From Microcystis aeruginosa NIES-4325 (GTDB taxonomy: Bacteria; Cyanobacteriota; Cyanobacteriia; Cyanobacteriales; Microcystaceae), in contig NZ_BJKP01000025.1 of NCBI RefSeq assembly GCF_008974145.1, forward strand, positions 1 through 51,737: a stretch of DNA of 51,737 nt. Reading direction: 5' to 3'. Every line of letters starts with the position of its first letter. The stretch's first letter is position 1. The notes beneath the pieces were generated by a model, which saw only the letters and a list, made by a program, of their open reading frames with translations, was not told the origin of the DNA and made no database searches. The translations under genes were made by a program, and so were the position numbers. Shown one piece after another: positions 1 to 51,737 of this stretch.

Positions 1-2
1 CC

Positions 3-1535
3 TATCATCAAAAGTTCAAAGGTCAACAAGTAACAGGTATTACCTCAGCCGGATATACACCCAATGAACAACAACATGGCCAAGCGGTGATTCAATCAGA
101 TTTTCATGCTTTAGGACGAACTTTTGTACATTTATTAACCGGAAAACATCCTTTAGAAATTTATGATCCGATTAATGATGTTTTACCCTGGCGAGAAGAA
201 ACGGAAAATATTCACCCGTTATTGTTGGATTTTATTGATGAGTTAATGGGAAGATTACCCAGAAATAGGCCAGCTAATACTAGGGTTATTTTACAACGTT
301 TGGATGAGATTGAACGGCAATTAAAGTCACCTACTATAACTCCTAATAGACCATCTCCACCAGCACCAAATCCGCAGCCTGTTGTAACTCAAAAACAACC
401 GCCAGTTATTCCTAAGATTAATCCTTCTCCGCCGGTTTCACCCGCACCTGTACCCAAAAAAACACCAGCACAACCGGTTAAAAATAATAATCAGAGAAAT
501 GGATTAATAGCACTCAGTGGCGTTTTGTTATTAGGAGTAGGAATAACGCAAGGTTACGGTTATTTTAAAAGTCAAGAAGTAAATCCTCAAATTGCACCAA
601 TAAACTCACCCACCAATAAACTCACCACAAGAAAAAAAATTTCAGAACATAGTTTTCTCGATAAAACCCTAACTGGTCATTCTGACTCAGTTCAATCAGT
701 AGTATATAGTCCCGATGGCCGCTATTTAGCTAGTGGGAGTAATGACAAAACTATCAAAATTTGGGAAGTAGCAACGGGAAAACAATTGCATACCCTTACT
801 GGTCATTTTAGCTCGGTTTACTCAGTAGCAGATAGTCCTGATGGCCGCTATTTAGCTAGTGGGAGTTGGGACAAAACTATCAAAATTTGGGAGGTAGCAA
901 CGGGCAAACAATTGCGTACTCTTACTGGTCATTCTGGTAGTGTTTGGTCAGTAGCATATAGTCCCGATGGTCGCTATTTAGCTAGTGGGAGTGGTGACAA
1001 AACTATCAAAATTTGGGAAGTAGCAACGGGAAAACAATTGCGTACTCTTACTGGTCATTCTAACTGGGTTAGGTCAGTAGTATATAGTCCCGATGGCCGC
1101 TATTTAGCTAGTGGGAGTTGGGACAAAACTATCAAAATTTGGGAAGTAGCAACGGGAAAACAATTGCGTACTCTTACGGGTCATTCTAACTGGGTTAGGT
1201 CAGTAGCATATAGTCCCGATGGCCGCTATTTAGCTAGTGGGAGTTGGGACAAAACTATCAAAATTTGGGAGGTAGCAACGGGCAAACAATTGCGTACTCT
1301 TACTGGTCATTCTGGTAGTGTTTGGTCAGTGGCATATAGTCCCGATGGCCGCTATTTAGCTAGTGGGAATGGTGATAAAACTATCAAAATTTGGGAGGTA
1401 GCAACGGGAAAAGAATTGCGTACCCTTACTGGTCATTCTCATGTGGTTTTGTCAGTAGTATATAGTCCCGATGGCCGCTATTTAGCTAGTGGGAGTTGGG
1501 ACAAAACTATCAAAATTTGGCGGGTGGGACAGTAA
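3..1535 (+). CDS. Ser/Thr protein kinase with C-terminal WD40 propeller (5' end outside window)
   Basis: The frame is already open at base 3, so this is the 3' part of a larger gene; the GTG at 87 is only an internal codon. The first ~75 residues read as the end of a eukaryotic-type kinase C-lobe (SDFHALGRTFVHLLTGKHP). A Pro-rich linker follows, then one membrane segment (about residues 137-160 counted from 87), then seven WD40 repeats from base 672 to the end, each 42 residues with GH near the start and an IKIW-type end. Kinase-WD40 fusions are common in filamentous and colonial cyanobacteria; the expected topology is cytoplasmic kinase, membrane anchor, then propeller. The repeats are nearly identical at DNA level, with a strict 126-bp period. 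The catalytic lobe is not visible, so activity cannot be judged. Confidence 0.9.
   Translation, partial: YHQKFKGQQVTGITSAGYTPNEQQHGQAVIQSDFHALGRTFVHLLTGKHPLEIYDPINDVLPWREETENIHPLLLDFIDELMGRLPRNRPANTRVILQRLDEIERQLKSPTITPNRPSPPAPNPQPVVTQKQPPVIPKINPSPPVSPAPVPKKTPAQPVKNNNQRNGLIALSGVLLLGVGITQGYGYFKSQEVNPQIAPINSPTNKLTTRKKISEHSFLDKTLTGHSDSVQSVVYSPDGRYLASGSNDKTIKIWEVATGKQLHTLTGHFSSVYSVADSPDGRYLASGSWDKTIKIWEVATGKQLRTLTGHSGSVWSVAYSPDGRYLASGSGDKTIKIWEVATGKQLRTLTGHSNWVRSVVYSPDGRYLASGSWDKTIKIWEVATGKQLRTLTGHSNWVRSVAYSPDGRYLASGSWDKTIKIWEVATGKQLRTLTGHSGSVWSVAYSPDGRYLASGNGDKTIKIWEVATGKELRTLTGHSHVVLSVVYSPDGRYLASGSWDKTIKIWRVGQ
672..1535 (+). repeat. Seven 126-bp near-identical tandem repeats encoding WD40 blades
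   Basis: Repeat units begin at 672, 798, 924, 1050, 1176, 1302 and 1428, each at ACT-GGT-CAT (Thr-Gly-His). The last unit is shortened by the stop codon. Differences cluster in the few codons after GGTCAT and around the GSWDK/GSGDK/GSNDK position; the rest is almost invariant. This points to recent duplication or ongoing gene conversion. Confidence 0.95.
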
Positions 1536-1710
1536 ACTTGTGTTGGGGGTGACAGCAATAACTTTTGTCTATCAAAAATGAGCGACACTTGCGGGAAACT
1601 GCACCGATGTCTTTAAAAATATTGGGTTTTAGCTCAAATTATTGAATCGAGCAGTTTTCTCCTAAGTATTAAATCGCTCAACCCAACCGACAAGCTAGAG
1701 GGGATCGTAT

Positions 1711-2109
1711 CTACATCAACAAACTATAATCTACATGAAAGAAATGTCCTAATAATTTCGCCTGTTCTTGGGTAATTGACCCTTTTCCTTCAATTAAACT
1801 AGAGGCAATTTTGTCAGAGCCAAGGATTCTGGCTATGTCTTTCTTATTAACGCCTTGGTGTTCCATCAAAAACAATAACATAGAATGAGGTGTGGTTGAT
1901 TCCTGTAGATAAAAGCTTTTTTCAAAATTCTCAATTAAAAAAATTAGAAGCTCATAAAGTTCATCTTCTTCGGGAGTTCGCTGCTGACGGTGCATTAATT
2001 CTTCCACAATAGCCAAAGCTTTTTCATTTTCTGCCTCTGTTTTAATAACTTTAGGTAAATGGCGAGCTAGTAATTCTTTGTATTTTTCTGGATTAAAAGT
2101 AAGGGTCAT
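1711..2109 (-). CDS. HigA-family antitoxin-like HTH protein
   Basis: 132 residues from the ATG at 2109; a TTG three codons upstream is also possible. The N-terminal half is helical and acidic (NPEKYKELL, RTPEEDELYELL). The C-terminal half is an XRE/HigA-type helix-turn-helix with LLFLMEHQGVNKKDIARILG, then a recognition-helix region and the closing HFFHVDYSLLM. HigA proteins bind operator DNA and neutralise HigB mRNA endonucleases encoded just upstream. Here no HigB-like ORF is present: the upstream gene, 20 bp away, is a different small antitoxin-like protein. It may be an orphan antitoxin or a repressor. The family match is from recall of related cyanobacterial proteins. Confidence 0.75.
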   Translation of the reverse strand: MTLTFNPEKYKELLARHLPKVIKTEAENEKALAIVEELMHRQQRTPEEDELYELLIFLIENFEKSFYLQESTTPHSMLLFLMEHQGVNKKDIARILGSDKIASSLIEGKGSITQEQAKLLGHFFHVDYSLLM

Positions 2110-2129
2110 CGGTGTCAAGGAGATACATT

Positions 2130-2342
2130 TCAGGATTCGGATGCTTCCTCGGCTAAAGGTTTTAGAGACTGGCGGTACTCTTGACCAAACTGCATTGCCT
2201 CTTCGTAAACCGGATCGTCAGCAAAAGTGCCGACAATTTTTTCCCACCAGGGAGTTTCGCTGACAGTAGGTAGCAAACGCTTAAGCAGTGCTACTTCAGC
2301 TTCTAAAGTTGCTAGTCTTATCTCTAGATCAGTGCTTAACAT
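2130..2342 (-). CDS. Small coiled-coil antitoxin-like protein (VapB-partner type)
   Basis: 70 residues from the ATG at 2342. A GGAGG lies at 2354-2358, 11 bases upstream of this ATG; the ATG at 2351 would leave only 2 bases and is less likely. The N-terminus is a short heptad helix (LEIRLATLEAEVALLKRLL), followed by PWWEKIVGTFADDPVYEEAM and a basic end. Proteins of this layout usually precede a PIN-domain (VapC) toxin in cyanobacteria, which is my basis for calling it an antitoxin. No PIN gene follows; the next gene is a HigA-like protein in the same direction. The function is inferred from layout only. Confidence 0.6.
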   Translation of the reverse strand: MLSTDLEIRLATLEAEVALLKRLLPTVSETPWWEKIVGTFADDPVYEEAMQFGQEYRQSLKPLAEEASES

Positions 2343-2516
2343 GGTTGACATATCCTCCTATTCTGCTCTTGCTCGAAGGTTCGCTCTAAAACAAAATTTG
2401 TTTCAACGCCAGAAGCCATAAGATGAACTGATGAAACGTTTTCCATCGGTAATTCAGTTGCTTGTTATCGTCAGTTATTGACACTCCCGTCCGCTACTTT
2501 GTCCTTAGCTGCTATA

Positions 2517-3215
2517 TTAACTGGTTAAACCGTGTTTTAGGGCAAAACGTACCAATTCCGTGCGACTATTAGTACCAGTCTTGCTAAATAAGCGACTGAC
2601 GTATTTTTCTACGTTTCTGACGCTGGTTTCTAGACGACTGGCAATTTCTTTATTCATCAATCCCTCCGCTACTAAATCTAAAACACTTTGTTCCCGGGGG
2701 GTAAGGTCAATTTTAATCGGGGGGGGAGTAGTAGTAAAAGTGTTCTGCTGTCCCACCTGCTGTTTTAATTCCCGGATATCTCGGGCAATTTCTTCTAATC
2801 TAGCGTTTTCGCTGGTGGCTTGCAAGGATTGACGACGGCGCTCGATTAAAGACTTGATTAATGCTTCTAATTCTTCGGGATCGAAAGGCTTGGATAAATA
2901 AGCATCACAACCAGCATTATAACCCTGAATGCGATCGCTTGTCATCCCCCTAGCGGTGAGAAAAACCACGGGAATTGTCTGAAAACGAGCATCTTCGCGC
3001 AATTTCTTGAGAAACTGATAGCCATCCACCTGCGGCATCATAATATCAGAGATGACTAATTCCGGAATTTCTTGATTGAGTAAATCCCAGGCTTCGTTAG
3101 CATTACTAGCAGTTCTTACCTCGAAGTCATCCCCGTACTGTAGATATGCTTGCACAGATTCACGAACCCCCGGTTCGTCATCCACTAACAAAACTTTCGC
3201 AGGTGTGTCCATCAA
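2517..3215 (-). CDS. ycf29: NarL-type response regulator, Ycf29/Rre1-like
   Basis: 232 residues. The receiver domain (about 6-125) has the acidic pair DD at 12-13, phospho-acceptor Asp57 in SDIMMP, Thr87 and Lys109 in SKPF. A short coiled linker (about 130-155) leads to a LuxR-type HTH (about 170-230: TPREQSVLDLVAEGLMNKEI, then SVRNVEKYVSRLF). This matches the cyanobacterial and red-plastid Ycf29 family, related to Rre1, which takes part in stress and redox-linked transcription through a histidine kinase. No kinase gene is adjacent. M1 and M2 are both possible starts. The family call is firm; equivalence to Rre1 is less certain. Confidence 0.85.
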   Translation of the reverse strand: MMDTPAKVLLVDDEPGVRESVQAYLQYGDDFEVRTASNANEAWDLLNQEIPELVISDIMMPQVDGYQFLKKLREDARFQTIPVVFLTARGMTSDRIQGYNAGCDAYLSKPFDPEELEALIKSLIERRRQSLQATSENARLEEIARDIRELKQQVGQQNTFTTTPPPIKIDLTPREQSVLDLVAEGLMNKEIASRLETSVRNVEKYVSRLFSKTGTNSRTELVRFALKHGLTS

Positions 3216-3277
3216 TTTCTCGCAGCGATCGAATATTGTCCGAATCCTATCTTATCAGCTATCAGGAGCCGGTCGTC

Positions 3278-3449
3278 AGTAGTCAGGAGATAGGAGTCAA
3301 GAGTCAGGAGGCAGGAGATAGGAGTCAGTAGTCAGGAGATAGGAGTCAGGAGATAGGAGTTAGGAGATTGCTTTTATTTATTCTCCCCTCTCTACACCCT
3401 ACACCCCACACCCCACACCCTACACCCCATACCCCACACCCCACTCCCC
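3278..3449. repeat. Heptanucleotide (STRR-type) arrays AGGAGTC/AGGAGAT and ACACCCC
   Basis: From 3278 to 3368 there are 13 consecutive 7-mers, mostly AGGAGAT or AGGAGTC. From 3394 to 3449 there are 8 consecutive 7-mers, mostly ACACCCC or ACACCCT. Between them, 3362-3383 reads in reverse as the constant spacer also seen at 41266 and 47017. These are short tandemly repeated repetitive sequences typical of cyanobacteria and are not coding. Confidence 0.9.
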
Positions 3450-3557
3450 AGATCATCCTCAAGATAGTGACGGTGAGTTAAACTAGCAGATAGAACTAAA
3501 AAGTTACAAAAATCACACAATGATTTTATAATCCTTTCACCATTCTTAACAAATCCC

Positions 3558-5714
3558 GTGACCATTCTCTGCTGGCTCGATCACATTAGTGCTTCTGATC
3601 GCCCCCTGGTGGGGGAAAAAGCTTTTATTGCCAGTGAATTACACCAGCGAGGATACCCAATTATCAGGGGATTTGCCATTTTTAACCGCATTTTTGCGGA
3701 ATTTTTGGAAACTATCAATAATGCTGACTCGTTCCTGACTGATTTTCCGCAGTCTTCCCTCTATTTAGACGTAGATAACGCAAAAGCTCTGCAATTAGTT
3801 GCCAAAGAAAGTCGGCGCGCCATTTTACAAGCGCAAATTCCTCCTCTCTGGTTAGAAGAACTAGCGGCGGCCGTGGCACAATTATCCATGGCTACCCTAG
3901 TATGGCGCTTTTCCTTACCTGCTCATCTAGCTCGGCGAACTCTCGGTTTATTTTCCGCCCCCATCAGTGGAATTAAAACAGATAATCTAGAAAATGCCCT
4001 AAAACAAGCTTGGGCGGAGTTATTCACCGCCAGAAGTCTATTTTATTGGCGAAAAGTGGGAATTGGTTTAGAAAACATTCAATTATCTTTACTGGTACAA
4101 CCGTTATTACCAGCCAATTGTGCGGGAAATGTGCTGATTAATGAGGATAACTGGCAAATTCAGGCGGTTTGGGGATTAGGACACAGTTTAGCTAATGGAG
4201 AAGTGGCACCGGATACCTATATTATCGATCGCTCTGGTCAATTACGCAGTCGGCAATTAGGCAATAAATCCAGGGCTTATTATCTCAATAGTGACAGTAA
4301 TCTGCTTGCACCACAATTATTAGCGCCCAGTTTACAGGAAAGCTACTGTTTAGATAATTTCGCCCTCGATCGCCTTTGTCAACTGGTTCAATCTCTACTG
4401 GCGGAAAAACCCACTCTAACCAGCATAGAATGGCTGATGATGCTGGATGGTCAAATTTATATTCTTAACTGTCACAGTCAGGAAATCACCGCTACTACCT
4501 CCCATTATCCCTTAAGAGGATTAGGGGCATCCCCGGGGTTGGCATCGGGAGTGGCAAAAGTTATCGGCAATTTCGACTCCCCAGAGGCAAATTTTCAGGA
4601 TTGCATTCTGGTTACTACTAATTTACCTCCGAAAAAACTGCCCCATTTACGCCAAATTCGAGGAATGATCACGGAACAGGGGGGATTAACTAGCCATGGA
4701 GCCATTTTAGCCCGGGAATTAGCCATTCCTGCCGTTGTCGGGGTTAAAAATGCCACGGAAATTATCCGCTCAGGCGAGATAATTTTAGTAGATGGTACGA
4801 GGGGAATTATTTCTCTAGCATCTCAGGAAAAGATTTCCTTACCCCCTCCACCCCCCAGAGAAACCGACGGGACGGCAATTGCTACCCGTTTGATGGTTAA
4901 TCTCAGTCAAACTGAAAGTATTGTCGGAATCCAAGAACTGCCTATTGATGGGATCGGTTTATTGCGATCAGAATGGATGATTTTAGAGTTACTTTCTCAG
5001 CGTAATCTAGAAGAATGGTTAACACCAGAGCATCAAGAAGCATTGATCGAGAGATTAAGTGATTTAATCGCACAATTTGCCCTTAGTATCCAACCTAAGC
5101 CTTTATTTTATCGTTCTTTTGATGCTCAACATTCGGCTAAAGACAGTCGGGGAACCCATGGTTATATTTTAGATCCGACTCTATTCGATCTAGAATTGCA
5201 AGCTTTACGACGGGTACAAACCACCGGCGCCAGCAATATTAATTTACTGCTTCCCTTTGTCCGCGGGGTTGAAGAATTTATTTTTTGCCGGCAACGGGTA
5301 CAGTCGGCTTTACTCACTCAAGTCCCTTCTTTCCAATTGGGGATAATGGTGGAAGTACCGGGGGTAATCTTTCAATTGAGGGATTATGTGCAAGCAGGGG
5401 TACAGTTAATCGCTATTGGTACTAATGATTTAACTCAATTACTTTTAGGCAGCGATCGAGAACATTTCTCAGAATATTTTAACGCCCGTCATCCCGCAGT
5501 CAGGGCAGCTTTAAAACAAATTATCACTCAAGCAAAAGTTTTACAGATTCCCTGTTCCATTTGCGGCATGGCCATCGTCCAGTATCCTGAACTTATCGAT
5601 GATCTGATTGCTTGGGGTGTGACTTCTCTTTCGGTGGATAGGGAAGCAGTTTTAGCCACTAGAGAGGCAATTGTTCGCGCCGAAAGAAGGTTTTTATTGG
5701 AAAATGGCAGATAA
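3558..5714 (+). CDS. PEP-synthase-like protein with degenerate ATP-grasp domain
   Basis: 718 residues with a GTG start; PEP synthases are usually about 800. The C-terminal half is well preserved: phosphohistidine domain with LTSHGAILARE (His380), then a PEP/pyruvate barrel with GIGLLRSEW, MVEVPG, GTNDLTQLLLGSDRE and Cys669 in CSICGMA. The N-terminal half aligns only loosely with the ATP-grasp domain. The VRSSA..ED....SFAGQ(Y/Q)-type nucleotide loop is missing, although the later stretch around VWGLGHSLANGEVAPD is kept. It may bind PEP or phosphorylate a partner without using ATP itself. It converges with the PlsY-dikinase gene 82 bp away, which has the opposite set of domains. True ppsA is probably elsewhere in the genome. 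Confidence 0.8.
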   Translation: MTILCWLDHISASDRPLVGEKAFIASELHQRGYPIIRGFAIFNRIFAEFLETINNADSFLTDFPQSSLYLDVDNAKALQLVAKESRRAILQAQIPPLWLEELAAAVAQLSMATLVWRFSLPAHLARRTLGLFSAPISGIKTDNLENALKQAWAELFTARSLFYWRKVGIGLENIQLSLLVQPLLPANCAGNVLINEDNWQIQAVWGLGHSLANGEVAPDTYIIDRSGQLRSRQLGNKSRAYYLNSDSNLLAPQLLAPSLQESYCLDNFALDRLCQLVQSLLAEKPTLTSIEWLMMLDGQIYILNCHSQEITATTSHYPLRGLGASPGLASGVAKVIGNFDSPEANFQDCILVTTNLPPKKLPHLRQIRGMITEQGGLTSHGAILARELAIPAVVGVKNATEIIRSGEIILVDGTRGIISLASQEKISLPPPPPRETDGTAIATRLMVNLSQTESIVGIQELPIDGIGLLRSEWMILELLSQRNLEEWLTPEHQEALIERLSDLIAQFALSIQPKPLFYRSFDAQHSAKDSRGTHGYILDPTLFDLELQALRRVQTTGASNINLLLPFVRGVEEFIFCRQRVQSALLTQVPSFQLGIMVEVPGVIFQLRDYVQAGVQLIAIGTNDLTQLLLGSDREHFSEYFNARHPAVRAALKQIITQAKVLQIPCSICGMAIVQYPELIDDLIAWGVTSLSVDREAVLATREAIVRAERRFLLENGR

Positions 5715-5796
5715 CCTCGGCAAAAGGGATGTTAGGAGTTGGCTGTTGGGGAAGATGTTAAGTACCCCAGATAGGGAACAGCTTGTCCCCTAATGC

Positions 5797-8547
5797 CTAG
5801 AGAATTTCAATAATTCCTTGACTACCATCGAGACGAATTAATTGACCATCTTTTAACAATTTCATGGCATGATGCACATCCATAACCGCTGGAATTCCGT
5901 ATTCTCTGGCAATAATAGCACCATGGGATAATTGTCCTCCCACCTCGGCAATAATGCCCACAGCCCGGGATAATAAAGGGGACCATCCTGAGTCAGTATA
6001 GGGAATAACGAGAATAGTATTAGGGGCAATTTCTAGATTTTGTAAGGTTGGCATAATTTTGACTCGTCCCTCCACTGTCCCCCCACTGGCGGCAATTCCC
6101 TGTAAGCGTTTTTTTGCAGTTAAATTTGAAACTAAAAATTCTTTTTTCGGTGGTTGTCCATAAACGATATAGGGAATATCGGTTAATTGATAGTTTTCTT
6201 GGAATTGTTGGCGACGCTGATGGATAATCTGATTAAGATTGGCGATTTTATTATTCTGACCTAACTGGGTAACTTCTGAGTAATTTAGATAAAATATATC
6301 TCCCGTCTCCGATAATATTTGCTGCTGTAACCAGAGGGTTTCCAAAGCGAGAAAATGCCAGCGTAGGTGAGCTAAAAGACGGGAGTAAATTTCAGTTACC
6401 TGGTTTTTGATATTTAATCTTTTTTGGACAGTATGGGAAGATTTAACTTTTTTATGGCTATTATTACCCGGACTATCTAAGGGGAGTTGTAGCAGCTCTT
6501 GGGGATTTTCTCGCCATCTCGGTATGGAAATATCAGTCCCCACTTCGCTTAAATAACCGTAGGTTTCTAACCAGAGGGAAAAAGCTGAGTCAAAATCTCG
6601 ATCAAGCGTATTTTTTCTCAGTTCAGATAGCGATCGCATTGAGGCTATTTCTGGTGCTTGGGAGTTATCTAATTTCTCAAAAGGTACTCGCGAAATACTG
6701 CGACGCAAAGCGAAGCTAAGAGGGGCAAGAATACTATAATAGGTAGCTTTTTTTAAGACGGTTAAAATTTCTTCAATTTGCCCTAAAATCTCCCCAGAAG
6801 ATAAAGCTTCTAGGGAAGTAGCGTTAATTTTTTCGAGCGTCGGGATAAAATAGGTTTTTTGATCTTGGCTAAAGTCTTTTTCTAACTGTAATTCCCGTCC
6901 TAAAAGTTTTAATAAACCAGGGGAATTAGCCAAGGTTGTCGTTAACGGTGGTTTGGTAAACTTTGCCCCTTTGGTCAGGAATTCTAAGCTTTCTGGAGGT
7001 AATCCCATGCGAAGGAAAATTGTTCCTAACAAAGAAGCATTAAAATAGGCTCTTTGATAGTGTAAAGTCGCTGTTTCATTGAAGTCCAAATCAATAGCTT
7101 TTTTGTCTAAAACTAACTGGAAAATATCTCCCCAAACTCCACAGGTTAAAGGACGATTAATCGACCAAGGCAAAGGACGAATCACTCCAGGTATAACTTC
7201 CGCAGCGATTTTTCTTGTCCAAATTGGCTGTAAATTAGTGATAGGACGGCACTGTAATAACCATAATTTTTGTCCGTCATGAGTCCATTCTATATCTTGG
7301 GGAATGCCATGATCAAGGGTTTCTAATTGCCGACAAAGATTAGCTACCTGTTGAATAATAGCCGGGGGAATATCTCCCTCTCCGATGATGATATTTTCTT
7401 CTAAATTAACTCGATAACTTTCGGGGGTGATTCTTCCCGATACAACTCTGGTGGCATCTCCGGGTAAAGCTTCAATAACCACATCTAAACTGAGAGGATT
7501 AATCGGATCACGACTGAAGGCAACTCCCGAAAAAACTCCTCGAATTTGTTCTTGAATTAACACAGCCATGGCCGTGTTTTCTTGACCTCGATCAAGTCGA
7601 TAATTAACAGCATTAGGATTATTATAGGAGGTTTGGCAACTTAAAATCGCCGCCGCTAAATTTTCTCGATCGACAACGTTAAGAATTGTAGTATATTGTC
7701 CGGCAGATGAAGCGGTTTCACTATCTTCTCCAATAGCGGAAGAGCGCACGACTAAGGGATGATTGATATCAGGATTAAGGGATTCTATCAACGGTTGTGG
7801 ATCATCCCCCGGTGGTAAAATCCAACCCCTAGGAATGGGATAACCAGCACGCTTAAGATAGGCTAGAGTGGCGGCTTTTTGTCCCACTTTTACAGTTGCC
7901 AGATTGTCATCAAGAGTTTGGATCGATCGATCTCCACGAAAAAAACGAAACATAGTTTTTGATTCATTGTTAACACTTGCTTCGGGTAAGTCTAAATCGT
8001 CGGCTATTTTTTGAAAAATTGCCCCTAATAGACAGGCTAAAGCAATGGCAGTTATAATATAACCTGAATCGTGGGGACGGCGCAAGGTGAGAATTAAAGC
8101 TAATAAAAATAATCCTACCAATCTACCCGTAGATTTTTCTCGAAAAATAGTAAAGCTAATCCCACTAATAATTGAGGTGAGAAAAACAGCGACAAAATCG
8201 TGAACCATTAATCCCCAGAAAACGTTAGTAGTTCCCGCACCTTTTCCTAACCAATAGCGCCCCATGACTAAGGCAATTAAAGCTAATAATTCCCAAGTGG
8301 ATCCGGTGGGAAAAAAGCAACGGGTTAGGAGAATAACGATAATTCCCTTGGCTGCTTCCGAAATTACCGCCAAAATTCCTACTAATTTACCGCCATGGTA
8401 AAAAGCGGCAGTTACACCGATATTACCAGTGCCTAATTGGGATAATTTACGTCCAGTTACGAGATAATTTATCCAATCGATCAGAGGCAATCCCCCGATT
8501 ATAGGACAGACTAAAAAAATAAATAGGGATCCCAAAATTTCTGTCAT
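5797..8547 (-). CDS. PlsY-like acyltransferase fused to an ATP-grasp/phosphohistidine dikinase
   Basis: 916 residues from the ATG at 8547. The frame stays open to a GTG at 8625, but the extra 26 residues precede the membrane domain and look untranslated. Residues ~1-185 are a multi-spanning PlsY (glycerol-3-phosphate acyltransferase) domain with diverged motifs GTGNIGVT and LGKGAGTT. Residues ~205-440 form a PPDK/PEPS-type ATP-grasp domain with VGQKAATL, PLVVRSSAIGEDSETASSAG, VLIQEQIRGVFSGVAFSRDP and DIEWTHDG. A helical middle region follows, then a mobile phosphohistidine domain with GGQLSHGAIIAREYGIPAV (His875). There is no PEP barrel, so the dikinase part has the three-domain layout of rifampin phosphotransferase. 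The acceptor is unknown; the fusion suggests a membrane-lipid or glycerol-phosphate-related substrate (inference). Confidence 0.85.
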   Translation of the reverse strand: MTEILGSLFIFLVCPIIGGLPLIDWINYLVTGRKLSQLGTGNIGVTAAFYHGGKLVGILAVISEAAKGIIVILLTRCFFPTGSTWELLALIALVMGRYWLGKGAGTTNVFWGLMVHDFVAVFLTSIISGISFTIFREKSTGRLVGLFLLALILTLRRPHDSGYIITAIALACLLGAIFQKIADDLDLPEASVNNESKTMFRFFRGDRSIQTLDDNLATVKVGQKAATLAYLKRAGYPIPRGWILPPGDDPQPLIESLNPDINHPLVVRSSAIGEDSETASSAGQYTTILNVVDRENLAAAILSCQTSYNNPNAVNYRLDRGQENTAMAVLIQEQIRGVFSGVAFSRDPINPLSLDVVIEALPGDATRVVSGRITPESYRVNLEENIIIGEGDIPPAIIQQVANLCRQLETLDHGIPQDIEWTHDGQKLWLLQCRPITNLQPIWTRKIAAEVIPGVIRPLPWSINRPLTCGVWGDIFQLVLDKKAIDLDFNETATLHYQRAYFNASLLGTIFLRMGLPPESLEFLTKGAKFTKPPLTTTLANSPGLLKLLGRELQLEKDFSQDQKTYFIPTLEKINATSLEALSSGEILGQIEEILTVLKKATYYSILAPLSFALRRSISRVPFEKLDNSQAPEIASMRSLSELRKNTLDRDFDSAFSLWLETYGYLSEVGTDISIPRWRENPQELLQLPLDSPGNNSHKKVKSSHTVQKRLNIKNQVTEIYSRLLAHLRWHFLALETLWLQQQILSETGDIFYLNYSEVTQLGQNNKIANLNQIIHQRRQQFQENYQLTDIPYIVYGQPPKKEFLVSNLTAKKRLQGIAASGGTVEGRVKIMPTLQNLEIAPNTILVIPYTDSGWSPLLSRAVGIIAEVGGQLSHGAIIAREYGIPAVMDVHHAMKLLKDGQLIRLDGSQGIIEIL

Positions 8548-8703
8548 TATATTTTCTGGATATAAAAAATAGTTACTTCTCGGTGGAGTCCTGTCAGGTA
8601 TCGGGATTAGAATAATTCGGACCACACTCCCTTAAATCTTATATAGTATTTTAGCTCTACCAACCCACGACATTATTTATTTTAAATTTTACTTTATAAA
8701 TAC

Positions 8704-8886
8704 TTACAGCTTTTCTCGGAAAGATGAGGTATAATGACAACAGTGATTGCAGCAATTACGGGTGTCTTTCTTGGAGACTGACCTAAAAGCTTCTTCGGGA
8801 GCCTTGTTTAAATCTGGATAATTTTTCGGTTGTAATTTTACCAAGATAGACTTGGCTTTTGGGCAAAAGTTTTCAATAGTTTTCAA
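8704..8886 (-). pseudogene. Remnant of an IS630-family transposase (C-terminal end)
   Basis: About 60 codons reading IENFCPKAKSIL, then NYPDLNKAPEEAFRSVS and a Cys/His-rich end. This resembles the C-terminus of cyanobacterial IS630 transposases (IENFWSKVKSIL-type followed by a Cys/His tail). Nothing upstream on this strand continues the transposase, and no intact terminal repeats were recognised. I read it as a decayed insertion. The identification rests on motif memory; the only alternative is a chance ORF. Confidence 0.55.
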
Positions 8887-9268
8887 TCGAGGTAAAGTCG
8901 AGAGAGTAAGTATGTAAATAAACTATCTTAGACTCCTTCTTCTCCCACAGCTTGACGGACTTCTTCGCTGACATGAATTTTATCACTCACCGTTCGCTTA
9001 TTTCTGGAAACGAAAATTTGATAAATTGTCTCAAATGTAGTCTAGCAAACGCATTGAGCGTTCTACCCGCATATTTGTTAGTACAAAAAGACCATTTTGA
9101 GGTTAAGGAATCGCCACTGTTCTGCTTACCTTATTCGCTAAAAAGCATACAGGATAAAGGTTACGGCAATTTTAAAACCCTTACCTTAAAAAACTAAGCC
9201 AACAATGAGTTATAATTGATAGCAATTACACAAAATTATTATCTTGGAAATAAAATAAGACTAGGTTT
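8887..9268. other. Intergenic region, no supported gene
   Basis: 382 bp of AT-rich sequence between the IS630 remnant and the GIY-YIG gene. On the minus strand a short open stretch of about 37 codons (ending at the TAA near 8928) and on the plus strand an 81-codon ORF exist, but neither shows a recognisable motif or a ribosome-binding site. Probably more transposon debris. Confidence 0.5.
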
Positions 9269-10102
9269 ATGCTGCTCGATCCTTTGGCAATGTCTTCAGT
9301 AGAACTAGATAATTTAAATCAACTTCCTGATTGTTCGGCCATATATTTTGCTATCGATTCTCAAAATATAATTCTTTATATTGGTCAAGCAGTTAATCTT
9401 TTAAATCGCTGGAAAAATCATCATCGTATATATCAATTACAAGAAATTAATCAAGATTATCCTGTAAGAATAGCTTGGCAAGTTTGCAATAATGAAGAAT
9501 TAAATGAAATTGAACTATATCTAATTAAACATTTTCAACCTTTGCTAAATAGAACAGAAGTTAAATCTCCACAAGTTGTACCATCAGAGTTAGTCTTCCG
9601 AAATTTTCTCAGGGAATTTTCTCGACGATTAATCATTATTGGGGTTAAACCACAAACTTCTCAAGAGCTACCACATATTCATTTGAAATATGACTGGACA
9701 GATTGTTCTCCGAAAGGGACAGCCGCAAAGATTAAAAATTTTATTCAAGAAAATAATCATATAAATACCAGTTTTAAGATTAGAAGAAAACCTTGGGGAA
9801 GAATCAGGGAGCCCGAAGAGTTTCAAATAGGCAGTCGCGGACAAAAAGCCCTAGCTCGTCAGAATCGTTCCTATAATAATCATTGGGAAATGGCTTGTAA
9901 TGGAGTAATAATCCATATCACCCCTACCGATAATTATAAACAGATTAAATCAATAACAAATTTTCAAAAACTTGCTGGGGTAAAAATGAGAACAATCCCA
10001 GAACATGATTTTAAGAGAATGTCTAATCAATATCCTTATGATTTTGCGGATTTATGCTGCTTTGTCGATGATTTAGTTCCGTTACTTTGGATTGAAGGGT
10101 AA
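9269..10102 (+). CDS. GIY-YIG nuclease-domain protein
   Basis: 277 residues. The N-terminal ~90 residues form a GIY-YIG domain: SAIYFAID for the GIY strand, LYIGQAVNLLNRWKNHH for the YIG strand with its Arg and His, and a later Glu in ELNEIELYLIKHF that fits the metal-binding position. The remaining ~190 residues are an unrecognised C-terminal domain, basic in the middle (KIRRKPWGRIRE) and possibly a substrate- or DNA-binding part. It stands alone between an IS630 remnant and a MITE. GIY-YIG proteins act in repair, restriction or mobile elements; this one cannot be assigned further. An internal ATG at 9290 is an alternative start. Confidence 0.75.
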   Translation: MLLDPLAMSSVELDNLNQLPDCSAIYFAIDSQNIILYIGQAVNLLNRWKNHHRIYQLQEINQDYPVRIAWQVCNNEELNEIELYLIKHFQPLLNRTEVKSPQVVPSELVFRNFLREFSRRLIIIGVKPQTSQELPHIHLKYDWTDCSPKGTAAKIKNFIQENNHINTSFKIRRKPWGRIREPEEFQIGSRGQKALARQNRSYNNHWEMACNGVIIHITPTDNYKQIKSITNFQKLAGVKMRTIPEHDFKRMSNQYPYDFADLCCFVDDLVPLLWIEG

Positions 10103-10281
10103 TTTTGAATGGGTGCATCTCAATTTTGTAGAAATATCTATATTACATTTTGGGCGCAAGCGTTCATTGCTGTCAACTTAAGGAAATAGCCCCCGAAATT
10201 TGTTGAGAGAGAGCCTCCCTTTCCCTGTGTCGTTTACTTTCAGCTTTAACTCAGCCAAAAAGTTTAGCTCGCTCGGCTAAA

Positions 10282-10311
10282 TAAGTAGTCGTGCAAAATT
10301 AATTTCCTAGT
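10282..10311 (+). repeat. Dispersed 30-bp repeat, copy 1
   Basis: Begins TAAGTAGTCGTGCAAAAT and continues to TTTCCTAGT. A second copy with one mismatch is at 48749-48778. Its first ten bases, TAAGTAGTCG, also begin the terminal inverted repeat of the MITE at 10506. Both copies lie just before heptamer arrays. Probably the end of a mobile-element family. Confidence 0.7.
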
Positions 10312-10323
10312 CGAGACGGGAGA

Positions 10324-10469
10324 CAGCTATCAGTTATCAGTTATCAGTGGGTAAGTTATCAGTTATCAGATTTGAGTTTTAAGTGTGCAGTATTAAATAG
10401 AAGTTTCCTACTGTCTTTTCACTGATTACTGTTTACTGATCACTGATTAGTGTTCACTGTTTACTGACA
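10324..10469. repeat. Heptamer arrays CAGTTAT and ACTGATT/ACTGTTT
   Basis: CAGCTAT, CAGTTAT, CAGTTAT and CAGTGGG run from 10324, resuming as CAGTTAT at 10360. A second array of seven 7-mers (ACTGATT, ACTGTTT, ACTGATC and variants) spans 10421-10469. Together with the repeat at 10282 and the MITE at 10506 they fill the 528-bp gap after the GIY-YIG gene; I see no gene there. Confidence 0.8.
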
Positions 10470-10505
10470 GCAAAAAGCTGACGATTGCTCATCATTTATC
10501 GCACT

Positions 10506-10638
10506 ATAAGTAGTCGGACATAAATAAACAACACTATCTTAAGGAATGTAAAATAGGCGGTTTTCGCTGTTGCATACAGCTTTCTACCCTATTTACAAAA
10601 CTTTATACAGCAGCGAAAACTTATGTCCGACTACTTAT
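10506..10638. mobile_element. MITE-like element, 133 bp, with 18-bp perfect terminal inverted repeats
   Basis: ATAAGTAGTCGGACATAA at 10506-10523 is matched by its exact reverse complement at 10621-10638. A second, inner inverted repeat pairs 10560-10576 (GTTTTCGCTGTTGCATA) with 10604-10620 with two mismatches, so the element can fold into a long hairpin. It has no coding capacity. Its right end overlaps the last codons and the TAG stop of the neighbouring minus-strand gene. Confidence 0.85.
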
Positions 10639-11242
10639 CATTAGTAATGGTAACGATAATTTTTTGCAGCTTCGCACCTTGAAACTCGCCAGGAATCTCG
10701 TGTTTATATCGAATTAGGAAGTTAGGAGTATGATTGGAAAAAGTTCTGATAATATCGACATTTTGTTCGATGTTATTAATATACAGTTTCATCTTATATA
10801 TCGTGCTGTCACCCAACTTTTCATCGGAAGGGGCGATTATCTCTGGTTTGGTAAATTCAACTTTCAGTGTCACCTCGCCACTAAGACGAGGAAGATCACA
10901 AGTGATCTTCTGTTGCTGCCCTAACCAGTTATAGACATAACATAGTTTTCCCTGATAGATGTAGAAACTATGTTCACCAAAATATCCGCCGTGCGCTATC
11001 AGAACAGCTTGTAATTCCCCTTTAGCTTTGGAGAAATCAATAGCTGCTTCGATCGCATAGAAACGAGTGCTAATATTAGGAGCAACAGCCTCGTAAATTT
11101 CTGATATCCCTGGATAATAGGTATAGCTAAATGTGGTATATTTTGAGTCATCAGAAAATGCAGGGGGACGTAATTGAGGAATTTCTCCACCCAATACCGC
11201 AGACCCAGAGCAATCTTCAAGGGGCATATATTGTTTAGCCAT
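10631..11242 (-). CDS. Stand-alone arylsulfatase C-terminal-domain-like protein
   Basis: 203 residues. There is a good AGGAG 7 bases before the ATG. Residues ~45-200 match the C-terminal beta-rich domain of large arylsulfatases: YYPGISEIYEAVAPNIS, then LIAHGGYFGEHSFYIYQGK, LCYVYNWLGQ, and LKVEFTKPEI followed by KLYINN. The sulfatase catalytic domain with its CxPSR formylglycine motif is absent, and the upstream region holds only a divergent promoter. The gene is therefore either a truncated sulfatase kept as a lectin-like domain or a distinct small family. The final codons (Asp-Lys-stop) come from the end of the 10506-10638 MITE. The divergent AraC gene may control it. Confidence 0.7.
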   Translation of the reverse strand: MAKQYMPLEDCSGSAVLGGEIPQLRPPAFSDDSKYTTFSYTYYPGISEIYEAVAPNISTRFYAIEAAIDFSKAKGELQAVLIAHGGYFGEHSFYIYQGKLCYVYNWLGQQQKITCDLPRLSGEVTLKVEFTKPEIIAPSDEKLGDSTIYKMKLYINNIEQNVDIIRTFSNHTPNFLIRYKHEIPGEFQGAKLQKIIVTITNDK

Positions 11243-11444
11243 CGAAATCTCCTTAGTAATTGATAACGGAAAAAAGTGAGAGATTTAACTGGGATTACAC
11301 TGATGGAAAAAATTAACAAATCAACTTTGCTGTAACTCAATACTACTCAGTCCTCTATGCTAAGATGATCCAAAAAACGCAAGTTTTTAAATTGATGGGC
11401 AAAAAAAGTTTAATTTTACTTAATAACCAAGTAGTTATATATAG

Positions 11445-12443
11445 ATGTTTATTTTTGACAGTAAAACCGATATTTTAATTGATTCTCAGGAATTAACCTT
11501 TAAAAGTGAATATTTTTGTGACTTTTCTCGCTATTTTCAGAATCGAGAATTTCTCGACTTAAATGCTTTACAACTCAGTGGTGATAATTTTGAAGGGTAT
11601 CTTTCAAAGCTCATCACTAATGAAGTGATGTTAGAGTTATCTCAACGTAATTGTTTAACTAAACTTGCAGGAATAATTCATTCTAAAATGTGGGTTTTGG
11701 CGATTCCTGTTCAGGTGAATCCTGTCTTGTTTCAAGATTTGTACCCATTAGAAAATAACTATCTGGGTATTCTCCCCCCTCAATCAGAATTTTCAGTTTT
11801 TCAGCATCCTTTTTCTAATCGTTTTCAGCTTTACATTGATGATGATTATATTCAGAAATTGTGCCAAACTTTAGAGTTACCAGAAGCGAAAAAGTTTTTA
11901 AATTCTTCCGATTCTTCTATTGTGATTTGCCCAGCGGAAAAAATTTGTCATCTCCAACAATCTTGTCATCAACTTTATCAAATGCTATTTAATTTAGATC
12001 ATCTATCTTGGCAAAGAAAAGCAATAAGATTGAATTTTGTTAGACAAAAATTAAAAGAAGAAATTGTCAAAGATTTTCTTTTGACCTTAGCAGTAACCAA
12101 AGATATTAAAACTCCTAAAAACGCTATCAGACGTACCTCTATCCTCAAAAAAGCAGAAGAAATGATGAGAAAAAATCTGCGTTCTGATCTTACTATTCCA
12201 GCGATTTGTCAGGAGTTAGAAGTAAGTCAACGCACCTTAGAATATATATTTAAAGACTTCTATCAAATGTCTCCCTACAATTATTTTAAATTGCTTCGTC
12301 TTAATGCTTTACACCAATCTCTTCACCAAAATAATCAGACAAAATTAATTCATGAAATTGCCGAAGAATTAGGTTTTTTTCACCGAGGATATCTGGCCTC
12401 TGATTATCAAAAACTGTTTGGTTACTTCCCCTCGAAAACCTAA
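11445..12443 (+). CDS. AraC-family transcriptional regulator
   Basis: 332 residues. The C-terminal ~100 residues hold the two AraC helix-turn-helix motifs: LTIPAICQELEVSQRTLEYI with FKDFYQMSPYNYFKLLRL, then IHEIAEELGFFHRGYLASDY with QKLFGYFPS. The N-terminal ~200 residues are an unassigned sensor domain without a clear cupin signature. Its layout matches the AraC protein at 23942. It is divergent from the arylsulfatase-domain gene across a 202-bp gap, so that gene is the likeliest target. The effector is unknown. Confidence 0.85.
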   Translation: MFIFDSKTDILIDSQELTFKSEYFCDFSRYFQNREFLDLNALQLSGDNFEGYLSKLITNEVMLELSQRNCLTKLAGIIHSKMWVLAIPVQVNPVLFQDLYPLENNYLGILPPQSEFSVFQHPFSNRFQLYIDDDYIQKLCQTLELPEAKKFLNSSDSSIVICPAEKICHLQQSCHQLYQMLFNLDHLSWQRKAIRLNFVRQKLKEEIVKDFLLTLAVTKDIKTPKNAIRRTSILKKAEEMMRKNLRSDLTIPAICQELEVSQRTLEYIFKDFYQMSPYNYFKLLRLNALHQSLHQNNQTKLIHEIAEELGFFHRGYLASDYQKLFGYFPSKT

Positions 12444-12620
12444 AAAAATAGTAGGTATAGGAACTAGGATTATTTTTAGATTTATGGCTTATTTTTGATT
12501 TAGCGGCTCTTCCGCACTTGTTTGGTAGGGGCGTATCATTGTACGCCCTTTCTTCGACCAGATTTGCTGATCACCATAACCTCAAGAGAGCCATTAATAA
12601 TTAGCCCCATCGAGATTAAT

Positions 12621-13274
12621 TTACTTAATTCCCACTAAAAAAGTTGTACCGATCGCCATAATTGCCAATCCGATGAACTTGCTAATTAGAGTCGCTTGCT
12701 GGGCTAATTTTTCCTTGATGACACTGCCAAGGAAAAAAGCCCCAGATGCGATCGCTAATTGGATCACAGTAAAACCGATTAAATAGGCAACTAAAGCGGC
12801 AACTCGCGCCCCGATAATGGATTCTCCGTAGGCATAACCGTGGAAAATTCCTGCAATCATTGCCAGAGTTGCCAGAGCGATCGTATAGAGATTAGAATGA
12901 TTTTGGAAACCTTTTTTCAGGGTTAAAATCACGCCAAAAATCACCACAGAAAGGGCAATAATTCCTTCAGGAAACAGTAAATTTATTCCCTGTAAATGAA
13001 TGCCTGTGCCGATTAAAGTAGCAATCGCAAAAGCGATCGGAATTAATAAACCCTGTTCCATCCCCACAGCAATTAAACCACTAGCCACCACAAAAGCTAA
13101 ATGATCTAAACCGATAACCGGGTGAGCTAAACCCGATAAAAATCCGTTCAAAAAATTATCAGGAGTTTCCCCTGCCATGGCATGATGAGCGAGGGTTTTG
13201 CTGGCAAAAATTAACAGGAATAGGGGGACAATAGTTAATATCCTTGTCCAGCTTTGACGAAAAATTATCTTCAT
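12621..13274 (-). CDS. hupE: HupE/UreJ-family membrane protein
   Basis: 217 residues with an N-terminal signal or first membrane segment ending near LAHHAMAG and about six further membrane spans. The family signature HPVIGLDHLAFVVASGL follows the first segment; its His and Asp are thought to bind metal. HupE/UreJ proteins are linked to nickel (or cobalt) uptake for hydrogenase or urease. GAGGT precedes the ATG. The methyltransferase gene ends 14 bp upstream on the same strand, so the two are probably co-transcribed. Substrate specificity cannot be read from the sequence. Confidence 0.85.
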   Translation of the reverse strand: MKIIFRQSWTRILTIVPLFLLIFASKTLAHHAMAGETPDNFLNGFLSGLAHPVIGLDHLAFVVASGLIAVGMEQGLLIPIAFAIATLIGTGIHLQGINLLFPEGIIALSVVIFGVILTLKKGFQNHSNLYTIALATLAMIAGIFHGYAYGESIIGARVAALVAYLIGFTVIQLAIASGAFFLGSVIKEKLAQQATLISKFIGLAIMAIGTTFLVGIK

Positions 13275-13288
13275 TGATTACCTCAAAA

Positions 13289-14215
13289 TTATGATTCGGA
13301 AACCTGCGCAACAATCGCCCGGTGTCGGGGACTGGTGGGGGTAATGATCGGTGCTTGAAACCCCGCTTCAACTAATGCCCGTTCGATATCGAGAGTAAAA
13401 TATTGATCGAGATAGGGTTCGGTACTCTTGAGTAAGGTTAGGACATAAGGGGGCATTTTTCGATAAATTTCCGAGCGCGGATTCATATCCATCAGCGTCA
13501 AATAACCTCCCGATCGCAATAAACGACGCGCTTCGGCGAAAATTTCTCTAGTAGTCTGTTGGGGTAGTTCGTGGAACATTAAAAACGAAGATACCAGATC
13601 GTAGGACTGACTGGGTAATTGAGTTTTTTCTGCGGCTGCGTGTTGCCATTGAATCGTCTTTTGTTTTTGTTGAGCTTGGTATTGGGCAACGGCTAAATAG
13701 TAGGGAGAGAGATCTAACCCAGTTACCCTGGCTTGCGGATAAGTATCTTGCAGCGCAAAGCTACTCATGCCGACACTACAGCCTAAATCCACAATATCGT
13801 TAATTTCTGCCTTGATTTGCTCCTTCAATATCTGGTGATATTCCCGTCGCAATCGCGGATCGCCGTCAATCCCCGCCCCGGGCCAGATGGTAGAATGGAC
13901 AGCATAGGCGGCAGATTCTACCTCAAAAGCCGGCAACCAGTCTAAATTGCCCTTTTCGTAAGCGTGGAAAGAACAAACGTAGTATTCGGGATAGACGAGA
14001 TCGGGATTTTCTACCGCTTGCAGTTCCTGACTCCAATCCCGTTGCTGCCATTGTTTGACGGTTTCCCGCCAAGGTACGCCTAGTTTTTCGGCCCTTTTAA
14101 TCATCATATTGCGCGCCTGATAGCGAGCGATGTTAAAAAGCGGTTTTATGCCGAGAATACGGTTAACTAGACCAGAAACAGGATTAAAGGAGGCCGGAAC
14201 GGGTGTAACTGTCAT
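13289..14215 (-). CDS. SAM-dependent class I methyltransferase
   Basis: 308 residues. The Rossmann-type SAM site is clear: VDLGCSVGMSSFALQ (motif I), then VTGLDLSPYYLAVAQYQ with the acidic residue of motif II, and later LVSSFLMFHELP and LLRSGGYLTLMDMNP. The N-terminal ~120 residues are an extension typical of cyanobacterial methyltransferase type 11 proteins with no known substrate. It lies upstream of hupE in the same direction, 14 bp apart. The substrate is unknown; a link to metal uptake would be speculative. Confidence 0.85.
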   Translation of the reverse strand: MTVTPVPASFNPVSGLVNRILGIKPLFNIARYQARNMMIKRAEKLGVPWRETVKQWQQRDWSQELQAVENPDLVYPEYYVCSFHAYEKGNLDWLPAFEVESAAYAVHSTIWPGAGIDGDPRLRREYHQILKEQIKAEINDIVDLGCSVGMSSFALQDTYPQARVTGLDLSPYYLAVAQYQAQQKQKTIQWQHAAAEKTQLPSQSYDLVSSFLMFHELPQQTTREIFAEARRLLRSGGYLTLMDMNPRSEIYRKMPPYVLTLLKSTEPYLDQYFTLDIERALVEAGFQAPIITPTSPRHRAIVAQVSES

Positions 14216-14422
14216 AGAAAAGCTTCGATCGTAAATTTTCCCTTTTTCATCTTATCGATTGTGAGGACAATTGATATCAAGTAAACAATGAAAAAGCTAT
14301 CAGCCGTCAGCCATCAGTGACTCGGACGGTGATCATAACTAGAAACTTGGCTCATCGATCTAAAAATAAATGCTGATAGCTGAGAAAACCGATAACTGAT
14401 TAATGAGACACCATTTCTGATC

Positions 14423-15619
14423 ATGAGAACAATCGCTGAAATCAACGACAAAATTGCGAAAAAAACGGCTGTAGTCTGGACAGTAGAGGAATTAAAAAGC
14501 CATGTGAGCGAGATGGGAATTAAGGAGGTTTTTTCCCAAGTAGATGTGGTTTGTACGGGAACTTTTGAACCGATGGAATCTTCGGGGGCAATGATTAATT
14601 TAGGTCAGACGGATCCGCCGATAAAAATTCGTCAATGTTGGTTAGATGGGATTCCTGCTTATGCCGGTTTTGGGGCGGTGGATTTATACTTAGGAGCCAG
14701 TGCTATTAGTGATCTAGCGGCCAAAAATGAGAATTTAGAGGGAGAAAATCCTGAAAGGGGCGGCGGACATATTATTGAGGATTTAATCGCCGGAAAATCG
14801 ATTCAATTGCGCGCTGTCGGCCAGGCCACCGATTGTTATCCTCGCACTTCTTTTGAAACGATTATTTCTAAGGATACCATCAATCAATTTTATCTTTTTA
14901 ATCCTCGCAATCTCTACCAGAATTTTATCGTCGGAGTCAATGGGGGAGAGCAGACTTTATATACTTATTTAGGACCACTACAGCCGCGATTAGGTAATGC
15001 GGTTTATTCTAACCCCGGAGCCATTTCTCCCCTGTTAAATGACCCTGATTTAGAGGCTATAGGCATCGGTACGCGCATTTTTTTAGGGGGAGGAATCGGT
15101 TATATTGCCTGGGAAGGAACCCAACATTTTCCCCTGCAAAAACGCCTACAAAATCGCACTCCTATTGGACCGGCTTCTACCTTAGCCTTAATTGGTGATG
15201 CTAAACAAATGAATTCTCGCTGGGTGCGGGGTTGTTATTTCAAAAATTATGGGGCTTCTTTAATGTTGGGGGTAGCAGTACCGATTCCGATTTTAAGCGA
15301 GGAAATTGTTCGACATTGTGCGGTAAAAGATGAGGAAATAGTCGCTCCAGTGGTAGATTTTTCTATTCCTCGGCGAGTCCGTCCTACCTTTGGTTTAATC
15401 ACCTACGCTAAACTAAAAAGCGGTCGGATTATGATCGAGGGAAAAAGTGTTAAGGTGGCTCCTTTGGCTAGTATTTCCCTGTCCCGGGAAGCCGCTTTAG
15501 AATTAAAAGCACTGATCGAATCGGGGGAATTTACCCTCACAGAACCCGTGGCAAAAATTAATCTAGAGCGGACTTTTATCCCCCAGGATCGTTGGGGCGG
15601 AAAATTATCAATTGAGTGA
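14423..15619 (+). CDS. Homocysteine biosynthesis protein (HcyBio, DUF39)
   Basis: 398 residues covering the whole DUF39 domain, with the conserved N-terminal region VFSQVDVVCTGTFEPMESSG (Cys44), the Gly-rich GGGHIIEDLIAGK and GTRIFLGGGIGYIAWEGTQH. In methanogens this family supports homocysteine formation from aspartate semialdehyde and a sulfur donor; the archaeal partners (NIL/ferredoxin, COG2122) are not next to this gene. The cyanobacterial version is a single-domain form. The last 12 bases overlap the 3' end of the convergent small gene. Confidence 0.85.
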   Translation: MRTIAEINDKIAKKTAVVWTVEELKSHVSEMGIKEVFSQVDVVCTGTFEPMESSGAMINLGQTDPPIKIRQCWLDGIPAYAGFGAVDLYLGASAISDLAAKNENLEGENPERGGGHIIEDLIAGKSIQLRAVGQATDCYPRTSFETIISKDTINQFYLFNPRNLYQNFIVGVNGGEQTLYTYLGPLQPRLGNAVYSNPGAISPLLNDPDLEAIGIGTRIFLGGGIGYIAWEGTQHFPLQKRLQNRTPIGPASTLALIGDAKQMNSRWVRGCYFKNYGASLMLGVAVPIPILSEEIVRHCAVKDEEIVAPVVDFSIPRRVRPTFGLITYAKLKSGRIMIEGKSVKVAPLASISLSREAALELKALIESGEFTLTEPVAKINLERTFIPQDRWGGKLSIE

Positions 15620-15838
15620 GGAGTTAAGGGATTGCGTGCAGGTGGCACAACTACAATTAAGATGACGAAAAATCGGATTTTCTTCCCCAGTTGTCTTGCC
15701 GATAATCATGTCACCTAAGTTCTCGGTATTGAAAATAGGATGAAAGGACTCTGGCGCAGCTTGTACGGAGTTAGTGGTAACTAATAGGGTTAATAAACTA
15801 GCGGAAGCAGTGGCAAGAATAACGACTTTTTGATTCAT
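15608..15838 (-). CDS. Small secreted protein, unknown function
   Basis: 76 residues from the ATG at 15838; the frame remains open for 11 more codons upstream. The N-terminus is a signal peptide (MNQKVVILATASASLL to VQA-AP). The mature part is about 50 residues and ends with a Cys cluster, HLNCSCATCTQSL, which could bind metal or form disulfides. I do not recognise the family. There is no clear ribosome-binding site. It overlaps the DUF39 gene tail by 12 bp in convergent orientation. Confidence 0.5.
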   Translation of the reverse strand: MNQKVVILATASASLLTLLVTTNSVQAAPESFHPIFNTENLGDMIIGKTTGEENPIFRHLNCSCATCTQSLNSSLN

Positions 15839-15905
15839 AAATTTGTGGTAATTATTGGCCATGAATACCACTGATTATAACACTGCCGACCGCCCACCGC
15901 CTCCG

Positions 15906-17168
15906 TTAACGACCTAAAAGATTAGCAATATCAGTACATCCCCCCGGAATGGTTGCGCGGGACTTTTCCCCACACCAACGACAACAATAGTGACGTTGTT
16001 CCTCGCTCATGTTTTTCACCCCAGTAAAATTGACATTTTCTACCACTGCTCCCGTGTGTTCTCCGCTGTCATAATTGGGGGGAACGGTACGACTGCGGGG
16101 GGTAGCATTTTCTGGGGAACCATAAAATAAACGCATCCCCTTGATATCTGCCCCTCTTAAATTAGCTTCGTAGAGAATTGTCCGCGATACATTTGCTTTT
16201 ACCAAATCGCTATAACTTAAATCGGCCCGCACCATATTCGCTTCGCTTAAATCGGTCCAGCGCAAATCCTGCCCAGAAATGTCGGCCCCCGCTAACATTA
16301 CTCCCAATTGTACTACTCTTGTACCGAACTCTCGATCCTCCGCATAACCCCCTTCCCCGTCTAGAATCGGTCGGCCCAGATAACGATCGCGTTTAATCGG
16401 TGATAATAGCCGCGATTGACTCAAAAAACGCAGTATTTTCGCTTTCCCGGAGGCATCGACACTGCTGAGGATGGAAGCGGTGCGACCTTCTGCGATCGCT
16501 CTTTCCTGGGGCCAATCTTCTAAAAATCCCTCCTCATCCAAGGCTAGATCGGAAATACCCTGAAAATAGGAATCGATCGTCTGTTGTTGGGTAATGCGAT
16601 TTTGTTGTATGGTTAAATCCTTAGAGATAACGTACTGTTCCCAGGCCACATAGACAGCTAACACGGCGATCATAATCTGTCCCAGGGCCCCCACCCACTC
16701 GGCCCAAGAACCGAACTCATCGTATTTAAAACTCTCTAACCATCGCAATATGCGATCGTAAACTCCTAAATATTTCCCTAATCCAGCCAGAGCGGCTATA
16801 AAAACGATAAAAGCGAAAACGGTCTGACGTTCAGAGGGGGTGAGATAATGGGCGATCCACTGGCGAATAGAGGGCAAAATCACCTGTAAAGATATTAATA
16901 TCGCTACTATCGCCCCAGAAAAGCCTAACCAGTCCCAGCTAAAGACGAGGCCGATGGTCATCACCATCAGGGGGGCCAGTAATAACCCCGCGTTACCTGG
17001 TCGAAGATCTTTTAATACTAGGATGCGCTGACGCAGAGGATTACGGGAAGATAAGGAGGAGACGTATTCGGAGGCATCGGGGGCTGATAAACTGGCTTTA
17101 CCGTTATTTTCGGGGTTATCAGTCCTATTTTCCGCAGCGAGTTTTTCTGGGTCTTTGTGATCGCTCAT
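15906..17168 (-). CDS. Membrane protein with C-terminal pentapeptide repeats
   Basis: 420 residues from the ATG at 17168; 52 further open codons upstream lie inside lipB and are rejected. The order is an acidic N-terminal tail, four or five membrane spans (about 65-190), a cytoplasmic linker (RITQQQTIDSYFQGISDLAL), then pentapeptide repeats (DISGQDLRWTDLSEANMVRA and onward) and a Cys-containing tail. This resembles conserved cyanobacterial membrane-anchored pentapeptide proteins of unknown role. The start lies 1 bp past the lipB stop, so the two are very likely one transcript. Confidence 0.8.
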   Translation of the reverse strand: MSDHKDPEKLAAENRTDNPENNGKASLSAPDASEYVSSLSSRNPLRQRILVLKDLRPGNAGLLLAPLMVMTIGLVFSWDWLGFSGAIVAILISLQVILPSIRQWIAHYLTPSERQTVFAFIVFIAALAGLGKYLGVYDRILRWLESFKYDEFGSWAEWVGALGQIMIAVLAVYVAWEQYVISKDLTIQQNRITQQQTIDSYFQGISDLALDEEGFLEDWPQERAIAEGRTASILSSVDASGKAKILRFLSQSRLLSPIKRDRYLGRPILDGEGGYAEDREFGTRVVQLGVMLAGADISGQDLRWTDLSEANMVRADLSYSDLVKANVSRTILYEANLRGADIKGMRLFYGSPENATPRSRTVPPNYDSGEHTGAVVENVNFTGVKNMSEEQRHYCCRWCGEKSRATIPGGCTDIANLLGR

Positions 17169-17169
17169 G

Positions 17170-17838
17170 TTAATCCTTGTCAAGAAAAAATAATTCCACA
17201 CCGAAAACTGAGGCGAAAACTCTCGATAAATCTTGCTGTACTTGCATAAGACTAATATTAGGTAGAAACTGCTGTAAACTGCCCACGGGTTTATTAGCAA
17301 TCCCACAGGGAATAATTTCGGCAAAACCGCTTAAATCTGGACAAACATTAATGGCAAAACCATGATAGGTAATCCAACGACTAACTTTAATACCGATCGC
17401 CGCTATTTTATACCCTTCTACCCATACCCCCGTCAAGCCCCCGATTCTTTCCCCCGACAATCCATAAATAGCAATAGTTTGCAGGATGACTTCTTCTAAT
17501 TGTCGCAAATACCAGTGTAAATCCTGCTGATAATAGCGCAAATTGATGATCGGATAGCCCACTAACTGTCCCGGACAGTGATAGGTGACTTCCCCTCCTC
17601 GCTCGATTCGATGCACTTCTTTGTCGGTTTTGTCAAGATTAAATTTAATAAACTTAATATCTGAACCAGTACCGAGGGTGTAAACGGGAGGATGTTCCAG
17701 TAGTAGCAAAATGTCGGGTAAGTCGGGATTAGCAATTCTCGCCTCCACCAGCGATCGCTGGTGCGCCCAGGCGAGAGAATAGGGAGTGATTGCCTGAATT
17801 TTTAGCCCACAGAGACGAGGTATTTTTTGTGCATTCAT
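17170..17838 (-). CDS. lipB: Octanoyltransferase LipB
   Basis: 222 residues, normal family length. It moves octanoyl from acyl carrier protein to the lipoyl domains of pyruvate dehydrogenase, glycine cleavage H protein and similar enzymes. Visible signatures are [18 protein letters not shown], the catalytic Lys144 in [22 protein letters not shown], and the catalytic Cys178 in IIPCGI. It is followed immediately by the pentapeptide membrane protein. Confidence 0.95.
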
Positions 17839-17913
17839 CGAGAGATATAATTGGTCAAATTATTGAAGAAATGTGGAAGATCAGCAAGGAAAATTAAAAG
17901 AAGGGAAAAATAG

Positions 17914-18180
17914 ATGTTGGGTAGAATAATAAGCGCTAATCTCAAGTTTATCCTCATCGCCGCCAAAAAAGCACCAAAACAAGTTCAATCCTTGATTGAG
18001 CAACCCCACCAACAGTTCCTTGATACCATTTTTCTTGATTCGTAGCAGGTATCTTACTCCCCTATCCCCTTAGATGATGTTCCATTTAAATTAAGTACAG
18101 CTGATTTTGAGTCAATCAATTTTACTGAAGATTCTCAAGTTTATCTTTCTCTAACCAAAAGAGTTAGTCACAATAATTAA
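17914..18180 (+). pseudogene. Interrupted ORF of unknown family (in-frame TAG)
   Basis: From the ATG at 17914 one frame runs 88 codons to TAA at 18178, broken only by TAG at 18043. AAGGGA lies 8 bases upstream of the ATG. The second half, with PLDDVPFKLSTADFESINF and VYLSLTKRVSH, has protein-like composition. I do not recognise it. A read-through of this length in one frame with a single stop suggests recent inactivation. Confidence 0.4.
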
Positions 18181-19342
18181 CCTTTAATCTTCTGCCAATA
18201 TTTATTATGAATAGATTGATAAATCTTGCTCTCAAGCCATTAAAAGCTTATCTCTCTTGAAATTGTCTGAGAGTACATCCTGCGATGTCGGGGGGTTGGG
18301 GGGTGACAAAATAAATGTGCTTGAATTGAAGTATTAGCTTCAAATACTGGTGTGTCTAGGTCCTGCAAAAATTGGTTCTTCCGAACTTACACTGTAGAAA
18401 ATTCCTCAAGTTCCCTCTCTGCCCAGCAATGCTCTAAAGTTGATAAATATCAATCTAATAAAAACTCAAAGCCTTAGTATATAAGCTTTTCAAGCATGAG
18501 TTGTTGATAGTGTTACATGACAGGTTCGGTAGAGCCCAAAAATTTTACCTACTACAGGCTTCGGCCGCGAGACTTCGGACGTTCGGCGAGACTTCGGCGT
18601 GAGCTTTTGTCGAACGCTCAGCCGAACGGTCAAGACCCTTAAAAGAAGAAGTTATTCGAGATTTTGTCAGGAGACTGGACACTTATTCTTAGTTGTGCTT
18701 CGTGTCACTGAGCCTTTACATTGAGCCTTTACATTGAGCCTGTCGAAATGTGTCGAAATGTGTCGAAGTGCTGTTCTATGCTGGCCTTTGTTTCATCCCT
18801 TCTCTAAAATCTATCCCTTATCGGTATCTTTCTTAATAATTTTTTCAGTAAGCACTCCAACCCTTATCCTGACTTGATTTCAGTTTTTTCTTTGTCAGTA
18901 AGGGTGTCAACAAGGAATATTACAAATTGTTAACCGAGTCTTGAAAGCGTTGTGCTACAAAAGTTTGAAATGTTAAGAAAGATGTGACTAATGGACAGCC
19001 CGACATTTGAGATAAAATTTTGTTACGAGCATTCCACAAGCAATTTTTGAGCAAGATACAATCGGAATGGCAGGGCTGCCATTGGGATAAAAGTTAAGCA
19101 AATTTAAGGGATAGCCATTTCAGAAAAAATGTGTCATCGATGATGTTGATCTTACCCAGATAGGAAGCGAGTGAAGATTAATTGTTGAACCGAGCATCAG
19201 AAGCTATCTCTAAAGGGGGCAATGTTAGAAAGTTATCCCAGAAGGGGAACCATCACTCTTGACTTATCTATTTCCTATTGCTTGTATTCATTTAGTCATC
19301 TAACAGCAAGGGATTTAATCTCATTCAGGGGAAAAAGTCACT
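18181..19342. other. Gene-poor 1.16-kb region with hairpins and tandem repeats
   Basis: No supported gene. It contains an inverted repeat CGTTCGGC (18580-18587) with GCCGAACG (18621-18628), and a TTCGGC-rich patch before it. Two copies of TGAGCCTTTACAT lie at 18709 and 18722, followed by three copies of the 10-mer TGTCGAAATG from 18741 (the last with one change). A minus-strand open stretch of about 57 codons near 18905-19080 has no motif. Probably mobile-element debris. Confidence 0.6.
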
Positions 19343-20737
19343 ATGAACCACCAAATAGAAACCCCGATCCGGTCACCTTCTCAAGCTCGATTCCGTTCGC
19401 GGGAGGAACGCATCCAGATCGGTAAATCTCTGCGGGAGCGATTGCTGCGTTCTAGTCACGCTATCTGGCAACCCCCCGCAGCTGGTCGAGACCCGATCGA
19501 GATCATCGAAGCATCAAATCGGGGGCGATTACAGGAATTGATTCCCATCCGCTACGGACGAATGTTGCGGAGTCCCTTTACCTTTCTGCGCGGTTCCGCT
19601 GCCTTGATGGCCTACGATCTGGCCTCCACTCCCAAAACCGACATTATCGTGCAGGCCTGCGGGGATTGCCACCTGTTGAACTTCGGATTTTTTGCCACCC
19701 CCGAACGCAATTTAGTCTTCGATATCAACGATTTCGACGAAACCCTGCCCGCACCTTGGGAATGGGATCTCAAGCGTCTCGTGGTCAGCTTTGTCATCGC
19801 CGGCAGGGATAGCGATTTATCCGATCGAGAATCGAAGGCGGCAGCGATCGATTGCGCTCGTTCCTATCGAGAACACCTGCGGGAATATTCTCGCCTCAGT
19901 CCGTTAGAGGTATGGTACACGCGCATAGGAGTAGAACAGGCGATCGAGATGGCTCCCGACGAAAAGACGCGGAAGTTGCGGGAACAGATGATGGCAAAAG
20001 CCCGCGAGCGCATCATCGAACATCTCTACCCCAAGATTGTCACCCAAACTGGCGGACGCAATCGCTTTGTCGATCAGCCGCCTATTCTCTACCATGTCAA
20101 CGAACCGGATTGGGAGACTCTCGTGCGCGAGGGTCTGGAAGACTATCGCCAATCCCTGCCGGAGGAACGCCGGGTCCTGTTTGATCGCTACCAGTTAGAG
20201 GACTTTGCCCTGAAAGTGGTAGGCATTGGCAGTGTCGGCACCAGATGTTATATCGCCCTATTGTTCTCGGAAGATAACCATCCCCTCATCCTACAAGTTA
20301 AGGAGGCTTGCCCTTCGGTTCTGGAACCCTATACCACCAAGAGCCAGTATGAAAATCAGGGACAACGGGTAGTTACAGGCCAGAGATTGATGCAATCCTC
20401 TAGCGACATATTTTTGGGCTGGACCAAGGGAAGAGGTGGCAACAACTTCTATTTACGACAACTGCGGGATATGAAGTTTTCCCTGCCCATTGAGGGAGTA
20501 TCGGCCGTCCAACTGCAACGCTACGCCGAGTTCTGCGGCTGGACTTTGGCCCGCGCCCACGCCAAATCTGGAGACGCAGCCACTATTAGCGGTTATTTGG
20601 GGAAAGGAGATCAGTTCGATCTAGCCATGGGCGAATTTGCGATCGCTTATGCCGAGCAGACAGAACGAGATCACGCCGCTTTGGTGGAAGCGGTTAAAAC
20701 AGGAAGGGTCGAGGCTTTGGTAGAAGAATATTTATAG
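19343..20737 (+). CDS. DUF2252 family protein
   Basis: 464 residues, full family length. Conserved blocks are FRSREERIQIGKSLRERL near the N-terminus, RYGRMLRSPFTFLRGSA, the key GDCHLLNFGFF and FDINDFDETLPAPWEWDLKR segments (residues ~110-150), and GTRCYIALLF. The GDxHxxN and DxNDFDE pattern resembles kinase/aminoglycoside-phosphotransferase-like folds, but no reaction is established for the family. The coding sequence is clearly richer in GC than most of the window, like the SulP gene next door. There is no operon partner. Confidence 0.85.
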   Translation: MNHQIETPIRSPSQARFRSREERIQIGKSLRERLLRSSHAIWQPPAAGRDPIEIIEASNRGRLQELIPIRYGRMLRSPFTFLRGSAALMAYDLASTPKTDIIVQACGDCHLLNFGFFATPERNLVFDINDFDETLPAPWEWDLKRLVVSFVIAGRDSDLSDRESKAAAIDCARSYREHLREYSRLSPLEVWYTRIGVEQAIEMAPDEKTRKLREQMMAKARERIIEHLYPKIVTQTGGRNRFVDQPPILYHVNEPDWETLVREGLEDYRQSLPEERRVLFDRYQLEDFALKVVGIGSVGTRCYIALLFSEDNHPLILQVKEACPSVLEPYTTKSQYENQGQRVVTGQRLMQSSSDIFLGWTKGRGGNNFYLRQLRDMKFSLPIEGVSAVQLQRYAEFCGWTLARAHAKSGDAATISGYLGKGDQFDLAMGEFAIAYAEQTERDHAALVEAVKTGRVEALVEEYL

Positions 20738-21265
20738 CATTAAGCTATCAGCCTGTTATTTCTCGACCTTACATTATGGGCGCAAGCGTTGCGCCCCTAT
20801 GCACATCGGGGGACACGGGGGGGACATAGGAAAAGTAACGCGCAAGCGTGAGAACCACCTCTGGGTTGGATAACGCAACGCATCTAATTTAACCTCAGTT
20901 CGGGATAAGCTAAAACCCTGATGCTACCGTAGCCTGAAACTCCTATTCTTTCCTGGAAGCTATGACAAAATTCCCTTAAACCGAACTGGCGTTAATTTAA
21001 GTGGACTCGTTGAACCAAGAATCCCGAAGCTCTTAGTGTGATGGGAGTGTCAACTAATGGTCAGCCTTGAGCCAGGGGCTAAAATCTCGCTCTTTTGTCG
21101 GGAAAAGGGGCGCATATTCTAGGTTAAAGGTGAAAATTTACCCCTTCCCCGACTTCTGTAAGAAGTTTTCTGTTTATTTTTTTGGGTAATGATTTGGTAG
21201 TATTAGTTTAGGTCTGTAAACTGAGAATTTCCCCCTAGATTGTCTAGGAATGAGCGGTGAAAGTG
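20738..21265. other. 528-bp intergenic region with a GC-rich hairpin
   Basis: No gene seen. A perfect hairpin with an 8-bp stem, GGGCGCAA-GCG-TTGCGCCC, is at 20778-20796. A related GGGCGCAAGCG half occurs at 10152. The hairpin lies 40 bp after the DUF2252 stop and could act as a terminator, but there is no T tract. It looks more like a dispersed repeat. Confidence 0.55.
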
Positions 21266-22990
21266 TCAATATCGAGGCTCGGATGATTGGGGTAAGTTAC
21301 GATGATGAAAGGCCTCGATCGCTTTCTCTAGAGTTGCATAAATACGTTCGGTCGAGATCGTCTCGGATAGGTCTCCTTTTTTTAATTGCTGATATAAATC
21401 TTGCTTCACCCGCGCCATGGCGAAAGTAATACCACGGCCGATTAATTCTCGATGTAATTCTTTCAACATATCGACCGCCGTAATATCGATATCTAGAATC
21501 GCTTCGGCATTGAGAACGAACCACTCGACGGGGACCTTCTCCGCCTCGATCGCCGCTATTGCCCGTTTGCGAAAATTCTCGGCGTTGGCGAAACAGAGGG
21601 GCGCGTCGTAACGGTAGAGAACCAATCCGGGGATCGTCGTTGCGCCCTGCCAATCCTCGATGTCGTGCAGGGCGGCCAGATTCGGTACTTCCCCCAAAAC
21701 CGCATCGTGTGGTCGCATCAGCCGCGTGAACAGATCGACCACCGATAACCCCACGGCAACCCCTACCCCGACGAGGATATCCGTGGCCAGGACACCGAAC
21801 ATGGTGACGAGCGCCAATCGGAACTCACTGGTTTTGAAACAACGCAGACGGTTGAACTCCGATATCTCGATCAGACGGAGCGCGGCATAAATCACGATCG
21901 CCCCCAGGGCCGGTTTCGGAAACAGGGATAGCATCGGGCGTAAGAACAAGAGTACCAAAATCACGATCAGAAAAGCCACCAGGGAAAACAGTTGCGAGCG
22001 ACTGCCCAGAGAATCGCCGATCGCCGTGCGACTGCCGCTACTGCTGACGGGAAAGCCTTGCATGATGCCGTTGCCGATATTCACCGCCCCGAGGGCGAGT
22101 AATTCCTGATTGCCATCGATGCGATAGTCGTTTTTCGCCCCGAACGCGCGCGCGGTCAAGACGTTATCGGAATAGCCGACGAGGGCGATACCGATTGCCG
22201 AGGAGAGTAAATAGACGAACTGCTGAGGAGAAAAGCCTCTCGGTACTTTCAAACTCGGTAAACCGGCGGGAATTTCCCCGATCACGGCGATGCCTCGCTC
22301 GTTCAGATGAAACAAATATACTGCCGATGTCGCCAGTAGAACCGCGAGTAAAGGACTGGGGACATTGGGAAAGCGACGTTGTACCAATAGCAGGAAAATT
22401 AAAACAGCGGCGGCAAGAATCAGAGTTGGTGGGTGAATCTCCGGTAAATGTCGAGAAAATTCCCAGATCTGTCCGAAAAGCGATTCCGCTTTCAGTGACA
22501 TCCCGCTAATTTTTCCCAACTGACCGACGATCATGATCACCGCCACTCCGGCCATGTAGCCGACGAGAATCGGTTTGGAAAGGAGATCGGCGAGAAAACC
22601 CAACTGGGCGAAAGCGGCGAGGCAGCAGACGCTCCCCACGAGTAAGGCCAATAGACTACACAGACTGGCGTAGTTGCTACTATCCCCCGCGACGAGGGGC
22701 ATGATAGCGGCGGCGGTCATCACTGCCGTCGTCGATTCCGGCCCGACGGAGAGTTGTGGTGAGGAACCGAGCATCGCATAGATAAGCATCGGCGGTAGGA
22801 TCGCCCATAATCCGGCGATCGGTTGTACTCCAGCCAGTTCCGCGTAGGCCAGACATTGGGGAACGAGATAGGCCGCCACGGTGATCCCCGATATGATATC
22901 TCCCCGCAACCAGGCCGAGCGATAGGATCGCAGACGCTTTAACCCGGGTAGGGAAAACCGCTCCCTAGAAAAATTTAATCGAGTCGCCAT
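21266..22990 (-). CDS. SulP-family anion transporter with STAS domain
   Basis: 574 residues from the ATG at 22990, preceded by AGGAG ten bases upstream. The frame is open to 23098, but the extra 36 residues are unlike the family. Ten or more membrane segments start at RSAWLRGDIISGITVAAYLV; the family signature is LAYAELAGVQPIAGLWAIL. A C-terminal STAS domain (about 455-555) carries AILDIDITAVDMLKEL. SulP proteins carry sulfate, bicarbonate or other anions, usually with Na+ or H+. It does not look like BicA at the N-terminus, so a sulfate-type role is more likely, though unproven. High GC matches the DUF2252 gene. Confidence 0.88.
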   Translation of the reverse strand: MATRLNFSRERFSLPGLKRLRSYRSAWLRGDIISGITVAAYLVPQCLAYAELAGVQPIAGLWAILPPMLIYAMLGSSPQLSVGPESTTAVMTAAAIMPLVAGDSSNYASLCSLLALLVGSVCCLAAFAQLGFLADLLSKPILVGYMAGVAVIMIVGQLGKISGMSLKAESLFGQIWEFSRHLPEIHPPTLILAAAVLIFLLLVQRRFPNVPSPLLAVLLATSAVYLFHLNERGIAVIGEIPAGLPSLKVPRGFSPQQFVYLLSSAIGIALVGYSDNVLTARAFGAKNDYRIDGNQELLALGAVNIGNGIMQGFPVSSSGSRTAIGDSLGSRSQLFSLVAFLIVILVLLFLRPMLSLFPKPALGAIVIYAALRLIEISEFNRLRCFKTSEFRLALVTMFGVLATDILVGVGVAVGLSVVDLFTRLMRPHDAVLGEVPNLAALHDIEDWQGATTIPGLVLYRYDAPLCFANAENFRKRAIAAIEAEKVPVEWFVLNAEAILDIDITAVDMLKELHRELIGRGITFAMARVKQDLYQQLKKGDLSETISTERIYATLEKAIEAFHHRNLPQSSEPRY

Positions 22991-23204
22991 CCTCACTCTT
23001 CTCCTGTCATCGAAGTTCCTGTTGTGGGAATATTGGTGGCAAGAAAGCGTTAAATATCCGTGAGTGGGAATGTCTTTTTTATGGGACTTTCCATTCAAAA
23101 GCTACCTCGACCTTTAGCCCTAGCGGAAAACTTTCCTGTCAGCGAGCGATCGCCTTTTTGAGTGCCTCTCCAGAGGGTTATCAATAAAAGCATAAAAGCA
23201 ATCA

Positions 23205-23666
23205 CTATTTACAGGCCATTACCGCAATCGTGTAGGCGTTATTATTCGCTCCGTTAATATTAAAATTAATCTGATAGGGCTGTCTACCCGTCGGTGATTG
23301 GAAGGGTAAAGAATAGGTTTCGCCCCGTTTCATTTCGACATTTTTCTTGAAGGCACTATTGACTGAATTATCGGGATATTTGAGATTGATCGTCACTCCG
23401 TATTTGCCATCGTTTTCGGGAACCATTACCCCCTTAAAAGACGCAAATTTTACCCCCGAGGGAATGGCGAAATCGGTGTTAAAGTTATTCTTTCCTATGG
23501 CATCGATCTGTTTGCGGATATGGGTCTGATTAGTGGCTACTTCTTTGAGGTACTGACAGTTTTTCGGAAGTTCTGTAGCCTTATATTTAGTAGCGGGAAC
23601 AACCCCGATCGAGGTTAGTCCGAGGATTAAACCGACAGAGAGAAGGCTGAAAGTTTTTGTCAACAT
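23205..23666 (-). CDS. Secreted protein of unknown function
   Basis: 153 residues. The N-terminal signal peptide (MLTKTFSLLSVGLILGLTSIG) is followed by a mature domain of about 125 residues with two Cys (in NCQYLKEV and at the C-terminal MACK) that could form a disulfide. The region VMVPENDGKYGVTINLKYPD suggests a beta-rich fold. I do not recognise a family. It stands alone between the SulP and AraC genes on the same strand, with gaps over 200 bp. Confidence 0.65.
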   Translation of the reverse strand: MLTKTFSLLSVGLILGLTSIGVVPATKYKATELPKNCQYLKEVATNQTHIRKQIDAIGKNNFNTDFAIPSGVKFASFKGVMVPENDGKYGVTINLKYPDNSVNSAFKKNVEMKRGETYSLPFQSPTGRQPYQINFNINGANNNAYTIAVMACK

Positions 23667-23941
23667 GATAGTTCTTCCCGTTAAGTTTTTCTAAAATTGG
23701 CTCTTCGGGGACGATTAAAGATAATTAAGTCTTAATTGTCCCGCCTTGACTTTTTCCGTGACCAAAGTTCTCACTAATTCTAATTCTTGGCGCGGGACTT
23801 GGTCATTTGTTTCTTCTGGCGTTAATTTCTTTGCGTCAACCCGTGAGATTTTCAGAGAATTGCTCCTCATTTACTACTAATATTTAACGTTGGCAGGCTC
23901 GGAGAAACTATCAAAATTCTGCAAATCTAACTTTTATTTTG

Positions 23942-24910
23942 TTAAGAATTATTTCGCAAAGTTGCCGACGGACACTCACCGAACATTTTCTTATAATCTT
24001 TGGCAAATTGACCCATGTGCCAGAATCCCCACTGTATGGCGATCGCACTAACGGTAATTCCTTTACCTGCAGAGGCTTTTAGTTGTCGTCGTACCCCGTT
24101 AAGACGTTGAATTTTGAGATAAGTCGCAGGTCCCAGGCCAAAACATTCCTGAAAACCGTAACGGAGGGTACGTTCACTAATGTGCAGTTCTTGGCAAAGA
24201 TCGAGGATCGAGAGGGGGCGATCGAGATTGTCCAGTAAGATCTCCTCTGCTCGTTTAATGTAGGGATATCGTATTGAAGGGCGCAGCGGCGGATCGTTTT
24301 GATGGGAATCGAGTACATCTAGAACCAGAGAGATAAAATCCTCTCGGATCAGCGATTGCATAGCTGGCTGTAGAATTGTCTGGGGTTGTCTCCAGAAAAG
24401 CTCAAAAATATATCTTAAATGAGAGCGAAATCGTCTCAGGACAGTCGGCTCTGGTTGAATTGCCAGGGTTGAATCCGTAATCAAAGATACTACCCGAGAA
24501 CGATCGGTTTGTTCGGCTAGGGAAAACAGAGAATCGATATCGATAGTAACCAGAGCGAGGGGGAAGTTTCCTGATCGAAGCATATCGATCCCCCTGTAAC
24601 TTTTCTGCAAGAGAGCGGAATTCGACGATAAGGAATACCCGTGCCACTTGAACACCTGGGGTGTGGACAAGGGTATGCCGACGGTGATTGTCCCAGGAGG
24701 AGAATCCCCCTGAGAACGAATTCCTCGATTGTAAATCGGTCGGGCGAATTGTATGCCCCCGACTTGAGCTACGAACAGTTCCCCCTCGAAACTTCCCGCC
24801 TCGATCGGTCGATGAACCATGTCCCAATGAAAAGCTCTCATCTGCGACCCTAGTTCATCGATATCGTGAAAAGGAAGAGTCTCGATCAGGGGCCGTAAAT
24901 TGATATCCAT
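23942..24910 (-). CDS. AraC-family transcriptional regulator
   Basis: 322 residues. The C-terminal AraC DNA-binding domain reads LSILDLCQELHISERTLRYG then FQECFGLGPATYLKIQRL, and ISAIAIQWGFWHMGQFAKDY-type second HTH (here VSAIAIQWGF) ending KKMFGECPS. The N-terminal ~210 residues are a sensor domain of the same general type as the AraC protein at 11445. The nearest divergent gene is the K+ channel, 580 bp away. Target and ligand are unknown. Confidence 0.85.
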   Translation of the reverse strand: MDINLRPLIETLPFHDIDELGSQMRAFHWDMVHRPIEAGSFEGELFVAQVGGIQFARPIYNRGIRSQGDSPPGTITVGIPLSTPQVFKWHGYSLSSNSALLQKSYRGIDMLRSGNFPLALVTIDIDSLFSLAEQTDRSRVVSLITDSTLAIQPEPTVLRRFRSHLRYIFELFWRQPQTILQPAMQSLIREDFISLVLDVLDSHQNDPPLRPSIRYPYIKRAEEILLDNLDRPLSILDLCQELHISERTLRYGFQECFGLGPATYLKIQRLNGVRRQLKASAGKGITVSAIAIQWGFWHMGQFAKDYKKMFGECPSATLRNNS

Positions 24911-25490
24911 TTTGTCTGATTTAGGATAGCGGAATTATTAAAAATCATTAAGTATTATTAAGAGTTATTCTCTTGTCAATATGCAGGATACCTCACCAAT
25001 CTTAATTGTAGAGTTTTTTGGCTTTTATGGGTTAATAACGTCAGACTCTAACTTTTTGGCTCTTCTCGACTTTGTGTGATAATTTTTGCTTATGAAATCG
25101 TGAAATGTTTACTGGGAAAGACTTTTAGGACTATTTTGTTAAATAGACTATCAGTATAGACCAGTATAGACCTCGTTTCCACACAGAAACCAGAAGAGCC
25201 ACTTTTTTCCTTAATTGAAAGAAATAGGGGTTTCTCGTTATCCGCAATATTTTTTAAAATTTATGGTCAATTCTTAATAAAAAAATTACCGAAAAGTTCT
25301 ATCTATAAGTCTAAGTTTGCCATTTTTTGATAGCGATCGCTCTTGCCAAGCTTCTATAATAGTCTTCTAGAGGCTAATAGATACAAACTCGCTGTTTATT
25401 CAAGCAAGAAAATTCAGAAAGAAGATAGGAGATAAATACCCTTAAAATTGATTAGCAGGAGGAGATATTACCAATTAAAGGTTCGCCGCT
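24911..25490. other. 580-bp intergenic region between divergent genes
   Basis: AT-rich, no gene. It holds a HIP1 site (GCGATCGC near 25335) and must contain the promoters of the AraC gene and the K+ channel, but I cannot place them with confidence. A short direct repeat, CAGTATAGAC, occurs twice at about 25150-25170. Confidence 0.5.
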
Positions 25491-26153
25491 ATGAAATTCC
25501 GTCAATTGACGCAGGCAACAGAAAATAAATACAATCGGCTGCTGGCAAATCTAGTCTTGCTCTACATTATTTACCCATTTTTAGTATATCTACCCCTGGG
25601 AGATTGGCTGATTTTCTTTTTCTTCTCCCTCTCCCTGATCATCGCCGTCTATCAGATTGACCGCAGTAAATTGGCTTTAAGATGTAATATCGGTCTGTTT
25701 GTAATTGCCCTCCTCCTGCGAGCATTCGGCACGATTATCCCTCTTTATAGCGATTTAACTGGTTGGTTCGATCTGTCTAGTACATTAATTTCTCTCGCTT
25801 TTATTAGTTTATGCGTGTACTCGATTTTACGAGAATTAATTCTCGCCGAACAGGTAACATCCGATATCATCAAAGGGGGAATTTGTGTCTATTTTCTCCT
25901 AGGATTTTTCTGGGCATCCGCTTATAGTATTGTTCAGATTTTCGACCCCGATGCCTTTAGCTCCGCCGCTAAAACCGTCAACCAGGCGGATATAATTCAT
26001 TTCAGCTTTACTACCCTGGCCACGGTGGGCTACGGTGATATCGTTCCTACCAGTAAATTGGCCAGAGTTCTGGCCAATTTAGAGGGAATGACTGGGGTTC
26101 TCTATCCCGCCGTTTTTATTGCTCGTTTAGTCAGTTTACACAATGGTCGTTAA
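25491..26153 (+). CDS. Potassium-channel-like membrane protein
   Basis: 220 residues. About six hydrophobic segments are visible (LLANLVLLYIIYPFLVYL, WLIFFFFSLSLIIAVY, and others). The C-terminal pore loop carries the K+ selectivity filter TLATVGYGD in a two-helix pore module (about 130-215). No S4-type charged segment or RCK/cyclic-nucleotide domain is seen, so gating cannot be predicted. The decayed DUF2092 gene starts 33 bp downstream, suggesting a former operon. Confidence 0.85.
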   Translation: MKFRQLTQATENKYNRLLANLVLLYIIYPFLVYLPLGDWLIFFFFSLSLIIAVYQIDRSKLALRCNIGLFVIALLLRAFGTIIPLYSDLTGWFDLSSTLISLAFISLCVYSILRELILAEQVTSDIIKGGICVYFLLGFFWASAYSIVQIFDPDAFSSAAKTVNQADIIHFSFTTLATVGYGDIVPTSKLARVLANLEGMTGVLYPAVFIARLVSLHNGR

Positions 26154-26186
26154 CCAAAACAATCCATGGCCTTGGGGGAATATTAG

Positions 26187-26967
26187 ATGATTATGCCTCG
26201 CTTCGTGCCGATTCTTTCTCGGCTTTTGCCCTGGGTCGCCGCCGCAGGAGTCTTGGCGGAAATACCGACTCTATCCCAGGAAATCCGCCCAAAAACGGCG
26301 GAACAGGTGATCGAGCAACTCTGTGCTAATTTAACCAAACAGCGATCGTTCACCGTCAATATGGATGTCACCTATGACGATATACTCGACTCCGGAGCGA
26401 AAGTTCAGTACAGTGCCTATCAAAACATCTGGGTAAAGAAACCCGATCGCCTGCGCTCGGACTACACTGGGGATGAACGAGTTACCCGCTTTTTTTACGA
26501 CGGTAAAACCTTCACCCTCGCAGATCTGGAACGGGATCTATACGTCACGAAACCGGCACCGAATACTCTAGATGAAGCCTTAGACTAGGTAGAGCAAAGG
26601 TACGGAGTCACCATTCCCATGTCAAATCTAGCAGCGAACGATCCCTGTGCAGATCTAATGGCTGATGTCGAGCAAATTATTTTTATCGGCAACAACATGG
26701 TCAATGGCGAACAAACGTATTGCTTGTTGCTTGCTGATCGGTAGCGATCGCGATTATCAAATCTGGGTCACGCAGGATGCCACCCCCCTACTGAGGAAAG
26801 CGATTATCACCTATAAAACTCTACCCGGTTCACCCCAGTACACGGCAATATTATCCGATTGGAATTTTAAGCCTAGTACACCCGCCGATACTTTCACTTT
26901 CCAACCGGGGTCAGAGTCGATCGGTATCGAACTTCTACCCCCTAGGGATAATCAATCCCCGCCTTAA
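26187..26967 (+). pseudogene. DUF2092 family protein, inactivated by a stop and a frameshift
   Basis: The first frame gives a signal-like N-terminus, then TAEQVIEQLCANLTKQRSF and VWVKKPDRLRSDY-type sequence, ending at TAG 26586. The same frame continues past this TAG (VEQRYGVTIPMSNLAANDPC, DVEQIIFIGNNMVNGEQTY) until TAG at about 26742. From there the +1 frame carries on with GSDRDYQIWVTQDATPLLRK to the natural-looking end at 26967. Joined, these make one DUF2092-type periplasmic protein of about 260 residues. So there are one nonsense change and one single-base shift near 26740. Confidence 0.85.
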
Positions 26968-27058
26968 AGCCCGTTCATAAAATGCGATCGCTTGTCGGTA
27001 TTCCCCGAAATCAGAGTTTTGATATACTTTGAATATCTAACGAATTCGAGGTGGGATC

Positions 27059-27301
27059 ATGAAGTCGCAGATTGGACGCTGGGGTAATTCTTTAGCGATT
27101 CGGATTCCCAAGTATGCGGTGGAGGCACTGAACCTCAATCCTAATGACGTTGTTGAATGTTCTGTGGAAAACGGAAAGCTAGTAATTGAGCTAATTCAAG
27201 CCTTGCCTGAGTTAAGCCTAGAAGAACTACTGACTGAGGTTGTTGAATCACCGGAGCCGGAGGTGGATTGGGGACGGCCAACGGGAGAGGAGGTTTGGTG
27301 A
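27059..27301 (+). CDS. mazE: MazE-type antitoxin (AbrB/SpoVT fold)
   Basis: 80 residues. The N-terminal swapped-hairpin DNA-binding domain is typical: MKSQIGRWGNSLAIRIPK, then NPNDVVECSVENGKLVIEL. The acidic C-terminal tail (LPELSLEELLTEVVESPEPE) is the usual toxin-binding segment. It binds and neutralises the MazF encoded directly downstream and represses the operon. Its TGA stop overlaps the mazF GTG start. Confidence 0.92.
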   Translation: MKSQIGRWGNSLAIRIPKYAVEALNLNPNDVVECSVENGKLVIELIQALPELSLEELLTEVVESPEPEVDWGRPTGEEVW

Positions 27302-27630
27302 CATACATTCCAGAACGTGGAGATTTCGTGCGGTTGAGCTTTGACCCACAAATTGGGCATGAGCAAATGGGTAATCGTCCAGCACTGGTGGTAAGCCATA
27401 TTGATTTTAATCGCAAGATTGGTTTTGCCTTTGTCTGCCCGGTGAGCAGTACGCAACGCCAGAAACCTTTCTACGTCAAGATTCCAGATGGAGAGGCGGT
27501 GACAGGAGTTATTATGGTAGATCAACTGCGATCGTTGGACTTCCGAGCGAGAAAAGCGAGCTTTATCGGCAAGTGTCCAGAACAGTTGCTCCAGGATGTT
27601 CTCAGAAGAATTAAGCCGATTCTGTTCTGA
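27298..27630 (+). CDS. mazF: MazF/PemK-type mRNA interferase toxin
   Basis: 110 residues from the GTG at 27298, overlapping the mazE stop (GTGA) with AGGAGG a few bases upstream. Conserved MazF features are the N-terminal PERGDFVRLSFDPQIGHEQ, NRPALVVS with the catalytic Arg, FVCPVSST, and DQLRSLDFRAR. It is expected to cleave mRNA at short sequence sites when MazE is degraded. All expected blocks are intact, so the pair is probably functional. Confidence 0.93.
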   Translation: MTYIPERGDFVRLSFDPQIGHEQMGNRPALVVSHIDFNRKIGFAFVCPVSSTQRQKPFYVKIPDGEAVTGVIMVDQLRSLDFRARKASFIGKCPEQLLQDVLRRIKPILF

Positions 27631-27748
27631 TCGGGACATTCTCAAAATCCTTACGGCTGACAATACGCTTTATTACAATTGCAGCGGCATTTACTATCGG
27701 CCTCTGTTTCAGAATGTTTGCACGGTTTATCAGGTGGTTCGCTTCTAA
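27631..27748 (+). pseudogene. C-terminal fragment of an unknown protein
   Basis: About 38 codons ending at TAA 27746 read DNTLYYNCSGIYYRPLFQN then VYQVVRF. The Tyr-rich YY.C.G.YYRP...TVY.VV pattern is the kind found at the C-terminus of small secreted proteins. No start or body is present. The last bases overlap the stop of the convergent helicase gene. This is a low-confidence call, but the in-frame aromatic pattern is unlikely by chance. Confidence 0.35.
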
Positions 27749-30700
27749 TCGGTTTCTTCTTCATCGATAATTGCCGATCGATCTAATAATAATAAATCTC
27801 GCAGGCGATCGGTATCTAATTCTGTTAACCAATTTTCCCCAGCATCTACGGTTTGTTCCGCTAATTGTTTCTTGCTTTCGATCATCTCATTAATGCGTTC
27901 CTCTAGGGTTCCCGTACAGATGAATTTATGCACCTGAACGTTGCGTTTTTGTCCGATGCGGAAAGCGCGATCGGTGGCCTGGTTTTCTACGGCCGGATTC
28001 CACCAACGATCGATATGAAAAACGTGATTAGCGCGGGTTAGATTTAATCCCGTTCCCCCCGCTTTCAGGGAGAGAATAAAAATCTTCGGTCCTTGGGGAT
28101 CATTTTGAAAGCGCTCGATCATTTCTACCCGATCTTTTGTTTTGGTAGAACCGGAGAGAAATAATATTTCCTCGGCTAATTTTTTCTGGAGATGGGTTTG
28201 TAGGAGTTTTCCCCACTCGGCAAATTGTGTAAAAATTAAAGCTCGATCGCCTTCTGCTATCACTTCCTCTACCATGGCTTCTAAGCGTAATAATTTTCCC
28301 GATCTTTGACTGCTTTCTAAACTATTTTCTTTCAAAAAGTGAGCGGGATGATTACAAACTTGTTTGAGCTGCATTAGCAAGGTTAAAATTAATCCATGTC
28401 TCTGAATTCCTTGAGTTTCTTCAATTTTTTGGAGAGTTGTCTCGACTAATTGTTGATAAAGTTGTCCCTGTTCTTTCGATAAACCACACAGGACATTCAT
28501 TTCCTGTTTTTCTGGTAAATCTTCGATAATAGTTTTATCGGTTTTTAATCTCCGTAAAATAAAAGGACGGACAAGGGAACGCAAATTATGCAGGGATTCT
28601 TGATCGCCGTATTTTTCAATGGGAAGGGCAAAACGACGCTGAAAAAAGGCTTGAGTTCCTAAAAAATTGGGATTGAGAAAATCCAAAATTGACCATAATT
28701 CTGTCAGGCGATTTTCTACGGGAGTTCCCGTTAAGGCAATCCGAAATCCTGCGGGTATTTTTCGCACTGTTTGGGATTGTTTAGCCGTAGAATTTTTGAT
28801 ATTTTGAGCCTCATCTAAAACTAAACCTTGCCATTGTACTGCTTCCAAAGTGGAGAGATCGCGATAGATTAAAGGATAACTGGTAATAACAACCGATTTA
28901 TTTTTTATCTCTTGAGCAAAAGCTTGCCCTTTTAATCTTTTTTCGCCATGATGCACAAAAACCGCCAGGGTGGGAGCAAATTTTCTTAACTCATGTTCCC
29001 AGTTATTGACCACAGAAGTGGGAGCCACCACTAACACAGGATTAACTAACATATCCTCTTCTTTTAATGCTAGTAAAAAAGCGATTAATTGCGGGGTTTT
29101 TCCTAAACCCATATCATCGGCTAAACAAGCACCTAAACCCCACTTTTCTAGGAAAGCTAACCAACTAACTCCCTTGAGTTGATAGGGACGTAATTCTCCC
29201 CGAAATTCCCGCGGTGGGTTGATTAATTGAATCCCTTGATTGTTGTTTAAATTATCAATTAATTCCTTTAATGCTCCCTCCGCTTGGAAGTTGACTACCG
29301 GCAGTTTAGCAATGAGATTATTATCTCCTGAACTCAAGCGCAGGGCATCCTCCACCGAGAGATTCAGGGGAGTGATGGTATTATTTAAAATTGCCTGAGC
29401 TGCTTTAACATCGCTAGGTTGTAGGATTAACCATTTACCCCCCACTTCCACCACTGGCGATTTCTTCTCTAATAACTTATCAAAATCTTTTTTCGATATT
29501 TCCTGTTCCCCTACCACTAATTTAAGCTGAAAGTTTAACAAACTGGTTAAACTTAATCTTTCTCCTTTTTTGGGAGTTACACTGGCAGCAATCTTAATTC
29601 CTAATCTTTGTTCATTACTACCGGCAGTTAAACCCGTGGGCAAAATTACCCCTAATCCCTGCTCTTGCAATTGCCAAGCGATCGAGCGAATAAACTGATA
29701 AACTTCGATCGAATCAAGAGAACATTCCTCCGGGTGTCTTTGCTCTAAACTAATTCTAATCGGTTCGTACAATCGCACCGCTAGTCCCAATCCTTTTAAG
29801 AGAATTTCTTGGGGATTATTGACAACTCTTTGATAACTATGATAACTTTCTTTGCCCTCTAACCAAATCAACTTGGCACTAATGAGAAATTCGGGATCAT
29901 CTAACGCTTGTAAATAATAGGTGAGTTTCCAGGCTGTCCCTAGAGTGGGAGGTTGTAAACATAAACAAACACGGTATTGATTCTCGATTAATTGGCGATT
30001 ATTGCCATTAACTAAACTTTCTTGGATAGGAAACACCCAGTTATTATAAGCATTTTCTAGACGCTGTAAATTCTTGGCTTCTAAGGCAATGTCATGATGA
30101 TCACTGCTTAAAGATTGTAGCCAGGGTTTCACCATCAATGAGGGGGAAACATTAACAGTGCTATCTATCTTTTGTCGCAAACGAGAATCGACAATATTTT
30201 TTAAGCAATCGAGAATAATTGTTTGTGGTTCGCTATTTTCTTGATAGGTAAGACAGACCGGGGGGATGGTTTGGATAAACTTAGCTAAACGAGTGCGATC
30301 GATGGTACTATCTAGCAGCGGATACCAGCAACTTTCACCCTGATTTATTCCCGCTAAAAATTTCCCCCTTGCTAATAAATCTAAACTCCAACGGTGCAAA
30401 TACAGCCAAAATCGTAGATCATTGCCGATAAATTCGGCCTTAGCTAGGGGTAATTTTTCCCATAACTGTACTATCATCCCCGCAGAAAAAGTTAATCCCG
30501 ATACCTGCCATGGTTGCCAAGACAAGGATTTAGGTGTGGGTTCGAGAATTTGCCCCGACAGCAGCGGTAAAAAATATTTTTTCCTTGGGGGAGAATAACT
30601 AGGCAAACTCAGCTTGATTGATTCTGGAGAATACTGGTCAAGCTGAGGAGAAAATTTTTGGATAAATTGGGCTAATGCCCCAGATTCCAGACAAAAAGGA

Positions 30701-30807
30701 TGATTGTCCTTTGTTTCACTTAATTCCTTCCCTTGCCACTGTTCACCCCAAAGAAAAAAAACACTATCCTGCGAACCAATCAGCCAATTACCGTGTAGAG
30801 TAGTCAT
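27745..30807 (-). CDS. SNF2-family DEAD/DEAH helicase
   Basis: 1020 residues, usual for the bacterial HepA/HelZ-like SNF2 proteins. Residues ~1-530 are the large bacterial SNF2-associated N-terminal region. The ATPase follows: Walker A DDMGLGKT at ~564-570, DEAQ at ~664-667, then the C-terminal helicase lobe with LIFTQFAEWGKLLQ, LSLKAGGTGLNL and motif VI QATDRAFRIGQ. These proteins translocate on double-stranded DNA and remodel protein-DNA complexes. No SWIM zinc-finger protein gene is adjacent. It stands as a single gene, convergent with mazEF. Confidence 0.93.
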   Translation of the reverse strand: MTTLHGNWLIGSQDSVFFLWGEQWQGKELSETKDNHPFCLESGALAQFIQKFSPQLDQYSPESIKLSLPSYSPPRKKYFLPLLSGQILEPTPKSLSWQPWQVSGLTFSAGMIVQLWEKLPLAKAEFIGNDLRFWLYLHRWSLDLLARGKFLAGINQGESCWYPLLDSTIDRTRLAKFIQTIPPVCLTYQENSEPQTIILDCLKNIVDSRLRQKIDSTVNVSPSLMVKPWLQSLSSDHHDIALEAKNLQRLENAYNNWVFPIQESLVNGNNRQLIENQYRVCLCLQPPTLGTAWKLTYYLQALDDPEFLISAKLIWLEGKESYHSYQRVVNNPQEILLKGLGLAVRLYEPIRISLEQRHPEECSLDSIEVYQFIRSIAWQLQEQGLGVILPTGLTAGSNEQRLGIKIAASVTPKKGERLSLTSLLNFQLKLVVGEQEISKKDFDKLLEKKSPVVEVGGKWLILQPSDVKAAQAILNNTITPLNLSVEDALRLSSGDNNLIAKLPVVNFQAEGALKELIDNLNNNQGIQLINPPREFRGELRPYQLKGVSWLAFLEKWGLGACLADDMGLGKTPQLIAFLLALKEEDMLVNPVLVVAPTSVVNNWEHELRKFAPTLAVFVHHGEKRLKGQAFAQEIKNKSVVITSYPLIYRDLSTLEAVQWQGLVLDEAQNIKNSTAKQSQTVRKIPAGFRIALTGTPVENRLTELWSILDFLNPNFLGTQAFFQRRFALPIEKYGDQESLHNLRSLVRPFILRRLKTDKTIIEDLPEKQEMNVLCGLSKEQGQLYQQLVETTLQKIEETQGIQRHGLILTLLMQLKQVCNHPAHFLKENSLESSQRSGKLLRLEAMVEEVIAEGDRALIFTQFAEWGKLLQTHLQKKLAEEILFLSGSTKTKDRVEMIERFQNDPQGPKIFILSLKAGGTGLNLTRANHVFHIDRWWNPAVENQATDRAFRIGQKRNVQVHKFICTGTLEERINEMIESKKQLAEQTVDAGENWLTELDTDRLRDLLLLDRSAIIDEEETD

Positions 30808-31007
30808 TATGAGATAGGGAAATTCCTCTAAAAAACCTGCTGTTGAAAAGGTAACAAATCTCGATTTTGTCGCTTTTTCTGACGTTAAGAGCCTCTAGCC
30901 TCTATTTTAGTTGACAAGGGCTGATTTCTCAAGCAAAATCTAGTTCAGCGATTAGCCCCGATCGCATGGTTATTATCAATAATAATAGATAGAGTTATTT
31001 TTAAATT

Positions 31008-31796
31008 ATGTACAAATCGATCGCCCTAACCCTAGCCCTCAGTCTTCCCCTTAACTTGTCCCTAGTTGGACAGACGGAAGATTTAAACCACCTACAGCAA
31101 TTATTATCCACCCGAAAATGTCCCCAATGCGATCTCAGCGGTTCGGGGTTAGTGCAATCGAATCTAGCTGGGGCAAAATTAAATGGGGCTAATCTCGTCG
31201 GAGCCAATCTTAGTCAAGCTAATTTAAGTGGGGCGGATCTGAGTGGAGCAAATTTAACCGGTGCCTCTCTTTTTGGTGCTAATCTGACTGGATCGAACTT
31301 AACTGGGGCAATCTTGACGGGTGCGGATTTAAGAGGCGCTTATCTCAATAATGCTAACCTCGACAACACCAAGCTAGACACTGCATACGTGCAGGGTGCG
31401 GTGGGAATTCCCAGTAGCGCTGGTACGTCTGAACTATTCTATGGTCTAGGGATGGTGGAAGGAAAACAGGGACGCACCAGCGCCGCTATAGAAAATTTTA
31501 ATAAGGCATTGACAATTAACTCAGAATATGCTCCAGCTTATCTAGCCCGGGCCATGGCTCACTATCGTCTGGGACAAAATGCTCTAGCGGCCCAGGATGC
31601 TCAAATGGCTTCGACTCTCTTTGAACAGCAAGGTAACACCCCTGGTTACGAAGCGGCAGAGAATTTTATTAAAGGCATGGAAATCGCCCTAAAACCGCGA
31701 GAACAAGGTGGTGGCAACGCTCAATTAGACCAAATGGTGCAGGGGATTGGTTCTCTGCTCTTACAGTTTGTTTTACCCGCTTTGGGACTGTTTTAG
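31008..31796 (+). CDS. Exported pentapeptide-repeat protein with TPR-like tail
   Basis: 262 residues. A signal-peptide-like start (SIALTLALSLPLNLSLVG) is followed by a CPQCDLSGSGL segment and then about 15 A(N/D)LxG pentapeptides (residues ~50-130), forming a right-handed beta helix. The C-terminal part (about 145-225) resembles two TPR units, with AIENFNKALTINSEYAPAYL then RLGQNALAAQDAQ. Such proteins are abundant in cyanobacteria; most have no known role. The last 4 bases overlap the convergent smtB. Confidence 0.85.
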   Translation: MYKSIALTLALSLPLNLSLVGQTEDLNHLQQLLSTRKCPQCDLSGSGLVQSNLAGAKLNGANLVGANLSQANLSGADLSGANLTGASLFGANLTGSNLTGAILTGADLRGAYLNNANLDNTKLDTAYVQGAVGIPSSAGTSELFYGLGMVEGKQGRTSAAIENFNKALTINSEYAPAYLARAMAHYRLGQNALAAQDAQMASTLFEQQGNTPGYEAAENFIKGMEIALKPREQGGGNAQLDQMVQGIGSLLLQFVLPALGLF

Positions 31797-32164
31797 TCTT
31801 CGTCCGCTGGCTCTTCTAAATGTTCCGAGACCGCGTAATAAAGGTCAAGAACATGATGATCGGCAAGGCGATAAAAGACTCTCCGTCCCTGTTTTTGGTA
31901 TTTAACTAATCTTAAGGCTCTTAGGGTTCTTAACTGGTGCGATACGGCCGATTCACTCATCCCTAAGTCGTCGGCTAAGTCACAAACACATAATTCTTGT
32001 TTGGCTAAAAGCGACAGAATTCTGAGGCGGTTGGCATCCCCCAAAAGGCTGAAAAATTCGGCCATTTTTTGGGCTTTTTCTAGTTCTAATCCCTGCAAGT
32101 GCTGGAATTTCGCCTCTTGGTGATGGGATTCCCCACAAACCGGTGCTATTTTCTCTATGGCCAT
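31793..32164 (-). CDS. smtB: SmtB/ZiaR-type zinc-sensing ArsR-family repressor
   Basis: 123 residues from the ATG at 32164, matching the length of SmtB. The frame is open 30 codons further to a TTG but without family support. The winged HTH spans ~45-95 (ESAVSHQLRTLRALRLV). Both classical metal sites are visible: alpha3N with Cys10, His14/15, Cys59 and Asp62 (in ELCVCDLAD), and alpha5 with Asp102, His104, His115 and Glu118. Zn binding releases DNA. It lies directly downstream of smtA on the same strand, so the pair is probably autoregulated from the palindrome at 32475. Confidence 0.9.
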   Translation of the reverse strand: MAIEKIAPVCGESHHQEAKFQHLQGLELEKAQKMAEFFSLLGDANRLRILSLLAKQELCVCDLADDLGMSESAVSHQLRTLRALRLVKYQKQGRRVFYRLADHHVLDLYYAVSEHLEEPADED

Positions 32165-32267
32165 GTTTTTTCCCGATCGGTTATTAATTCCGATACTTTC
32201 CCGTTCTTCCCAATAACTAGGGTTTGCTGAAAGGTTTTTAGATTTATTCGGCAAACCCTAACTAAAT

Positions 32268-32432
32268 TTAACCGCAACCACAGCCCTTGTGTCCACAGCC
32301 TTTTTCGTTAACGTGACCATCGGCACAAGCTTGGCAACAGTAGTATTGATCGTTTTTTTTGATCGCATCGGCGATCGAGACTACACACAAACAGGATTCA
32401 CAAGCACATTTCATGGTGGTTACAGCGATCAT
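32268..32432 (-). CDS. smtA: Bacterial metallothionein SmtA
   Basis: 54 residues with ten Cys and two His. The N-terminus has KCACESCLC (Cys 9, 11, 14, 16), then YYCCQACADGH and GCGHKGCGCG at the end, matching the BmtA/SmtA fold that binds about four Zn. Compared with Synechococcus SmtA, the terminal His is lost and an extra Cys33 is present. The ATG at 32432 is chosen because GAGG lies 8 bases upstream and the length then fits the family; the ATG at 32414 is an alternative. smtB follows 103 bp downstream on the same strand. Confidence 0.92.
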   Translation of the reverse strand: MIAVTTMKCACESCLCVVSIADAIKKNDQYYCCQACADGHVNEKGCGHKGCGCG

Positions 32433-32464
32433 AGCTACTACCTCTGAACTTCTTTACTGAGTTT

Positions 32465-32490
32465 AGTATAACATCTGAACAGATGTTCAG
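32465..32490 (-). promoter_or_regulatory. smtA promoter with SmtB operator palindrome
   Basis: CTGAACAGATGTTCAG at 32475-32490 is a 7-2-7 inverted repeat of the TGAACA..TGTTCA type bound by SmtB/ZiaR. On the minus strand a -10-like TATACT (32465-32470) lies 4 bases downstream, so the operator sits in the -35/-10 region, 43 bp before the smtA ATG. Confidence 0.8.
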
Positions 32491-32570
32491 GAATTGAATA
32501 AAGTTAAATGTTTCTAAAACTCAGACGGGAAAGTTAGGGCAGTTATCTCAAGGGTGAGGTAGGAAGTTAT

Positions 32571-32618
32571 CAGTGATCAGTGATCAGATTTGAGTTTTCA
32601 GTTCACTGATTACTGTTT
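32571..32618. repeat. Heptamer array CAGTGAT / ACTGATT
   Basis: CAGTGAT, CAGTGAT and CAGATTT from 32571, then ACTGATT and ACTGTTT at 32605-32618, just past the stop of the DUF2808 gene. Same period-7 family as elsewhere in the window. Confidence 0.7.
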
Positions 32619-32634
32619 TTAGACGAGGAACAGC

Positions 32635-33207
32635 CTACCAGCGATCGCCAGCCTCATAAATTGCTAAGCGTCCGACTCCCAGATATAATCCAGGGGAATT
32701 CTCTCTGGGGGGATAAGCAGTGATTCCAAACTGATAGACACCAGCATAATCGGGATTTCGTACCGGTTTCAGACCGATAGAAACGGTATTACCCGGCGGG
32801 ACAGGAGGATCAAAAATGACCGTGATCGTCTTAGTATTGGGGTCAAAGGTAGTGGATTTTAGGGTTAATTTTTCGCCTCGCTGATTGCGATCGCCAAGAA
32901 AAGCAAAAGTTTGATCGATAAGAAAAGCAATAGTTTGAATATTAGGCTGCTGTTGTAGGGTTACTTTGCCCAAGGGCGCTCCGAGAGACGGCGGCAGAGC
33001 GATGGTAAGATAGTATTTTGCTCCCCAAGCACGCACGGATTGGAAAGTAGCGAAGAAATTAACCAGAGTGGGAGAACTCTCAAAAAATATTCTGCCGTCG
33101 GGAAATTGTCCTGCGAGAGAGACAGAAGCATCAAAAGCGAGTATAGCAATCAAAGCCAGCTTATACAGACTTTCAATCTGTTTTAAAGGCAAAAAAGGAA
33201 TTTTCAA
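32635..33207 (-). CDS. DUF2808 family exported protein
   Basis: 190 residues. After an N-terminal signal region (LYKLALIAILAFDASVSLAG) comes the DUF2808 domain: YYLTIALPPSLGAPLGKVTL, then TITVIFDPPVPPGNTVSIGL and the terminal GVYQFGITAYP. This family is nearly restricted to cyanobacteria and is predicted to be periplasmic or surface-located, with unknown role. Single gene; its downstream end adjoins a heptamer repeat. Confidence 0.85.
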   Translation of the reverse strand: MKIPFLPLKQIESLYKLALIAILAFDASVSLAGQFPDGRIFFESSPTLVNFFATFQSVRAWGAKYYLTIALPPSLGAPLGKVTLQQQPNIQTIAFLIDQTFAFLGDRNQRGEKLTLKSTTFDPNTKTITVIFDPPVPPGNTVSIGLKPVRNPDYAGVYQFGITAYPPRENSPGLYLGVGRLAIYEAGDRW

Positions 33208-33351
33208 AGTAAAAGCTACTATAAAATATTGATTGTCAAGGGGAATTATACCAAATTCACTTAACCCTCAACCGCTGCCATTATCAGTGATCAGTTATCA
33301 GCTTTTTTCTCCCCACTTCCCCACCCCCCAACACTTAACCCCCAACTTGCA

Positions 33352-34479
33352 ATGTATCTAGAACACCTGCACCTTCACAGTTTTAGAAATTATGCTGAAC
33401 AGTTGCTAAAATTCGAGTCCAAAAAAACAATATTATTGGGCAATAATGCTCAGGGAAAATCTAATTTACTAGAAGCGATCGAACTTTTGGCCACTCTCAA
33501 GAGTCATCGAGTCAGCAAGGATCGGGATCTGGTGCTAGAATCGGACTCAGAGGCGAGAATTTTTGCTAGGGTTAATCGTCTTTATGGGGCATCAGAATTA
33601 AGTTTAATTCTCCGTTCTTCCGGTCGTCGGACTGTGATCCGCGACCGTCAACCCCTACGCCGTCATCTCGATTTTTTGGGCGTGATTAATGCGGTACAAT
33701 TTTCTAGTCTCGATCTGGATTTAGTGCGCGGTGGTCCGGAAGCTCGCCGGGATTGGTTAGATACTTTATTAATTCAATTAGAACCACTATACGTTCATAT
33801 TTTACAGCAATATAATCAGGTTTTACGACAAAGAAATGCCCTCTTAAAAGAGATTCGTAAACAGGAATTAGAGGGAAAAGTTTATGAAGATTTATCCCAA
33901 CTAAAACTCTGGGATTTACAATTAGCAGAAACAGGCTCAAGAGTAACGAGAAGAAGGGCGCGAGTCCTGCAAAGATTAATTCCTTTAGCCCAAAAATGGC
34001 ACGAAAGTATTAGCGGAAAAACTGAATATCTAGAATTACAATATGTTCCCAATGTGCCTTGGGTGGAAGATGATGTCAATGGGGTACAAAGGGCTTTTTT
34101 AGATAAGATTGAAACCCGTCGTTTGGCCGAGAAACAACTAGGGACATCGGTAGTCGGTCCGCACCGGGATGAAGTGGATTTTTTAATTAACCAAAACCCC
34201 GCTAAATCCTACGGTTCCCAAGGACAACAAAGAACCTTAGTTTTAGCCTTGAAATTAGCAGAATTACAGTTATTAGAGCAGATTATCGGGGAACCTCCCC
34301 TACTACTCCTCGATGATGTTTTAGCGGAATTAGATATCGAACGACAAAATCAATTATTAGATGCGATCGAAGACCGGTTTCAAACTTTAATTACCACCAC
34401 TCATCTCAGTTCTTTTGAGTCTCGCTGGTTGCAATCTTCCCAGATATTTTCTGTCAAAAGGGGACATATTTTTTATTAG
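33352..34479 (+). CDS. recF: DNA replication/repair protein RecF
   Basis: 375 residues, normal length. The ABC-type ATPase parts are all present: Walker A GNNAQGKSNLLEAIELLATL near residue 31, signature SYGSQGQQRTLVLALKLAEL, Walker B LLLLDDVLAELD and a terminal TTTHLSSF. RecF loads RecA at gapped DNA with RecO and RecR. It is not next to dnaN or gyrB here, as is common in cyanobacteria. It converges on rpiA with a hairpin between them. Confidence 0.95.
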   Translation: MYLEHLHLHSFRNYAEQLLKFESKKTILLGNNAQGKSNLLEAIELLATLKSHRVSKDRDLVLESDSEARIFARVNRLYGASELSLILRSSGRRTVIRDRQPLRRHLDFLGVINAVQFSSLDLDLVRGGPEARRDWLDTLLIQLEPLYVHILQQYNQVLRQRNALLKEIRKQELEGKVYEDLSQLKLWDLQLAETGSRVTRRRARVLQRLIPLAQKWHESISGKTEYLELQYVPNVPWVEDDVNGVQRAFLDKIETRRLAEKQLGTSVVGPHRDEVDFLINQNPAKSYGSQGQQRTLVLALKLAELQLLEQIIGEPPLLLLDDVLAELDIERQNQLLDAIEDRFQTLITTTHLSSFESRWLQSSQIFSVKRGHIFY

Positions 34480-34531
34480 CCTATAGCCCTCTGGTTATTT
34501 TGCTCTTTGTCTATATACACCCATAATAACA

Positions 34532-34552
34532 AAACAGGCCTGCGGCCTGTTT
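34532..34552. terminator. Bidirectional terminator between recF and rpiA
   Basis: Nine-base stem AAACAGGCC (34532-34540), loop TGC, GGCCTGTTT (34544-34552). It lies between two convergent stop codons, and the A/T ends of the stem give short T runs in both directions. Confidence 0.75.
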
Positions 34553-34578
34553 CACTATTAGATTAAGAATAATTAATC

Positions 34579-35289
34579 CTACTTAATTTCGCGCACTACC
34601 GGCTTACCGTCGATAATTTCACCGACGAGAATCAGATCAGCAACCCCGACAAATAAACCATTTTCTAAAACCCCCGGCATATTATTAATAGTTCTTTCCA
34701 AATCAGCCGGATCATCGATACTATCAAATTTAACATCGATAACTAAATTGCCTTGATCTGTCACCACGGGGCCGGCTTTTTTCACTCCCATGCGCAGGGA
34801 AGGTTTACCACCGAGGGCCTCTAATTTCAGCATAACTGGAGTCATGGCCATGGGTAACACTTCCACCGGCAAAAGAAAAGTCGATCCCAACTTATCCACC
34901 AGCTTATTGCCATCCACTACCACGACGAAAATATCGGCGAGACTATCGACAATTTTCTCCTGAGTATGGGCAGCACCGCCACCTTTAATCAGGTTTTTCT
35001 GTGGATCCACCTCATCGGCCCCATCGATAGCGATATCCATCTTGACGATGACATCGAGGGTAGTGAGGGGAATTCCGTACTTCCTAGCCAAAACTTGCGC
35101 TTGAAAAGAAGTAGGAACCCCGACAATATTGCTGATTTCCCCGCTTTGCAGTCTAGCGCCCAGATATTCGATCGCGTAGGCCGTTGTTGAACCAGTTCCT
35201 AATCCCACGACCGAATTAGATTGAACTAGATTAGCGGCGGCCTTACCGACCTCCTGTTTCATGATAATGACCGGATCGATTGCTGTCAT
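34579..35289 (-). CDS. rpiA: Ribose-5-phosphate isomerase A
   Basis: 236 residues from the ATG at 35289; AGGA lies 9 bases upstream, while the ATG at 35298 would touch it directly. Motifs are [13 protein letters not shown] (phosphate loop), [11 protein letters not shown] (catalytic Asp and Glu), and [15 protein letters not shown] with the Lys. It interconverts ribose- and ribulose-5-phosphate in the Calvin and pentose phosphate cycles. Single gene, convergent with recF. Confidence 0.96.
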
Positions 35290-35361
35290 GATGCACATTC
35301 CTAAAAGCGATGTTTTGAACCTCTTAGTTATCGGCTATCCCTTGCCCTCTTGTCAATGCAA

Positions 35362-35889
35362 TTAGGGATTAGTGGCCTGAGCTGCTAACATTTCCTTGAG
35401 TTTAGCCAATTCATTGGCCCAACGGGGATCTGGCTGTAAAGCGTCACCATCGCCGGTAACTTTCGGGGTATTATTGCCACCCCGTTCAGCCTTGCGTTTT
35501 TTGCCGCCACCACCACCACCACTGGATTTGCGCGGTGCTGCCGTCGTCGGTTTTGGAGTCGGTCTTTCGACTTTTTCTGGGGTTTCTACGCTTGCCTCGG
35601 TGCCTTCTGCTTCTTCTCCTTCTTCTTTACCTCCCTTGCTGCGGGGGAGGGCTTTCTCGATTTTGATCGGGTTTTCCATGAAGGATTGACCGTTGTATTT
35701 TTCGATAAACTGGTCAGCTAGTTCATCGCTAGGGACGGTAACGAAAGCAAAACCGCGACATTTGCCGGTTTTGCGGTCTTTGATGACTTTAGTGGTGATC
35801 GTATCCCCTTCATCGGCAAAAAGCGCCTGTAATTTTTCGCGCTCGACGGATTCTTTGGGCAAATTACCAACGTATAGACGAACGGACAT
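35362..35889 (-). CDS. RRM-type RNA-binding protein with Lys/Gly-rich tail
   Basis: 175 residues from the ATG at 35889, with GGAGGA 7 bases upstream. The RRM (residues 1-80) shows RNP2 LYVGNL and RNP1 CRGFAFVTV. The tail is acidic, then Pro/Thr-rich, then GGGGGG and KKRK, and ends in a short helix (DPRWANELAKLKEMLAAQ). Cyanobacterial Rbp proteins are cold- or light-regulated and affect mRNA stability or location. Most are about 100 residues, so the long tail is notable. The long 5' region may carry cold-response control (inference). Confidence 0.9.
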   Translation of the reverse strand: MSVRLYVGNLPKESVEREKLQALFADEGDTITTKVIKDRKTGKCRGFAFVTVPSDELADQFIEKYNGQSFMENPIKIEKALPRSKGGKEEGEEAEGTEASVETPEKVERPTPKPTTAAPRKSSGGGGGGKKRKAERGGNNTPKVTGDGDALQPDPRWANELAKLKEMLAAQATNP

Positions 35890-36462
35890 GATGGATTCCT
35901 CCAAGTATAGGTTGATGTAAAAACTTGTGCGACATTCCGTGCCTGTATGCTGATTTTTTTAAGGCAAACAGAGCTAAGGAAGATATTTCCCAGCGATAAG
36001 CTTGTAGTTTCTGCACGATAGCGGCTGTGGCCGTCAATTTTGACTATCCTTAACGATTTCAACGAGAGGGACGGAATCTAGGGGTTACGTTTTTTAGCTG
36101 TTAACAGGGCTAATCATTCAACTTACCCGATTTCTGTCGCTCTCTTCGATTATTACAGAATGTTTACACAATTTGTCAAATATTTTCTCTCGCTCTGGGC
36201 TGCCCTAGAAAGAAATAAGTATAAATACTTAAGTATTTGTTCACAGTAAACAAATTTTTCTGAAAACTCTTGCTAAATGTATCATTATATGCTTATTTCC
36301 TTTTGGCGGCGGGGTATCCTAGCTAACAGGAGGGAAAAAGCAAAACCCTCTTTACAGATACATTGACACTTTGTCAAGTATTTGTTACATTAGTTAAAAA
36401 AGGTGATACCGATCACCCATCTCGCTTGTTATCAACCACTGCCTTCATCAAGGAGGAACACC
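35890..36462. promoter_or_regulatory. 573-bp divergent control region of the RRM gene and nblA
   Basis: No gene is supported. A perfect 16-bp palindrome AAATACTTAAGTATTT is at 36223-36238. Near nblA, TTGACA (36363-36368) and TACATT (36386-36391) are 17 bases apart, a good sigma70-type promoter. The -35 box is half of the inverted repeat TTGACA-CTT-TGTCAA (36363-36377), a likely operator. I found no GTA-N8-TAC NtcA site. Confidence 0.65.
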
Positions 36463-36663
36463 ATGTCTCAACCGATCGAACTTTCCTTAGAACAACAGTT
36501 CAACATTCGTTCTTTTCAGACTCAGGTAGAAAAAATGAGTCAGGAGCAAGCGCAGGATTTCCTGATCAAGCTCTACGAACAAATGATGGTCAGGGAAAAT
36601 ATGTACAAAGCTTTTCTCAAACACCAGTGGGGTCTAGATTCTAATCCCTGGGCCCCCCAGTAA
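36463..36663 (+). CDS. nblA: Phycobilisome degradation protein NblA
   Basis: 66 residues from the ATG at 36463, six bases after AGGAGG; the frame is open further upstream but without support. NblA signatures are ELSLEQQFNIRSFQTQVEKM, then QAQDFLIKLYEQMMVRENM and the closing KHQWGL. NblA dimers bind phycobiliproteins and Clp chaperones and start antenna breakdown during nutrient stress. The promoter region has a palindrome over the -35 box, in keeping with tight control. Confidence 0.92.
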   Translation: MSQPIELSLEQQFNIRSFQTQVEKMSQEQAQDFLIKLYEQMMVRENMYKAFLKHQWGLDSNPWAPQ

Positions 36664-36796
36664 CTCATTTCACCCCTGCGGGCGACCTCTTTCTCCGGCT
36701 GGGTTTCTCCAGAAACGAGCTAGGGATGCGGGGCGCATTTCTTCCCCTTTTTAGCTATTCTTAGGGAAGGATAACCGAATTGCTAGGGGTTAATTT

Positions 36797-37678
36797 ATGT
36801 TCGAGCGCGCTTTGATCTGTACAGATCTTTTCGATGGTCTCCATCGTCTTGTCCATTGTGTGCCACACTTAGCCCTGAGCGGCTTAAAACAAGTTATCTT
36901 CCTCCACAGTATTCCGATTTGGGAACAACCCACCCTAGCCACCGTAGATCAAGGGAAAATTGATGCGGCCAAAGAAAAATTATCCCCAGCTTTAGCAAAT
37001 ATTCCCGACGGTATGACAGTTATTGTCGAAATCTCTAACCGTCGTCCCGTGGATGCTGTGCGGGAAATCCTCGCGCATCACTCTATTGACGTGATTTTGA
37101 TGGGAAATCCCATGCGCGGTGCTGTCCAAGAAAAATTATTCGGTAGTACCAGTTTAGCGATCGCAGGTATTACTGATATTCCGCTGCTGATTTTCCGACC
37201 GCAATTATTATCAGTTTATACCCGCGATGAATTGGCCCTGCGCTGTCAGCATCTCTGGAAACATTTATTAATTCCCTACGATGGCAGTTCCGACGCAACT
37301 TATCTAATTGAACAGATAGAAAAATACGCCCAAACTTGCGCCCCCGGCTCTTTTGAGCAATGTCTTCTCGTCCGGGTAGTGGAAAATATCAGTCGGGATC
37401 CCAATGTCACCGAATACCGTTTAAATGATGCCCGTCGGGAACTAGAATCGGTGCAAGCGCGACTAGAAAAACTCGGTTTGCAAGTACAGAGCCAAGTGCG
37501 ACAAGGAACACCTGTATTAGAAGTTTTGACGGCAGCGGAAGAAGATGACATCAGTGCCATCGCAGTGGCTACCTGCCATCGTTCTAATATGTTGGAATGG
37601 TTAGCCGTGCGTCGGATTAATGAAGATATTCTTCATCAACTGTGGTTTCCGCTCTTATTTTTCTCACCGAAGGGATAG
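36797..37678 (+). CDS. Universal stress protein, tandem Usp domains
   Basis: 293 residues with two UspA folds. The first (about 1-140) starts FERALICTDLFDG and has ILMGNPMRGAVQEKLFGSTS; the second (about 150-293) starts HLLIPYDGSSDATYLI and ends with IAVATCHRSNMLEWL. Neither has a perfect GxxGxxxxGS(S/T) ATP loop; the first is closest. Cyanobacteria carry many such two-domain proteins. It is a single gene 130 bp after nblA, with its own Shine-Dalgarno-like AGGGG. Confidence 0.88.
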   Translation: MFERALICTDLFDGLHRLVHCVPHLALSGLKQVIFLHSIPIWEQPTLATVDQGKIDAAKEKLSPALANIPDGMTVIVEISNRRPVDAVREILAHHSIDVILMGNPMRGAVQEKLFGSTSLAIAGITDIPLLIFRPQLLSVYTRDELALRCQHLWKHLLIPYDGSSDATYLIEQIEKYAQTCAPGSFEQCLLVRVVENISRDPNVTEYRLNDARRELESVQARLEKLGLQVQSQVRQGTPVLEVLTAAEEDDISAIAVATCHRSNMLEWLAVRRINEDILHQLWFPLLFFSPKG

Positions 37679-37801
37679 ACTGGAAAAAAGATCCTCTTGG
37701 GGATAAACCACAGAGGCACAAAGGACACAGAGAGGAAGACAGATTTGATCGGTAAAATCTATCACACAAAAAACAAGAGAGCTGCAAAAATTTTTGGAAA
37801 A

Positions 37802-38197
37802 TTAACTTAACTGCTCAATTAATCCGACAACTTTAGCCTTAATCTCATCGCGAACTCGGCGAAAAGTTTCGATGGGTTGACCATCGGGATCATCAATTAA
37901 CCAATCCTCGAAAATTTCCTGTAAAACCCATCCTTCCGGCAGATTGACACCGCAACCACATAGGGATATAACGGCATCGTAATCTTCGGGATTAAAATCC
38001 CTAATTGATTTAGAAGTTTGGTCAGTAATATCGATACCAATTTCCCCCATAACTTCGATTGCCCCGGGGTGAACTTTGGCCGCTTCCAATCCAGAACTGG
38101 TGACAGCAATTTTACCCGCACCTAAAGTTTTAGCGAAACCTTCGGCGATTTGGGAACGACAGGAATTTTTTCTACAGGCAAACATGACTTTTTTCAT
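37802..38197 (-). CDS. arsC: Arsenate reductase ArsC (LMW phosphatase type)
   Basis: 131 residues, almost the length of Synechocystis ArsC. The catalytic P-loop is CRKNSCR (Cys8, Arg14); the relay Cys80 and Cys82 are in SLCGCGVNLP. This hybrid enzyme has a tyrosine-phosphatase fold and, in Synechocystis, uses glutathione/glutaredoxin. It reduces arsenate to arsenite for export by Acr3. Last gene of the arsR-acr3-arsH-arsC cluster, 23 bp after arsH. Confidence 0.95.
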   Translation of the reverse strand: MKKVMFACRKNSCRSQIAEGFAKTLGAGKIAVTSSGLEAAKVHPGAIEVMGEIGIDITDQTSKSIRDFNPEDYDAVISLCGCGVNLPEGWVLQEIFEDWLIDDPDGQPIETFRRVRDEIKAKVVGLIEQLS

Positions 38198-38220
38198 GAT
38201 TTTAACTCCTAGTAATTGAT

Positions 38221-38868
38221 TTAATTAATAGCTTTATGGGCAATTGTGGCTATGTCTTGGGCAGCTTTTTCCTTCCTTTCACTATAGCGATCGGTCAGAT
38301 AATCTACCTGATCTCGCAGGAGAATGGTAAACTTATAAAGTTCCTCCATCACATCAATAACCCGATCTCGATAGGGGGAATCTTTCATCCTGCCATCCTC
38401 GTGAAACTCTTGATAAGCTTTAGCCACCGAAGATTGATTAGGAATAGTAAACATTCGCATCCAACGACCAAGAATTCGCAAAGTATTAACCGCGTTAAAA
38501 GATTGGGAACCTCCGCTTACTTGCATGACTGCTAAGGTGCGGCCTTGAGTTGGCCGAATCGCACCAATACTTAAGGGAATCCAATCAATTTGGTTTTTGA
38601 TAATGCCGCTAATATTACCGTGAAGTTCGGGAGATGACCAGACTTGACCCTCGGACCATTGACTTAATTCTCGTAATTCTTGCACCTTGGCATGAGTATC
38701 GGGAACACTGCCATAAATCGGCAATTCACGGGGATCAAAAAAGCGCACTTCTGCCCCAAATTCAGTGATAATTCTGGCCGCTTCTTCTGCTAATAAACGA
38801 CTGTAGGAACGTTCCCGCAAAGAACCATACAGAAAAAGAATTCTCGGTTTGTGAGTCGATTGGATCAT
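38221..38868 (-). CDS. arsH: ArsH, FMN-dependent NADPH oxidoreductase
   Basis: 215 residues. It has the flavodoxin-like FMN site [29 protein letters not shown], and [20 protein letters not shown], all typical of ArsH. ArsH proteins reduce quinones or metals and oxidise methylated or organic As(III) compounds; the exact role in cyanobacteria is debated. It lies 9 bp after acr3 and 23 bp before arsC, so they form one transcript. Confidence 0.95.
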
Positions 38869-38877
38869 GGTGAATAA

Positions 38878-40023
38878 TTATTTATAAGAACTCAAGCAAC
38901 GAGGATCAAGAAGGGTGGCTTTTTCTGGATCTCTGGGAAACCAAAAGGCGGTTTTTTTACAGAATTCTACCAACATTAACATCACAGGTACTTCAATCAA
39001 TACCCCCACTACTGTGGCTAAAGCAGCCCCCGAATTCAATCCGAATAACATCACCGCAGTGGCGATCGCTACCTCAAAATGATTACTAGCACCAATTAAA
39101 GCAGCGGGAGCGGCATCTTCGTAAACTAAATTGAGTTTGAGAGCGGCCACATAACTAAGTAAAAAAATCAGATTAGTTTGAATAAAGAGGGGAATAGCAA
39201 TCAGGAAAATATGCAGGGGATTACTAACAATTAAATCGCCTTTGAAAGCAAAGAGCAGGATTAAGGTTAACAATAAGGCAGTGATTGCCACAGGACTGAG
39301 ATAGTGAAGAAAACGCGATTCAAACCAGGCGCGTCCTTTATGTTTAAAAATCCAGTGACGGCTATAGATACCAGCAATAAGCGGTAAACCAACGTAGATT
39401 AACACAGAAAAAACAATGGTCTGCCAAGGGACTACAAAATTATTAGCTGCCAGTAACCATTTACCTAGAGGAGCGTAGAGAAAAAGCATCGCTAAGGAAT
39501 TGACTGCTACCATAATTAGGGTATGACCCTGGTTACTGTAGGAAAGATAGCCCCACATCAAGACCATGGCCGTACAGGGAGCAATTCCTAGTAAAATAGC
39601 TCCAGCAGTGTAGGAATTAGCTAAACTTACCGTCTGTCCTCGGATAATCTCCGTTTGACTCAACCAAGGCAGAAACAGCCAGCCGAGAAAAAATTGAGCC
39701 AGCGCCACCATGGTAAAGGGTTTGATCAGCCAATTAACCACTAAAGTTAAAATAACTGGTTTGGGAGTACGGGCAGCCCGAAGAGCCTGAGAAAAGTCGA
39801 TCTTAACCATGATCGGATACATCATGAAGAAAAGACAGATGGCGATCGGAATAGAAACGTTATAGACACTCATGGCATCTAAAGTCCGCGCTACGTCCGG
39901 AAATGACCGACCGAGGGCAATTCCCGCCAAAATACAGAAAATAACCCAAAGGGTAAGGTATTTTTCAAAAACACTCAGGCTACCACCAGCTTTAGCGGCT
40001 TTAGGATTGATTTGATTAGTCAT
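38878..40023 (-). CDS. acr3: Arsenite efflux transporter Acr3/ArsB
   Basis: 381 residues from the ATG at 40023; 13 more open codons upstream are not family-like. Ten membrane segments are visible, starting [23 protein letters not shown]3 features are [15 protein letters not shown], the Cys in [17 protein letters not shown], and [18 protein letters not shown]. It exports arsenite by proton antiport. First structural gene after arsR, with a promoter-like sequence in the 125-bp gap. Confidence 0.95.
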
Positions 40024-40071
40024 CGCACAAAGGTGGAAAGGGAATAATGGGAGATTGGGCAACCCATCTTC

Positions 40072-40099
40072 ATTATTTCAAAAAAAGTTGATATGTCAA
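40072..40099 (-). promoter_or_regulatory. Promoter and candidate ArsR site upstream of acr3
   Basis: On the minus strand TTGACA (40094-40099) is 16 bases from AATAAT (40072-40077). The -35 box is part of the inverted repeat TTGA-CATA-TCAA (40088-40099), a plausible ArsR operator. It lies in the gap between arsR and acr3. Confidence 0.6.
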
Positions 40100-40148
40100 T
40101 GGTAAAAGCTAGTCATAAAGCTTTAATATTTCTAAAAATCTTGATTGG

Positions 40149-40487
40149 TTACTGATTTTCCTCGCAGAAACGAGCGGGGACGAGGGCAGCAAAACGACGA
40201 TATTCCGATAGATATTCTTCTAGGAGAAGAAATTGAGATAGATTCAGGCTGTAGTAGATCCAGCGACCCTCTTGACGACTGCGGACTAAATTGGCTTCTT
40301 TTAGCGTTTTTAGGTGAAAAGATAATTTAGATTGGGCAATATCGAGATGGTCGCGCAGTTCACAGACGCATAATTCCTGATGTCGCAACAGTTGCAGAAT
40401 TTGCAGTCGCAGGGGGTCCGAGAGTGCCTGAAAACCAGTATAAATCTGGGTTAACGAGTCGGGAGAGGTGGCCAGAGAGTTGAGCAT
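40149..40487 (-). CDS. arsR: ArsR-family repressor of the ars operon
   Basis: 112 residues. The winged HTH has ALSDPLRLQILQLLRHQELC and SKLSFHLKTLKEANLVRSRQ, with the alpha3 metal motif ELCVCELRD (two Cys), the As(III)/Sb(III) site of classical ArsR. A further Cys lies at the C-terminus (ARFCEENQ). It lacks the alpha5 zinc residues of SmtB. Arsenite binding should release the operator. It lies 125 bp before acr3, same strand. In Synechocystis the arsR gene is unlinked from arsBHC, so linkage here is a difference. Confidence 0.88.
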   Translation of the reverse strand: MLNSLATSPDSLTQIYTGFQALSDPLRLQILQLLRHQELCVCELRDHLDIAQSKLSFHLKTLKEANLVRSRQEGRWIYYSLNLSQFLLLEEYLSEYRRFAALVPARFCEENQ

Positions 40488-40661
40488 TGAGATTGCCCCT
40501 AGTGGGAAGGAAATAGGAAAGCGGGAAAATTCAGAATTGCAACAAAACTTTATGTATTTTTGTATCGAATCAGGAAAACCAGCGAATCATCCCCTGTATG
40601 ATAGACAATGGTTTTGACCAGATTAGCCTTTTAAATCATTGTAAACAGGTTAGGAGACATC

Positions 40662-40781
40662 ATGGAATTATTTGCGGCTCTCAATTTAGAACCCATTTTT
40701 CAACTCACCTTCGTGGCGCTAATCATGTTAGCTGGCCCCTTTGTCATTTTCCTACTAGCTTTTCGTGGTGGTGACCTATAA
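40662..40781 (+). CDS. psb30: Photosystem II protein Psb30 (Ycf12)
   Basis: 39 residues, one membrane helix. It reads [20 protein letters not shown] and ends [17 protein letters not shown]; the QLT..ALI.LAGP.VI.LLA.RGG(N/D)L pattern is Psb30/Ycf12. It is a peripheral small subunit of the photosystem II core. AGGAG lies 5 bases before the ATG and a strong terminator follows at 40822, so it is monocistronic. It is divergent from arsR. Confidence 0.88.
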
Positions 40782-40821
40782 AAACCGCCTCCCCCCATTG
40801 TTATTCGTGCTTTTTTTGTCT

Positions 40822-40848
40822 TCTCTCCTCTTTAGGGAGAGATTTTTT
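40822..40848 (+). terminator. Rho-independent terminator of psb30
   Basis: Stem TCTCTCC (40822-40828) with GGAGAGA (40836-40842), 7-base loop, followed by six T at 40843-40848. Confidence 0.88.
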
Positions 40849-41324
40849 GTCTAAAAGACAGGATCTTGATCGGAAAAGGTATAAGCAAAGTTTATTCATT
40901 GACTCCAGAAACTTGAGAATATTTAAATTAACATTCCGCAATATTTACAAATTCTTAAAAATTAATTGAGAAAGATTTTTATTTAACAACGATGTTATGA
41001 TGGTTACAGCGATTTTACTGAATTTCATGATCGGCCATTCGGTGCTTTTTTGGACAGCAACGGTTGAAACCCTTGCCACAGCTAGAAGGTGATCCTAATT
41101 AAGACAGGTAAATCAGCCAATTTCACCCACAACGATGATCTTTTTTTTGTGTAGTTTTATTGCAAAAAAAAAGTTTTTTTGACAAAAAGCACAAAGTATG
41201 AAGTGGGGAGTGGGGAGTGGGGAGTGGGGAGTGGGGAGTGGGGAGTGGGGAGTGGGGAGTGGGGAGAATAAATAAAAGCAATCTCCTGAATACTGACTCC
41301 TGACTCCTGATTACTGATCACTGA
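40849..41324. other. 476-bp intergenic region with a GTGGGGA x9 array
   Basis: No gene. It is AT-rich up to about 41180. From 41203 to 41265 there are nine perfect copies of GTGGGGA. The constant spacer starting GAATAAATAAAAGC follows at 41266-41289. Six 7-mers (ACTGACT, CCTGACT, CCTGATT, ACTGATC, ACTGATT, ACTGATT) then fill 41292-41333, running into the 3' end of the binding-protein gene. Confidence 0.9.
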
Positions 41325-42629
41325 TTACTGATTGGGTGTCACCTTATCAATAACCTTGAGAGTCCCGTCATCCTTAACAGTCCAGACATCGTAACTACCG
41401 ACCACATCGCCATTTTCATCGATATCCACATTGCCACTGGCTCCCTGATAGTTAATATCTTCGCCTTTGCGAATCATTTCCATCGCTTGACAAGCATCGG
41501 TTACTTCCGTCCCCGGACCATTAGCCACCTCACGAATCTTGCTTTGAATACCTTCTCCGGTGTTAGATTTAGCCGCCTCGGCTGCTAACATCAATAAGAT
41601 CGCTGCGTCCCAAGTATGGGGAACAAAAGCGGTGACATCCTTGCCGGTTTTTTCTTTCCAGAGAGTAGTAAAAGCGCTTAAAGCTTGACCGTCGGCCCCG
41701 GGGACCGTGCCTAGGGCGCCAGCAATAATTGACTTACCATCGGTTCCTTTCCCCACCTGCTTGGTGAAATCTTCCGAATAAACCCCATCGGTGAGGAGGA
41801 CAGTAACTCCTTTGGTCAATCCCTGTTTATAGGCCGCTTGTAGTAATAAACTGCCCGTTTCAGCGTAAAGGACTGCCGCTACAGCATCCGGTTGGTTAGC
41901 GAAGGCAGCTGCCGCTTCACTATCGAGAGTGGCAGCTTTCGGGTCATAACGGACAGGATTTTGCTTATTAGTGATAGTGCCGCCTAATTTATCGAAAGCA
42001 CTCACGAATTCCCGTTCAAATCCCACTCCATAATCGTTATTGATCACGACGGTGGCCACATTTTGAAAATCCTTTTTCTTAGCAAGGGCTGCTAAAGCTT
42101 GAGCTTGGTAGGTGTCTGGGGGAGCCGTCCGCGCCCAAAAACCTTGAAAATCGCCTTTTTTCGCCCTGTCAGTAAATACGGGACTGGTGCTACCCGGAGA
42201 GACTAACATAACTTTATTTCTCACCGCCACATCTACGGCTGCTCCTGAGACGCTACTGGCAAAGGAACCGACCACACCAGCTACTTTATCCACCTCCGCT
42301 AGTTTCGTCATCGCTGAAGCACCGGCGGCAGGCTCGGTTTGGTCATCTTCTTTCACGAGGGTGACGGGTTTGCCATTGACTCCACCACAGGCATTGATAG
42401 TCTCTACCGCTAGGGCAGCCGCTTCGGGCATATTTTGACCAATAGCGGCTAAATCTCCGGTAATGGGCAGCAAAGCCCCTAATTTTAAGCCCTCATCACC
42501 GGGGGCAGTGGTGGTGGGACTAGAGGCGTTGTTATCTGGGGTTTGGGCATTATTACAAGCGGTTAAAAAATTAGCTAAGAGGCTGATACTCAGGGTTAGG
42601 GCTAGGGGCGATCGAATATATCTCTGCAT
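41325..42629 (-). CDS. natB: NatB-like amino-acid ABC transporter binding lipoprotein
   Basis: 434 residues. A lipoprotein signal ends with lipobox FLTAC (Cys25), then an Asn/Thr/Pro linker and a type-1 periplasmic binding domain: LKLGALLPITGDLAAIGQNM, INACGGVNGKPVTLVKEDDQ, VVGSFASSVSGAAVDVAVRN. This closely resembles NatB, the binding protein of the N-I neutral amino-acid transporter of Synechocystis. The permease and ATPase genes are not adjacent. The last Gln codon and TAA stop fall inside a heptamer repeat, so the C-terminus may vary between strains. Confidence 0.85.
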   Translation of the reverse strand: MQRYIRSPLALTLSISLLANFLTACNNAQTPDNNASSPTTTAPGDEGLKLGALLPITGDLAAIGQNMPEAAALAVETINACGGVNGKPVTLVKEDDQTEPAAGASAMTKLAEVDKVAGVVGSFASSVSGAAVDVAVRNKVMLVSPGSTSPVFTDRAKKGDFQGFWARTAPPDTYQAQALAALAKKKDFQNVATVVINNDYGVGFEREFVSAFDKLGGTITNKQNPVRYDPKAATLDSEAAAAFANQPDAVAAVLYAETGSLLLQAAYKQGLTKGVTVLLTDGVYSEDFTKQVGKGTDGKSIIAGALGTVPGADGQALSAFTTLWKEKTGKDVTAFVPHTWDAAILLMLAAEAAKSNTGEGIQSKIREVANGPGTEVTDACQAMEMIRKGEDINYQGASGNVDIDENGDVVGSYDVWTVKDDGTLKVIDKVTPNQ

Positions 42630-43088
42630 GGCAGTAAAATCAAGGATGAGTTAAGGTTGCAAGGCTGAAAAACCCGGACTGGGAAAATTCTAATCGATGT
42701 TAGCATTCTCTCCAAATCAAACAGGTTTTCATCTTAATTTAGATATTGATGGAAAAAATGGCTAATTTGTTCGATCTATGCCCTAGGACGTGGGGTGTAG
42801 GAAGTTTTTTCAGTGATCAGTAAACAGTGAACTGAAAACGGTTCTTTTTGTTTGTGTTAGGCAATGGAGGGGGTTATAAGGGATGAAACCCTTATAGAAA
42901 AAGACATTGATGGGATATTGGTCAATTGTTTTCCCTCTTTAACGAACTAATCAATTAAGTCTCTTGCCAGATAAGGATTTAGTCGATTTATGCCACCCGA
43001 TCAAACCATACCAAGTAACGAAGAACCATGAAAACTCGCATCTGATTACTGTTTACTGATCACTGGTAACTGATGACTGAAAACCCAC
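42630..43088. other. 459-bp intergenic region with heptamer-type repeats
   Basis: No gene seen. CAGTGAT, CAGTAAA and CAGTGAA lie at 42811-42831. A CTGATTA / CTGTTTA / CTGATCA / CTGGTAA / CTGATGA series spans 43043-43084, ending 4 bp before the ctpA stop. The natB-like promoter must lie near 42640-42760 but is not clear. Confidence 0.6.
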
Positions 43089-44327
43089 TTAGGAAGCTTT
43101 GGCTAAAACGGTGTTCTGGTTTAAAAACTGAATCGCGGTTTGGTATTGACTATCTTTTTCGGTGCCGATTTCCTGATATGTGATCGGTTCTTGTGCCACC
43201 ACTTGATCTGGCATAATTCCTAACTTATGAATATCATGGTGGGCGGGAGTTTCATATTTAGCCACGGTAATCGCTAATCCTGCCCCATCGGGTAACTCAA
43301 ATAAAGACTGAATTAACCCCTTACCGAAGGTCTTTTCTCCCACTAAAACCCCCCGTTGATTATCCTGTAATGCTCCCGCTAAAATCTCGCTGGCGCTGGC
43401 GGTTCCCTGATTGACTAAAACTGCTAAAGGGGCAGCAGTTAAAGCATTACCAGAAGCGGTAAAACTATCGGCAATTCCCTCGCGATTAACCGTATAAACG
43501 ATCGTTCCCTGATTAATCCACATCCGAGCGATTTCTATGCCCGCTTGCAGTAACCCACCGGGGTTATTTCTTAGATCCAAAATATAACCCTTGGCTCCTT
43601 GTTTTTGTAAATTCGTCACAGCTTCCGAGACTTCTTTGGCAGCGTTAGCACTAAATTGATTTAAACGCACATAACCGATGGGCAAGGAACTGGAATTTTT
43701 ATCTAAAACCGCTACCACTGGACTTAAAGAAATGCGTTGACGGGTTAAAGATAGAGTTTTTGGTTGACTTTTTTGATAGGGAAGAATGACTAAGGAAACT
43801 TCTGTTCCGGCGGTCCCGCGCATTTTGGCGGCTGCTGCATCGAGGGTTAAAGTAGTGGTATCGATGCCATCAATAAACAAAATGCGATCGTGGCTAGTTA
43901 AACCAGCGGCCTCGGCAGGAGAACCAGCAAGGGGGGAAACCACTTCTAAGTAACCATTGTCGGGATTGATATTAATTTGTAGTCCTACCCCCGATAATTC
44001 CCCCGTGGTGCTAATTTGTAGGTTATGGTATTGATCCGGTCGCAAGAGACGGGTAAAGGGTTCATCGAGAGTGGCTAACATCTGTTCGATCGCATTGTAG
44101 GCCGCCGTCCGATCATTGAGGGGTTTTTTGATGAATTGTTCCCGCACCTGCCACCAGTTTTGATGATTAAATGTGTCATCATAATAAGATTGGTTGACTA
44201 ATCGCCAAGATTGCAGTATTAATTTTTGTTCTTCGCTAAAGGCGGCTGCTGTGGGTGTCCATGCCATCCAAGTTAGACAAAACCAAAATCCCACCAATAA
44301 TCCCACCCACAACGATTTTTTTCTCAT
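43089..44327 (-). CDS. ctpA: Carboxyl-terminal processing protease CtpA
   Basis: 412 residues from the ATG at 44327; seven extra codons to a TTG at 44348 are unlikely. A signal peptide (LWVGLLVGFWFCLTWMA to AAAF) sends it to the lumen. A PDZ domain (about 85-165, SGVGLQI and GLTSHDRILFIDG) precedes the S41 catalytic domain: YILDLRNNPGGLLQAGIEIA, the Ser in NQGTASASEILAGAL and the Lys in GEKTFGKGLIQS. In Synechocystis CtpA trims the D1 precursor, needed for assembly of the Mn cluster of photosystem II. It follows fbaA on the same strand with a terminator between. Confidence 0.93.
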   Translation of the reverse strand: MRKKSLWVGLLVGFWFCLTWMAWTPTAAAFSEEQKLILQSWRLVNQSYYDDTFNHQNWWQVREQFIKKPLNDRTAAYNAIEQMLATLDEPFTRLLRPDQYHNLQISTTGELSGVGLQININPDNGYLEVVSPLAGSPAEAAGLTSHDRILFIDGIDTTTLTLDAAAAKMRGTAGTEVSLVILPYQKSQPKTLSLTRQRISLSPVVAVLDKNSSSLPIGYVRLNQFSANAAKEVSEAVTNLQKQGAKGYILDLRNNPGGLLQAGIEIARMWINQGTIVYTVNREGIADSFTASGNALTAAPLAVLVNQGTASASEILAGALQDNQRGVLVGEKTFGKGLIQSLFELPDGAGLAITVAKYETPAHHDIHKLGIMPDQVVAQEPITYQEIGTEKDSQYQTAIQFLNQNTVLAKAS

Positions 44328-44524
44328 CTTGCTTCTCTTATAAATCAAGTGCTGATCTGCTGATTATTCTCAGTATAGTCTTTTCTCTGAAATCGATTCT
44401 TACGCGGCAACTCTTGACTCTCTTAGGCTTGGTGGATAAAATGTATTCTAACATACAGTCTTCCGTGCGAATTAGTGGAACGAACCACTCCAGACACAAA
44501 GAACACAAAGATCGATCGTTCCTG

Positions 44525-44556
44525 ATAAAAAAGAGGGTAGTTATGGTTAACTACCC
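44525..44556 (-). terminator. Rho-independent terminator downstream of fbaA
   Basis: Stem GGGTAGTTA (44535-44543), loop TGGT, TAACTACCC (44548-44556). On the minus strand it is followed by TCTTTTTTAT. It separates fbaA from ctpA. Confidence 0.85.
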
Positions 44557-44579
44557 CAAAAAATTCTACTAGATCGGTG

Positions 44580-44601
44580 CAATTAAGCGATCGCTTAATT
44601 G
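44580..44601. repeat. 22-bp perfect palindrome centred on HIP1
   Basis: The octamer GCGATCGC is extended to a perfect palindrome by CAATTAA on one side and TTAATTG on the other. It lies 9 bp past the fbaA stop codon and could add a second hairpin to the terminator. Confidence 0.85.
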
Positions 44602-44609
44602 TTCAGCTA

Positions 44610-45689
44610 CTAGACAGCCACAACTTTTTTGCTGACTTGGGTTAATTGTCCTTTAGCATATTTGGTTGCGTAGTCATCGAGGGACATTTGTTTGATTTTG
44701 CTGGCGTTACCGGCGGTACCAAATTGTTGATAGCGATCGGCACAAACTTTCTGCATATAAGTGATCGAGGGGTTCAGGAAGAAACGGGGATCAAACTCTT
44801 TCGGGTTGCTGAATAGTGCTTCCCGAACTGCGGCGGTAATTGCTAAACGGCAGTCGGTGTCGATATTGATTTTACGCACACCACTCTTGATGCCTTTTTG
44901 GATTTCTTCCACGGGAACACCGTAGGTTTCAGGGATAGCGCCACCGAATTGGTTGATTAATTCGAGGAGATCTTCGGGAACCGAGGAAGAACCGTGCATG
45001 ACCAAGTGAGTATTGGGTAAGCGGCTGTGAATTTCTTCAATGCGGCTAATAGCGAGAATTTCGCCGGTGGGTTTGCGGGTGAATTTGTAAGCACCGTGGC
45101 TAGTACCAATGGCTACTGCTAAAGCATCTACTTGGGTTCTTTCGACGAAATCCACCGCTTCATCGGGATCGGTTAACAGCATCGAGTGATCTAATTCCCC
45201 TTCAAAACCGTGGCCATCTTCCGCTTCTCCTTTACCAGTTTCTAAGGAACCTAAACAACCGAGTTCCCCTTCTACACTAGCACCGATCGAGTGGGCAACT
45301 TTTACTACTTCAGCAGTAACGTTAACGTTGTACTCGTAGGTGGCGGGAGTTTTAGCATCCGCTTCTAAGGAACCATCCATCATGACACTGGTGAAACCGT
45401 TACGGATGGCCGAGTAGCAGGTGGCGGGTTCATTACCGTGATCTTGGTGCATCACGATGGGGATATGAGGATAGGTTTCCACCGCGGCGGTGATCAAGTG
45501 ACGCAGGAAGTTTTCCCCTGCATATTTGCGCGCACCGCGAGAAGCTTGCAGGATAACGGGGCTATCGGTGGCTGCCGCCGCTTGCATGATCGCTTGGATC
45601 TGCTCCATATTATTTACGTTAAAAGCGGGGATGCCATATCCGTTCTCAGCCGCGTGATCCAACAATAACCGCATGGGGACGAGTGCCAT
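44610..45689 (-). CDS. fbaA: Class II fructose-1,6-bisphosphate aldolase
   Basis: 359 residues, the usual length. AGGAG lies 8 bases before the ATG. Features are the N-terminal [18 protein letters not shown], the zinc-site [11 protein letters not shown], the [11 protein letters not shown] and [13 protein letters not shown] segments, and [11 protein letters not shown]. It condenses triose phosphates to fructose- and sedoheptulose-bisphosphate in the Calvin cycle and in gluconeogenesis. Single gene with a clear terminator; the aldo/keto reductase lies upstream. Confidence 0.96.
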
Positions 45690-45821
45690 ATCCTTTACTC
45701 CTTAATCTATTTCTTGTTTTTTGTCTCTTTAAATTCAAGAAAGTTAATTCTCTTACCTGTTAATCTTAAGATAGTTTTTACACTTTGACGATCCCCAAAA
45801 AAAATTTTTTCGGGTTTCGTC

Positions 45822-46949
45822 CTAAGATGACCACAATCTCCGTTGCGCTGGACCTTTAAGTAGTTCGTGTGTATTAAATAGCAGCGGGGGAATCGGCAAT
45901 TTTTCCGGGCAGCGAGGTAAACAATCACCACATTCAGTACAATTATTCGCCTTGCGTCCGGGGAACCAATGACCGGCATTTTCCAGCATTCGATAGCGAT
46001 ACTGGCCAAAATCGGTCATTTCGTAAGCTACTGCCAGATTCCGCAGTCTCAACACTTCAGGGATATTAATATTTTCGGGACAGGGTAAACATTGATAACA
46101 TTGGCTACATAAATCTGTAGTCAATTTATCGGTTAAATGTGCCTCTAAACCCTTAAAAACGGCAATTTCCGCCGCATCTAGGGGCTGATCTCCTTCGCAT
46201 ACGTTAATAATTGCCTCTAATTCCTCTGGGATCGCTGCCCCGACGCTGAGGGTAGTAATGCGCGGATCACTCAATAAAAAGCGATAATTTAGCTCTAGGG
46301 GTGAAAAAGGAGCGCATAATTCCTCTAGCTTCTTGGGAGGTCTGTGGAGACTACCTCCCTTATCAGCAGGGGAGATAATAAACACACCCATGTCCTTTGT
46401 TTGGGCTAAAGCGATCGCTGGTTGCTGTCTTTGCCAAAAAAAATAGTAATGGATATTGACAAAAGCAAAGAAATCTGTATTGATGGTCTCCAGAATAATT
46501 TCTAGGGGTGCATGGGTAGAAAAGCCAATATGACCGATTTTTCCAGCTTCTTGGGCTATAAAAACGGCTTTCATGCAGCCTTGCGGGTCTTTAATCCAGT
46601 TTAAATGCTCGCGGGTGTTAATGCCGTGAATTGCTAGACAATCGAGGTAATTTAATTGTAATCGTTCTAGGGATTCAGCGATCGCTTTTTCCATAGTTTG
46701 GCGATCGGGAGTGGGGACTAATTTCGTGGTCAGATAAACCCGATCCCGCACTCCTTGACGCTGCAGGTAGCGACCGAGAAAAACTTCGCTATTACCGTAA
46801 CCTCTGGCCGTTTCTAGGTGATTAATCCCCAATTCTAGGGCGCGATCAACTGTTGCAGTAAACACCGACTCTGAGGACAAACAGCGCATTGTCCCCAGGG
46901 AAAACAGCGAAAATTGCCAATTAGTACGGCCAAATCGTCGATAACGCAT
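45822..46949 (-). CDS. Aldo/keto reductase with C-terminal 4Fe-4S ferredoxin domain
   Basis: 375 residues. The N-terminal ~280 residues are an AKR barrel: RRFGRTNWQFSLFSLGTMRC, ELGINHLETARGYGNSEVFL with the catalytic Asp/Tyr region, and IGFSTHAPLEIILE. The C-terminal part has two Cys clusters, CSQCYQCLPCP and CTECGDCLPRCP, for [4Fe-4S] binding. Such fusions are widespread in cyanobacteria and other anaerobe-derived lineages; substrate unknown. The start adjoins a heptamer array. Confidence 0.88.
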   Translation of the reverse strand: MRYRRFGRTNWQFSLFSLGTMRCLSSESVFTATVDRALELGINHLETARGYGNSEVFLGRYLQRQGVRDRVYLTTKLVPTPDRQTMEKAIAESLERLQLNYLDCLAIHGINTREHLNWIKDPQGCMKAVFIAQEAGKIGHIGFSTHAPLEIILETINTDFFAFVNIHYYFFWQRQQPAIALAQTKDMGVFIISPADKGGSLHRPPKKLEELCAPFSPLELNYRFLLSDPRITTLSVGAAIPEELEAIINVCEGDQPLDAAEIAVFKGLEAHLTDKLTTDLCSQCYQCLPCPENINIPEVLRLRNLAVAYEMTDFGQYRYRMLENAGHWFPGRKANNCTECGDCLPRCPEKLPIPPLLFNTHELLKGPAQRRLWSS

Positions 46950-46954
46950 TGATT

Positions 46955-47053
46955 CAGTTATCAGTTGTCAGTTGTCAGTTAGAAGGTATTGGGTGATAGG
47001 GTGTGGGGTGTGGGGTGAATAAATAAAAGCTGTCTCCTGACTTCTATCTCCTG
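46955..47053. repeat. Heptamer arrays CAGTTAT/CAGTTGT and GTGTGGG with constant spacer
   Basis: CAGTTAT, CAGTTGT, CAGTTGT and CAGTTAG lie at 46955-46982. GTGTGGG twice at 47001-47014 is followed by the spacer starting GAATAAATAAAAGC at 47017-47040, then CTCCTGA-type sequence to 47053. Same arrangement as at 41203-41333. It fills the gap between the aldo/keto reductase and the nuclease-family gene. Confidence 0.85.
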
Positions 47054-47058
47054 AATTT

Positions 47059-47559
47059 TCACTGATCACTAAAATCACCGCGACGTTGGATCAGGTCTGA
47101 GGGGCTAAGATTGGAGACGAAATTGCGAAAAGCTTGACGTTCCTGTTCATCTGCGTCACGATCGACAGGGATAGAAGCGGAAGCGATCACTTCTTCCATT
47201 ACCCAGACAGGACTGTTAGTACGCAGGGCAATGGCGATCGCATCACTGGGACGACAATCAATTTCTTTTTTGACTTCGCCGCGCTGGAGACAGAGAACAG
47301 CATAAAAAGTATTATCTTGGAGAGAATGGATGATAATCTTTTCTAAATCCATATCCCAAGCTTTAAAAATATTAACGATCAAATCGTGGGTGAGAGGACG
47401 AGGAGGTCTTTGTTGTTCGAGGACGGTCATAATGGCCTTAGCCTGATCTTGTCCGATGTAGATAGGTAGGGCGCGACGCTCGGAACCATCCTTCAGCAGT
47501 ACAATGGGACTGCGAGTGATAGCGTCTAGGGCAATTCCAGCGACTTTCATTTCGATCAT
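47059..47559 (-). CDS. Bifunctional nuclease family protein (BFN/DUF151)
   Basis: 166 residues from the ATG at 47559; a TTG six codons earlier is less likely. The domain is typical: IEMKVAGIALDAITRSPIVL, LPIYIGQDQAKAIM, RPLTHDLIVNIFKAWD, IDCRPSDAIAIALR. Plant relatives have both DNase and RNase activity; the bacterial role is not clear. Single gene upstream of the rpsD region on the opposite strand. Confidence 0.9.
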   Translation of the reverse strand: MIEMKVAGIALDAITRSPIVLLKDGSERRALPIYIGQDQAKAIMTVLEQQRPPRPLTHDLIVNIFKAWDMDLEKIIIHSLQDNTFYAVLCLQRGEVKKEIDCRPSDAIAIALRTNSPVWVMEEVIASASIPVDRDADEQERQAFRNFVSNLSPSDLIQRRGDFSDQ

Positions 47560-47883
47560 GACTAATGGCTTCTCCAAGATAGAGATTCAGCTAGGGAAGG
47601 AGTGGGAAAGCAACCCGAATAATATAGTGCTTCGCTACACTCACAGTATGCCCTAAGATGGCAGAGATTAGCCTCATCTTTAACGAAAAAAATACATCCC
47701 CTGCCGTCGGGAGACAGGAGACGGGAGTCATAGGAGACAGGAGATAGGTTGATAGGGGTTTAGGGAAATTTCAGCCAAATGCTCCACCTTCCCACTTCCC
47801 ACACCCCACTTCCCATCTAAATTACTTAATTTGTGCTACGATAATAGTTTTCGGATAAATTTAAATAGGAGCAGACTGTCTGT
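47560..47883. other. 324-bp divergent region upstream of rpsD
   Basis: No gene. It contains a weak AGGAGAC/GGGAGTC heptamer-like run at about 47710-47745 and a C-rich stretch near 47788-47815. A -10-like GATAAT lies at about 47840-47845, a likely rpsD promoter element. TAGGAG precedes the rpsD ATG. Confidence 0.55.
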
Positions 47884-48492
47884 ATGTCTCGTTATAGAGG
47901 ACCGCGCTTGCGCGTTGTGCGTCGTTTAGGGGAATTACCAGGCTTAACCCGTAAAAATGCCCGTCGTGCCTATGCACCGGGGCAACATGGTCAAGCCCGC
48001 AAAAAACGTTCAGAATATGCCATTCGTCTAGAAGAAAAACAAAAACTGCGTTTTAACTACGGTGTCAGCGAAAAACAATTAATTCGCTATGTCCGTAAAG
48101 CTCGCCGGGCTACTGGTTCCACTGGTCAGGTACTGCTGCAACTCTTAGAAATGCGTCTGGATAATACCGTTTTCCGTCTCGGTATGGCCGGGACAATTCC
48201 GGGGGCGCGACAATTAGTCAATCACGGTCACGTCACCGTTAACGGTAGAGTTGTGGATATTGCCAGTTATCAATGCCGTCCGGGTGATGTGATTGGAGTT
48301 AGAAATCAAGAGCGTTCCCAGGATCTCGTCAAAAGAAATATGGAATACCCCGGTTTAGCCAACCTGCCGAGTCATTTGGAATTTGACAAAAACACCCTCG
48401 TGGGCAAAGTGAATGGCGTTGTGGAAAGAGAATGGATTGCCCTCTCGATTAATGAACTGTTAGTAGTGGAATACTACTCTCGGAAAGTCTAG
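47884..48492 (+). CDS. rpsD: 30S ribosomal protein S4
   Basis: 202 residues, normal for cyanobacteria. Signatures are [20 protein letters not shown] at the N-terminus, [20 protein letters not shown], and the S4 RNA-binding domain (about 90-150) with [20 protein letters not shown] and [15 protein letters not shown]. It initiates assembly of the small subunit and binds 16S rRNA. It is a single gene rather than in the alpha operon, as usual for cyanobacteria. Confidence 0.98.
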
Positions 48493-48518
48493 GAAAAAAG
48501 CCTTTTCCAGATACCTTG

Positions 48519-48550
48519 AGGACGCAATTGGCAGCGTCCTTATTTTATTG
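48519..48550 (+). terminator. Rho-independent terminator of rpsD
   Basis: Stem AGGACGC (48519-48525) with GCGTCCT (48534-48540), 8-base loop, then TTATTTTATT. Confidence 0.85.
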
Positions 48551-48748
48551 GCTAAATTTAGTATTTTTGATTGTACATCGGGTTGGCTAAGACCCGACTG
48601 CGGATGGTAGAAGCTCAACCATATCCCGCTACTGATATGCTAAGATTTCTGTATTAAGCCATAGGTCAGAGTCAGTCAAGAATTGCTGCTTGAGAACTTA
48701 CTGTACAAGAAATCAAAATAGAGTGGAATGTACCATGAATGAGCAATC

Positions 48749-48806
48749 TAAGTAGTCGTGCAAAATAAATTTCCTAGTGAAGATAGGCAAAAGGCAAAAG
48801 GCAAAA
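48749..48806 (+). repeat. Dispersed 30-bp repeat, copy 2, with GGCAAAA array
   Basis: 48749-48778 matches 10282-10311 with one mismatch. GGCAAAA occurs three times at 48786-48806. They lie in the 625-bp gap after rpsD (48493-49117), which otherwise holds the rpsD terminator and the broken ORF at 48849. Confidence 0.75.
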
Positions 48807-48848
48807 GCTTTATCGAAATGTGTAATTAATTTTACTTAGGTACTTATC

Positions 48849-48998
48849 ATTCCTGACGAAGAAACTAGAGAACGTTTGTTAAAAAAATAAGGTATTTTAG
48901 AACTGTAAGAATTTGAGTTTCAGTTAGAAGAAGTACAAGTTGGATTAGATAAGTATATTCGTGGGCAAAAGATGAAACAGCTAGAAATAAAAAGATAA
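48849..48998 (+). pseudogene. Decayed ORF of unknown family with two in-frame stops
   Basis: One frame reads IPDEETRERLLKK, stop, GILEL, stop, EFEFQLEEVQVGLDKYIRGQ, then KMKQLEIKR and TAA at 48996. The charged, helix-rich composition in a single frame suggests a former short gene. Family not recognised. Confidence 0.35.
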
Positions 48999-49117
48999 AA
49001 TTACAAAAAAGTTTTTTATATAGCGATCACCATTCTCGATTTTCAATATTCCCAAAGAGGTTCCCCTCTGTTAATGCAGCCTACCGACTACCGACTTCTA
49101 AATGGGATATTTTCAAA

Positions 49118-49664
49118 ATGAAAACTAAATTATCTCAGCTTTATGAAACTGATTTTAACTTGTGGCTTGAGCAAACCGTAAATCACTTAAAAAAGGGCAA
49201 TTTAGAACATCTTGATTTAGATATAGCGTTTCCTGTTCGCAAGAGGTACATTATCGATGTTGAAAAGTCTGATCAGCAAAGGTTTAAGTGTGCCACTCAG
49301 GTGTGAGAAAAGCTATAACTTAATCGAAGAAATATCCGATATGGTAAGTAATAATAGACGGGAGGTATTCAGTCGTTTAAAAGTTCTCTTGATGCACTTA
49401 CTTAAATGGCAATATCAACCAGAAAAAGTAACTAATAGCTGGATAAATGCCATTGATGAGCAAAGAGAACAATTAGAGCTTATTTTAAGGGATAGTCCTG
49501 GCTTAAAACCCTATTTAGCCGATATTTTCGCAGAATGTTATCAAAAAGCAGTGCGAGGGACGGTAAATGAAACTAATTGACCAAAAGAAACTTTTCCAGT
49601 TGATTGTCCTTTTAGCCAAGAACAGATTTTAAATTGGGATTATTTTCCTGAAAATACCTTTTGA
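49118..49664 (+). pseudogene. DUF29 family protein, broken by a 94-bp insertion and a stop
   Basis: The start reads LYETDFNLWLEQTVNHLKKG then NLEHLDLD. After 49316 the protein resumes as NLIEEISDMVSNNRREVFSR and LMHLLKWQYQPEKVTNSWIN, DSPGLKPYLADIFAECYQKA. TGA at 49578 interrupts, but the same frame continues as PKETFPVDCPFSQEQILNWD to TGA at 49662. DUF29 proteins are about 150 residues, very frequent in Microcystis-like genomes, and of unknown role. Removing 49223-49316 rejoins LDLD-NLIEEI in frame. Confidence 0.9.
49223..49316. mobile_element. 94-bp MITE-like insertion with TA duplication in DUF29 gene
   Basis: The insert runs from ATAGCGTTTC to GAAAAGCTAT; its ends are imperfect inverted repeats (ATAGC then G/T then TTTC). 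TA flanks both sides, as in Tc1/mariner and IS630 insertions. One TA would remain in the restored gene (GA-TA-AC). No coding capacity. Confidence 0.75.
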
Positions 49665-49682
49665 AAAATGGATATAGCAGTT

Positions 49683-50960
49683 TTATGATAAAATTGCCCT
49701 GCTGTCAAGACTGCTTTTTTCTTGCCAAATAGTTAAAGCCATTTGATGAACAAATCGCCAAGGTAGATGATGCTGACGGGCAATAGCGGCACAATCTTCG
49801 TATTCTGGTTGTACGGTAATCGGTTGATTAATTGACTCTTTGTAGGCAACTTTAAGCCGAATTTGTCCATAGACAGTATCGATCAATTGTATTTCTCTTT
49901 TTAAGATTGATCGCTCTTGAATCGTTCTTCTAATGCCTAAAGTTGTGGTTTCCTGAAAGATCATATTTTCACAAATAGCAGTTTTATCCAAAGCACAAAT
50001 TACTGTCAAAAGTATCCCCAAACGAGATTTTTTCATAGTAATTGATTGACTAAATACGTCCAAAGCCCCCGCTTGTAATAAAGCCTCGCTTAAATAGGCG
50101 ATCGCTTGCGGATTTAAGTCATCAATTTGAGTTTCTAAAACTGCCACGGTTTGGCTTTCATCTAGCTTTTCTGATTCTTTTTTCCCTAACCAAAGTCGGA
50201 CAAGATTGGGAATCGGTAAATCTTTTGTACCTGCTCCTAAACCGACCTTTTCTAACTGCATTTTCGGCGGTTTACCGAAACTTTTAGCTAAAGTTGTCAC
50301 AATAGCTGCCCCTGTGGGTGTTACTAATTCTGCTTCGATGCCATTACTATAAATTGGTACTTGTCGCTGACTGAACAATTGTACTACTGCTGGTACGGGA
50401 ACCGGCAAACGACCATGGGCAGCCTGAACTGTACCGCCGCCGGTGGGTAGAGAAGAACAGTATAATTCACTCACCGATAGCCAATCCAAACCCAAACAAG
50501 TCCCGACGATATCAACAATGGCATCGGTTGCCCCGACTTCGTGAAAATGCACTTTTTCCGGCGCGATCCCGTGAACAGCCCCTTCCGCGATCGCAAGTTG
50601 TTGGAAAACCGCTAAACTCCATTCTTGGACTTTCTGGGGTAAATTTGCCTGTTTAATTAAATTTTCAATCTCTGGTAAATGGCGAGTGGGGGTATGATGG
50701 TGATGGTGGTGATGATCAGCGGACTTCTCGGTAGTGACATCGACGTGAACCTTAGTGGCAATTTGACCGCGACGATGCACTTTGTCGGCCCTTAACTGAT
50801 ATTCATTCTCAATTCCTAAAGTTTTTAGTTGTGCAATCAGGTATTCTAAGGGGACTCCTAAATCTACTAATGCCCCTAAAAACATATCCCCGGCGATTCC
50901 CGTGGGACAATCCCAATAGGCGACGATTTTGCTATCATGGCTACTATTTACTCTCTCCAT
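49683..50960 (-). CDS. larC: Nickel pincer cofactor biosynthesis protein LarC (DUF111)
   Basis: 425 residues from the ATG at 50960, with GGGGA 9 bases upstream; the frame is open 50 codons more but those overlap the divergent gene. N-terminal [20 protein letters not shown], then a seven-His run (after ADK-type sequence KSAD), [20 protein letters not shown], and [19 protein letters not shown]. LarC is the CTP-dependent nickel insertase that completes the lactate-racemase-type cofactor with LarB and LarE. larB and larE are not adjacent. In Lactobacillus larC is split by a programmed frameshift; here it is one ORF. It overlaps the next gene's start by 24 bp, head to head. Confidence 0.88.
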
Positions 50961-51578
50961 CCCGAAAATCCCCAACAACGTTCTATCCAAGAAATCTGTC
51001 ATGCCCTGAAAAATGGGGCAATTATGCTTTATCCTACCGATACCGTCTATGCGATCGGTTGCGATCTCAATGTGAAATCCGCCGTCGAACGAGTTCGCCA
51101 AATCAAGCAACTATCTAATGATAAACCCTTGACGTTTCTCTGTTCTTCTTTGTCGAATATTTCCGAGTACGCAGTGGTCAGCGATTATGCCTATAAGATT
51201 ATGCGACGAGTCATACCGGGTCCGTACACTTTTCTCTTACCGGCGACTAAATTAGTGCCGAAAGTGGTGATGAATCCGAAGCGGAAAACCACCGGTATCC
51301 GGGTTCCCGATCACGTTATCTGTCGCACCATTCTCGAAACCCTAGAAAATCCCATTATCTCTAGTTCTGCCCATCTTCCCGATGAAGAGGGGGATTTTCC
51401 CACCAAGGGATTAGAATCCGCTAGGTTATTCGATGCCCTCGATCATATCGTTGATTTAATTATCGAAGATGGTTCAGTCCCTGGTTCGGAACTGTCAACC
51501 ATTGTTGATTTTACTGGCGATCAACCGGATATCGTGCGTCAGGGTTTGGGTTGGCCGGAATTACAACAATGGTTATAA
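50937..51578 (+). CDS. YciO/Sua5/YrdC-family protein (threonylcarbamoyl-AMP synthase-like)
   Basis: 213 residues. Sua5/YrdC motifs are [54 protein letters not shown], and [15 protein letters not shown]; the C-terminal [11 protein letters not shown] completes the nucleotide pocket. The length and the [11 protein letters not shown] segment fit the YciO branch, whose role in t6A tRNA modification is less certain than that of Sua5/TsaC. It starts inside the 5' end of the divergent larC. Confidence 0.88.
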
Positions 51579-51583
51579 CGAAG

Positions 51584-51737
51584 GCAAAAGGCAAAAGGCA
51601 AAAGGCAAAAGGCAAAAGGCAAAAGGCAAAAGGCAAAAGGCAAAAGGCAAAAGGCAGCTTTGTTCTCCCCACACCCCACACCCCACACCCCCCACCCCCC
51701 CTCCCCCCCCCCCCCCCTCCCCCCCTCCCCCCCCCCC
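51584..51737. repeat. GGCAAAA x10 array and C-rich low-complexity end
   Basis: Ten perfect GGCAAAA units fill 51584-51653. After a short spacer, ACACCCC-type units lead into nearly pure C from about 51690 to the end. The homopolymer-like tail may be a sequencing or assembly end effect. Confidence 0.85.

Follow-up and report, generated by a model that had tools for sequence, protein, structure and literature searches.

A PEP-synthase-like protein that lost its ATP site and a dikinase with a PlsY-like domain as convergent neighbors in Microcystis

Two convergent genes of the cyanobacterium Microcystis aeruginosa NIES-4325 probably encode two separate dikinase-like proteins that became neighbors by chance in one genus: P1, from an old clade related to PEP synthase that keeps the PEP half of the enzyme, and P2, a membrane-held and ATP-driven dikinase on the plan of the rifampin phosphotransferases (RPH). 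This reading draws on the domain content of the two proteins, on the conservation and loss of individual residues, on the grouping of the P1-like proteins in a single clade, on purifying selection and on an adjacency confined to one genus.

The two genes

The genes lie within a stretch of 51,737 nucleotides, here called the window. P1 (positions 3558-5714, plus strand) is a PEP-synthase-like protein of 718 residues with a GTG start and a lost ATP site; P2 (5797-8547, minus strand) combines a PlsY-like membrane domain with a rifampin-phosphotransferase-type dikinase, in 916 residues counted from an ATG. Their stop codons are separated by an 82-bp gap (5715-5796, assigned to neither strand), as an earlier note on this DNA had described. 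The frame of P2 extends beyond the ATG at 8547, being open back to a GTG at 8625 for 942 residues in all; since the P2 matches in the Microcystis genomes G235 and G237 begin at query residue 27, with an open frame of 916 residues, and homologue matches start mostly at about residues 17-36, the ATG is the favored start. The P2 histidine is residue 901 in the 942-residue frame and residue 875 counted from the ATG. It is chiefly in the swivel domain that P1 and P2 resemble each other (36% over 111 residues); the nearest named relative among the matches listed is M. aeruginosa LEGE 91341 (97%). No literature on either family was found among the open-licence papers searched.

P1 keeps the PEP half and has lost the ATP site

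P1 begins with a degenerate ATP-grasp domain (PPDK_N; residues 16-311, positions 3603-4490; Pfam E-value 7.2e-24), continues with the swivel (PEP-utilizers mobile domain; residues 348-416, 4599-4805; 5.4e-25), which carries the phosphohistidine His380 (codon 4695-4697), and ends in the PEP/pyruvate barrel (PEP-utilizers_C; residues 441-708, 4878-5681; 3.4e-37), which carries the cysteine Cys669 (codon 5562-5564), all on the plus strand. The histidine, the cysteine and the barrel had been correctly named in the earlier note. Its statement that the ATP-grasp loop is no longer recognizable stands for the SATAED..SFAGQ loop itself, which is absent, but not for the domain, which Pfam still detects in its degenerate form.

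Over most of its length P1 aligns with PEP synthase (pyruvate, water dikinase; TIGR01418; PDB 8A8E, 9DAE, 2OLS), with which it has the domain order, the phosphohistidine and the PEP barrel in common; it differs in the ATP site, which is lost throughout its clade as sampled. Eleven ATP-site residues, those conserved in canonical PEP synthases, were scored in 89 P1-like proteins (P1 of the window, 67 cyanobacterial loci, of which L186 is partial, and 21 further loci) and in 15 canonical enzymes (the PEP synthase of the same genome, 13 non-cyanobacterial enzymes and one from genome G041). All 15 canonical enzymes have 10 or 11 of these residues, against a maximum of 6 in the P1-like proteins, reached by two of the 89. 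In P1 of the window three remain, namely the K of GGK, the R of VRSS and the E of DIEW; the loop is missing, as are QxRP and the D of DIEW. Among the 89, the loop residues are kept in 1 (E of SATAED), 6 (D of SATAED), 5 (S of SFAGQ) and 0 (Q of SFAGQ) members, the D of DIEW in 3, and the R and P of QxRP in 3 and 27; the three members that keep this R (L155, L159, L168) are all without the loop residues. The K of GGK (59 of 89), the R of VRSS (65), the E of DIEW (49) and the Q of QxRP (56) are often kept, so that P1-like proteins may still bind nucleotide to some extent. A further 35 P1-like loci outside this count (L011-L039, L081, L087, L115, L116, L119, L124), some of them from the same genomes as counted loci, likewise have the histidine but no QxRP; the N end of L124 is truncated. 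P1 also scores below the NCBIfam cut-offs for PEP synthase (TIGR01418, 317.8 against 739.75; NF005057, 340.9 against 598), and no curated NCBIfam model reached its cut-off for P1 or P2 (best 25 of 27 and best 25 of 29 families).

The PEP half, in contrast to the ATP site, is conserved. The phosphohistidine is kept in 89/89 P1-like proteins, as are five core barrel residues: the R of GLLRSE, the R of YRS, the E of AEVP, the D of ND and the C of CG. Other barrel positions are nearly constant (E of GLARLE in 86, D of VRMSD in 87) or more variable (N of SNDLTQ in 84; in RGxxR, the first R in 72 and the second in 10); given these last three, affinity for PEP or turnover may differ in P1-like proteins.

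A maximum-likelihood tree was built from the swivel and barrel only, leaving out the ATP-site columns, for 68 rows: 45 of the 89 P1-like proteins and 23 canonical ones, cyanobacterial PEP synthases included. One branch with 100/100 support, present in 100% of 200 bootstrap trees, parts all 45 P1-like rows from the 23 canonical rows, and the stem leading to Microcystis is long (0.76). Independent losses of the ATP site are not favored by this single clade; judged from these alignments, the loss looks old and looks to have happened once. The scan for relatives, which relied on two peptide patterns, covered the best 80 of at least 572; these comprise 67 cyanobacterial P1-like loci and 13 others, whose sources are Patescibacteria, archaea and unassigned bacteria and whose ATP sites are all of the canonical type. 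No P1-like protein was thus seen outside the Cyanobacteria among these best 80, which does not amount to proof of absence. In eight Microcystis copies, pN/pS (as uncorrected proportions) amounts to 0.20 for the N domain, 0.22 for the swivel and 0.15 for the barrel. Recent decay of P1 is ruled out by these values in all three parts, and the N domain, at 0.20, is under purifying selection rather than decaying.

A possible PEP-driven relay

The reaction steps and acceptors proposed here for both proteins are what we infer from such features. For P1, the conserved PEP half and the analogy with Enzyme I and PPDK suggest a half reaction in which PEP would phosphorylate His380 and pyruvate would leave, or the reverse (His + PEP -> His-P + pyruvate). 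As there is no ATP site, the phosphate would then have to pass from His380 to another acceptor, a protein or a small molecule, which perhaps docks where the ATP-grasp once worked, in the manner of HPr on Enzyme I. The general role of the PPDK active-site residues is taken here as background. Residue numbers for PPDK were not found in the available parts of PMC5507339 and PMC5371819; the latter, as far as its available text goes, describes the PEP sites of Enzyme I and PPDK as alike.

Enzyme I of the PTS has the PEP barrel and the swivel histidine in common with P1, and the half reaction is likely the same; it carries an HPr-binding N-domain, where P1 has the degenerate ATP-grasp. Pfam finds no Enzyme I N-domain in P1 at E<=1, and PPDK_N in its place. 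HPr itself (PF00381) has no match at E<=1 in the genome of the window; a control search with the same model matched 9 of 14 genomes, 7 of them above the cut-off. To our knowledge, cyanobacteria are viewed as having no PTS. P1 is ruled out as a member of the Enzyme I family, having no HPr-binding N-domain and no HPr match in its genome, both at E<=1. An acceptor could not be named from the HPr search of the genome (E<=1), nor was there a clear partner among the gene neighbors: an MgtC-family gene occurs in 7 of 20 P1 neighborhoods, and recF-like and P-type-ATPase-like genes, named by eye from their sequence, also in 7 of 20. Neighbors (20 neighborhoods for each protein) give little guidance to the function of P1 or P2.

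A precedent for a dikinase relative that works by halves is VadK of Mycobacterium, which, in the available part of PMC13400623, is likewise reduced to one half reaction, from ATP to histidine, and shows that such a cut-down relative can persist as a histidine kinase. VadK keeps the ATP half and has lost the PEP domain; P1 is the opposite, with the PEP barrel present and the ATP site lost. We put forward, as a tentative proposal short of being probable, that the P1 clade could be a PEP-driven phosphoryl relay of cyanobacteria, independent of the sugar PTS: it would have become Enzyme I-like after loss of the ATP half, with the old ATP-grasp docking an undiscovered acceptor, so that a target protein or metabolite would carry a record of the PEP/pyruvate ratio.

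P1 could instead be a catalytically idle regulator, either sensing PEP or pyruvate, or tuning the canonical PEP synthase through mixed oligomers. A separate canonical PEP synthase is indeed encoded in the same genome, and the P1 domain that has lost its ATP site has been retained, under purifying selection in its degenerate form; a pure sensor, however, needs neither the phosphohistidine nor the barrel cysteine, both of which are present in 89/89 members, and we consider an idle P1 unlikely.

P2, a probable dikinase of the RPH plan with a PlsY-like domain

P2 carries, from its N-terminus, a PlsY-like membrane domain (residues 40-199 of the 942-residue frame, positions 8029-8508; PF02660, E-value 4.3e-16), an ATP-grasp with its catalytic residues present (7222-7890, approximate limits set by the motifs), a middle region at the position of the substrate-binding domain of RPH (6106-7221, approximate limits) and a Pfam-defined swivel (5815-6027) with the phosphohistidine codon at 5923-5925, all on the minus strand. 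The Pfam matches are PF02660, PPDK_N (1.7e-40) and PEP-utilizers, with no PEP-utilizers_C at E<=1, which bears out the earlier description of P2 as having a well-formed ATP-grasp and a phosphohistidine but lacking the PEP barrel. The PlsY-like domain was not part of that description.

All 41 P2 family members compared have the K, R, D-[IV]-E, Q and R of the ATP-grasp together with the histidine, and the middle region is well conserved within the family (67 of 365 positions invariant in the 41), with little sequence match to RPH. The best PDB relatives of P2 are 5FBS and 5HV1, deposited as phosphoenolpyruvate synthase, which we take to be rifampin phosphotransferases (in part from the available text of PMC4844700, in part from general knowledge). 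The RPH family, small-molecule dikinases whose substrates are largely unknown according to that text, has the ATP-grasp and the C-terminal swivel histidine in common with P2, which also has a middle region in the corresponding place and differs in its extra N-terminal PlsY-like membrane domain. Against the model of rifampin-inactivating RPH (NF041857), P2 scores 234.9, below the cut-off of 999. Judged by its sequence, P2 is an RPH-type dikinase joined to a PlsY-like membrane domain. As this plan resembles RPH with an added domain, the absent barrel does not represent a loss from a PEP synthase plan.

The first ~190 residues of P2, which contain hydrophobic stretches, match PF02660 with 59.9 bits (cut-off 24.1), the PlsY family model TIGR00023 with 22.8 (cut-off 137.2) and the PlsY structure 5XJ5 in a weak alignment (E 0.73). 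A true PlsY is encoded elsewhere in the genome (179 bits; match to 5XJ5 at 2.4e-28), which rules out the PlsY part of P2 as the housekeeping acyltransferase. PF02660 fits PlsY and the P2 domain alike; P2 is without the glycerol-3-phosphate pocket, formed in PlsY, per the available part of PMC5700162, by S35, R45, K104, N180, S142 and H177. In the weak 5XJ5 alignment, S35 is replaced by T, R45 by an invariant Y and K104 by an invariant A, and N180, S142 and H177 have no counterpart (the chain numbering of 5XJ5 runs one ahead of that of PMC5700162, as judged from the GSGN motif); in the P2 family, an invariant R replaces His92 of the phosphate hole. With all six pocket residues changed or missing, the domain may be an anchor only. 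It would hold P2 at the membrane, where ATP would phosphorylate the C-terminal histidine and the swivel would hand the phosphate to a substrate bound by the conserved middle region; this substrate is perhaps lipid-soluble, a guess suggested by the membrane location.

The domain might also be active, with the dikinase phosphorylating a carboxylate, such as a fatty acid, and the PlsY-like part acylating a target other than glycerol-3-phosphate, as a one-chain analogue of FakAB plus PlsY. Such an arrangement would have parallels, as PlsY uses acyl phosphate (available part of PMC5700162) and a fatty-acid kinase feeding PlsY is already known from the literature as far as available. In P2, a serine or threonine preserves the hydroxyl of PlsY Thr41 in the family rows shown, the glycine loop is partly retained, and a gene for a GDSL-type hydrolase (one copy identified by Pfam) stands at or near P2 in 8 of 20 neighborhoods. 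Yet the six residues of the glycerol-3-phosphate pocket are not preserved, and the alignment to 5XJ5 is weak. Moreover, the dikinase relatives known to us phosphorylate hydroxyl groups, not carboxylates. Acyl transfer by P2 seems to us a long shot.

Neighbors in one genus

The earlier note had suggested that P1 and P2 contain the parts of one system and might exchange phosphate, or that one might regulate the other; in such a system, phosphate from ATP (via P2) or from PEP (via P1) would pass between their histidines. The two are neighbors in Microcystis and convergent in most copies, and dikinases with their parts on two proteins exist, namely HpeHI, CreHI and PpsAB (available text of PMC12167813). 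In these, however, ATP-grasp and swivel sit on separate chains, whereas P1 and P2 each have their own histidine, along with their own donor site; and the conserved gene pairing of two-component dikinases is not seen for P1 and P2, which are neighbors only in Microcystis among the loci compared. Among the best 80 of at least 572 relatives, P2 lies within the fetched flanks of four P1 loci, all from Microcystis, and beside none of the 63 other cyanobacterial P1-like loci among the matches listed, whose flanks reach at least 5 kb on both sides in 48 and at least 8.5 kb in 43. In the loci compared, the adjacency is therefore not conserved outside the genus. Within it, six of seven genomes (that of the window included) have both genes on one contig and one, G355, has them on two; in M. 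viridis (G235, locus L131) both genes are on the same strand, with P2 upstream. The gap between the genes is 811-923 nt in four other Microcystis and about 600 nt by coordinates in G095, so that a deletion in the genome of the window is the simplest account of its 82-bp spacing.

Presence across 386 genomes, called at E<=1e-60, gives P1 in 97 and P2 in 103: 87 genomes with both, 10 with P1 only, 16 with P2 only and 273 with neither. A looser re-search, which covered only the 'P1 only' and 'P2 only' genomes, corrects the table to 90, 9, 13 and 274. Among the nine re-searched 'P1 only' genomes, none has an intact P2; in G266, a match limited to the swivel and containing four stops may be a remnant. 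G041, the one 'P1 only' genome outside the class, has a canonical-type enzyme instead of P1. Among the 16 'P2 only' genomes, three (G318, G011, G294) carry a P1-like gene after the re-search and 13 showed none; the loci inspected have canonical motifs in 12 of these, and in the thirteenth, G119, a frame of 1236 residues was unreadable in the fetched stretch.

P1 and P2 thus co-occur across the phylum far more often than under independence, in a count that ignores phylogeny. Fisher's test gives 1.2e-57 for the table as called and 4.4e-61 for a table with G294 as P2 only (both p <1e-55, phylogeny ignored); within the order, with 80, 4, 11 and 9 of 104 genomes as called, it gives 2.8e-05, again ignoring phylogeny, and this last table partly reflects shared ancestry. 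After the re-search, both genes are present in 90 of 386 genomes, and each gene also occurs alone, P1 in 9 and P2 in 13: the five listed genomes of family f8 have P2 and none has P1, and in family f24 five genomes have P1 only and G294 has both. Raw co-occurrence was not accepted as proving a link, since it takes no account of phylogeny and split matches escape the 1e-60 cut-off.

On adjacency, orientation, spacing and presence (386 genomes, best 80 of at least 572 loci), the hypothesis of a pair is rejected, and we regard a single system as very improbable. The proposal of complementary partners in one phosphoryl pathway gives way to the alternative that the same note had raised, of two paralogues brought together, which agrees with an adjacency confined to one genus and with the occurrence of each gene without the other.

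Implications

If P1 works as read here, it would be a histidine phosphotransferase that depends on PEP, encoded in a genome in which no HPr was found and placed at the PEP/pyruvate branch point of carbon metabolism, and it would mirror VadK, a kinase that uses ATP only. P1-like proteins are probably filed as PEP synthase or as PEP-binding protein, so that a reaction which would be beyond them may be assigned to them in metabolic models. The P2 family, for its part, poses the question of what substrate is used by a membrane-bound dikinase with a PlsY-like domain.

Relatives of the PEP-synthase-like protein

Strong N-terminal drift is seen in two proteins resembling P1, the PEP-synthase-like protein encoded at 3558-5714 on the plus strand; both come from genomes of f24, a family within the 386-genome phylum set (locus L111 in genome G089, L112 in G278), and retain the histidine and the barrel despite an N-terminal domain that has drifted until nearly unrecognisable. 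Two further loci carry unusually long frames. At L113 (G041), which lies outside the class, an open frame of 1165 aa encodes a PEP synthase whose ATP-site motifs are intact, exceeding the length of the other canonical PEP synthases seen (those that keep their ATP site); at L226 (G119:C1:3851443-3852570) the PEP-synthase-like match falls within an open frame of 1236 aa, likewise above the usual length, which may carry an insert.

Architecture and spread of the convergent dikinase

P2 (5797-8547, minus strand) is a dikinase fused to a PlsY-like membrane domain, which was absent from the earlier note's description. Matches to P2 were found in 103 of the 386 phylum genomes (threshold 1e-60). A segment matching its swivel domain at 40% (G266:C1:393713-394030) contains four internal stop codons and may be what survives of a P2 that has been lost.

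Genomic surroundings

A WD40-repeat protein (87-1535) has seven highly similar repeats; since a relative encoded in G310 reaches 702 aa and so exceeds it in length, this frame, close to the window start, may be incomplete. An MgtC-family gene adjoins P1 or lies close to it in seven of 20 P1 neighbourhoods (L074, L075, L076, L078, L080, L087 and L088). The gap between P1 and P2 leaves 82 bp in the window (5715-5796); in four other Microcystis it measures 811-923 nt, with short repeats inside. In M. viridis (L131), P2 (5665-8412) lies upstream of P1 (10001-12154) on the same strand; the local order has therefore been rearranged within the genus.
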